Origin: Anaerolineales bacterium
GTDB lineage: Bacteria > Chloroflexota > Anaerolineae > Anaerolineales > DRMV01
Reading direction: 5' to 3'
DNA: 38,522 nucleotides
Assembly (NCBI GenBank): GCA_027053355.1
Contig: JALUDX010000108.1
Coordinates: forward strand, 1-38,522
This document shows, piece after piece, positions 1 through 38,522 of this stretch; the first letter of the stretch is position 1, and the number at the start of each line of letters is the position of its first letter. The position numbers were made by a program, and so were the translations under genes. The notes under the pieces were generated by a model. The model did no database searches. It was not told the DNA's origin and worked only from the letters and a program-made list of their open reading frames with translations.

Positions 1-9
1 CCCCTTTTA

Positions 10-55
10 TTCCCCCCTCCCCTCTCCCGCTGCTGCGGGAGAGGGGAGGGGGGAA
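10..55. repeat. Perfect 21-bp inverted repeat (hairpin)
   Basis: Positions 10-30 are the exact reverse complement of 35-55, with a TGCT loop. The arms are pyrimidine-rich on the left and purine-rich on the right (CCTCCCCTCTCCCGC core). No T-run follows on the plus strand, so it is not a classical terminator. A related hairpin with a CTCTCC/GGAGAG core recurs at 15759-15793, also beside a GAGCGAAG repeat, which suggests a dispersed intergenic module. The window edge prevents defining the left border. Confidence 0.8.
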
Positions 56-60
56 AGCCG

Positions 61-103
61 CCGCCCTGAGCGAAGTCGAAGGCCGCCCTGAGCGAAGTCG
101 AAG
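61..103. repeat. Tandem direct repeat, CCGCCCTGAGCGAAGTCGAAG x2
   Basis: A 21-22-bp unit with the core CTGAGCGAAGTCGAAGG occurs twice head to tail. The pair is flanked by short inverted arms (AAGCCGCC at 55-62, GGCGGCTT at 105-112). A diverged single copy (CTGAGCGAAGACGAAGG) lies at about 15731 inside another intergenic element. The ORF at 7-195 on the minus strand is only a translation of this repeat. The rest of 1-443 holds no convincing gene. Confidence 0.75.
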
Positions 104-305
104 GGGGCGGCTTGGGGGGAGAGGAGAGGGCATGAAAAGCAAGGTTTTCGAGAAGCCTTGGCCTGACGCGATGAGATTATCGGCCAAAGAAACAACGAGC
201 GGGCGCGCGATTGATGTTGTGTTGAGCAATCACACCATGGGACAAAGTTTTGTCAGTCAACCAGGTTTTGCCCTCTGCTGTTGGCGCTGACCAGTTACTT
301 TTTAT

Positions 306-313
306 GGTAAGAT
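306..313 (+). promoter_or_regulatory. Possible extended -10 promoter for the 444 operon
   Basis: TGG followed by TAAGAT gives an extended -10 (TGn-TAAGAT). No strong -35 is present; CTGACC at 287-292 sits 15 bp upstream. The same TGn-TA-rich hexamer layout appears at the tRNA-Arg, livJ and potD promoters in this window, which supports the reading. It would leave a leader of about 125 nt. Confidence 0.35.
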
Positions 314-443
314 GACACCAGAAGCCCCGCGTCGCATCCACAGCCGGCGGGTGGAGGTGCGCCACGCGGGCAAAACCAGGCGCTTTGAGAACGTACCGCC
401 GTCGGCCGTGTGCAGGCAGGCCGCCCCAACACGGGAGGGAGAC

Positions 444-965
444 ATGGAGAACAAACCAAAGTTTTCGGTATTCGCGCAGGATCGCGGGTTGTGGGTTTTG
501 TTGGCGCTAGCCGGATTGTTGGCCGTAGCCGCCCTGCTGCTTGCCTTTCACCGCGCCCAAACCACCCACTACCGCGACGACGACTCGCCCCAGGCCGTGG
601 TCTACAACTACCTGCTGGCCATCCAGCGCGGCGATTGGGAAAAAGCCTACGCCCTGCTCGATACCCCCTACAAACCCACATTTGCAGATTTCAAAGAAGG
701 CTTTGTCGGCCGCTCGTATTGGCCAGACGTCATCCACATCGGCCAGGCCGTAGTGAAAGGGGATCGCGCGGAAGTCCCCTTGGAAATTCGTTATGACAGC
801 GGCCCGTGGGCCTTTTCGGAAGTAAACCCCGGCGGTGAAGACAAGGTGGTTTTGAAACGCGTCCACGGCCAGTGGAAGATCCGTCTGCTCCCGCCAATTG
901 TATGGCCTTTCCCGCAAAATCCACCGCCGACCTCGCCCTGTGAACCCAGCGGAGGCACCAAATGA
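444..965 (+). CDS. Small single-pass membrane protein with NTF2-like C-terminal domain (hypothetical)
   Basis: This 173-aa protein starts at ATG 444, not at 312 as in the ORF track, because GGGAGGGA lies 4-11 nt upstream and the extra N-terminus looks unstructured. Residues about 10-32 form one hydrophobic segment. The rest (NYLLAIQRGDWEKAYALLD onward) resembles the extracytoplasmic NTF2-like or DUF4878-like fold that follows an N-terminal anchor. Function is unknown. The stop overlaps the next start as ATGA (962-965), so the two genes are translationally coupled and probably act together at the membrane. Confidence 0.7.
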   Translation: MENKPKFSVFAQDRGLWVLLALAGLLAVAALLLAFHRAQTTHYRDDDSPQAVVYNYLLAIQRGDWEKAYALLDTPYKPTFADFKEGFVGRSYWPDVIHIGQAVVKGDRAEVPLEIRYDSGPWAFSEVNPGGEDKVVLKRVHGQWKIRLLPPIVWPFPQNPPPTSPCEPSGGTK

Positions 966-2896
966 CCACTTTGCGCCGTTTGTATGTCTACATCGTCACC
1001 ATTGTGGCGTTGGAAGTATGGCTGTGGAGCCTGGCTTCGCTGTTGACCTCGTTGTTCGAGCGGAGCGGCGTGTTTAGCCCTGAGCACGTGGCCGGGCCCT
1101 TGGCGGGTTTCTTGGTGGGGCTGCCGGTGTTTGTGTTGCATTGGCGTTGGATGCTGGCCGAACCCGTAGCCGAAGAAGCGGAAGAAGAAGCCGTGTTGCC
1201 CTGGCTGCGCGCCCTGGCGCTGTACACGCTTTTGCTCTTGGTCTGGGCGCCGGTGCTGTATGCCGCGCTGAGGTTGGCTAACAACGTGCTCTCCTTCCTG
1301 CTGCAGACCCCCGAAACCTTGGGCGGCTCTGTATCGTTGGTGTGGGAGCGCCCCCTGGCCATTTTGTTGGTGCACCTGGCAATCGGCTGGTACTTCAATG
1401 GCGTGCTGCAAAACGAAGAAGCCCGGCGCTCAGACCGCGCCTTCCTCACCGTGCAGCAGGTGTATCGCTACGGCTGGCTCTCGGCCGCGGCGCTGCTCTT
1501 GGTGTTGGGCGCTCAGCAGGCGTTAGAGGGGGTGGTGCCGCTGTGGCCGCAGCCCACCCTCGACCGAACCACCCTTTGGGTCATCCACGGCGTGGTGGAT
1601 TTTTTGAGCGGGGTGGTTTTGTGGGGCTTTTGGGGGCGTCGGTGGTGGCGCACCGATTTGGCCGACCCGCGCCGCCGCTTTTCGTGGGTGGTGGTCGGCT
1701 TTTTGAGCGCCTGGCTGCTGGCCGGCTTGACGGTCACCCTCGTTGTGGTGGGGCGTTATTTCCGGCAGGAGATTTTGATGCTTCTGCGCGCTGCCACCAG
1801 CCCTCACGCGGGCGGCGCTTCGCTGGCTAAGTATCAACTTTCCGCACTGCTGCATTCCGGCAACGCCACCATGGCCAAGCGCAAAATTTTCACCGTGGGC
1901 GCGCCGTGGGCGCTGCTGTGGTTTGGGGCGGCCCGCGCGCTGCGCACCTACCTGGCCGCCTGGGACGAGGCGCGCCGCGAGCGGGTGCACCAGTTCCTGC
2001 AAAGCGTTTTGGCCGCTGGCGGCCTGGCCGTGTCGAGCAGCGGCGTTTTTGCGCTGCTGGTGTATTTTTCACGGCGCTGGTTTGCGCACGCCGCTCACGA
2101 CGCTACCCTGGCCTCGGGCTTGGCCCTACTCCTGATCGGCCTGCCCCTGTGGCTGATCCCCTGGCGCGACCTGCAAGCCGCGGCGCAACGAGATCCCGCG
2201 GCCCGGCAGAGCCTGATTCGCCGCACGCATTTGTATCTGGTACTGTTGGCGGCCTTACTGGGCAGCATGGCCTTTATTGGCGCGTTGCTGTTTCAAATGT
2301 TCAACGCGCTGCTGGGCGGCCGCTTTCACAGCAACCAGTTTGCCTTCGCCGTAGGCTCGGCCTTGTGGGTGTTGGGCGTGTTGGGTTACCACCTGCGTTT
2401 GCTGTTAGCCGACCGGCGCTGGGAGGCCGAGCAAGAGGCAACCCGCCGCCGGGTGGTGGTGTGGCTGTTGGGGTCTGCCGCCGCGGCCGTGGTGGGGAAA
2501 TTGGGTGACCTGCCCGTGACCGGCCGCGAGGTAGCCCCCGACGCGCCGCCCCAGGACGAGCCCGCACCCGCGGCCGTGGTGCTGAGCCAGGACGCGTGGT
2601 TGGCCCTTTCGCCGGCGTGGCGCACGTGGTTGCAGGGATTTTCGGGGGCCAAAATCGTGCTGCCTCCAGAGCAGGCGGGCTGGCTGTGGCTGCCGGGGGA
2701 TGGCCGCCCCGCGCGGCAACTGCGCGCGGCCTTCAAGGCGCTGAGCGAAGGCAAGACGGCTCCCAAACCTTGTCAACCCTCCCGCCTGTGGCAGGCTTTG
2801 GGTGTGTTAGGCTTGCTGTCTGTGCTTTCGTGGGGGTTGGGGGTGGTGCTGACCGTCGTGCAAATCTTGGCCTTTGCCCTGTTTGGCGGCGACTGA
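962..2896 (+). CDS. Polytopic membrane protein with four DUF5671-like repeats
   Basis: This 644-aa hydrophobic protein has about 12 or more predicted transmembrane segments. Four stretches begin with a similar basic/aromatic motif followed by two membrane spans: RRLYVYIVTIVAL near residue 5, LTVQQVYRYGWLS near 162, RVHQFLQSVLAAGG near 341 and RRTHLYLVLLAAL near 421. This matches the DUF5671 pattern, known as repeated units in membrane proteins. The soluble part at about 520-600 is Pro/Ala-rich, and a final span closes the protein. The function of the family is unknown. The gene is coupled to the upstream small membrane gene and lies 4 bp before lipB. Confidence 0.65.
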   Translation: MTTLRRLYVYIVTIVALEVWLWSLASLLTSLFERSGVFSPEHVAGPLAGFLVGLPVFVLHWRWMLAEPVAEEAEEEAVLPWLRALALYTLLLLVWAPVLYAALRLANNVLSFLLQTPETLGGSVSLVWERPLAILLVHLAIGWYFNGVLQNEEARRSDRAFLTVQQVYRYGWLSAAALLLVLGAQQALEGVVPLWPQPTLDRTTLWVIHGVVDFLSGVVLWGFWGRRWWRTDLADPRRRFSWVVVGFLSAWLLAGLTVTLVVVGRYFRQEILMLLRAATSPHAGGASLAKYQLSALLHSGNATMAKRKIFTVGAPWALLWFGAARALRTYLAAWDEARRERVHQFLQSVLAAGGLAVSSSGVFALLVYFSRRWFAHAAHDATLASGLALLLIGLPLWLIPWRDLQAAAQRDPAARQSLIRRTHLYLVLLAALLGSMAFIGALLFQMFNALLGGRFHSNQFAFAVGSALWVLGVLGYHLRLLLADRRWEAEQEATRRRVVVWLLGSAAAAVVGKLGDLPVTGREVAPDAPPQDEPAPAAVVLSQDAWLALSPAWRTWLQGFSGAKIVLPPEQAGWLWLPGDGRPARQLRAAFKALSEGKTAPKPCQPSRLWQALGVLGLLSVLSWGLGVVLTVVQILAFALFGGD

Positions 2897-2900
2897 GGCC

Positions 2901-3677
2901 ATGCGTTGTTGCTGCCACGTGTTGGGCGAAGTGCCCTACCGCCGGGCATGGGCATTGCAGAAGCGCCTGGCCGCCGAAATCGCGGCCGGGCAGCGCCCGC
3001 CCACGCTGCTCTTGTTGAGCCATCCGCCCACCTACACCTTTGGGCGGCGGGGGCGGCCTGAGCACCTGTTGCTGGGCGAGGAAGAAGCCCGCCGCCGCGG
3101 CTTCGAGGTGGTGTGGAGCGACCGCGGCGGCGACATCACCTACCACGGCCCCGGTCAGGTGGTGGGCTACCCCCTGTTGCCCTTGGCCCCGCTGCGCCCC
3201 CACGCCGAGGAAGAAGGCTCTCGCCGCCTGCCAGCGGCCGATTACGTCGGCTATCTGCGCCGCTTGGAAGCGGTGCTCCTGCAGGCACTAACGGTTTGGG
3301 GCGTGCGCGGCTTTCGCATGGCGGGGATGACCGGAGTGTGGGTGCGCCTGCCCGGCGGCGAACCGGCCAAAATTGCAGCCATCGGCGTGCGAGTGGATGC
3401 CCGCGGCGTCTCCCGACACGGTTTCGCGCTCAACGTGGCCACCGAGCCGGCCCACTGGCAGGGCATCGTGGGTTGCGGCTTGCACGGCTATGCCGTGGCC
3501 AACCTGGCCGACATTTTGCCCCACCCCCCGGCGTGGGACGACGTGGCCGCAGCCCTGTCCGCCGCGTTTGCCGCCCAATTTCGCTGCCGCTGGCAACCCT
3601 GCGACGCCGAACTTCCCGATGGTATAATAGCCACGCCTTGCCCCAGTAGCTCAGGGGATAGAGCAACTGCCTCCTAA
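2901..3677 (+). CDS. lipB: Octanoyl-[acyl-carrier-protein]:protein transferase LipB
   Basis: LipB moves octanoate from acyl carrier protein to the lipoyl domains of 2-oxoacid dehydrogenases and GcvH, the first step of endogenous lipoate assembly in the cytoplasm. The signature RGGDITYHGPGQ is at residues 75-86, the conserved lysine in AKIAAIGV is K157, and the catalytic cysteine in VGCGL is C192. ATG 2901 was chosen over 2874 because the extra residues overlap the upstream gene and lie outside the domain. The domain ends near residue 240, but the frame continues to residue 258. It runs through the tRNA-Arg promoter and stops at the TAA formed by the tRNA anticodon loop. No lipA is in the window. 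Confidence 0.92.
   Translation: MRCCCHVLGEVPYRRAWALQKRLAAEIAAGQRPPTLLLLSHPPTYTFGRRGRPEHLLLGEEEARRRGFEVVWSDRGGDITYHGPGQVVGYPLLPLAPLRPHAEEEGSRRLPAADYVGYLRRLEAVLLQALTVWGVRGFRMAGMTGVWVRLPGGEPAKIAAIGVRVDARGVSRHGFALNVATEPAHWQGIVGCGLHGYAVANLADILPHPPAWDDVAAALSAAFAAQFRCRWQPCDAELPDGIIATPCPSSSGDRATAS
3599..3628 (+). promoter_or_regulatory. tRNA-Arg promoter inside the lipB 3' end
   Basis: A perfect TATAAT (3623-3628) preceded by TGG makes an extended -10 that ends 11 nt before the tRNA 5' end. The weak -35 CTGCGA (3599-3604) is 18 bp upstream. The whole promoter is embedded in lipB codons. Confidence 0.7.
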
Positions 3678-3712
3678 GCAGTGGGTCGCGGGTTCGAATC
3701 CCGCCTGGGGCT
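3640..3712 (+). tRNA. tRNA-Arg(CCT)
   Basis: The full cloverleaf can be drawn. The acceptor stem is GCCCCAG/CTGGGGC and the D-arm is GCTC...GAGC. The anticodon arm is ACTGC-CTCCTAA-GCAGT with anticodon CCT, and the T-arm is GCGGG-TTCGAAT-CCCGC. CCA is not encoded, and the discriminator appears to be T. The anticodon loop supplies the TAA that stops the overlapping lipB frame. It reads AGG codons. Confidence 0.95.
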
Positions 3713-3768
3713 TTGCGGCGCCTGCGCGGCCGTTGCGAGCAACTGCAGATTGTGCATTGGTTGCTTGG

Positions 3769-3844
3769 TTGCTTGGTTGCCTTTCTTGGCGTCCTTTGTG
3801 TTCTTGGCGCCTTTGGCGTTAACTTCTCTGCGCTTCTGTGTTCA
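3769..3844. repeat. C/T-rich TTGGCG intergenic repeat, copy A
   Basis: This stretch aligns closely with 4093-4168: both begin TTGCTTGGT, continue GCCTTTCTTGGCG and end in a TCTGCGC-rich tail. It is built from short phased units (CTTGGCGNCCTT). A similar motif in inverse orientation (GTCGCCAAG) occurs inside the element at 11135-11336. It lies between the two tRNA genes and no gene is visible in it. Confidence 0.6.
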
Positions 3845-3883
3845 CCACTTCCTTGGCACCCTCCGCAGCCCATTAAACAAAAC

Positions 3884-3905
3884 AAGGCGGCTCAGGCCGC
3901 CTTTT
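3884..3905 (-). terminator. Rho-independent terminator of tRNA-Leu
   Basis: The perfect 8-bp stem AAGGCGGC/GCCGCCTT has a TCAG loop. On the minus strand it begins directly after the encoded CCA and is followed by GTTTTGTTTAA. T residues also follow on the plus strand, so it may act in both directions. Confidence 0.75.
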
Positions 3906-3994
<89 letters not shown>

Positions 3995-4005
3995 ACGCGC
4001 CCCTA

Positions 4006-4034
4006 AGTATAATCGGATTGGCGGCAGAGGTCAA
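4006..4034 (-). promoter_or_regulatory. tRNA-Leu promoter
   Basis: On the minus strand TTGACC (4034-4029), a 17-bp spacer and TATACT (4011-4006) form a good sigma-70-type promoter. The -10 lies 11 nt upstream of the mature tRNA 5' end. Confidence 0.75.
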
Positions 4035-4092
4035 TAATTTCGGGATGCGGGAAACGGGGTGCGGCGGGCGCTGAGGGATTGGGATGGCCTCG

Positions 4093-4168
4093 TTGCTTGG
4101 TAGCCTTTCTTGGCGCCCTTGACGCTCTCTTGGCGTCCTTGGCGCTTCCCTCTGCGCCTCTGGGTTGA
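4093..4168. repeat. C/T-rich TTGGCG intergenic repeat, copy B
   Basis: This is the second copy of the repeat at 3769-3844, sharing TTGCTTGGT and GCCTTTCTTGGCG blocks. It ends about 12 nt before the ychF Shine-Dalgarno, so it would be part of the ychF leader. Copies A and B bracket the tRNA-Leu transcription unit. Confidence 0.6.
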
Positions 4169-4194
4169 ATCCGCGCCACAAGGAGCACAGCATC

Positions 4195-5265
4195 ATGCGT
4201 TTAGGCATCATCGGCCTTTCTCAAAGCGGCAAGACCACGGTGTTCAACGCCCTGACGCGGGGCAACACGCCCCTGCGCATGAGCGGAGGGCGTTTCGAGG
4301 TGCACACCGCGGTGGTCGACGTCCCCGACCCGCGGGTCGACGCGCTTTCGGCCATGTTCAACCCGCGGCGCACCATCTACGCCAAAGTCACCTACGCCGA
4401 CATCGCCGGCCTGGAGGGGAAGGCCGAGGGCAGCATCTCCGGCCCGCTGCTCAACCAGTTGACCCAGATGGACGGCCTGGTGCACGTGGTGCGCTGTTTC
4501 GAAGACGAGGGCGTGCCGCACCCCATGGGCAGCATCGACCCCCTGCGTGACATCGCGGCCATGGACGCGGAATTTCTGCTCAACGACCTGATCGCGGTGG
4601 AGCGCAAACTGGAGCGGCTGGAAGAAGAGTGGAAGAAAAGCGCCCGCGACCGCAAGCAGGTGGAGCAGGAGCAAGCCCTCTTCCACAAACTGCATGACGC
4701 CCTTTCGCAAGAAATCCCCCTGCGGGATGTAGACCTGACCGCGGCGGAAGAGAAACTACTGGCGGGGTTTGGCTTTCTCTCGCGCAAGCCGCTGCTCATC
4801 CTTTTCAACTTAGGCGAAGGGCAACAGCCGCCCGCCTTCCACTACCCCCACAAGCGCAGCGCGGTGGCCTCGCTGATGGGCCAACTGGAGATGGAAATCG
4901 CCCAACTCGCGCCGGAAGATGCGGAAATTTTCCTGGCCGAATATGGCATCGAAGAACCGGGCCTCAACCGCGTGATTCGGCTGTCGTATGACCTGCTGGG
5001 CTTGATTTCGTTTTTCACCGTGGGCGAAGACGAAGTGCGCGCCTGGACTGTGCGCCGGGGCGCCAAAGCCCCTGAAGCCGCGGGCGTGATCCATACCGAC
5101 CTCCAGCGCGGCTTCATTCGGGCTGAGGTCATCGCTTACGACGACCTGATCGCCCTGGGCAGCATGGCCGCCGCCCGCCGCGAAGGCAAACTCCGCTTAG
5201 AAGGCAAAGATTACGTCGTCCAAGACGGCGATATTTTGCACATCCGCTTCAACGTCAAGTCCTAA
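4195..5265 (+). CDS. ychF: YchF-type ATPase/GTPase
   Basis: This Obg-superfamily P-loop protein binds ATP or GTP and associates with ribosomes; family members are linked to translation and stress responses. The P-loop GLSQSGKTT is at residues 7-15, the DIAGL switch II motif follows, and NLGE near residue 206 stands where other GTPases have NKxD, as in YchF. The C-terminal TGS-type domain begins near LISFFTVGEDE and ends YVVQDGDILHIRF. The length of 356 aa is usual. ATG 4195 was chosen because AAGGAG lies at 4180-4185; the ORF-track start at 4165 has no such site. The P-loop departs from the common GxPNVGKS form, as in a subgroup of this family. Confidence 0.88.
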   Translation: MRLGIIGLSQSGKTTVFNALTRGNTPLRMSGGRFEVHTAVVDVPDPRVDALSAMFNPRRTIYAKVTYADIAGLEGKAEGSISGPLLNQLTQMDGLVHVVRCFEDEGVPHPMGSIDPLRDIAAMDAEFLLNDLIAVERKLERLEEEWKKSARDRKQVEQEQALFHKLHDALSQEIPLRDVDLTAAEEKLLAGFGFLSRKPLLILFNLGEGQQPPAFHYPHKRSAVASLMGQLEMEIAQLAPEDAEIFLAEYGIEEPGLNRVIRLSYDLLGLISFFTVGEDEVRAWTVRRGAKAPEAAGVIHTDLQRGFIRAEVIAYDDLIALGSMAAARREGKLRLEGKDYVVQDGDILHIRFNVKS

Positions 5266-5309
5266 ACCCTAAATCCTAAATCCTAAATCCTAAATCCTAA
5301 ATCCTAAAT
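5261..5309. repeat. CCTAAAT heptamer tandem repeat (7 units)
   Basis: Seven head-to-tail units are present, the first CCTAAAC and the rest CCTAAAT, 49 bp in total. The first unit includes the ychF stop codon. A poly-C stretch and the pepF ribosome binding site follow. Units of this kind are prone to slippage. Confidence 0.95.
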
Positions 5310-5335
5310 CTTTCCCCCCCCCTCCCGAGGTTCCC

Positions 5336-7099
5336 ATGACAGATTACACCCTTTCCCGTTGGCAGTTAGATGACCTTTTCGCCTCGCCGCAAGAGGCGCT
5401 GGCCGCGTTAGACGACCTCGACCGCCAGGTCGCCCAATTAGAAACCTGGCGCGACCGCCTGCAGGCCGACATGCCGCCGGCCACGTTTCGCGCCTTCCTG
5501 GAACAGATGGAAGCCGCCATCCGCTTGGCCGAACGCATTTACGGCTACGCCCACCTCCGCTTTTCGGAAAACACCCAAGACGAAGAAATCCAAAACCTGC
5601 TCGGTCTGATGCGTCAGAAAATGGCGCAACTGGAAAACCGCTTGCTCTTCTTCGACCTCTGGTGGAAGGCGCTGCCCGACGAAGACGCAGCGCGGCTGCT
5701 GGCCGAGGCCGGCGATTACCGCTACTACCTGGAAAAAATGCGCCTCTACCGCCCGCACACCCTCTCAGAGGCCGAAGAGAAGGTGATCAACCTCAAAGAC
5801 GTCAGCGGTGTGATGGCGCTGATCACCCTTTACAGCGCCATCACCAACCGTTACACCTTCGAAATCGAAGTGGACGGCGAGGTCAAAGAACTCACCCGCG
5901 GGGAACTGATGGTTTACGTCCGCCATCACGACCCCGACATGCGGGCTGCGGCTTATCAGGCGCTGTATCGGGTGTACCAGGCCGATAGCAACATCCTGGG
6001 GCAGATTTATCAAAACCGGGTGCGCGATTGGTACAACGAAAACGTGCTGCTGCGGAAGTTCTCCAGCCCCATCGCGGTGCGCAACTTGGCAAATCATCTG
6101 CCCGACCAGGTGGTCGAGACGTTGTTGGAGACCGTGCAGGCCAACGCGGGCGTGTTTCGGCGTTTCTTCCGCCTCAAGGCGCAGCGGCTGGGCATGGCGC
6201 GGCTGCGGCGCTACGACATCTACGCGCCGGTGGCGCGCGCGGACAAGAAGTACGACTTTTCTCAGGCCGTACGCATGGTGCTGCAGGCGTACCGCCGTTT
6301 CGACCCCCAATTGGCCGCGTTGGCCGAGCGGGTGCTGGAAGAGAAACACCTGGATAGCGAGGTGCGCAAGGGCAAAAGCAGCGGCGCTTTTTGCTCGACC
6401 ATCACCCCCGACCTGACCCCATGGGTGCTGGTCAATTATCAGGGGCGGGCCGACGACATCGCCACCTTGGCCCATGAACTCGGCCATGCCATCCATTCCA
6501 TGCTGGCCGCGCATCACACCGCCTTTACCCAGCACGCCATTTTGCCCCTGGCCGAGACCGCTTCTACCTTTGGCGAAATGCTGTTGGTGGATATGCTGCT
6601 GGAACAGGAGACCGACCCCGAAGTGCGCCGCGATTTGCTCTTCCGCCAGATGGACGACAACTACGCGACCATTTTGCGGCAGGCTTACTTCGCCTTGTTC
6701 GAGAAGCAAGCGCACGACATGGTGCAGCAGGGCGCGTCGGTGGGCGATTTGGCCGCCGCGTATCTGGAAAACCTGCGCGACCAGTTCGGCGATGCCGTGG
6801 CGCTGAGCGATGAGTTCCGGTGGGAATGGATTGCCATCCCCCACATTTACCACGCGCCTTTCTACGTGTACGCGTACGCGTTTGGGCAACTGCTGGTGCT
6901 GGCGCTTTATCAGCAATATCAGCGAGAGGGGCGCGCGTTCGTGCCCCGCTATTTGCGCCTGCTGGCTGCAGGTGGTTCCCAGCCGCCGATGCAGATTTTG
7001 CGTGAGGCGGGGGTGGATGTGACCCAGGCCGCGTTTTGGCAGGGCGGCTTTGATTTGCTTTCCCGCTGGGTGGAGCAGTTAGAAGAGGAAGCCGTGTAG
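5336..7099 (+). CDS. pepF: Oligoendopeptidase F family metallopeptidase (M3)
   Basis: This cytoplasmic zinc peptidase hydrolyses short peptides of roughly 7-17 residues. The zinc motif HELGH is at residues 380-384, with the downstream glutamate in AETASTFGE. The N-terminal helical oligopeptidase F domain spans about 110-185, and the M3 catalytic domain spans about 200-570. The length of 587 aa is close to the usual 600. ATG 5336 is preceded by a CGAGG site. The gene follows ychF after the heptamer repeat and may share its transcript. It converges with the HEAT gene on the other strand. Confidence 0.92.
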   Translation: MTDYTLSRWQLDDLFASPQEALAALDDLDRQVAQLETWRDRLQADMPPATFRAFLEQMEAAIRLAERIYGYAHLRFSENTQDEEIQNLLGLMRQKMAQLENRLLFFDLWWKALPDEDAARLLAEAGDYRYYLEKMRLYRPHTLSEAEEKVINLKDVSGVMALITLYSAITNRYTFEIEVDGEVKELTRGELMVYVRHHDPDMRAAAYQALYRVYQADSNILGQIYQNRVRDWYNENVLLRKFSSPIAVRNLANHLPDQVVETLLETVQANAGVFRRFFRLKAQRLGMARLRRYDIYAPVARADKKYDFSQAVRMVLQAYRRFDPQLAALAERVLEEKHLDSEVRKGKSSGAFCSTITPDLTPWVLVNYQGRADDIATLAHELGHAIHSMLAAHHTAFTQHAILPLAETASTFGEMLLVDMLLEQETDPEVRRDLLFRQMDDNYATILRQAYFALFEKQAHDMVQQGASVGDLAAAYLENLRDQFGDAVALSDEFRWEWIAIPHIYHAPFYVYAYAFGQLLVLALYQQYQREGRAFVPRYLRLLAAGGSQPPMQILREAGVDVTQAAFWQGGFDLLSRWVEQLEEEAV

Positions 7100-7206
7100 C
7101 CCCCTGGGCTTGCTCCCCGAAGGGTGTTGAGAAAAGGTGCGAAGTGCCTTTTTGACCGAAAATTTTGCTGGCCACAAAAGTTGGACTGCTGGGGCGACGT
7201 GCTTTT

Positions 7207-7806
7207 TCAGCCCCCTGGCTTGAAGAACACCATGCCCACGCCCATGCGCTCCAGCCCTTCGTTAGCCCAGTGTTCGACCAGGGGGGAGGGGCTGTCTAAG
7301 GCGGCAAAGAGGGCTGAGATGCTGCGTTTGTCGCCGATTTGGGCCAAGGCGCGGGCGGCTTCGATGCGTGCCGCGGGGGTGCTGTTTTGCAGAGCGTCGA
7401 TCAGGGGCAGGGTGGCTTGTTGCCCTAAGGCGGCCAGCGCGTCGGCGGCCAAATGGGCCAAGAGGCGGTCGTTGTCCGCGAGCAGCGTGAGCAGCCGGGG
7501 CAGCGCCTGCGGCGAGGGCTGGTGCCGCAGCCCCAACGCGGCCACCTGGCGTACCGCCGGGTCGGGGTCGGTAAGGGCTTCGGCCAGGCGGGTCGGCGCG
7601 TGCGGGTGCGGAATTTCGGCCAGTGCCCGCAGCGCCCACCAGCGCACATCGGCCTGGGGGTGGCGGCTGAGCGCCAACAAGCCGGGGACGGCGCGCGCGC
7701 CTTGGCCGCGCAATGCCTGCGCCGTGTGTTCCGCGGCTTCGTCGTCGCCTCGCGCGGCCGCGGCTTGCAGCCTCGCGAGCAGCCTTTCGGTTTCAGTAGT
7801 GGCCAT
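7207..7806 (-). CDS. HEAT-repeat protein
   Basis: This 199-aa helical repeat protein has about five HEAT-type units of around 31 residues (for example ADVRWWALRALAEIPH, PAVRQVAALGLRHQ and PAARIEAARALAQIGD). Such scaffolds bind proteins or pigments. Nothing in the sequence shows an enzyme, so calling it a phycobilisome-lyase-like protein would only reflect the fold. GGGAG precedes ATG 7806. It is the last gene of the three-gene VanW/Trm112 minus-strand unit, 21 bp after the Trm112-like gene. Confidence 0.75.
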   Translation of the reverse strand: MATTETERLLARLQAAAARGDDEAAEHTAQALRGQGARAVPGLLALSRHPQADVRWWALRALAEIPHPHAPTRLAEALTDPDPAVRQVAALGLRHQPSPQALPRLLTLLADNDRLLAHLAADALAALGQQATLPLIDALQNSTPAARIEAARALAQIGDKRSISALFAALDSPSPLVEHWANEGLERMGVGMVFFKPGG

Positions 7807-7827
7807 GGCGCTCCCAGACCGTGCCTT

Positions 7828-8040
7828 TCAGGCCGCGGGCACGGGCAGGTCTTCCTCTGCCACGTTTTGCCATTTGTCGCCTTCTTCGATGAGCATCACG
7901 GGGATGTCGTCGCGGATGGGGTATTTGCGCCCGCAATCGTGGCAGACCAGCCAGGTTTCTTTGACCAAAGTCAGTTGGCCTTTGCCTTCTTGCACGCAAA
8001 CCGGGCAGCGGAGGATGTCTAACAGTTCTTGGCTTACCAT
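7828..8040 (-). CDS. Trm112-like zinc-ribbon protein
   Basis: This 70-aa protein has CPVC (residues 12-15) and CHDC (33-36) followed by [14 protein letters not shown], the pattern of the Trm112 / YcaR family. Those proteins serve as small activating partners of methyltransferases in other organisms; the bacterial role is mostly unassigned. The ORF track hides it at the end of a 267-aa shadow frame. The true start is ATG 8038-8040, preceded by GAGGAG. It is 20 bp behind the VanW gene and in the same operon. Confidence 0.85.
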
Positions 8041-8060
8041 GGTGAGGCTCCTCGAAGGGG

Positions 8061-9953
8061 TTAGTCGCCCTGGTCGGGGCGGCAGGGGTGGTCGGGGTCG
8101 GGGTGTTCGGGCGGCATTCCCTCGGTGCCGGGGCCGTATTCGCAAACCGCCCGCCACGGCAGGTAGTGGGTTTTGAACGCGTCTTGAAAGAGCAATTGGC
8201 CCTTGCGCCACACCTCGCGGGTGACGGTGACATCGGCGCCTTTGACAGCCCAATCGACTTGTTTGATTTCGCCCTTTTTCAGATCTGGGTTTTCGATGTA
8301 TTTGGGCGGCGGCGGGTCTACGAGGTTCTGCAGGCCCGTGGTTTCCCATTGCACCTGGCGACCGTCCGACGTGCTGAAGAACTTCCAGGTGATGTAGCGG
8401 TAGCGGGGGTTGACGTCCACTTCCATCAAAATCCAGTAAGGCGTGTCGTTCTTGAACTTGAAATCCACCAGGGGCGCGTAGACCGTAGCGTCCAGCCCGG
8501 CCCAGCGGGAATCGATTTGCCCGCTGGGCGTTTCTTCGTAGTAGAGCACGCGATAGGCGTGGGGGTGACGCTCTACCACCGGGTAACCGCCGAAGAAAAC
8601 TGTGCGGAAGAGGGTGGTGCTGACCTGGCACACGCCGCCGCCCACGCCTTTGATGGTGCGGTCGCCGTAGATGATGAGGGCTTCGGCATAGCCGGCATCC
8701 AGGCTGACGTCGCCAAGCACTTTGACCATGGAAAATACCTCCCCCGGTGCCACCAACACGCCGTGGAAGCGGCTACCCGCGACCTGAATGTTGTGAATGC
8801 GGGCGGCGCTGGAGCCGTAAAAGTAGGTGGTGTGTTTGGCGACCAGTTCGGTGATGCCCAGGTCTTTGGCTTTGGCGTGGTCGTCTACCGCGGGGGGCTG
8901 CAGATCCAAGACCAGGGCGACCTTATGCTGGCCTTTCAAGATGGCTTTGCGCAGGGCGGTGAGGGAGGCTTCTACTTTCAGGCGGCGGCCCAGCACCGCG
9001 TGTTGGAGCAGGTGAAGTTGGTGGGTCTTGGGGTCGAAGGTGAAGCGTGCGTTGGCGGCGGTGCGTTGCAGGCCAGGGGCTAAGCGTTCGAGGAGGCCGC
9101 GCAAAGGCTGCGGGTCCAAATCTATGGCGAAATGAGCTTCGGCAGGCCCGCTTTCCACCCGCAGAATGCGGAGCATGGGGGCGATTTGGTCGGGCTTGAA
9201 CACCCAGGGGCCGGGGTCGTCTTGGTCGGCCTGGGGGAGGGTGATTTCGAGCGGCGCGGCGAGGATCTGGCGCAGTTGGTCGGCAGCGGGGCCCGGCTCG
9301 GCGATGCGGGGCGCGCGTTCGCGCACGATGAGGGCGATGGTGAAGTCGCGCAGCAGGGGCAGGCCCGCGCGCAGCCGTTGCAGGGTGGTGGCGCGATCCA
9401 ACACGTAGCCCACGCTGCCCGGCTTGGCGATGACCTGGGTGCCCTGGAGCGCGAGTTGGGCTTCGCGGGGCGGCTTTTCGATGGCCGCGGCCACCTGGTC
9501 GAGGAAGGCTAACGCCCGGTTTTCGTTGTACACCGCCACCGGCGGCAGGTTGATGCCGTGTTGGTGGGCCTGCCAGCGGGCTGCCCAGCGCGCCCACAGC
9601 CCGTCGCCGCGGCCCACCAGATAAGCCTGCTGGGCTGCGGCGCGGTTGTCTAACGCAAAACCCAGGTTGATGGGGTTGGCCTGCCAGCGCCGCGCCTGGT
9701 AGGTGAAGGTCACCTGGCCGGTGCTGGGGTAGGTGAGGGCCTGGTCGAGGCGGGCGGTGGCCTCTTCGACGGTTAGACCGCCCACGTCGACCCCCGCGAC
9801 GTGCACCCCGGGGAAGATGCGCCTCTGGTAGGTCAGGCTGTAACCGGCCAGCGCGGCCAGCGCCACGGCCAGGGCGACCACCGTGCCCATCAGGGCTGCC
9901 CACAGGGTTTGGGTGAGCCAGGGGGGGAGGAAGGGTCGGTCTGCGTGCAGCAT
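8061..9953 (-). CDS. VanW family protein with N-terminal membrane anchor and putative peptidoglycan-binding domains
   Basis: From ATG 9953 the protein has 630 aa. Residues about 12-40 form one membrane anchor. The next 330 residues contain two putative peptidoglycan-binding-4-like domains ([17 protein letters not shown] begins the first). The VanW domain follows with [14 protein letters not shown], and a C-terminal G5-like region ([18 protein letters not shown]) ends the protein. This order is typical of YoaR-type envelope proteins in monoderm-like bacteria. The substrate is unknown. The start at 9953 is preferred over 10013 because the anchor begins there and a -10-like TACAAT lies just upstream. 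Confidence 0.85.
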
Positions 9954-9959
9954 GGTTAT

Positions 9960-9965
9960 ATTGTA
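9960..9965 (-). promoter_or_regulatory. -10-like site directly before the VanW start
   Basis: On the minus strand TACAAT is followed by six bases and then ATG, which would put the transcription start at or next to the A of ATG (leaderless). No clear -35 or Shine-Dalgarno is seen, so this is only suggestive. Confidence 0.3.
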
Positions 9966-10092
9966 ACCCAACCTCGACCCCTCGACTTGGCCGCGGGCGT
10001 GCCAGCGGGGCAACCAGGCAACCTCAGTCCCTCAGCGCCTCAACGAGGCGCCGCCCCCCGCGGTACGTCTTCCGTTTCCCGTTCGAGGTAGC

Positions 10093-10123
10093 AAAAAACC
10101 GGCCGCGCGGGGCACGGCCGGTT
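10093..10123 (-). terminator. Rho-independent terminator of ilvE
   Basis: The perfect 9-bp stem AACCGGCCG/CGGCCGGTT has a 9-nt loop. On the minus strand it is followed by TTTTTTGC, 24 nt beyond the ilvE stop. Confidence 0.88.
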
Positions 10124-10147
10124 GGGGGCAAGGCATAGGCCGAGGCG

Positions 10148-11071
10148 TCAGTCGTACACCGGCATCAGCCATTCGCGATATTTGGCCTCTTGGCCGCGCA
10201 CCACGCGGTTGTAAAGCGCGCGCAGTTGCGCGGTAATCGGCCCCATCTGGCCGTCGCCCACGGGGCGATGGTCGACCTTGGTCACCGCGGTGACCTGGGC
10301 CGCGGTGCCGGTCATGAAGAGTTCATCGCAGATGTACACTTCGGTTCGGTCGATGGGGCGCTCGACCACAGGCACCCCCAGTGCCTCTCGCGCCAGTTGG
10401 ATGATCGTGCGGCGGGTGATGCCTTCCAGGATGTTCTCGTACACCGGCGGGGTGATGAGCACGCCGTCGCGCACCATGAAGATGTTTTCGGCGCTGCCCT
10501 CAGAAAGGTGGCCGTCTTGGGTGAGCACCAAGGCTTCGTCGAAGCCGGAGCGGAGCGCGTCGGTTTTGATGAGCGCGGAGTTGACGTACGCGCCGGCAAT
10601 TTTGCCCCGCGCGGGGATGGTGTTGTCGTCGATCCGCCGCCAGCCCGAAATGGTCACATGCGCGCCGGTGTCGTTGCTCACATAGCGGCCAAAAGGCACG
10701 GTGTAGATGGTGATTTCGTCGGTCATGTCGTGGCATTTGACGCCGATCATCTCGTCAGCTTTGTACACCAAGGGGCGGATGTACATATCTTCGTGCGCGT
10801 CTTCGGTGCGTAGCAGTTCTTTGACGATCGCGGTCAGGCTTTCGGGGGTGTGGTCGAAGTTCATGCACAGCAGCCGAGCCGAGCGCAGCAGGCGTTTGAA
10901 ATGGTCATAAGGCCGGAAGATGAAGAGTTGCTGCTCGTCTTCGTTCCAGTAAGCCCGCACACCGCCAAAGGCCGCGGTGCCGTAATTGAGCGCGTGGGTC
11001 ATCACGCCGACTTTGGCCTGTTCGTAGGGCACGATTTTGCCCTCGAAATATGCAAATTTGGGTAACGCCAT
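10148..11071 (-). CDS. ilvE: Branched-chain amino acid aminotransferase
   Basis: This PLP enzyme of fold type IV swaps amino groups between Leu/Ile/Val and 2-oxoglutarate, the last step of branched-chain amino acid synthesis. The PLP lysine is K157 in RGKIAGAY. The class IV signature region LSEGSAENIFMVRDG follows, and the phosphate-binding GTAAQVT is near the C-terminus. The length of 307 aa is normal. ATG 11071 was chosen because AGGAGG lies 6 nt upstream; the longer frame to 11221 is read-through of repeat DNA. Its leader contains a complete mobile element (11135-11336). Confidence 0.93.
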   Translation of the reverse strand: MALPKFAYFEGKIVPYEQAKVGVMTHALNYGTAAFGGVRAYWNEDEQQLFIFRPYDHFKRLLRSARLLCMNFDHTPESLTAIVKELLRTEDAHEDMYIRPLVYKADEMIGVKCHDMTDEITIYTVPFGRYVSNDTGAHVTISGWRRIDDNTIPARGKIAGAYVNSALIKTDALRSGFDEALVLTQDGHLSEGSAENIFMVRDGVLITPPVYENILEGITRRTIIQLAREALGVPVVERPIDRTEVYICDELFMTGTAAQVTAVTKVDHRPVGDGQMGPITAQLRALYNRVVRGQEAKYREWLMPVYD

Positions 11072-11134
11072 GGTTTGCCTCCTGAGGGGTGCAAGAAAGG
11101 AATTTGAGGTGTCTGTCGGGCAACGGGTCAAAGC

Positions 11135-11336
11135 GTAACCATTCAACCACAAAGGAATAGACCACGGATAGCACGGATTTTTAGGTCGCCAAGGTCGCCA
11201 AGATGACGCCAAGACCGCCAAGAAGCGAGAGAAGGGGCTTTTTAGTGTTTTTCGCCTAATCTGTGCTAATCTGTGAACGTCTTTCTGCGCAGTCTGTGTT
11301 ATCTGTGGTGTCTCCTAACCAAGGCTGAACGGTTAC
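11135..11336. mobile_element. MITE-like element E1 (202 bp) with 8-bp direct repeats
   Basis: The left end GTAACCATTCAACC and right end GGCTGAACGGTTAC are inverted repeats (12 of 14). They are abutted by GTCAAAGC (11127-11134) and GTCGAAGC (11337-11344), an 8-bp target duplication with one change. The inside holds short GGAT/CTGTG units and a CGCCAAG-rich block. No coding capacity is seen. It occupies most of the ilvE leader. Confidence 0.8.
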
Positions 11337-11345
11337 GTCGAAGCA

Positions 11346-11351
11346 ATTATA
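11346..11351 (-). promoter_or_regulatory. Probable ilvE -10 element
   Basis: On the minus strand a perfect TATAAT is present. The best -35 (CTGCCG, 17 bp upstream) is poor. Transcription would begin right at the border of element E1, so the whole element would be transcribed in a leader of about 270 nt. Confidence 0.45.
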
Positions 11352-11410
11352 CTCCCGCTTGCACGGTGCGGCAGCCGACAATTCGTGCATCGCACACTTT
11401 AGCAAGCGCC

Positions 11411-11439
11411 TTGCAACATTCCTCAGCCTCGCATACAAT
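11411..11439 (+). promoter_or_regulatory. Promoter for the histidine kinase gene
   Basis: TTGCAA (11411-11416), a 17-bp spacer and TACAAT (11434-11439) form a good sigma-70-type promoter on the plus strand. It gives a leader of about 165 nt to the kinase start at 11615. It diverges from the ilvE promoter. Confidence 0.6.
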
Positions 11440-11614
11440 ATAGCCGTGGCGTGGTGGTCCGTCTTACCCATGCCTGGCCGAGGATTGCCCATCTTTTAGT
11501 TTGCACATGCTTTTTGCCCCCCTTTTTTATGGAAGGGGGCGTGCTCGGCATAGAGCCGAGATTTAAAGGCTGCTGTTGCAGTAGATTGTCGACGTTTCTT
11601 TTTCGGGTAAGGCA

Positions 11615-14600
11615 ATGCTTTCTTCAACGGTGCTTCGTAAACGCCGGGATGCTTTTTTCCGCAGCCTCACCCTGGTCTATTTGCTTTTCATGGCCTTGGT
11701 GATGCTGGCGTTGCCCTGGGTGTTGCGCCCATGGATGCGCCAACCCTTTATCGGTGCGCTGGTGGAAAAGACGTTGGTGGTGGGCGCGTTGAGCGCGCCG
11801 CAATATGCCGCGGGTAACACCCTCCCTTTACAGGTGAACGATGTTTTGCTTTCGTTGAACGGCCAGTCCCTGGGCGATGGTGTGCATCTCAACCGGCTGT
11901 TGCGCCGTTACCGGGTGGGTGAAACGGTGACCTTAGGGGTGCGTCAGCCTGATGGCACTCGCGGGCAGGTGCGGGTTATCTTACGCCGTTTTTCTTTGCG
12001 AGATCAATGGACGTATTTTTACGCTTTCTATCTGGTGGGAATTTTGTTCTTCGTGGTCGGCGGGTGGGTTTATCTGTTTCGCCGTCACGATACAGTGGGG
12101 CGGGAACTGGTCACGTTTTCGGCTTCGGCCGGGTTTACTTTGGCGGGCTTCCTTGACGTGTGGGCGACGTACCGCTTGCTGCCCATCTGGCTGCTGGCCT
12201 TGGGTATGAGCGGCGCTGCGCTGTTCAATGTGGGGGCGCTTTTCCCCCGCCCCTGGCGATGGGTCAAGCAAAAACCTTGGCTGGTGGGCCTCCCGCATCT
12301 TCTGGGCGGCGTGTTGCTGCTCAATGTTGCTCTGCATTTGCAGGATGTGAATAATCCGTGGGGGTACATTCACGCTCGCGAAGGGCTGTATATTTTCGAC
12401 GCGCTTATCGCTTTGATGTTTTTGGGCCGGATGCTTTACGTTCGTTTTCATTCACCCTTCCCTGCAGCGCAGGCACAGGCCGCTTTCATCGCGGCCGGGT
12501 TTTTGTTGGGTTTTGGCCCTCTGGTGCTTTGGATGCTTTCACTACCGTGGAAAGTGGTGCCCTTCTCGCCCTGGCTTGTTGCACCAACAGTGGTTTTCCC
12601 TTTGGCGCTGACGTATGCCTTTGTGCGTTATCGGGTGGCGCGCACCGATTGGATCGCCCGCCGCACCCTCACATACACCCTGATGGCGACTTTCACCGCG
12701 GTGGGCTATGGTTTACTGGTCACTGGCCTTACCCTGGCTTTGGGCGCCCGTTGGTCCAGGCAGGGGCCGCTGTTTTTGGGATTGGTGGCGTTTGCCATTG
12801 CCTTGGCCTTTGACCCAGCCCGCCGTTTCATCCAGCAACGGATTGATCGGCTTTTTGCCCGCCGTCAGTTGGCTTACGAAGCCCGCCTCAACGCGTTTGG
12901 CCAGGCTTTGGTAGAGGCGCCCGACATCAACGCCATCGCCCGCCTCACCCGAGAGACTCTCGAGGAGGCGCTTTCACCTCAACCTTTCCACATCTTCCTC
13001 TTCGATGCTACTGTGGGGCGTTATCGCGCCTACCCCGACGCACACGGCCAACCGACCGCCGACCTTACCTTTGCTGCTGATAGCCCTTTGGCTCGTTTCT
13101 TAGAAAGGCAGCAGTCGCCCTATTTCCTGCATAAGGAAGACCCGCCCCCCGACCTGGCGCCGGTATTGCCTCGCCTACAAGTGTTAGATGCCGTACTGTT
13201 TATCCCCTTGCCGGGGCGCAAACGCTTGGTGGGCTTTTTGGCCCTGGGTGCCCGGGCCAAAGCCTCTTATGATGGCAGCGCGATCACTTTTTTGGAAAAC
13301 TTGGCGCGGCAGGCCGCCCTGGCTGTTGCCCGCGCCCAAACCGTGGATGCGCTGGAACGCCGTATGGAGCAGATGAACACTTTGGTGCGCACCGCGCAGG
13401 GGGTCAACTTCACCGTTCAATTCGACGACTTGTTGGAATTGCTCTACGCCCAGACGACTCGGCTGGTCCCGGCTAAATACTTTCAGATTTTGTTGTGGGA
13501 CGAAACTGCTCAAGCCCTGCGTTACGTGTTCGTGGTTGAAGGCGAAAGCCGGAATACGTTGTTAGAAGGCCGCATCCTGCCTGAGGGCAGCAGCCTGGTG
13601 TGGGCGGTGTGGCAAAACCGCCGTGCCCTGCACACCGACGACTACCCGGTCACTTGCCGCCGTGAGGGTTTTGTGGTTGATTTACCCGATGCATTGGCCT
13701 GGATGGGCATTCCCCTCAACACCGGCGCGGAGACCATCGGGGTGATGGTTTTAGCCCACGCTTCGGTAGAGGTGGCCTACACCGAAGAGCAGGTGGCGTT
13801 GGTGCACGCGGTGGCCGATTTGGCCGCCGGCGCTATGGTGAAAGCCCGCCTTTTAGACGAGACCCGCCGCCATGCCGCGCATTTGGCCGCCCTCAACCAG
13901 GCCCTGCGCCGCCTGACTGCCACCTTGGATTTGAAAGCCTTGACCGCCTGGGCTGCCCGCAGTGCCCTTTCGCTCACCGACGCTCGGGCCGCCGCGCTTT
14001 TCCTCTATGAGGAAGCCGACGGTCTGCTGCGGGTGGCTGCGGTGGCCGGCGACGCGCCGTCGGAGGCGGCAGGCCAGGTCTTTTCCGCAGAAAACGGCGT
14101 GGTTGCCCAGGCCATCTTAGACCGCGCTGCGGCGCACTGGCAACCGCCCACCCCCGACGAGGCCGAAGGCGCTCCGCCGCTGGAACTGGCCGACCTTTTG
14201 CGCCCCCGCCAGGCTTTTGTGGTGCCCTTGGTAGCCCAAGACCAGGCCATTGCCGCGCTGGCAGTGTTCGACAAGGGCAACGACCAGCCCTTTGGCGAGG
14301 AAGACGAACAATTGCTGCTTGCCCTGGCCGGGCAGGCTGCCGTGGCCTTGCAAAACGCCCGCCTTTACACCACCACCGACCAGGCGCTCGCTGCCCGCGT
14401 TGAGGAACTTTCTATTCTGCAGCGCATCGACCGCGAACTCAACGCTCGCCTGGATGTGCGCCGCGCTATGCAGGTGGCGCTGGCCTGGGCGGCCCGCCGC
14501 AGCGGTTCGTCCGCAGGGCTGATGGGCCTGGTGCAAAACGACGAACTTATCCTCTTTGCCGACCGCGGCTATGATCGCGGAGAATTGGGCCTTTACCGCG

Positions 14601-15604
14601 GGGGTGGCATTCCCTTGGACGATTACCCCAGCCTGCGGCGCGCCGTGGAAACCGGCCAACTGCAATGCACGCGCAGTGACCAGCCCGACGCCCGTTTTCT
14701 GCGCCGAGGTACGCGTTTTCAAGCCGTCGTGCCCATCGAGCGCGAGGAGGAGGTCATCGGCCTGCTGCTTTTGGAAAGCCAAGAGCCCGTCCTCTGCGCC
14801 GAAGAAACGGTGCACTTCCTCATCCGTTTGGCTGACCACGCAGCCATCGCGGTGGCCAACGCCCAACTTTACGCCGCAGTGCAACGCGCCAATGAAACCA
14901 AGAGCGAGTTCGTTTCCTTTGTGGCGCACGAACTGAAAACCCCCATGACTTCTATCCGCGGCTACGCCGACCTGTTGGCCAAAGGCGCGGTGGGCCCGAT
15001 CAACGAGCATCAGGCGCAGTTTTTGCAGGTCATTCGCTCTAACGTGGAACGCATGGCCCGCCTGGTGGCCGACCTGAGCGACATTTCGCGCATTGAAGCC
15101 GGAAAACTGGAACTCAACTTCCGCAAAGTCGATTTCCGCGCGGTGGTGGAAGAGGTTGTCCGCTCGCTGCAGCAGCAAGTGGAAGCCAAAAACCAGACGC
15201 TGACCGTGGCCATGCCCGACGACCTGCCGCCGGTGTGGGGCGACCGGGTGCGCCTGGCGCAGGTGCTGACCAATTTGGTGAGCAACGCGCACAAATACAC
15301 GCCCGCGGGCGGCCACATTCGGGTAGAGGTCGGCGTCGAAGCCAACCCCCACCCCGGGGGGCCGGCCCAGGTGCTCCACGTGGCCGTGGCCGACGATGGC
15401 TTAGGCATTAGCGAAGAAGACCAGCGAAAGATCTTCCAAAAGTTCTTCCGCTCCGAAGACCGCCAGGCGCGCGAAGCCCCGGGCACCGGCCTGGGCTTGC
15501 ACATCACCAAAAATCTGGTCGAATTGCACGGCGGCCAGATTTGGTTCGAGTCGCAACTGGGGCAGGGCACCACTTTCCACTTTACCGTGCCGGTGGCCGA
15601 TTGA
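11615..15604 (+). CDS. Membrane histidine kinase with PDZ-like domain, multi-TM sensor and four GAF domains
   Basis: This 1329-aa sensor kinase has one TM helix at about 16-36, a PDZ-like extracytoplasmic domain at about 65-118 (VNDVLLSLNGQSLGDG), then about eight TM helices to 400. GAF-type domains lie near 425-575, 589-750, 760-925 and 931-1092. The HisKA phosphoacceptor is H1105 in FVAHELKTPM. The HATPase domain has the N box NLVSNAHKYTP near 1219, G1 DDGLGIS and G2 GTGLGLHI near 1289. The TM/PDZ front resembles ComP-like kinases. No response regulator is adjacent, so the partner is encoded elsewhere. The start at 11615 has a weak AAGG site; the later ATG at 11642 lies nearby. Confidence 0.88.
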   Translation: MLSSTVLRKRRDAFFRSLTLVYLLFMALVMLALPWVLRPWMRQPFIGALVEKTLVVGALSAPQYAAGNTLPLQVNDVLLSLNGQSLGDGVHLNRLLRRYRVGETVTLGVRQPDGTRGQVRVILRRFSLRDQWTYFYAFYLVGILFFVVGGWVYLFRRHDTVGRELVTFSASAGFTLAGFLDVWATYRLLPIWLLALGMSGAALFNVGALFPRPWRWVKQKPWLVGLPHLLGGVLLLNVALHLQDVNNPWGYIHAREGLYIFDALIALMFLGRMLYVRFHSPFPAAQAQAAFIAAGFLLGFGPLVLWMLSLPWKVVPFSPWLVAPTVVFPLALTYAFVRYRVARTDWIARRTLTYTLMATFTAVGYGLLVTGLTLALGARWSRQGPLFLGLVAFAIALAFDPARRFIQQRIDRLFARRQLAYEARLNAFGQALVEAPDINAIARLTRETLEEALSPQPFHIFLFDATVGRYRAYPDAHGQPTADLTFAADSPLARFLERQQSPYFLHKEDPPPDLAPVLPRLQVLDAVLFIPLPGRKRLVGFLALGARAKASYDGSAITFLENLARQAALAVARAQTVDALERRMEQMNTLVRTAQGVNFTVQFDDLLELLYAQTTRLVPAKYFQILLWDETAQALRYVFVVEGESRNTLLEGRILPEGSSLVWAVWQNRRALHTDDYPVTCRREGFVVDLPDALAWMGIPLNTGAETIGVMVLAHASVEVAYTEEQVALVHAVADLAAGAMVKARLLDETRRHAAHLAALNQALRRLTATLDLKALTAWAARSALSLTDARAAALFLYEEADGLLRVAAVAGDAPSEAAGQVFSAENGVVAQAILDRAAAHWQPPTPDEAEGAPPLELADLLRPRQAFVVPLVAQDQAIAALAVFDKGNDQPFGEEDEQLLLALAGQAAVALQNARLYTTTDQALAARVEELSILQRIDRELNARLDVRRAMQVALAWAARRSGSSAGLMGLVQNDELILFADRGYDRGELGLYRGGGIPLDDYPSLRRAVETGQLQCTRSDQPDARFLRRGTRFQAVVPIEREEEVIGLLLLESQEPVLCAEETVHFLIRLADHAAIAVANAQLYAAVQRANETKSEFVSFVAHELKTPMTSIRGYADLLAKGAVGPINEHQAQFLQVIRSNVERMARLVADLSDISRIEAGKLELNFRKVDFRAVVEEVVRSLQQQVEAKNQTLTVAMPDDLPPVWGDRVRLAQVLTNLVSNAHKYTPAGGHIRVEVGVEANPHPGGPAQVLHVAVADDGLGISEEDQRKIFQKFFRSEDRQAREAPGTGLGLHITKNLVELHGGQIWFESQLGQGTTFHFTVPVAD

Positions 15605-15615
15605 GTCGTTTTTTC

Positions 15616-15836
15616 GTAATTACCTACCTACCCTGCGCCGAAAACGAGGCAAGCAATATTCCAATAACTCTGCCATGCCATGAAACAACATTACACCTTG
15701 CTCGCCCTCACCACTCCCCCAGAGCCGCTGTCCTGAGCGAAGACGAAGGGCGGCTCAGCCCCCTCTCCTCTCCCATTGGGAGAGGAGAGGGGGCGCGCAG
15801 CGGGGGTAAGGTGAGGGCGTCTGGGTAGGTAATTGC
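15616..15836. mobile_element. Second MITE-like element (221 bp) with distinct inverted repeats
   Basis: The left end GTAATTACCTACC pairs with the right end GGTAGGTAATTGC (12 of 13). It is flanked by GTTTTTTC (15608-15615) and GTTTTTTT (15837-15844), which may be an 8-bp target duplication but is low in complexity. Inside are one CTGAGCGAAGACGAAGG repeat and a perfect 16-bp hairpin (15759-15774 with 15778-15793). It starts 12 bp after the kinase stop codon. No gene is visible in it. Confidence 0.6.
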
Positions 15837-15883
15837 GTTTTTTTCTCTCTTCTCCGCGTCGCTGCGTAAACCCTCGGCGTCCC

Positions 15884-16081
15884 GTAACTGTTCAGCCTTT
15901 GGAAAACAGCCCACGGATGAACGCGGATGATGGCGGATAGACACGGATTTGTGGGCGCCGAAGTAACCAGGCAGCCAAGTAACCAGACTTCCCGCTTTCT
16001 GTGTCCTCGGTGCCTTTTCTGTGTCTTCTGTGGTTTTCTGCCTGCGTCATCTGCAGTGTCGCTTTGAGGCTGAACAGTTAC
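15884..16081. mobile_element. MITE-like element E2 (198 bp) with direct repeats
   Basis: The perfect 15-bp terminal inverted repeats GTAACTGTTCAGCCT / AGGCTGAACAGTTAC are abutted by GGCGTCCC (15876-15883) and AGCGTCCC (16082-16089), 7 of 8 identical. The left arm has GGAT four times at exact 10-bp spacing. The right arm has CTGTGTC/CTGTGG units. It ends 28 bp before the FIST gene and holds no ORF of note. Confidence 0.85.
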
Positions 16082-16109
16082 AGCGTCCCAAAGGAATGAT
16101 GAGAGCCTT

Positions 16110-17231
16110 ATGCTACAAGTAACCACCGTTTTTGGGGCTGGCAATTTAGGCCGTGAACTCAGCGTGCAATTGGCGCACCGGGCGCTGCAAAACCTGACCG
16201 CCGACCCGGTGGCCGCCTGGCTGTGGGCTACGCCTGAGTACGACCTGGCCGATGCGATCAACGCATTGCACGTCTTGCTGGGCGATGTGCCCGTGTGGGG
16301 GAGCACGGTGCGGCGGGTGTGGCACGATGGCGGCGCCCCTGCTCGCGGCATGAGCATGGCCGTGTTGGCCGGCGAGGGGGTGCGCGCCGAAGGGCGCCGC
16401 TGGCCGAGCCTGCCAGCCACGCAAACCTTTGCCGACGACGTGGGGCAAATGCCCGCGGACGCAGCCTTAGTGGTGGTCGACGCCATGCAACCGCGATTGG
16501 ATCGCTGGCTGACCCTGCTCCAAGCCTTGAGGATGCCCGTGGCCGGGGGGCTGATCGGCGGCGGCTTGCAGGCCGGTCGGCCGACCTTGTTGGGCGGCCG
16601 GGAGAGCGGCGCGGGCGGCTTGGCCTTGCTGACCTTGCAGGGCGTGCAGATGGGCGTCGGCGCGGCCACGGGCTGGCGCTCCAGCGGCCTTTGGGCTACC
16701 GTAACCGAGAGCCGCGGCGAATGGCTGCGTACCTTGGACGACCGCCCGGTGACCGACGTCTTGGCCGAAATCTTTGCCCAGCCCGCCCGCCAATGGCCTT
16801 ACGCGCCCTGGCGCGAATTGGTGCGGCTGTATCCCCTGGGGTTGCGCCGAGAAGACCGCTGGGATCTGCGCGCCCCCCTCCATGTGGAAGCCGACGGCAG
16901 CTTGCGCATGACCTTGCCCCTCCCGCGGGGCGAACGGGTGTATTGGATGGTGGGCGAAATGAGCGATGCCTTGGCCGCGGTAGAAACGGCAGCCCAAAAC
17001 GCTCTGCAGGCACTGACCGCGCCTCCGGCCGTGGCCTTTGTGACGCTCGACTGGGCCTGGTATTACCTCTTCCTCGCCCATCATGGCCAAATCGCCCAAC
17101 GCCTGCGCCAGGTGCTGGGGGAAAAGGTGCCCCTGGTGGGCATTTACACCTACGGCCAATGGGCTTCGACCGGCGAGGGTGTGGCCTTGCTTCACAATCA
17201 TGTGTTGGTCAGTTTGCTGGCTCAGGCATAG
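16110..17231 (+). CDS. FIST N/C-domain protein
   Basis: This 373-aa stand-alone FIST protein has the N-terminal FIST domain at about 25-215 (TPEYDLADAI, GGLIGGG, VTESRGEWL) and the FIST_C domain at about 225-370 ending VGIYTYGQWA. FIST domains are predicted small-ligand sensors, often attached to kinases or chemoreceptors. Here none is fused, but the nearest upstream gene is a large multi-GAF kinase. AAAGGA lies 14-19 nt before ATG 16110. queA follows after 32 bp and may be co-transcribed. Confidence 0.82.
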   Translation: MLQVTTVFGAGNLGRELSVQLAHRALQNLTADPVAAWLWATPEYDLADAINALHVLLGDVPVWGSTVRRVWHDGGAPARGMSMAVLAGEGVRAEGRRWPSLPATQTFADDVGQMPADAALVVVDAMQPRLDRWLTLLQALRMPVAGGLIGGGLQAGRPTLLGGRESGAGGLALLTLQGVQMGVGAATGWRSSGLWATVTESRGEWLRTLDDRPVTDVLAEIFAQPARQWPYAPWRELVRLYPLGLRREDRWDLRAPLHVEADGSLRMTLPLPRGERVYWMVGEMSDALAAVETAAQNALQALTAPPAVAFVTLDWAWYYLFLAHHGQIAQRLRQVLGEKVPLVGIYTYGQWASTGEGVALLHNHVLVSLLAQA

Positions 17232-17263
17232 CGGCTGTGTAGCCAGGCTGCCCCAGGTGACCC

Positions 17264-18286
17264 ATGCGTACCGCGGATTTCGACTACCATCTGCCCCAAT
17301 CACTGATTGCCCAAGAACCTGCAACGCCGCGCGACAGCGCCCGGCTGATGGTGCTGGCGCGTGACAGCGGGCAGATCACCCACGCCGTGTTTCGGGAAGT
17401 GGGGCGTTTCTTGCGGCCGGGCGATTTGTTGGTGGCGAACCGGACGCGGGTGCTGCCGGCCCGTCTGTTTGCCCGTAAAGCCGGCACTGGCGGGCGGGTG
17501 GAAATTCTGCTCCTGCGCCGCGAAGCCCCTGCGCTGTGGCAGGCGTTGGTGCGGGGGCGTGGCCTCGTCGCAGGCAAGCGCCTGACCCTGCCCCACGGTT
17601 TAGAAGCCGAAATCGTGGCCGTGCTCGACGGCCCCCTGCGCCGGATTCGCTTTTCACGCCCCTTAGACGACACCCTTTCCCGCTGGGGCGAAGTGCCTCT
17701 GCCGCCCTACATCCACCGGCCGCTGGCCGACCCCGAACGCTACCAAACCGTGTTTGCCCAAGAGGCGGGCTCTGCCGCCGCGCCCACCGCGGGCCTTCAC
17801 TTCACCCCCCAGTTGCTCGCCCGGTTGCAAGCGCAGGGCATCGGCTTCACCACCGTGACCTTGCACGTCGGCCTGGATACGTTCGCGCCGGTCAAGGAAG
17901 ACGACCCCCGCGCCCATAAAATCCATACCGAATGGTGCGAAGTTTCAGCGGAGGCCGCGCGTCAAATCAACAGCACCCGCGCCCGCGGGGGGCGCATCGT
18001 CGCGGTAGGCACCACCACCGTGCGCACGCTGGAAACCGCGGCCCGCCACGCGGCGCCGGGGCAGGTGGTTTCCCCCTGGGTGGGCGACACCGATTTGTTC
18101 ATCTTGCCCGGATTTCAGTTTCGGGTGGTCGATGCCTTGATCACCAATTTTCACCTGCCGCGCTCCACCTTGTTGATGTTGGTGAGCGCCTTTGCCGGTC
18201 GCGAGCGCATCTTGCAGGCTTACGAGGTGGCCAAGGCCGCGGGGTATCGCTTCTTTTCCTTTGGTGATGCGATGCTGATTTTGTGA
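17264..18286 (+). CDS. queA: S-adenosylmethionine:tRNA ribosyltransferase-isomerase
   Basis: QueA transfers and rearranges the ribosyl part of SAM onto 7-aminomethyl-7-deazaguanine at tRNA position 34, giving epoxyqueuosine. The family blocks are clear: DFDYHLPQSLIAQEP at the N-terminus, GDLLVANRTRVLPARL, AAPTAGLHFTPQLL, TLHVGLDTFAPV and the C-terminal FHLPRSTLLMLVSAFAGRE. The length of 340 aa is usual. AGGTGA precedes ATG 17264. No other queuosine genes are nearby. Confidence 0.95.
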   Translation: MRTADFDYHLPQSLIAQEPATPRDSARLMVLARDSGQITHAVFREVGRFLRPGDLLVANRTRVLPARLFARKAGTGGRVEILLLRREAPALWQALVRGRGLVAGKRLTLPHGLEAEIVAVLDGPLRRIRFSRPLDDTLSRWGEVPLPPYIHRPLADPERYQTVFAQEAGSAAAPTAGLHFTPQLLARLQAQGIGFTTVTLHVGLDTFAPVKEDDPRAHKIHTEWCEVSAEAARQINSTRARGGRIVAVGTTTVRTLETAARHAAPGQVVSPWVGDTDLFILPGFQFRVVDALITNFHLPRSTLLMLVSAFAGRERILQAYEVAKAAGYRFFSFGDAMLIL

Positions 18287-18325
18287 ACCAAAGGCTGCAA
18301 CCATGCAGCCGCAAGGTAGACCTTG

Positions 18326-18442
18326 GATGACACCAAGTGCCATTTACAGTGCTCCAACCCTCCCGTCTTCTGTGTTTTCGGCGCCTTCTCTGTGTCTTCT
18401 GTGGTTTTCTGCCTGCGTCATCGGTAGAGGCTGAACAGTTAT
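18326..18442. mobile_element. Truncated MITE-like element E3 (right part only)
   Basis: The right arm matches E2 and E4 (AGTGCTCCAACCCT, TTCTGTGTCTTCTGTGG, CTGCGTCATC) and ends AGGCTGAACAGTTAT. The GTAAC left end and the GGAT arm are missing. It stops two bases before the ribosome binding site of the next gene. Confidence 0.75.
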
Positions 18443-18454
18443 CGAGAGGTTACG

Positions 18455-19795
18455 ATGCTTTGGAATTTTGTTTTGATCTTCGTGCTCATTGCCTTGAACG
18501 GCTTTTTCGTGTCGGTCGAGTTTGCCGCGGTTGCCTCGCGGCGCCACCGCATCGAGGTTTTGGCCAAAGAGGGCTCTAAAGCCGCGCGCATCGTGCAGCA
18601 CTGGCTGGAAAGCCCGGCCGCGCGCGACCGCCTGATTGCCGCTTCGCAATTGGGTATCACCATTGTGAGTTTGGCTTTGGGCGCGGTGGGCGAAAAGGCT
18701 TTCGAGGGGGTGTTGGCCGGGTGGTTTGAGCGGGTCTCTTTCCCTGCTTCCTGGCGCTTCGTGCAGGCCGTGCTGCCTGGCTTGCCCTTGCTGCTCTCGT
18801 TGACCATTGTGACCGGCTTTCACGTGGTGCTTGGCGAGCAAGTGCCCAAGGTGGCTACCCTGCGCGCCCCCGAAGCCTTTGCCCTGCGCGCGGCTTACCC
18901 CATGCGCCTGTTCGAGCAGACCTTCCGCTGGTTTGTCGATCTGCTGGACGGCGCGACCCGCTTGACCCTCCGTGTGTTGAGGTTAGAGGCTGCCGACGTC
19001 CACGGCACGCACTTGAGCGTGGAGGAATTGAAGGTGCTGGTGGAGGAAGGCGAAAAAAGTGGCGCTCTGCCTGCTGGCGGTGAGATGCTCAGAGCCGTGC
19101 TTGATTTTAGCGAGCTGATGGTGCGGCAAGTCATGGTGCCGCATACCGAGATTGTGGCCGTGACCGCAGATACCCCCCTTCCGCAAACCATTGTGCTTTT
19201 TTCGCACCATGCCCTGACCAAATTCCCTGTCTATGAAGACGATTTGGACAACATTATCGGTATTCTGCACATCAAAGACGTGGTGCGCCTGTGGGGGACG
19301 GCCGAATTCGAGCAGCGCACAGCCCGCGACCTGGCCCGCGAGCCCCTCTTTGTGCCCGAAACCTTGCCGGTGATCGAAGTGCTGCGCCGATTTCGCGAAA
19401 CCCGGCAGCACATCGCCATCGTGGTGAACGAATACGGCGGCACCGAGGGCCTGGTGACGCTGGAAGACCTGCTGGAAGAAATCGTGGGCGAGGTCAGCGA
19501 CCCCTTCGACCGCGCGGCGCCCGAAGTGGAAATTTTGGAAGACGGCTCAGCCTTGGTAGACGGCCGCGCCCTGTTAGAAGAGGTCAATGAAGCCTTGCAT
19601 CTTGATTTGCAAACGCCGCATTACGACACCATCGCCGGTTTTGTGCTGGATCGATTGGGATGTATCCCCGCGGTGGGTGATGCGGTGGAGGAAGACGGCG
19701 TCCGTCTAACGGTGGTGGCCATGGATGGGCTGCGGATTGTGCGCATCAAGGTGGAGCGCCGACCGCCGCCCGGCGATCCGCAGCCAGAGCAGTAG
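18455..19795 (+). CDS. CNNM/CorC-type membrane protein (DUF21, CBS pair, CorC/HlyC domain)
   Basis: This 446-aa protein has an N-terminal DUF21 membrane domain at about 1-190 (LIALNGFFVSVEFAAV). A CBS pair follows at about 215-350 (MVRQVMVPHTEIVAV, HALTKFPVYEDDLDNIIG, VVNEYGGTEGLVTLEDLLEEIVGE), then the C-terminal CorC/HlyC domain at about 360-440. The family is annotated as hemolysin-related, but the better supported role is magnesium or cobalt efflux. GAGAGG lies just before ATG 18455 and directly follows the end of element E3. Confidence 0.88.
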   Translation: MLWNFVLIFVLIALNGFFVSVEFAAVASRRHRIEVLAKEGSKAARIVQHWLESPAARDRLIAASQLGITIVSLALGAVGEKAFEGVLAGWFERVSFPASWRFVQAVLPGLPLLLSLTIVTGFHVVLGEQVPKVATLRAPEAFALRAAYPMRLFEQTFRWFVDLLDGATRLTLRVLRLEAADVHGTHLSVEELKVLVEEGEKSGALPAGGEMLRAVLDFSELMVRQVMVPHTEIVAVTADTPLPQTIVLFSHHALTKFPVYEDDLDNIIGILHIKDVVRLWGTAEFEQRTARDLAREPLFVPETLPVIEVLRRFRETRQHIAIVVNEYGGTEGLVTLEDLLEEIVGEVSDPFDRAAPEVEILEDGSALVDGRALLEEVNEALHLDLQTPHYDTIAGFVLDRLGCIPAVGDAVEEDGVRLTVVAMDGLRIVRIKVERRPPPGDPQPEQ

Positions 19796-19866
19796 GGGGA
19801 AGCCCCCCAGATTCGCACAGCGCGCGTCCTCGGCGGTTTTCCCTTACCAAAGGGGCGCGGCGAGCG

Positions 19867-20104
19867 GTAACTGTTCAGCCTCTGGAAAATAGCCCACGGA
19901 TGAGCGCGGATGATGGCGGATAGACGCGGATTTTTGGGCGCCGAGAGCGCCAGGAGGAACATCTGAGTAGTCGATCGCCATTTACCCCCCCCATCCTTTA
20001 GTGCTCCAACCCTGCCGCCTTCTGTGTTTTCGGTGTCTTCTCTGTGTCTTCTGTGGTTTTCTGCCTGCGTCATCCGTAGCCTCTCTTTGAGGCTGAATAG
20101 TTAC
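19867..20104. mobile_element. MITE-like element E4 (238 bp) with perfect 8-bp direct repeats
   Basis: The ends GTAACTGTTCAGCCT and AGGCTGAATAGTTAC are inverted repeats with one mismatch in 15. The flanks are GGCGAGCG at 19859-19866 and again at 20105-20112, identical and exactly abutting. The left arm carries four GGAT at 10-bp spacing, and the right arm carries CTGTGTCTTCTGTGG units. It is the best-preserved member of the family. The rest of 19796-20303 holds only the livJ promoter and leader. Confidence 0.9.
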
Positions 20105-20154
20105 GGCGAGCGTAAAATTTCCATAAACAAAGGGGCAGGGGGCGGGTTTCACAC

Positions 20155-20182
20155 TTGACCATCACTTTTCCTTTGGTAAAAT
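20155..20182 (+). promoter_or_regulatory. liv operon promoter
   Basis: TTGACC (20155-20160), a 16-bp spacer and TAAAAT (20177-20182) preceded by TGG form a good promoter with an extended -10. It would leave a livJ leader of about 115 nt. It lies 50 bp beyond element E4. Confidence 0.75.
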
Positions 20183-20303
20183 CAAGTATTAGGGGCTTCA
20201 CATTCCAGAAGCCCTCGTGCATTCTTGGGCGGTGGCGGTGCCTTGTCGGCGTCACCCCCGGCATATCCTGTTCGTTTGCTCTGCGAAGTAAGGAGGAGGA
20301 AGT

Positions 20304-21515
20304 ATGAAGAAGCGATGGTTTATCCTTTTTGCCGTGCTGCTGATTGCGGCATTGGCGCTCGCGGCCTGCGGGCAAAAGTCGTCGTTCAAGTGCGATGACC
20401 CCTACGGCTGTGTGAACATCGGCCCCAACGACCCCATCAAGATTGGGGCGGCCTTGGTGCTGAGCGGCCCGAACGAGTCGCTGGGTGTGGACTCGGTGGG
20501 CGGCGTGGAGATCGCGGTAGATGATTTCACCGCGGCTAACAAAGAATGGCTGGGCAAGCACAGCATTCAGGTGGTGAAGGAAGACTCCCAGTGCTCCGCC
20601 GAAGGTGGTCAGACCGCAGCGCAGAAACTGGCGGCCGATAAGTCCATTGTGGGCGCTATTGGTACGAACTGCTCCAGTGCAGGTGAGCCGGCTTCCAAGA
20701 TCCTCTCAGATGCGCACATTCCGCTGATTTCGCCCTCTAACACGGCGCCTTCGCTGACCGCGCCGGGCACCCACGCCGAGTGCTACCTCCGCACCGCGCA
20801 CAACGACAAGGTGCAGGGTAAGGCCGTGGCCGAGTTTGCTTACAACGTGTTGGGCGCCCGCACCATGGCGACCATCCACGACGGCAGCCCCTACGCCGAG
20901 CAGTTGCAGCAGGTGGCTTGCGACGTGTTCAAACAACTGGGCGGCAAGTGCGTGGCTCAGGAAGCCATCAACGTCGGCGACACCGACATGCACCCGGTGT
21001 TGACCAAGATCGCGGCCAGCAAACCCGATGTACTGTACTACCCCATCTTCATCCAGGAAGGTGCGCTGATCACCCAACAGGCCAAAGAGGTCCCCGGCCT
21101 GGAGAAGACCATCCTGATGGGCTCCGACGGCATGATTTCGCCGGACTTCATCAAGGCAGCCGGCAAGGCGGCTGAAGGGATGTACCTCTCTGGCCCCGCG
21201 GCGGTGAACAACGAGGAGTTCAACAAGAAATATGAGGCGAAATATGGTCAGGAACCGCCCAGCGCCTTCCACCTGCACGCTTACGACGCGGCCACCATGC
21301 TGCTCAACGCCATCAAGAAGGTGGCCGTGGTGGACAAGGATGGCACAATTCACATTCCGCGCAAGGCGCTCTGCCAGGCCCTCTTCAGCACCAAGGACTT
21401 CAAGGGCCTGACCGGCACCCTCACCTGCAACCAGTATGGTGACTGCGCCGACCCGAAGATCAACATCAACCAGATCCAGCACGGCAAGTACGTGCCGGTG
21501 TGGCCGAAGAAGTAA
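20304..21515 (+). CDS. livJ: Branched-chain amino acid type ABC transporter, substrate-binding lipoprotein
   Basis: This 403-aa LivJ-like protein is exported and lipid-anchored: a lysine-rich start and hydrophobic core end in the lipobox LAAC, with the lipidated cysteine at residue 21. The periplasmic-binding fold type I follows, with IKIGAALVLSGPNESLG and GAIGTNCSS typical of the family. It delivers the ligand to LivHM. The actual ligand may be branched-chain amino acids or another compound handled by this family (amides, urea, aromatics). AAGGAGG precedes ATG 20304. It heads the liv operon. Confidence 0.9.
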   Translation: MKKRWFILFAVLLIAALALAACGQKSSFKCDDPYGCVNIGPNDPIKIGAALVLSGPNESLGVDSVGGVEIAVDDFTAANKEWLGKHSIQVVKEDSQCSAEGGQTAAQKLAADKSIVGAIGTNCSSAGEPASKILSDAHIPLISPSNTAPSLTAPGTHAECYLRTAHNDKVQGKAVAEFAYNVLGARTMATIHDGSPYAEQLQQVACDVFKQLGGKCVAQEAINVGDTDMHPVLTKIAASKPDVLYYPIFIQEGALITQQAKEVPGLEKTILMGSDGMISPDFIKAAGKAAEGMYLSGPAAVNNEEFNKKYEAKYGQEPPSAFHLHAYDAATMLLNAIKKVAVVDKDGTIHIPRKALCQALFSTKDFKGLTGTLTCNQYGDCADPKININQIQHGKYVPVWPKK

Positions 21516-21539
21516 CTGGGCTCCGCATAGCGTATGCAA

Positions 21540-21583
21540 GGGTGCCGGAGGTGACGAACATCCGGCACCCTTCTCCCGTTTTT
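21540..21583 (+). terminator. Attenuator-like terminator between livJ and livH
   Basis: The perfect 10-bp stem GGGTGCCGGA/TCCGGCACCC has an 11-nt loop and is followed, after 8 nt, by a GTTTTT run. In binding-protein operons such a site lets most transcripts end after the binding protein, so more LivJ than permease is made. Confidence 0.65.
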
Positions 21584-21641
21584 GACCCCTGCCCGTATAG
21601 CCGGGGTGCCGCCCCGGCCGAGCACGCGAGAGGGAAGTTTA

Positions 21642-22712
21642 ATGGCTGAAAAACTTAAATACTTCCTTGAGCGCCTAAGCCTGGTCGATGTGGTGGTTTG
21701 GTTGTTCGGCCTGGCTATTGTGGTTATTGCCATTGTTGGCGTGATTGGCTCCATCCACAACGCGTATTACACGAAAGAGCAGTGGATGGATTTTGTTGTT
21801 TATGGGGTGTCGCAAGGTGGTGTTTATGCTCTGATTGCCTTGGGTTACACCTTAGTGTATGGCATTCTTTTCATGATTAACTTCGCTCATGGCGATATTT
21901 TCATGGCGGGGGCGTTTACCGGTTATTTTCTGGCAGCAAAGTTGAACCAGTATGGCTTTTACAATGCGCATCCAATCATTTCTTTGTTATTGGTGATGCT
22001 TTTGGCTATGGCTACCTCGGTAGTTGTGGCGCTGATTACCGAGCGGGTGGCTTACCGCCCTCTGAGGCGGGCACCTCGCCTGGTGCCGCTGATCACAGCC
22101 ATCGGCGCTTCTTTTACCATTGAGTACACCTTCCGTGGCTTTTACGGCTCAGGCGTTGAGGCCTACCCCGATATGAAAATTTTTGTTGGTAAGACGACCA
22201 TCCTGGGCTTGCACATCCTCAAAGTGCACGTGCTGGTCATCGTAGTCTCGCTGCTTTTGATGGCCGGTTTGTACGCTTACGTGCAATACACGAAAACCGG
22301 CAAAGCCATGCGCGCGGTGGCCGAAGACAAAGACGTGGCCGCACTGATGGGCGTCGATGTAGACCAGATCATCGTCAACACGTTCATCTTAGGTTCTGCT
22401 TTGGCCGGTGTGGCCGGTGTGCTCTATGCCTTGATTTTCAAGCAGGTACACTTTTTCATGGGCTTTATCCCCGGCATTAAAGCCTTCACCGCTGCGGTGT
22501 TGGGCGGCATTGGGAACGTGCCCGGAGCCATGTTGGGCGGCTTCTTCCTGGGAATTTTCGAGGGCCTGGGGCCGGGGCTGATTCTGGAAGGTCTGGGCAT
22601 TCCCGCGTCTTATCAGTTGAAAGACGTAATCGCCTTTACCTTGTTGGTGCTGGTGCTGATTTTCCGGCCCAGCGGTATTTTGGGCGAACGCCTTTCCGAA
22701 GAAAAAGTGTAG
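21642..22712 (+). CDS. livH: Branched-chain amino acid type ABC permease LivH
   Basis: This 356-aa integral membrane protein has about eight TM helices. The LivH-family blocks GVSQGGVYALIALGYTLVYG and NFAHGDIFMAGA are present, with the coupling segment GKAMRAVAEDKDVAALMGVD and the C-terminal GGIGNVPGAMLGG. ATG 21642 was chosen because GAGAGGGAAG lies upstream; the longer ORF-track start at 21582 falls within the terminator. It has an extra N-terminal TM helix compared with short LivH. It pairs with LivM. Confidence 0.92.
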   Translation: MAEKLKYFLERLSLVDVVVWLFGLAIVVIAIVGVIGSIHNAYYTKEQWMDFVVYGVSQGGVYALIALGYTLVYGILFMINFAHGDIFMAGAFTGYFLAAKLNQYGFYNAHPIISLLLVMLLAMATSVVVALITERVAYRPLRRAPRLVPLITAIGASFTIEYTFRGFYGSGVEAYPDMKIFVGKTTILGLHILKVHVLVIVVSLLLMAGLYAYVQYTKTGKAMRAVAEDKDVAALMGVDVDQIIVNTFILGSALAGVAGVLYALIFKQVHFFMGFIPGIKAFTAAVLGGIGNVPGAMLGGFFLGIFEGLGPGLILEGLGIPASYQLKDVIAFTLLVLVLIFRPSGILGERLSEEKV

Positions 22713-22727
22713 CCGAGGCGGTGCGAT

Positions 22728-24380
22728 ATGGAATCTAATCAATCCCTTTGGATACAAGCCTTCAAAGCCGGTTTGCTTGCCGGCGCCATTGCCCTTTACT
22801 TTACGTTGGTGGGCATGGTGCAGGCGTTTAGCAAGCGTGCAGTGATTGCCAACCTTTCGCTGGGGCATATCACCCTGTTGCTGGCGATGGGCGTGGTGTT
22901 GTATATTTTCGCTTTGCGCGACCCCTCCCCGGCGGCGCCCCGCCTTTTGCATGCCGCCTTTGCCGGGGGCGTGGGGGGACTGTTGTTGGCTCTCTACCCC
23001 TTTTTCGGCCAATGGGTAGACTTCCACTATATGTTTGTGCGTACCTCGCCGGAGTTGTATGCGCTCTTGCGGTTTGGTCAGCCGCCTGTCACAGGGTTGG
23101 TGTTGATGGTTGTCGCCAGTGCAGTGTTGGGCGCGTTGTTGGCTGCGCTGACCTTGCTGGACGCCTTTTGGCGCAACGCCATCATTGAAGCAAGCCTTGT
23201 GACTATTACGGTAGGCATGCTTTCTGACTTGTTCAAGGGCATGACAATCGGGGATATTTTCACGCCCTTTATGAATGCAGAAGGGTTGAATTACATTGGC
23301 GCGGTGCTGGTGTTTGGTTTGACCATTGCCTATGTGGTCTTCAAGCGGAGACGCGCTGAGAAACTGGCTGCTTCTGCGGCCCGGGGTCATACCCAGCAAG
23401 AGGGTGCTTCGCCCAATTTGCGTCGCTGGGCGATAGCCGCCGGGTTGATTGTCCTTTTGTTGGCTTTGCCTGCTATTTTGGGGTCGTACCTTAGCCATGT
23501 GCTCAACATGGTGGGGTTGTACGTCATCATGGGCCTGGGTTTGAACATCGTGGTGGGCTATGCCGGCCTGCTCGACCTGGGCTATGTGGCTTTCTTTGCT
23601 TTGGGCGCTTATACCATGGGGTTACTCACTTCCACGGGCCCCTTGGGCATTGCCCACATGACGTTTTGGGAAGCCCTGCCCTTCTCCATTCTGGTGGCGC
23701 TGACCGCAGGCATCCTCCTGGGCATCCCCGTGTTGCGGATGCGTGGTGACTACCTGGCCATTGTGACGTTGGGCTTTGGTGAAATCATTCGTATCCTGGC
23801 GCTTTCCAACTGGCTGAAGCCGCTGATCGGTGGCGCGCAGGGCATTTTGATGATCATCAAACCCAAGATCTTTTCTTTTACGCTTCACACGCCGGTGCAT
23901 TTTTACTATTTGATTCTCGCAGGCATTTTTCTTGGCTTTTTCGTGGCCTATCGCCTGCGCGAATCGCGTTTGGGCCGGGCGTGGATGGCCATGCGAGAAG
24001 ATGAAGACGTGGCCGAGGCCATGGGCATCGACCTGGTAGCCATCAAACTGACGGCCTTTGCCTTTGGCGCTTCGTTTTCTGGCCTTTCCGGGGCTATTTT
24101 TGCCTCGTATGTGGGCTCAATTTTCCCCCACAGTTTCAACTTGTTAATTTCTATCAACGTGCTTTCGTTGATCATCGTGGGTGGTATTGGTAGCCTGCCC
24201 GGCGTGGTCGTCGGTGCGTTAGCGTTAGTGGGCCTTCCCGAACTGCTCCGGGAGTTTGCCGAGTATCGTATGCTTATGTACGGCTTGGCGCTGATTGCGA
24301 TGATGTTGCTCAAGCCGGAAGGTTTCTGGCCGGAACCCATCCGCCGGCGAGAATTAAAAGCAACCGACAACGGCGATTAG
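22728..24380 (+). CDS. livM: Branched-chain amino acid type ABC permease LivM, with long N-terminal membrane extension
   Basis: The C-terminal 320 residues are a normal LivM domain (LGLNIVVGYAGLLDLGYVAF, RMRGDYLAIVTLGFGEIIR, AMREDEDVAEAMGIDL). The first 230 residues or so add about six further TM helices, giving 550 aa against the usual 300-425. Several LivM proteins carry an N-terminal extension of about 100 residues; this one is longer. The start is fixed by the 15-bp gap to livH, with a weak GAGGCGG site. livG follows after 13 bp. Confidence 0.88.
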   Translation: MESNQSLWIQAFKAGLLAGAIALYFTLVGMVQAFSKRAVIANLSLGHITLLLAMGVVLYIFALRDPSPAAPRLLHAAFAGGVGGLLLALYPFFGQWVDFHYMFVRTSPELYALLRFGQPPVTGLVLMVVASAVLGALLAALTLLDAFWRNAIIEASLVTITVGMLSDLFKGMTIGDIFTPFMNAEGLNYIGAVLVFGLTIAYVVFKRRRAEKLAASAARGHTQQEGASPNLRRWAIAAGLIVLLLALPAILGSYLSHVLNMVGLYVIMGLGLNIVVGYAGLLDLGYVAFFALGAYTMGLLTSTGPLGIAHMTFWEALPFSILVALTAGILLGIPVLRMRGDYLAIVTLGFGEIIRILALSNWLKPLIGGAQGILMIIKPKIFSFTLHTPVHFYYLILAGIFLGFFVAYRLRESRLGRAWMAMREDEDVAEAMGIDLVAIKLTAFAFGASFSGLSGAIFASYVGSIFPHSFNLLISINVLSLIIVGGIGSLPGVVVGALALVGLPELLREFAEYRMLMYGLALIAMMLLKPEGFWPEPIRRRELKATDNGD

Positions 24381-24393
24381 GAGGCGGTGTATC

Positions 24394-25203
24394 ATGGCTC
24401 CCATTTTGATTGCGAAAGGCGTGGTCAAGCGATTTGGCGGTTTGGTGGCCGTCAACAATCTCGATTTCACCATTGAGCAAGGCAGCATTGCCAGCGTCAT
24501 CGGCCCCAACGGTGCGGGGAAGACCACCTTCTTCAACTGCATCACGGGCTTTTACACCCCCGAAGAAGGTAAAATCATCTTCGACGGCCATGAAATTCAG
24601 GGTTTTCGGCCTGATAAGGTGACCCGCATGGGCATTGCGCGCACTTATCAGAACATTCGCCTGTTTTCTAACATGACCGCGTTGGAAAACATTATGGTCG
24701 GCCGTCACCCCCTCATGCGCCACCAATGGTGGGATACCCTGTTCCTTACCTCCCTATACCGCCGTGAAGAACAAGAGGCGTTGGAAGAAGCGCAGCGCCT
24801 GCTGAATTTTGTCGGCTTGCAAGGGCTGGGCGACCACCTGGCTCGTAACCTGCCCTATGGTGCCCAGCGTCGCCTGGAGATTGCCCGCGCCTTGGCCAGC
24901 AAACCCAAACTGCTCTTGCTGGATGAGCCCACCGCGGGCATGAACCCCCAGGAGACCGCAGAGATGATCCGCTTCATCCGCCATTTGCGAGACGAACTGG
25001 GCCTGACTATCTTGTTGATTGAACACGATATGAAGGTGGTGATGACCATCAGCGAAAAAATCGCGGTGATGGACTTCGGCAAGAAAATCGCCGAAGGCCG
25101 ACCCGAGGAAATCCAGCACAACCCGCGGGTAATCGAGGCCTACTTGGGCCGCGGCGCCGCCTCTGGCCTGGGCGGCTCAGAACAGACCGTCGCGGCGGCT
25201 TAG
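24394..25203 (+). CDS. livG: Branched-chain amino acid type ABC ATPase LivG
   Basis: This 269-aa ATPase energises LivHM. Walker A GPNGAGKTT is at residues 37-45, the signature segment LPYGAQRRLEIARAL near 153 (YGAQ replaces LSGGQ, as is common in LivG), and Walker B LLLLDEPTAGM near 171. The H-loop is in LLIEHDMKVV. A strong AGGAGG precedes ATG 24394. The alanine-rich tail is probably disordered. Confidence 0.94.
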   Translation: MAPILIAKGVVKRFGGLVAVNNLDFTIEQGSIASVIGPNGAGKTTFFNCITGFYTPEEGKIIFDGHEIQGFRPDKVTRMGIARTYQNIRLFSNMTALENIMVGRHPLMRHQWWDTLFLTSLYRREEQEALEEAQRLLNFVGLQGLGDHLARNLPYGAQRRLEIARALASKPKLLLLDEPTAGMNPQETAEMIRFIRHLRDELGLTILLIEHDMKVVMTISEKIAVMDFGKKIAEGRPEEIQHNPRVIEAYLGRGAASGLGGSEQTVAAA

Positions 25204-25215
25204 AGGAGAGGGCTT

Positions 25216-25929
25216 ATGGCTATGCTGGAACTTCACGACGTGCATTCCTTCTACGGCAACATTGAGGCCCTCAAGGGCATTTCGTTGACCGTCGACCAGG
25301 GCGAAATTGTGACCCTGATTGGGGCGAACGGCGCGGGCAAAACCACCACCTTGCGCACCATCACCGGCCTGATCAAGCCCCGCCGGGGCCAGGTGACCCT
25401 CGAGGGAGAAGACCTGACCCGCCTGAAACCCCATGAGATTGTGTACAAAGGCGTCTCCATGGTGCCCGAAGGCCGCGGCATTTTTGCTCGCCTCACCGTC
25501 GCCGAGAACTTGGACATGGGCGCGTACATCCGCAACGACAAACAGGGCATCAAAGAAGACCTGGAGCGGGTGTACCAACTGTTCCCCCGCTTGAAAGAGC
25601 GCCGCAGCCAGGTGGCCGGCACCCTTTCGGGCGGTGAGCAGCAGATGTTGGCCATCGGGCGAGCCCTGATGGCGCGGCCGCGGCTGCTGCTGTTAGATGA
25701 GCCTTCGATGGGCCTGGCGCCTGTGTTGGTGGAATTGATTTTCGACACCATTGTGGACATCAACAAGCAGGGCACCACCATTTTGCTGGTAGAGCAGAAC
25801 GCGCTGATGGCCCTTTCGATCGCCCACCGCGGCTACGTGCTGCGCACGGGCGAGATTGTGCTGGCCGATTCGGCCGAAAACTTGCGCATCAACGAAATGG
25901 TGCAAAAAACTTACCTGGGGATGGAATAG
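25216..25929 (+). CDS. livF: Branched-chain amino acid type ABC ATPase LivF
   Basis: This second ATPase of the importer has 237 aa. Walker A GANGAGKTT is at residues 36-44, the signature is LSGGEQQMLAIGRAL and Walker B is LLLLDEPSMGLAP. The Q-loop region GVSMVPEGRGIF is typical of LivF. GAGGAGAGGG precedes ATG 25216. It is the last gene of the operon, followed by a strong terminator. Confidence 0.95.
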   Translation: MAMLELHDVHSFYGNIEALKGISLTVDQGEIVTLIGANGAGKTTTLRTITGLIKPRRGQVTLEGEDLTRLKPHEIVYKGVSMVPEGRGIFARLTVAENLDMGAYIRNDKQGIKEDLERVYQLFPRLKERRSQVAGTLSGGEQQMLAIGRALMARPRLLLLDEPSMGLAPVLVELIFDTIVDINKQGTTILLVEQNALMALSIAHRGYVLRTGEIVLADSAENLRINEMVQKTYLGME

Positions 25930-25953
25930 CCCCTTTGCTCCAGCCTGTATGAC

Positions 25954-25985
25954 GCGCGGCGGTGGCCTAAGCCGCCGCGCTTTTT
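25954..25985 (+). terminator. Rho-independent terminator of the liv operon
   Basis: The stem GCGCGGCGG/CCGCCGCGC (9 bp, loop 9 nt) is followed directly by TTTTTG. Confidence 0.88.
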
Positions 25986-26084
25986 GCTGGCAGGCCGTAC
26001 CCCCGCAGGCGCCCTTTCCCCCAGGCCCGCCGCGACGCGGGCACAACCGCCTCAGGAAGGCGCGCCCCCTGTGAAGGAGCGACG

Positions 26085-26777
26085 ATGAATTTAGCAAACC
26101 GAGTGGCTTTGGTGTTGGGCGCTGGCCGAGGCGAAGGCCGCACGATTGCCGAAAGCCTGGCGGCCGCGGGCGCTTTTGTGGCCTGTTTCGACTTCAGCCC
26201 CATGCACGCGGAGCAGACCGCTGCGGCCATCCGGCAGGCCGGCGGCCGCGCTCGCGCTTATAGCGGTGACGTGATCAAGAAAATCGCTTTTCAGACCGTC
26301 ATTAACCAGGTGACCGATGATTTTGGCGAAGAGCGGCTCGATATTTTGGTCAGCGCAGTGCACGTCGCACCCCAGGTGCACATGCTCCGCCTCGATGAGT
26401 GGGATTGGCACCGGGGGCTGGATAGCAACCTCACCTTGCCGTTCCTGGCCGCTCAGGTGGTGGGGCGCATCATGCAAACCCACGGCGGCGGGGTGATGCT
26501 TTTTGTGGGCAGAGGTTCCCCTTACCCTGAAAGTGTGGTATACCATGCAGGGAAAATGGGCTTGCTGGGGCTGGCCCGGCACGCCGCCCAGGCTTTGGCC
26601 CCTTACCACATTCGGGTGCACTTGCTGTGGCCAGACACCAAGACCGCGCCGCCCGAAGCCCGCCCGGCCGCAGAGGTGACCCCCTTCCCCGTGGGGCAGC
26701 CTTGGCCTGTGGGGCAAATTGCCCTCTGGCTGGTCGACCCTGCCCAGCAACGCACCGGCCTGATACTTCGCCCGTAG
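26085..26777 (+). CDS. SDR family oxidoreductase, atypical active site
   Basis: This 230-aa Rossmann-fold protein is related to short-chain dehydrogenases/reductases. The cofactor loop GAGRGEGRTIAE is at residues 12-23, and D62 is in SGDV. N115, Y153 and K157 (YHAGK) fit the catalytic set. The usual NNAG is replaced by SAVH at 90-93, and the serine before the tyrosine is displaced (S145 is the nearest), so activity on a normal substrate is uncertain. AAGGAG precedes ATG 26085. A DUF971 gene follows after 19 bp. Confidence 0.75.
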   Translation: MNLANRVALVLGAGRGEGRTIAESLAAAGAFVACFDFSPMHAEQTAAAIRQAGGRARAYSGDVIKKIAFQTVINQVTDDFGEERLDILVSAVHVAPQVHMLRLDEWDWHRGLDSNLTLPFLAAQVVGRIMQTHGGGVMLFVGRGSPYPESVVYHAGKMGLLGLARHAAQALAPYHIRVHLLWPDTKTAPPEARPAAEVTPFPVGQPWPVGQIALWLVDPAQQRTGLILRP

Positions 26778-26796
26778 CGTGTTTGGAGGTTCCCCC

Positions 26797-27243
26797 ATGA
26801 CCACCTCGCCTCGACCCACCAAAATTACCGCCAACCGTGAAAAAGCCGAACTGACCATCGTGTGGAACGATGGCCACGTCAGCGTGTATTCTTTTTCGCT
26901 GTTGCGTCACGCTTGCCCGTGCGCCGAATGTATGGGCGGCCACGAAAACATGCGCCGCGACCCCGACCCGGTGGTGTTTTATTTGCCCGCGGAAGATTCC
27001 CCCCGCACCCGCCTGCACCTGATCGAGGGCGTGGGGAACTACGGCCTCAACATCATTTGGGAAGACGGCCACCGCTACGGCATTTACAACTGGGATTACC
27101 TGCGCAAGCTGTGCCCCTGCGAAGCCTGCCAGCGGGAACGGGAGGCGCAGGGGCTGGTGCCCGATGAGGAAACCATCGCCAAGGAAATCGAGCGCCGCAT
27201 GAATCCGCCCAAACAGCAAATTCAGATTGAATTTACCCTTTGA
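26797..27243 (+). CDS. DUF971 (gamma-butyrobetaine hydroxylase N-terminal-like) protein
   Basis: This 148-aa protein has two copies of a CPC-containing motif, HACPCAEC near residue 38 and KLCPCEAC near 108, which could bind metal. The motif IIWEDGHRYGIYNWDYLR is the signature of the DUF971 / GBBH-like N-terminal family. In other bacteria such proteins are linked to iron-sulfur carrier genes; that is not seen here. ATG 26797 has GGAGG 8 nt upstream. The longer frame at 26779 overlaps the SDR stop region and is less likely. Confidence 0.82.
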   Translation: MTTSPRPTKITANREKAELTIVWNDGHVSVYSFSLLRHACPCAECMGGHENMRRDPDPVVFYLPAEDSPRTRLHLIEGVGNYGLNIIWEDGHRYGIYNWDYLRKLCPCEACQREREAQGLVPDEETIAKEIERRMNPPKQQIQIEFTL

Positions 27244-27323
27244 GGCACCGTTGCCTGAAGGAATTGGGGTAAAAGGGGGCTGAAAGAAGTGGTGTTTCCT
27301 GAAGGGGGAGCCCGCGTTGAACG

Positions 27324-27519
27324 GAACCGTTCAGCCTTTGGAAAACAGCCCGCGGATAATGGCGAATAGACGCGGATTTTGGAGCGCCGAGAGTGCCAGG
27401 AGAGGCGCCTACGTAACCAAGCACCAAGTAACCAAGCGCCATTTCCTCCAACCTCTCCCGCTTTCTGTGTTCTCGGTGTCTTCGCTGTATCTCCTGTGGT
27501 TTTCTCTCTGCGTCATCTT
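27324..27519. mobile_element. Truncated MITE-like element E5 (left end intact)
   Basis: The left end GAACCGTTCAGCCT and the GGAT arm (one 10-bp unit shorter than E2/E4) are present. The CTGTGTTCTCGGTGTC arm follows to CTGCGTCATCTT, but the right inverted repeat is missing. No direct repeat can be matched. It lies upstream of hsp20. The rest of 27244-27612 shows no gene and no CIRCE operator. Confidence 0.75.
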
Positions 27520-27612
27520 AACAAAACGCTTATTTTTCGTTTGCGCTTTTCTTACAAAGGTGCGGTAGGGTAAAAGCGAACCGAACGAAATCTTGTGCGA
27601 AGGAGGTGAAGG

Positions 27613-28065
27613 ATGGCCGAATTGGTACGCTGGGATCCTTTCCGCGAAATGATTACATTGCGCGAAGCCATGGATCGCCTCTTGGATGAAGCTCTCACCC
27701 GGCCGTTAGCCTTGGGCATGGCTGAAAATCTGGGTTGGATGCCGCAGATCGACATGTATCAGACCGATGACGAAGTGGTGGTCAAGGCTACGGTGCCGGG
27801 TGTGAAGCCAGACGACCTGCACATCACCATCACCGGCGACGTGCTGACCATCCGCGGCGAGGTCAAAGAAGAGGAAGAGGTGAAAGGCGCGACCTATCAC
27901 CTGCGTGAGCGCCGGTTTGGTACCTTCTCTCGCTCGCTACCGTTGCCGGTGCCGGTGCAGGCTGATAAGGCGAAGGCTGAATTCGAAGATGGCGTCTTGG
28001 TACTGACGCTGCCCAAAGCCGAAGAGGTGCGGCCTAAAACCATTGAGGTCAAGGCCAAGAAATAG
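27613..28065 (+). CDS. Hsp20/alpha-crystallin family small heat shock protein
   Basis: This 150-aa ATP-independent holdase binds unfolding proteins. The N-terminal WDPFREMITLREAMDRL leads into the alpha-crystallin domain (about 45-140), with VVVKATVPGVKPDDLHITI and the final FEDGVLVLTLPKAEEVRPK. The C-terminal tail PKTIEV holds the I-x-V-like anchor. AAGGAGGTGAAGG precedes ATG 27613. A terminator follows the gene, so it is probably monocistronic. Confidence 0.94.
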   Translation: MAELVRWDPFREMITLREAMDRLLDEALTRPLALGMAENLGWMPQIDMYQTDDEVVVKATVPGVKPDDLHITITGDVLTIRGEVKEEEEVKGATYHLRERRFGTFSRSLPLPVPVQADKAKAEFEDGVLVLTLPKAEEVRPKTIEVKAKK

Positions 28066-28088
28066 GCGCATGAATCTGGGGCAAATTG

Positions 28089-28115
28089 GCCGGGGAGGCC
28101 CCCTCCCCGGCTTTT
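28089..28115 (+). terminator. Rho-independent terminator of hsp20
   Basis: The stem GCCGGGGA/TCCCCGGC has a 7-nt loop and is followed by TTTT. It sits 24 nt beyond the hsp20 stop and 25 nt before the next gene. Confidence 0.8.
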
Positions 28116-28139
28116 GCTTGCTGTGTGAGGAGCGTGCTC

Positions 28140-28403
28140 ATGCCTGCTTATACGTTTCGTTGCCAGGAATGCGGTTTGGTGTTTACGCTGCAGTATCGTT
28201 TTTCTGATGATCTCAGCTCGGTTAAGTGCCCTCGCGGGCACGGCCGCGTGGTGCGGGTGTTTCGCCCCCCGGCCATTGTGTTCAAAGGGAGCGGTTTTTA
28301 CGCTACCGACCACCGTAGCAGCAGTGGTCGGAACACGAGCCGGTCGACGGGCGGTGAAAAGAAGGGCAACCGTGCCACTGCTACAACATCGACGCAAGCC
28401 TAA
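28140..28403 (+). CDS. FmdB-type zinc-ribbon protein
   Basis: This 87-aa protein opens with MPAYTFRCQECG and later has CPRGHG, PPAIVFKGSGFYATDHR and a Ser/Thr-rich tail, which is the FmdB regulatory-protein layout. The first zinc knuckle is CxxC. The second usual CPxCG has become CPRGH, so one ligand may be histidine. Family members are small and mostly uncharacterised. ATG 28140 has GAGGAG upstream; the earlier frame start overlaps the terminator. Confidence 0.8.
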   Translation: MPAYTFRCQECGLVFTLQYRFSDDLSSVKCPRGHGRVVRVFRPPAIVFKGSGFYATDHRSSSGRNTSRSTGGEKKGNRATATTSTQA

Positions 28404-28466
28404 AAGGCCGTAGCGCGGGAGCCGCATATCGCGTTTCTTTACCTTCCCCTCCCCCAGCGGGTTTTA

Positions 28467-28475
28467 TGCTAAGAT
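28467..28475 (+). promoter_or_regulatory. Possible extended -10 promoter for 28522
   Basis: TGC followed by TAAGAT is nearly identical in context to the site at 306-313 (TTTTATGnTAAGAT). No good -35 is seen. It would give a leader of about 40 nt. Confidence 0.35.
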
Positions 28476-28521
28476 AAAGAAAAGAGAAAGCCCCCTCGAT
28501 GTTTCTTCAAGGAGGCCCCCT

Positions 28522-28845
28522 ATGCGCAAGGAAATTCGTTCCATTGGCGTCCTCTCGGCAGGCAAGATTGGCTGCTTGTGGGGTGCGCTGCTGACCGCCA
28601 TTTTGGGCTGTGTGCTCATCTTCCTGCCCATGGTGGCGCTCCCTGGCTTGTTGGCTTCTGCGGCGCCTGATCAGACCAGCGGCCTCGACGTCTTCGGCGG
28701 GGGCGTGGTGGCGGCTATTGTGGCGTATGTGGGCGCTGTTGTCCTCGAAGCCGTTAGCCTCGCCATCGTGTTTGCCCTGGGAGCGCTGATTTACAACCTG
28801 GTCGCCAAGATGGCGGGCGGTCTGACCATCGAAACCGACGACTAA
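28522..28845 (+). CDS. Small membrane protein, DUF3566-like
   Basis: This 107-aa protein has two long hydrophobic segments (about 17-45 and 55-95) and a glycine-rich centre. The pattern of a short soluble start (RKEIRSIGVLSAGKIG) and two helices ending in a membrane-proximal ALIYNLVAKMAGG resembles DUF3566 proteins. Function is unknown. AAGGAGG precedes ATG 28522. It converges with the minus-strand cluster at a shared terminator. Confidence 0.6.
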   Translation: MRKEIRSIGVLSAGKIGCLWGALLTAILGCVLIFLPMVALPGLLASAAPDQTSGLDVFGGGVVAAIVAYVGAVVLEAVSLAIVFALGALIYNLVAKMAGGLTIETDD

Positions 28846-28987
28846 TCGTCTTCCAAGGGAGGAGAGCATTTCGCTCTGACCCACAGCGTCACGGGTGTCC
28901 GCGCTGCTGGCTCTGCTTTTTCCCCTGTGCAGGCGCCCTTTTGCCCCCCCGCCCTCTTCTCCACTGGTCTGAAAGCCTTAGATGAAA

Positions 28988-29024
28988 CAATCCCTGACCG
29001 GCTGAAGCGATCGGTCAGGGATTG
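28988..29024. terminator. Strong hairpin between convergent genes (bidirectional terminator)
   Basis: The perfect 13-bp stem CAATCCCTGACCG/CGGTCAGGGATTG has an 11-nt loop. Short T-rich stretches follow on both strands (GGGGTTT on plus, TTTCATC on minus). It separates the plus-strand gene at 28522 from the end of the minus-strand cluster at 29054. Confidence 0.65.
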
Positions 29025-29053
29025 AGGGGTTTAAGCCGGTCATAGGGAAGCGA

Positions 29054-30307
29054 TTACCCGCTCAGTTTCAGCACCACCGGCTCGCCGTGCGGCTCCACCC
29101 GCGTCAGCCAGGCGCCGCTCAAATGCAACGTTTCGTTGGGCAGCAAGTGGCGAAACGGCTGCGTGAGCAGCAGGCGCTTCCCTTGCCGTACCTCGACGGT
29201 GGCGTTTTCTACGAACTGGGTCACCCGAAAGGTCACTTTGGCCGGCGTGTGCAAATCGGCGGGCGCCAGGCTGTTGGGTAACACCCAGAGCAGGGGCGGC
29301 TCGACGAGCACGGGCAAGCGGTGGGCCGGCCAGGGCTGGCCGTGCAAAAAAGCCAACACCTGCCGCGCGGCCTGGCGGCCTTCCAGCGCGCTGGTGGCTG
29401 CTGTCTCCGCCCCGCGCAGCAAATTCCCCGCGGCAAACACACCCGGCCGCGAAGTGCGGAATGCGACGTCTACCTGCGGCCCCCGCGTCCCTGGGTCCAT
29501 CACCAGATCGCCTTGCCGCGCCACTTCGTGCTCGGGGATCCAATCGCCGGTAAACACCACCGTATCGCAGGCAATCACTTCCCGCTGACCGGTGCTCAGG
29601 TGGGTGATTTCTACCCCTTCGACCCGCTTGCGCCCCAAAATGCGGCTGATGCGCACCTGGGTGCGGATGGGGGTGCGGTGGAGGGCGTCCACGAACAGCC
29701 ATTTGGCCGGTGCGTAGGGGAAGTACATCTGGTGGCGCGGCAGGTCGGTGAGGAAGGCGGCGACCTGCACGCCGGCCTTGTGCAGGGTGAGGAAGGCCGA
29801 AAGGCTGACGCCCTCCGCTCCCACGATGACCGCGCGGCGGCCTACGGGCAGGTGGCGTTCATCCACAAAGCGTTGCAGCGAGCCGGTGGTGAAAATGCCC
29901 CGCGGCCGATAGCCGGGCACCAGCCGGGCCGAGCGGGGGCGTTCGCGCACGCCGGTGGCCAGCAGCACCGCACGGCCGCGCAGCGCGCCTAAGCCCGCGG
30001 GACTGGTGTAAGTCAGGGTCAGATCGTCTTCCCAGCCGATGATGGTGGTTTGGGCGCGCAGATGCACCCCCGCGTCGCGCGCCTGTTGCACATAGCGGCG
30101 GGCGTAGGCTGGGCCGTTGTATAGCCGGTGGAAATCCCAAATGCCAAAGCCGGTGTGGTGACACAGGCGGGGCATACCGCCGGGTTCGGGTTCGCGGTCG
30201 ACCACGGTGACGTGGGCCACCCCCTGGCGCCGCAGTGCAATCGCGCTGCTCAGCCCCGCGGGGCCGGCGCCTACAATCAGAACGTCGGTTTCCTGGATGG
30301 TGGTCAT
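29054..30307 (-). CDS. FAD/NAD(P)-dependent oxidoreductase, partner of the GlpA-like dehydrogenase
   Basis: This 417-aa protein has an FAD-binding DVLIVGAGPAGLSSA near residue 8 and a second Rossmann motif RRAVIVGAEGVSLSAF near 155, where GAEGVS replaces the usual GxGxxG/A. The final FAD contact GVFAAGNLLRG is near 289, followed by an extra beta-rich C-terminal domain of about 85 residues. No redox CxxC is present, so it belongs with the two-component dehydrogenase partners (HcnB/opine oxidase A and TM1433-like). Its start overlaps the glpA stop by 4 bp. It probably passes electrons between the dehydrogenase and NAD(P). Confidence 0.8.
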   Translation of the reverse strand: MTTIQETDVLIVGAGPAGLSSAIALRRQGVAHVTVVDREPEPGGMPRLCHHTGFGIWDFHRLYNGPAYARRYVQQARDAGVHLRAQTTIIGWEDDLTLTYTSPAGLGALRGRAVLLATGVRERPRSARLVPGYRPRGIFTTGSLQRFVDERHLPVGRRAVIVGAEGVSLSAFLTLHKAGVQVAAFLTDLPRHQMYFPYAPAKWLFVDALHRTPIRTQVRISRILGRKRVEGVEITHLSTGQREVIACDTVVFTGDWIPEHEVARQGDLVMDPGTRGPQVDVAFRTSRPGVFAAGNLLRGAETAATSALEGRQAARQVLAFLHGQPWPAHRLPVLVEPPLLWVLPNSLAPADLHTPAKVTFRVTQFVENATVEVRQGKRLLLTQPFRHLLPNETLHLSGAWLTRVEPHGEPVVLKLSG

Positions 30308-31776
30308 GCCTGGTCCTCCTGGGAGGAATGCGTGGGCGGTGTCAAGGTCAACGGCTCAGGCGGGTCGTTGCCATCCAGAGCCAGCAAAAAGCGGGGATCT
30401 TGGCCGGTTTCACGCGCCAGGATGTCGACCACTGCAGCCCGGCAGTTGAAGCCCTGGCAACGCCCCTGGGTGGCGCGAGTGCGGCGGCGCAGTGCGTCCA
30501 AAGTGCGGGCAGGCACCGGGCTGTGGATAGCATCGAGGATTTCGCCCAAAGTCACCTTTTCGCAATGGCAGACGATGCGCCCATAATCGGAGTTTTGCGC
30601 GACGCGTTCCGGCTGGCGGTAAGGGCGGGGCCCGGCCTCGCCGATGTTGGGCATGCGGAAGGTCTGAAACGCGGTCTTGGCTTGCAGAGGCAACCCGGCT
30701 TCGGCCAGCAACTCGGCCACGTACTCGGCGATGCCCAAGGAAGCCGACACGCCGGTGGAACGGATGCCGCCCACGCAAACATAGCGTTGCGCGGCGTGCA
30801 GCCGAATTTGATAATCTTTGTGCTCGGTGGCCGCGCGCAGCCCCGCGTAGGTGGCGGTGACCTCTTCGTTCAGCAGGTCGGGCAGGATGGCGCGGCCCTT
30901 TTCCAGCAAGGTTTGCAGGCCGTGTTCGCTGGTGGCGGTGTTGGTTTTGTCGTCCAGGTCTTCGGCGGTGGGGCCCAGGAGCACGTTGCCGTACACCGTG
31001 GGGCTGATGAGCACCCCTTTGGTGATCGGCGTAGGCACGGGCAGGATGATGTGGTTGATCAGGCGGCGGGCGAATTTGTCGTAGACGATGAGTTCCCCGC
31101 GGCGGGGGGTGACGGTGAAGTCGTGGTGGCCGAGCATGTGGTCGATTTCATCGGAATACAACCCGGCCGCGTTGACCAGGTAGCGCGCGGCCACCTGCTG
31201 CCCGCGCGGGCCGCTGAGGACGTGCCGATCTTCCTCCTGCCGCACATCCCCCACGGGGAAGTTGAGTTTCAGGGTGACGCCGTTGAGTAGGGCTTCGGTG
31301 GCATAAGCGATGGGCAAGGTGAAGGGGCAGATCAGCGACTCACCCGGCACGAACAGGCCGCCAAAAGCCCCCTGGTTGAGCCGTGGCTCGAAGCGGTAGA
31401 CCTCTTCGGCTGAGATGATACGCACATCGATCACGCCGTTGGCGTGGGCACGCTCCAGCAGCGAGGGCAGGGTTTGGCGCTGCTCTTCGGTCCAGGCCAC
31501 CAATAGCCCGCCCAGCCGCTCGGTGGGAATGCCCGCCTGGGGCACAAACTCCTCCAGGAGGGCGTAAGAGCGCCGCAGCAGGCGGGCTTCGAGGGTGCCG
31601 GGCTTGGCGTCGAAACCGGTGTGCCAGATGGCGGTGTTGGCTTTGGTGGTGCCCATGCCGACATCGGCTTTGGCTTCCAGGAGCACCACTTCCAGTCGAT
31701 AGCGGGAGAGTTCGCGGGCGATGGCTGTGCCCACTGCCCCCGCGCCGATGATGGCGACGTCGTAGGTGGTTGGCAT
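30304..31776 (-). CDS. glpA: GlpA-type FAD-dependent glycerol-3-phosphate dehydrogenase with BFD-like [2Fe-2S] domain
   Basis: This 490-aa DAO-fold oxidoreductase binds FAD through YDVAIIGAGAVGTAIARE at residues 5-22. The catalytic domain has VNAAGLYSDEID and YVCVGGIRSTGVSASLG. The C-terminal domain carries CHC near 405 and CQGFNC near 445, the four-cysteine pattern of BFD-like [2Fe-2S] domains in GlpA and related proteins. It most likely oxidises glycerol 3-phosphate to dihydroxyacetone phosphate; another 2-hydroxy acid or amine substrate is possible. ATG 31776 is preceded by GAGGA; the ORF-track start is longer and lacks support. It lies 37 bp after gntR. Confidence 0.82.
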   Translation of the reverse strand: MPTTYDVAIIGAGAVGTAIARELSRYRLEVVLLEAKADVGMGTTKANTAIWHTGFDAKPGTLEARLLRRSYALLEEFVPQAGIPTERLGGLLVAWTEEQRQTLPSLLERAHANGVIDVRIISAEEVYRFEPRLNQGAFGGLFVPGESLICPFTLPIAYATEALLNGVTLKLNFPVGDVRQEEDRHVLSGPRGQQVAARYLVNAAGLYSDEIDHMLGHHDFTVTPRRGELIVYDKFARRLINHIILPVPTPITKGVLISPTVYGNVLLGPTAEDLDDKTNTATSEHGLQTLLEKGRAILPDLLNEEVTATYAGLRAATEHKDYQIRLHAAQRYVCVGGIRSTGVSASLGIAEYVAELLAEAGLPLQAKTAFQTFRMPNIGEAGPRPYRQPERVAQNSDYGRIVCHCEKVTLGEILDAIHSPVPARTLDALRRRTRATQGRCQGFNCRAAVVDILARETGQDPRFLLALDGNDPPEPLTLTPPTHSSQEDQA

Positions 31777-31813
31777 AGGTTGTCCTCGAAAGCCGGGGCT
31801 GAAGCCCGGCGGG

Positions 31814-32614
31814 TCAAGCAAGGCCGTTTTGCAGGCGGTCGAGGGCCTGCTGCCACTGAGGCGCGTTTTCCGCGTTCAGCGAAGCGGCCGTGCGGGCTGT
31901 GAAGATGATGCGGTCGCCGCGGTAAATATCGTGGGCAAATTCAAAGGGCACGCCCTGGTCAGTAAAGGCCACGCGGCGGATTTCTAAAGTGGGCAAGTCT
32001 ACCGGCACGCCCATGATCTGCGCCCATTCCGCGTCCAGCAGGGAAATTTCCAGTTCCTGCATGGCCTTGGCCGGGGTGACGCCGAAATATTTTTTGAGGA
32101 TGCCGTAAATGGACTCGGCCAGGCGGAAGTCGAGCAGGTCGGGGAAGAGGTGCACGGGGAAGTAAGAATCTTCCAGCGCTATGGGTTCGCCGTCTGCAGT
32201 ACGCAGGCGCACGATGTGGTAGGCTTCGTCCGCATCTTTCAGGTGGAGTGCGGCGCAGATTTTCGGCTCTAAGGCTTCGCAGGGCAGTTTTTCCGCCAGG
32301 ATCACCCGCGCACCGGGCTGAATACCCGCTTGTTCCAGTTGGCGATACAACCCCGAGGGGGAACTTAAGTCGAAGCGGATCTTCGGGCGGGCTACATAAG
32401 CCCGCGCGCCGCTGCGGCGGGTCAGCAGCCCGCGGCGCACCAAGATGTTGATGGCCGCGCGGGCGGTCATGCGCGAGATGCCAAACCGCTCGGCCAGTTC
32501 GCGCTCTGAAGCGATGCGCGACGCGGCAGGCAGGGTGCCTTCGGCAATTTCTTTGGCTAACTGCTCGGCCACCTGGCGGTAGCGCGGGGGGGAAACGGTG
32601 GTGTCTGTGGACAT
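31814..32614 (-). CDS. GntR family regulator with UTRA ligand domain (HutC/FarR type)
   Basis: This 266-aa regulator has an N-terminal winged helix at about 8-75 (SERELAERFGISRMTARAAI, then LVRRGLLTRRSG). The UTRA effector domain spans about 90-250 (HIVRLRTADGEPIALEDSYFP, then FEFAHDIYRGDRIIF). Such regulators usually repress uptake and breakdown genes until a phosphorylated or carboxylated ligand binds. It is the first gene before glpA and the FAD gene, and lies behind the pot/gpdQ genes on the same strand. A candidate operator lies at the potD promoter. Confidence 0.9.
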   Translation of the reverse strand: MSTDTTVSPPRYRQVAEQLAKEIAEGTLPAASRIASERELAERFGISRMTARAAINILVRRGLLTRRSGARAYVARPKIRFDLSSPSGLYRQLEQAGIQPGARVILAEKLPCEALEPKICAALHLKDADEAYHIVRLRTADGEPIALEDSYFPVHLFPDLLDFRLAESIYGILKKYFGVTPAKAMQELEISLLDAEWAQIMGVPVDLPTLEIRRVAFTDQGVPFEFAHDIYRGDRIIFTARTAASLNAENAPQWQQALDRLQNGLA

Positions 32615-32681
32615 GCGGTCAACCTTTCTGGGCGGCGATCGCCCCGACGGCGCAAGGGGCGCCGGTGTTTTACGTTTCTGG

Positions 32682-32882
32682 GTAACCGTTTAGCCTTTGA
32701 AAACGGCCCGCGGGTGATTACGGATAGACGCGGGATTTTAGGGCGGCAAGGGAACGGGACGCTGCCCCGCCCCACAACAATGCCCTCGTTTTTCTGTGTT
32801 CTCAGTGCCTTTTCTGTGTATTCTGTGGTTTTCTGTTTGCGTCATCTGTAGTTTCTCTTCAAGGGTGAACAAGTTGCGTTAC
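32682..32882. mobile_element. MITE-like element E6 (201 bp) inserted at the gpdQ stop codon
   Basis: The left end is GTAACCGTTTAGCCT. The right end is diverged (AGGGTGAACA...GTTAC, with about 6 extra bases). The flanks GTTTCTGG (32674-32681) and GTTTCGGG (32883-32890) match 7 of 8. The GGAT and CTGTG arms are as in the other copies. The terminal GTTAC gives the TAA stop of gpdQ on the minus strand. It fills most of the gap between gpdQ and gntR. Confidence 0.7.
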
Positions 32883-33685
32883 GTTTCGGGCGCAAAAGGG
32901 TGCAGCGGCTCGTCGGCCAGCACCCGCACCGTGTGGGTGACCAGCGCGGGTTTTTCGGGCACCGCGAGGTGCAGGTGATAGGCCGGTTCGTCCAGAATGT
33001 AGCGAGAAAGCGAAAGCGTCAAGTCGAGGTAGAGGCGCATGCCGGTGCTGGGGGCGGTGCTGATGGTGCGGCTTTGCCACTCAGCAAAGGAGGAAAGGTG
33101 AATGTGCCCGGCCAGAATGCGGAAAACCTGGGGGTGCCCGGAAAGCACCTCGGCCAGCAAGTCGGCACCTTCGAAGCCGTCGACGTCGGTTTCGATCACG
33201 CCTAGCCGCGCTGGGGGATGATGCATGAAGAGCACGGTAGGCGTGTGGGGGGCTTCCCGCAGGCGAGCATCTAACCAGGCCGCGCGGCGGGGGTCGAAGG
33301 CGCCGCCGGGGCCTTCCGCGGCCACGGTATCCAGCCCCAAAAGGCGCAAACCGGGCAAGGTGATGTCGTGTTGGATGAAGCCGTGGGCGTCGCGTGGGCA
33401 AATTTGGGGGCCGAACGCCGCGGCTAAAGTGTTGCGCCGGTCGTGGTTACCCGGCACAACGGCCAGAGGCGCGTCCAGGCGGCTGAGAATTTCAGCCGCC
33501 CGCTGGGCTTCCTCGACGCGGCCGTCGCTGGTGACATCGCCGGTATGCAGCACCCACGCGGGCTGAGGCTGCAACCGGTTGATGTGTTCCACGCAGCGGG
33601 CTAAATTTTCTGCCATCGCCGCGACGCCGAAGGTCTTTTGCCCTGGCCCGGCTAAGTGGGTGTCGCTGAGTTGGACGATGAGCAT
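32879..33685 (-). CDS. gpdQ: GpdQ/CpdA-family class III phosphodiesterase
   Basis: This 268-aa calcineurin-like metallophosphoesterase has the metal ligands D8 and H10 (SDTH), D50 (GDVTSDG), N80 (GNHD), H155/H156 (FMHHPP), H194 and H196 (GHIH). This order and spacing nearly coincide with those known for glycerophosphodiesterase GpdQ. GpdQ cleaves glycerophosphodiesters to glycerol 3-phosphate and an alcohol; the related CpdA cleaves cyclic AMP. The adjoining ABC importer and GlpA-type dehydrogenase favour the first. The stop codon lies within the end of mobile element E6. The gene follows potC after 24 bp. Confidence 0.8.
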   Translation of the reverse strand: MLIVQLSDTHLAGPGQKTFGVAAMAENLARCVEHINRLQPQPAWVLHTGDVTSDGRVEEAQRAAEILSRLDAPLAVVPGNHDRRNTLAAAFGPQICPRDAHGFIQHDITLPGLRLLGLDTVAAEGPGGAFDPRRAAWLDARLREAPHTPTVLFMHHPPARLGVIETDVDGFEGADLLAEVLSGHPQVFRILAGHIHLSSFAEWQSRTISTAPSTGMRLYLDLTLSLSRYILDEPAYHLHLAVPEKPALVTHTVRVLADEPLHPFAPET

Positions 33686-33709
33686 CTGAAAAAGCCTTCG
33701 TCGCGGTTC

Positions 33710-34567
33710 TCAGGCCGCGTCGTCCTTTTGAAAGGCAAAGGCCAGAAAGCCCAACACGCCGGTAACCATCATCAACAACACGCTGACCGCGTTGATTTCG
33801 GGGGTGATGCCAAAGCGCAGGCGAGAATAGAGCAAAATGGGCATGGTGGGGTCAGAGCCGCTGAGGAAGTAGGTGGTGTTGAAGTTTTCGAAGGAAAACA
33901 GGAAGGCAATGATGGCAGCCCCAATCATGGCTGGCGCCAGAAAGCGCAGCGTGATCAGCCACACGGCTTCCAGGCGGCTGGAGCCCAAGTCCATAGCGGC
34001 TTCTTCCAGCGCGGGGTCGAAGCGCTTGAGCCGCGCCACGATCACCAGCGTGGTCGTGGTAGCGACGAAACTCACCTGCCCCGCCACCACCAGCCAGAAG
34101 CCGGGGCGCAAAAACGTGCCCGCCCCTGCTCCAAATATTTTATCCAATCCGTTGGCAATGCCATAGGAAAAGGCCAAAATCGACGTCCCCAACACCACCC
34201 CCGGCACGACCAGCGGGCCTAACATCAGTAGATACAAGAAGTTCTGCCCGATGAATTTGTAACGTACGAACAAGAAGGCGTTGTTCACGCCCAAGGCCAC
34301 CGAAATCAAGGTCACCAAAACGGCCACTTTGAGGCTGACGATGACCGCCGAAATCATGCGCGCGTCGTCGAAAAAGCCTACCCGCCCGGGCGTGCTGGCT
34401 TTGAACCAATCCAACGTGAAGCCCTGCCAGGGGAAAGAGGCGCTGGGGTTGTTGTTGAAGGCCAAAATGGTGACGATGACCAGCGGGCCCAAGGTGAAAA
34501 TCAAAACCAAGATGGCGTAGGCGTAAAACAACGCTTTGCTCAGGGAAAGCCCTTTTTGTCGAAACAT
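33710..34567 (-). CDS. potC: Spermidine/putrescine-type ABC permease, PotC-like
   Basis: This 285-aa inner membrane permease has six TM helices. The coupling EAA-like loop is EEAAMDLGSSRLEAVWLITL near residue 175. It pairs with the PotB-like permease. ATG 34567 overlaps the upstream stop by one base (TGATG), which implies coupled translation; the longer frame at 34615 is not needed. The family moves polyamines, but also aminoethylphosphonate and other small ligands. Confidence 0.85.
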   Translation of the reverse strand: MFRQKGLSLSKALFYAYAILVLIFTLGPLVIVTILAFNNNPSASFPWQGFTLDWFKASTPGRVGFFDDARMISAVIVSLKVAVLVTLISVALGVNNAFLFVRYKFIGQNFLYLLMLGPLVVPGVVLGTSILAFSYGIANGLDKIFGAGAGTFLRPGFWLVVAGQVSFVATTTTLVIVARLKRFDPALEEAAMDLGSSRLEAVWLITLRFLAPAMIGAAIIAFLFSFENFNTTYFLSGSDPTMPILLYSRLRFGITPEINAVSVLLMMVTGVLGFLAFAFQKDDAA

Positions 34568-35415
34568 CACATGGCCTCCGAGAGATCTTGCTTGGTGATC
34601 TTCAGCACAATCCACACGAACAGCACCGAGAAGGTAAGCAAAATCACGCTGAAGGCAGAGCCTTTGTTCTGGTTGAAGCGGATGATGAACTGGTTGTAGA
34701 TGATTTCGGTGAACCAGAGGCTGTTTTTGCCGCCCAGCAGGGTCACGGTCACGTAATTGCCCAAGTTGAGCATGAACACCATGATGCTGCCCACCATCAT
34801 GCCCGGCGCGGCGTGAGGAATGATGATTTCCCGCAGGGTGGACCAGAAGTTGCCGCCCAGGTCGTAAGCAGCCTCGATCAGGCTGTCGTCTAACGTGTCC
34901 AGCGAGTTGATGATGGGGATGGTCATAAAGAGCAGCGAAGTGTAAACCAGCCCTACTGCGATGGTGCTGTCATGGTACAGAAACTCAATGTTGTGGTGGG
35001 TGAGGCCAATGGCCCGGAGCAGGTAACTCAGCACACCGGTTTCCCGGAAAAACACCATCCACGTAAAGGCCTGGATGAGTTCCGAGACCCAGTAGGGCAG
35101 GATGATGGCCAGCAGCAGCATGGCCTTGAGGTGCTTGCCGGCCACTTTGGTGATGATGAACGCCACAGGGAAGGAAATGACCAAGGTGAGCAAAGTGACC
35201 AGGGTCGAAAACACAGCGGTGCGGACGAAGATTTTGCGATAGAGGGGGCTGTGGAAGAAGTAGAGGTAGTTGGCTAAGGTGAATTCGCCGCCACGCCGGC
35301 TGACAAAAGAGAGATAAAAGAGTTTGAGATGGGGCAGCACAAAGAGTAGGCCGATCCAGAGCAACATAAAGGTCAGCAGCACCCACTGCCCCCGGTTTCT
35401 GGCTAAGGTTTTCAT
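34567..35415 (-). CDS. potB: Spermidine/putrescine-type ABC permease, PotB-like
   Basis: This 282-aa permease has six TM helices and the coupling motif LIEAAYDLGGNFWSTLREII near residue 180. The N-terminal LLFVLPHLKLFYLSF and the extracytoplasmic loop are typical of PotB. Its start overlaps the potA stop as ATGA (35412-35415). It forms the membrane channel with the PotC-like subunit. Confidence 0.87.
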   Translation of the reverse strand: MKTLARNRGQWVLLTFMLLWIGLLFVLPHLKLFYLSFVSRRGGEFTLANYLYFFHSPLYRKIFVRTAVFSTLVTLLTLVISFPVAFIITKVAGKHLKAMLLLAIILPYWVSELIQAFTWMVFFRETGVLSYLLRAIGLTHHNIEFLYHDSTIAVGLVYTSLLFMTIPIINSLDTLDDSLIEAAYDLGGNFWSTLREIIIPHAAPGMMVGSIMVFMLNLGNYVTVTLLGGKNSLWFTEIIYNQFIIRFNQNKGSAFSVILLTFSVLFVWIVLKITKQDLSEAM

Positions 35416-36539
35416 GGCAATCCCTCCGCTTCGGTGCGCGGCTGAGCCACCGGGTGGAACGCGTTGGCGGCATCCCAGCGCCAGGAGAGGGTGACCACTT
35501 CGCCCACTTTGACGTCGGGCGCGTTTTCGGTGTGCTGCACTTTGACGTTCAGGCTCAGCGGGCGGTCGCTTTCCAGAAGGTCTACGATGACCAACGAATG
35601 CGAGCCGTCGAAGTTGATTTCGCTTACTTTGCCCACGATGCCATCGTCGTGCCGACCGGGGCGCAGGGTGATCATCTCAGGGCGGATGAACAGGTCGACC
35701 CGGTCGCCGACGGCCAGGTTTTCTCCAGCGCGCCCGGCCATACGGATGCCGCCGATTTCCACGTCCACGCCGCCGCCCTGTCGGAAGGCCACCACTTTGC
35801 CGTTGGTGAGTTTGTTGTTTTCGCCCACGAACGAGGCCACGAAATGGGTTGCCGGTTGGCGGTAAAGTTCTTCGGGCGGGGCAATCTGCTCGATTCTGCC
35901 GTGGTTGATCACCGCCACCGTGTCAGACATGGCCAGCGCGATGGTCTGGTCGTGGGTGATGTAGACAAAGGTAGTGCCTGTGCGGGCTTGCAGGTGCTTG
36001 AGTTCCAGTTTCATGCTCTGGCGGAGTTTCAGGTCCAGGGAACCCAGCGGTTCGTCTAACAAAAGCACGGTTGGCTCCAGCACCAGGCTGCGCGCCAGCG
36101 CGACGCGCTGCTGTTGGCCGCCGGAAAGTTGGTGGATTTTGCGCTTTTCCAACCCTTCCAGACCCACCCGGGCTAACGCGTCTTTGGCACGGCGTTCCAT
36201 TTCGGCTTTGCTTATGCCGCCGCGGCGGCGCAAGCCAAAAGTCACGTTGTCCAAAACATTCATCATCGGGAACAAAGCCAGCCGCTGGAAAACCATGTTG
36301 CACGGCCGTTTGTTGGGGGGGACGTCGTTGACCCGCTGGCCGCCGATGTAGATGTCGCCGCTGGTGGGTTTTTCGAAACCGGCGATCATCCGCAGGAGGG
36401 TGGTCTTACCACTGCCTGAAGGGCCCAGAATCGAGAAAAAACTCCCCTTGGGAATTTCGAAACTGACGTCGTTGACGGCTATCAAGTCGCCAAACTTTTT
36501 CGTCACATGGACAAGAGCAACATCAATCTCTTGGGACAT
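35412..36539 (-). CDS. potA: Spermidine/putrescine-type ABC ATPase, PotA-like
   Basis: This 375-aa ATPase has Walker A GPSGSGKTT at residues 39-47, the signature LSGGQQQRVALARSL, Walker B VLLLDEPLGSLDLKLR and the H-loop in YITHDQTIAL. The C-terminal TOBE domain begins near residue 280 (IRPEMITLRPG). Length and order match PotA. It is the second gene of the operon, behind potD and a 12-bp intercistronic hairpin. Confidence 0.92.
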   Translation of the reverse strand: MSQEIDVALVHVTKKFGDLIAVNDVSFEIPKGSFFSILGPSGSGKTTLLRMIAGFEKPTSGDIYIGGQRVNDVPPNKRPCNMVFQRLALFPMMNVLDNVTFGLRRRGGISKAEMERRAKDALARVGLEGLEKRKIHQLSGGQQQRVALARSLVLEPTVLLLDEPLGSLDLKLRQSMKLELKHLQARTGTTFVYITHDQTIALAMSDTVAVINHGRIEQIAPPEELYRQPATHFVASFVGENNKLTNGKVVAFRQGGGVDVEIGGIRMAGRAGENLAVGDRVDLFIRPEMITLRPGRHDDGIVGKVSEINFDGSHSLVIVDLLESDRPLSLNVKVQHTENAPDVKVGEVVTLSWRWDAANAFHPVAQPRTEAEGLP

Positions 36540-36572
36540 GATACCTCGCCTCGGTTGAAGATGGCAGGATAG

Positions 36573-36606
36573 CCACGCCCCGGCAGGTGCGTTCGCCGGG
36601 GCGTGG
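36573..36606 (-). promoter_or_regulatory. Intercistronic hairpin between potD and potA
   Basis: The perfect 12-bp stem CCACGCCCCGGC/GCCGGGGCGTGG has a 10-nt loop. No T-run follows on the minus strand, so it is more likely an mRNA-stabilising hairpin that keeps potD message in excess than a terminator. Confidence 0.65.
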
Positions 36607-36619
36607 AAAGTTTAGCCTG

Positions 36620-37792
36620 CTATTTGGATTGAGCGGCTTTCACTTGCTCGAGCACATCGGCCTGAATGTCTTGCGCGTAAGGCGGCAGAGGGAAGTACCA
36701 TTTGATGGTCTTCATCTTTTCGGGCGGCAGGGTTTCAGCAACGATTTTCGCCATTTCAGGCGAAGCCAGTTCCACCGCGCCTTGAGAGGCGGTCTGGTAA
36801 CCGGTTTTGTTGATGATGACCGCGGCGTTTTCCGGTTTCATCACAAAGTTGATCCACTTGTAGGCGGCATCGACGTTTTCTGCCCCGGCAGAGATGGCGA
36901 AAGTGTCAAACCAGCCCACTGCGCCTTCTTTGGGCACCACGTACTTGAACTTGCCAGGGTTCTCTTTCATCAGTGTCCAGGCGATCGCGTCCCAACTGGT
37001 AGCAACCCAGACCTCTTCGTTCTTCAGCAGGTCTTCCAACTGCTGGCGGGAATCCCAGTAAGTGCGGACGATGGGTTTGCACTCGATGAGTTTGTCGCGC
37101 ACCGCGTTCATCACCTTGCGGTATTCATCCTCGCTTTTCACGGCTTTGGCAGGGTCGTAACCCAGTGCGTAGGCAAACATGTAGAGAGTGTCGTACTTGG
37201 CGCGATAACTCACCCGGCCTTTGTATTTGGGGTCACACAGGTCGAGGTAACTCTTCCCGGCATCGGGAGCCTTCTCGGTGTTGATGACCATGGCAGTGGT
37301 GCCCCACACAAAAGGCAGGGCGTAAGGCTTGCCTTGGTATTCCGAGTTTTTGAGGATGGATTCCCAGTAAGCCGGGATGAAAAGGTCTTTGTCGACCTTT
37401 GAAAGGTCGAGGGGCTGATAAATGCCAAATTGCTCCTGTGCAGTAGCCACGTAGTTCAAAGTGGGCGAGACCAGGTCAAAACCCACGCCCTTGGTGGCGG
37501 CCATCTTGGCAATAAGTTCGTTGTTGTCGCCGATGTAGGTGATTTCGACCTTGATGCCGGTTTCTTTGGTGAATTTGTTGACCAGTTCTTCGGGTGCGTA
37601 GCCTTCCCAGGTCAGGATACGCAAAACGCCACCGGAAGCGGCCGGAGGGGCCTTGGTGGCGGCAGGGGGGGCAGACGTGGCGGCGGGCTGCTGGGTAGGC
37701 GCCTGGGTGGGCTTCGCCGAGCCGCCACACGCGGCCAGCGCTGTGCTTAACGCAAGAACCAAGATGAGTATGATCCACAGATGGCGTTTCAT
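36620..37792 (-). CDS. potD: Spermidine/putrescine-type ABC transporter, substrate-binding lipoprotein (PotD-like)
   Basis: This 390-aa lipoprotein has a signal peptide that ends in LAAC (lipidated cysteine at residue 21). A Thr/Pro/Ala/Gln-rich linker to about residue 52 is of the kind seen in lipoproteins of Chloroflexota. The PotD-like fold then starts LRILTWEGYAPEELVNKF and continues VGFDLVSPTLNYVA. The ligand is not certain: PotD relatives bind polyamines, but the neighbouring genes point to a phosphorylated compound. AAGGAG precedes ATG 37792. It is the first gene of the cluster, transcribed from the promoter at 37924-37952. Confidence 0.88.
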   Translation of the reverse strand: MKRHLWIILILVLALSTALAACGGSAKPTQAPTQQPAATSAPPAATKAPPAASGGVLRILTWEGYAPEELVNKFTKETGIKVEITYIGDNNELIAKMAATKGVGFDLVSPTLNYVATAQEQFGIYQPLDLSKVDKDLFIPAYWESILKNSEYQGKPYALPFVWGTTAMVINTEKAPDAGKSYLDLCDPKYKGRVSYRAKYDTLYMFAYALGYDPAKAVKSEDEYRKVMNAVRDKLIECKPIVRTYWDSRQQLEDLLKNEEVWVATSWDAIAWTLMKENPGKFKYVVPKEGAVGWFDTFAISAGAENVDAAYKWINFVMKPENAAVIINKTGYQTASQGAVELASPEMAKIVAETLPPEKMKTIKWYFPLPPYAQDIQADVLEQVKAAQSK

Positions 37793-37923
37793 AAGTTTTT
37801 CTCCTTGGGATGGGATAGAACGAACGGGGAAGGGGGGTCTGAGGGAATATCTGATTTGCGGACGGCCTCCTCCTTTCTGACAGGGGTCAGGCGCTGCGCT
37901 TGTGGGTTGAGCAGCGTATTTTG

Positions 37924-37952
37924 ATTATACCATGAAGCAATGGTATAGACAA
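37924..37952 (-). promoter_or_regulatory. potD promoter with palindromic operator-like site
   Basis: On the minus strand TTGTCT (37952-37947), a 17-bp spacer and TATAAT (37929-37924) preceded by TGG form a strong promoter. The inverted repeat TATACCAT/ATGGTATA (37926-37933 and 37940-37947, 6-bp gap) overlaps the spacer and -10. The adjacent TGGTATAGAC (37941-37950) resembles the TGGTATAGACCA type of site known for HutC-subfamily GntR regulators, and such a regulator is encoded in this cluster. Confidence 0.65.
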
Positions 37953-37998
37953 AACTGAAAGCGCCGAGGTGGCTCAAACTACTCCAGCGGCACAGTGG

Positions 37999-38150
37999 AG
38001 GCAAAGGCGCAGAGAAGCGTAAAGATACGCAAAGAGGTCTATGCCAAGTGCGCTAAGGATACAAAGGAGGCCAAGAAAAACTTTCTGTGTCTTCTGTGTC
38101 TTCTGTGTCTTCTGTGTTTTCTCTTTTGGTCTGGGTTAATCTGTAACTGC
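37999..38150. repeat. Degenerate intergenic repeat with TTCTGTGTC nonamer array
   Basis: A purine-rich left part (GCGCAGAGAAGCG, ATACGCAAAGAGG) is followed by four TTCTGTGTC-type nonamers at 38083-38118. The units match the right arm of the E elements, but no GTAAC ends are found, so this may be a relic or a separate slippage array. The rest of 37793-38211 contains only the potD leader, promoter and operator. Confidence 0.65.
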
Positions 38151-38211
38151 CTACGGCGGTGTAGGCGCTTTGGCTTGCCCTTTCCCCAAAAATTGCCATG
38201 CAAGGAATCCT

Positions 38212-38522
38212 TCAATCTTCCAACGTCCCCGATAATCCATGTGACCCCTTAAATTCCTTGCCGTTCGGTTGGGTGAGCAGGCGTTTGAGGTATTGCGTTT
38301 CTTCGGCCGGGTTGCAGATCATTCCGTCCAGCCATGCGGCGCGCAGGGTTTGGAGGATTTGCTTGTAGCGCGGGCCGGGGCGAAGGCCGCGGGCGCGCAG
38401 GTCGTCGCCGGTGGTGATGGGCTTGACGTGCCGCCATGCTGAGGCAAATTTGTCTAAGCGCGCTGCCAGCGCGGGGTCGGCGCAGGCCAGCCGCAGCGCG
38501 TAGGCCGCGGCCAGAGGGTGCT
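38212..38522 (-). CDS. C-terminal part of a CCA-adding enzyme / poly(A) polymerase-like protein (partial)
   Basis: This frame is not in the ORF track because it runs off the window without a start. Its last 102 codons read through ITTGDDLRARGLRPGPRYKQ and LQTLRAAWLDGMICNPAEET and stop at TGA 38214-38212. The GDDL-x-LGL-x-PGP pattern followed by an acidic helix is typical of the C-terminal tail of tRNA nucleotidyltransferases that repair CCA ends. The 62-aa ORF listed at 38249-38437 is its shadow. The N-terminal catalytic part lies beyond 38522. Confidence 0.75.
   Translation of the reverse strand, partial: HPLAAAYALRLACADPALAARLDKFASAWRHVKPITTGDDLRARGLRPGPRYKQILQTLRAAWLDGMICNPAEETQYLKRLLTQPNGKEFKGSHGLSGTLED

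Follow-up and report, generated by a model that had tools for sequence, protein, structure and literature searches.

The HutC subfamily of GntR regulators has the consensus site GTMTAKAC, and paired sites at a roughly constant distance have been described; the large survey of GntR motifs included no HutC regulator from Chloroflexi (PMC4494728). In NagR (YvoA) of Bacillus subtilis, Arg38 and Arg48 contact two guanines of the half-site, and the natural NagR dre sites are imperfect 12-mers that pair a GG half-site with a TG one, a T replacing the outer G (PMC4333415). PhnF of Mycobacterium smegmatis is a HutC-subfamily repressor of an ABC uptake operon and has two promoter-region sites (PMC7866108).

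We analyzed a 38,522-nucleotide stretch of DNA (hereafter the window), which spans a whole contig in the 2.45-Mb draft genome of an Anaerolineales bacterium; the close relatives are Anaerolineae metagenome-assembled genomes. An operon-like cluster runs on the minus strand from 37792 to 29054. Its first gene encodes a PotD/PotF-type solute-binding lipoprotein (36620..37792), followed by genes encoding a PotA-type ATPase (35412..36539), PotB-type (34567..35415) and PotC-type (33710..34615) permeases, a calcineurin-like phosphodiesterase (32879..33685), a GntR/UTRA (HutC-subfamily) regulator presumed to be a repressor (31814..32614), a glycerol-3-phosphate-oxidase-like FAD enzyme with a BFD [2Fe-2S] domain (30304..31821) and, last, an NAD(P)/FAD-dependent oxidoreductase (29054..30307). 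As a 264-bp gap bearing a dispersed repeat separates gntR from the upstream gene, co-transcription of gntR in the window is not certain. In several relatives, gntR lies ~20-100 bp after the phosphodiesterase gene. Among the Anaerolineae loci examined, the phosphodiesterase gene is co-conserved with the transporter wherever contigs reach, and the FAD enzyme gene comes after gntR in most.

The dispersed repeat is intergenic, rich in TTCTGTGT/TCTGCG and found at least 40 times genome-wide (80-94% identity). Five copies are in the window, at 32780-32880, 15996, 18368, 20020 and 27462, and the one between the phosphodiesterase gene and gntR enlarges the gap. At 38080-38125, upstream of the promoter, TGTGTCTTC is repeated in a short tandem run whose composition is like that of this repeat.

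Upstream of the first gene are two HutC-type 12-mers on the minus strand, O1 (TTGTCTATACCA, 37941..37952) and, 20 bp downstream, the weaker O2 (TGGTATAATCAA, 37921..37932), which are separated by an 8-nt spacer (37933..37940). The best solved relative of the window's GntR is NagR (2wv0/4u0v, E ~1e-37). As in the NagR system, TTGTCTATACCA has the TTG/CCA asymmetry and both Arg38 and Arg48 are conserved, whereas the gene context is another one, two sites stand at a fixed 20 bp and the wing glycine is not conserved outside the window's genus. The arrangement resembles that of PhnF in that an ABC uptake operon would be controlled through two sites in the promoter region, but the targets of PhnF are phosphate uptake genes lying divergent from phnF. 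The sequence TGGTATAGACCA is a PhnF-type site; no paper with the exact string was found in the literature searched, and the window's GntR scored 113.8 against the PhnF equivalog TIGR02325, below the cut-off of 156.8. With HutC operators in general, O1 shares the consensus and the 4-nt GT-AC distance, although the extra boxes of the survey are closer to the site centre (7-12 nt) than O2 is (PMC4494728). The locus would provide Chloroflexota, which had no HutC member in that survey (PMC4494728), with a concrete pair of HutC-subfamily regulator and site.

Promoter and tandem sites upstream of the operon

The promoter TTGTCT-17-TATAAT on the minus strand points toward the transporter operon and matches 10/12 hexamer bases; no second promoter-like match was found in 37780-38210, where 0.2 is expected by chance. 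The -35 hexamer TTGTCT (37947..37952) is contained in O1, and the extended -10, TGGTATAAT (37924..37932), has TATAAT at 37929-37924 with TG ahead of the hexamer. The initial annotation had placed a perfect inverted repeat between and over these two elements, and this was borne out: TATACCATGAAGCAATGGTATA matches 37926-37947 with 0 mismatches and is the sole such site in the window even when 3 mismatches are allowed. The palindrome, TATACCAT-GAAGCA-ATGGTATA (37926..37947, without assigned strand, the arms being separated by N6), spans the last base of the -35, the entire spacer and four bases of the -10.

In the window, perfect inverted repeats of 8 bp with loops of 3-20 nt are frequent (61, overlapping counts included, versus 15.9 in shuffles), and hence palindrome statistics were rejected as weak evidence: an 8-bp inverted repeat by itself is statistically unremarkable and proves nothing. 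The 408 bp ahead of the first gene contain no perfect 8-bp inverted repeat other than the palindrome. Support for the site comes from its position and conservation rather than from its symmetry.

The adjoining 12-mer had been credited with a match of 10 bases in 12, which we corrected, as TGGTATAGACAA (37941-37952) agrees with TGGTATAGACCA at 11/12. The O1 core, GTCTATAC, fits GTMTAKAC at 8/8 positions with GT and AC 4 nt apart. For the O2 core, GTATAATC, the inner half alone fits; in the window this half (TGGTATA) is intact and the outer half is compromised by the -10, with the C at position 10 kept. The 20-bp spacing puts O1 and O2 on about the same helix face. The conserved unit is best read as a tandem pair of HutC-type sites spaced by 20 bp instead of one palindrome, and the palindrome noted earlier is the two facing inner half-sites of O1 and O2.

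Relatives were found via the solute-binding protein, giving fifteen distinct orthologous sites in total. Read along the operon, these sites consist of TKGWMTATACCA, eight drifting bases and then TGG (n=15, with one O1 variant, TGGTATAGTCCA), such that the O2 box pattern TGGTATAATC lies exactly 20 bp on from the TKGWMTATACCA of O1 and the spacer is constant in length and variable in sequence. O1 positions T1, G3, T6, A7, C10, C11 and A12 and the TGG of O2 are invariant in 15/15 and the C at O2 position 10 is found in 12/15, counts that come from related and so not independent sequences. Within the genus, the site stands ahead of the same gene in all four genomes whose GntR orthologue is close (80-84% identity), and a fifth, G002, gave neither a close GntR orthologue nor a site match. 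The palindrome had been expected to recur upstream of orthologous genes. The site is indeed kept there, but perfect symmetry, present in the window and G003, is lost in G004 (TAGTCCAT) and at locus L122, both of which retain the tandem layout.

When 396 genomes of the class were scanned with the tandem pattern, matches were obtained in 10 genomes versus 0 for the reversed control, and each match corresponded in sequence to a site upstream of the solute-binding gene or to a near-identical relative of such a site. Because the layout is conserved in the fifteen orthologous sites while the 8-nt spacer drifts, functional constraint is well supported and we take the site to be real.

Operator and promoter constraint at O2

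O2 coincides with a -10 (TATAAT, TACAAT or TATACT) in 13/15 sites, and among the extended -10s of the genome TGGTATAAT is the most frequent, so that part of the O2 conservation would have another cause, promoter constraint. In our first model the right arm was extended -10 only (TRTGGTATAAT): O1 alone would be the operator, and the palindrome a HutC site beside a good -10. The genome, in which extended -10 promoters are in wide use, offers support for this, as TGNTATAAT is found 105 times and its reversed control 7 times, the third base is most often G (21/48), and the unrelated promoter of a YebC-like gene (L092) has the same ATGGTATAATCAAAATA and no HutC site. The model was weakened by two loci in which the promoter has moved, a natural experiment that splits operator constraint from -10 constraint. 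At L123, the promoter TTGACA-17-TACACT lies upstream with its -10 ending ~11 nt short of O1, and TGGTATATACCA-N8-TGGAATATACCA forms the tandem pair; at L122, the promoter TTGACA-17-TATACT is directly upstream of the pair TGGTCTATACCA-N8-TGGCTCTATCCA. In both, O2 is free of the -10 and has full GG...CC ends at the unchanged 20-bp spacing, which argues that O2 is more than a -10. Moreover, all 13 sites that overlap a promoter have G as the third base and 10 of them have C after the hexamer (p ~1.5e-5 and ~3e-5, respectively, versus the genome's own promoters; p = 0.014 for the third-base G when related genomes were collapsed). We retain O1 alone as a rival reading that is unlikely, if not negligibly so.

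Much less probable is that the 22-bp palindrome TATACCAT-N6-ATGGTATA is one site for a single dimer, perhaps of another regulator. The perfect symmetry in two genomes would suit such a site and, for comparison, NanR/NagQ-type regulators read TGGTATA-like repeats. However, the O1 12-mer keeps GG...CC where the symmetry is broken, presence of the site tracks gntR, and the sites of NanR and NagQ are direct repeats rather than inverted arms that face outward (PMC4494728; PMC8012715). We give almost no credence to the inverted repeat being a chance feature or an RNA hairpin: common as such repeats are in the window, these arms are conserved across the class while the spacer drifts, and the repeat is upstream of the expected transcription start and so would be absent from the RNA.

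Genome G340 has a further pair, TGGTATAGTCCA-N8-TTATATAGTCCA (L084 2631-2662, minus strand), with the same 20-bp spacing, upstream of a second binding-protein/PotA-like ATPase gene pair adjoining gntR; it appears that the regulon can include a second transporter. Other candidate sites were rejected. The YebC-like promoter was discarded as a second target, since it has the -10 stretch in common but lacks O1, and the second in-window site, AGGTCTATGCCA (38035-38046), has 2 mismatches, is within chance and lies in repeat-like intergenic DNA. The other genome matches to TGGTATAGACCA were not accepted as a regulon, the examined ones being in long open frames or transposase-adjacent copies. Five copies of TTTGTAAAGGCGGGTTGGTATTGACCAATAATCCTTCAACAA (L007, L009, L011, L012 and L014) stand beside a ~370-aa transposase-like ORF and are apparently an insertion-sequence end mimicking a HutC site.

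Regulator, proposed switch and substrate

The GntR protein has an N-terminal winged helix (PF00392, 58.9 bits) and a C-terminal UTRA domain (PF07702, 120.4 bits), both above cut-off, and is the one UTRA-domain protein of a genome rated 100% complete. The residues equivalent to NagR Arg38 and Arg48 are invariant in 16/16, as is the stretch SRMT.RAA. At the position of the wing glycine (NagR Gly69), the window and its genus have Gly; of the other orthologues, most have Arg and one has His. With orthologues defined at E <= 1e-60, gntR is present in 9/396 genomes; site and gntR occur together in 7, gntR only in 2, the site only in 3 and neither in 384 (Fisher p ~1.5e-11, relatedness ignored). In all 5 exceptions, contigs break between site and gene. 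Locus L124 has the transporter and phosphodiesterase genes, with no gntR in the 3 kb beyond and no site. Given the sole UTRA protein, the two retained arginines, the co-occurrence of gene and site and the missing site at L124, the single orthologous cluster in which no gntR was seen, the regulator of the site is very probably the cluster's own GntR, an assignment that is strong for a sequence-only study. The original proposal of an operator for this protein is upheld by conservation, co-occurrence and the sole UTRA protein, but has to be amended in that the conserved unit is the tandem pair and much of the right arm is also an extended -10 of the kind normal for this genome.

Distant UTRA regulators in relatives (L023, L024, L025, L066 and L067), 36-40% identical to that of the window where scored, have TGGTCTATACCA near their own gene in the layout TATAGTGG ... 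TGGTCTATACCA-CTATAG, which suggests a related but distinct operator.

We consider a negative-control switch likely, in which GntR dimers on O1 and O2 repress the operon and a ligand lifts repression. One GntR/UTRA dimer would occupy O1, which overlaps the -35 and spacer, and a second would occupy the weaker O2, which overlaps the extended -10, the dimers probably helping each other. With the -35 under O1 and the -10 under O2, bound protein should keep RNA polymerase away from the operon promoter, which would serve gntR too. Where the promoter has moved (L122 and L123), the pair closely follows the -10, which would likewise be a repressing position. Substrate import would cause the ligand to appear, bind the UTRA domain and lift repression, and if the genes are co-transcribed the repressor would limit its own level. 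Binding, cooperativity, repression over activation and inducer identity are what we infer here. The switch is of a known type, conventional on/off; new is this example with its tandem layout.

The ligand would most plausibly be phosphorylated, for example glycerol-3-phosphate or a glycerophosphodiester. The equivalents of the phosphate-binding NagR residues Arg133/135, Ser165 and Tyr167 are conserved in the GntR protein, but they do not identify the ligand, as the subfamily largely shares the Arg133/135-type arginines (PMC4918961).

The first gene had been called potD, a label implying polyamines. The solute-binding protein scored 120.1 against the PotD equivalog NF007048, far below the cut-off of 582. 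In PotD, Asp168 and Glu171 are the acidic amine-binding residues; they align with Lys199 and Thr202, both of which are invariant in ten orthologues. The FAD enzyme has type 2 glycerol-3-phosphate oxidase (NF033460) as its best family match, yet at 256.7 it is below the cut-off of 460, and its closest structure is L-alpha-glycerophosphate oxidase 4x9m. The nearest solved structures of the phosphodiesterase are 2zo9/3d03/2dxl, which we take to be the glycerophosphodiesterase GpdQ. The PotD and PotA labels are generic and the polyamine reading is doubtful, since other residues stand in place of the acidic ones and the co-conserved enzymes would suit glycerophosphodiesters. From the altered binding pocket, the GpdQ-like phosphodiesterase and the glycerol-3-phosphate-oxidase-like BFD enzyme, the simplest reading, which we put forward tentatively, is a glycerophosphodiester importer with glycerol-3-phosphate as inducer. 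It is conceivable to a similar degree that glycerophosphodiester uptake and breakdown built on a PotD-type, not UgpB-type, importer, a HutC-subfamily repressor and a tandem operator is spread through Anaerolineae. A likely wrong label would be corrected, in that these 'potABCD' genes may import glycerophosphodiesters.

In two spirochaete records (L125 and L170), the solute-binding gene is present at 60-75% identity and the operator is absent; the GntR upstream in L125 is merely distant (28%), hinting at horizontal transfer with a different regulator.
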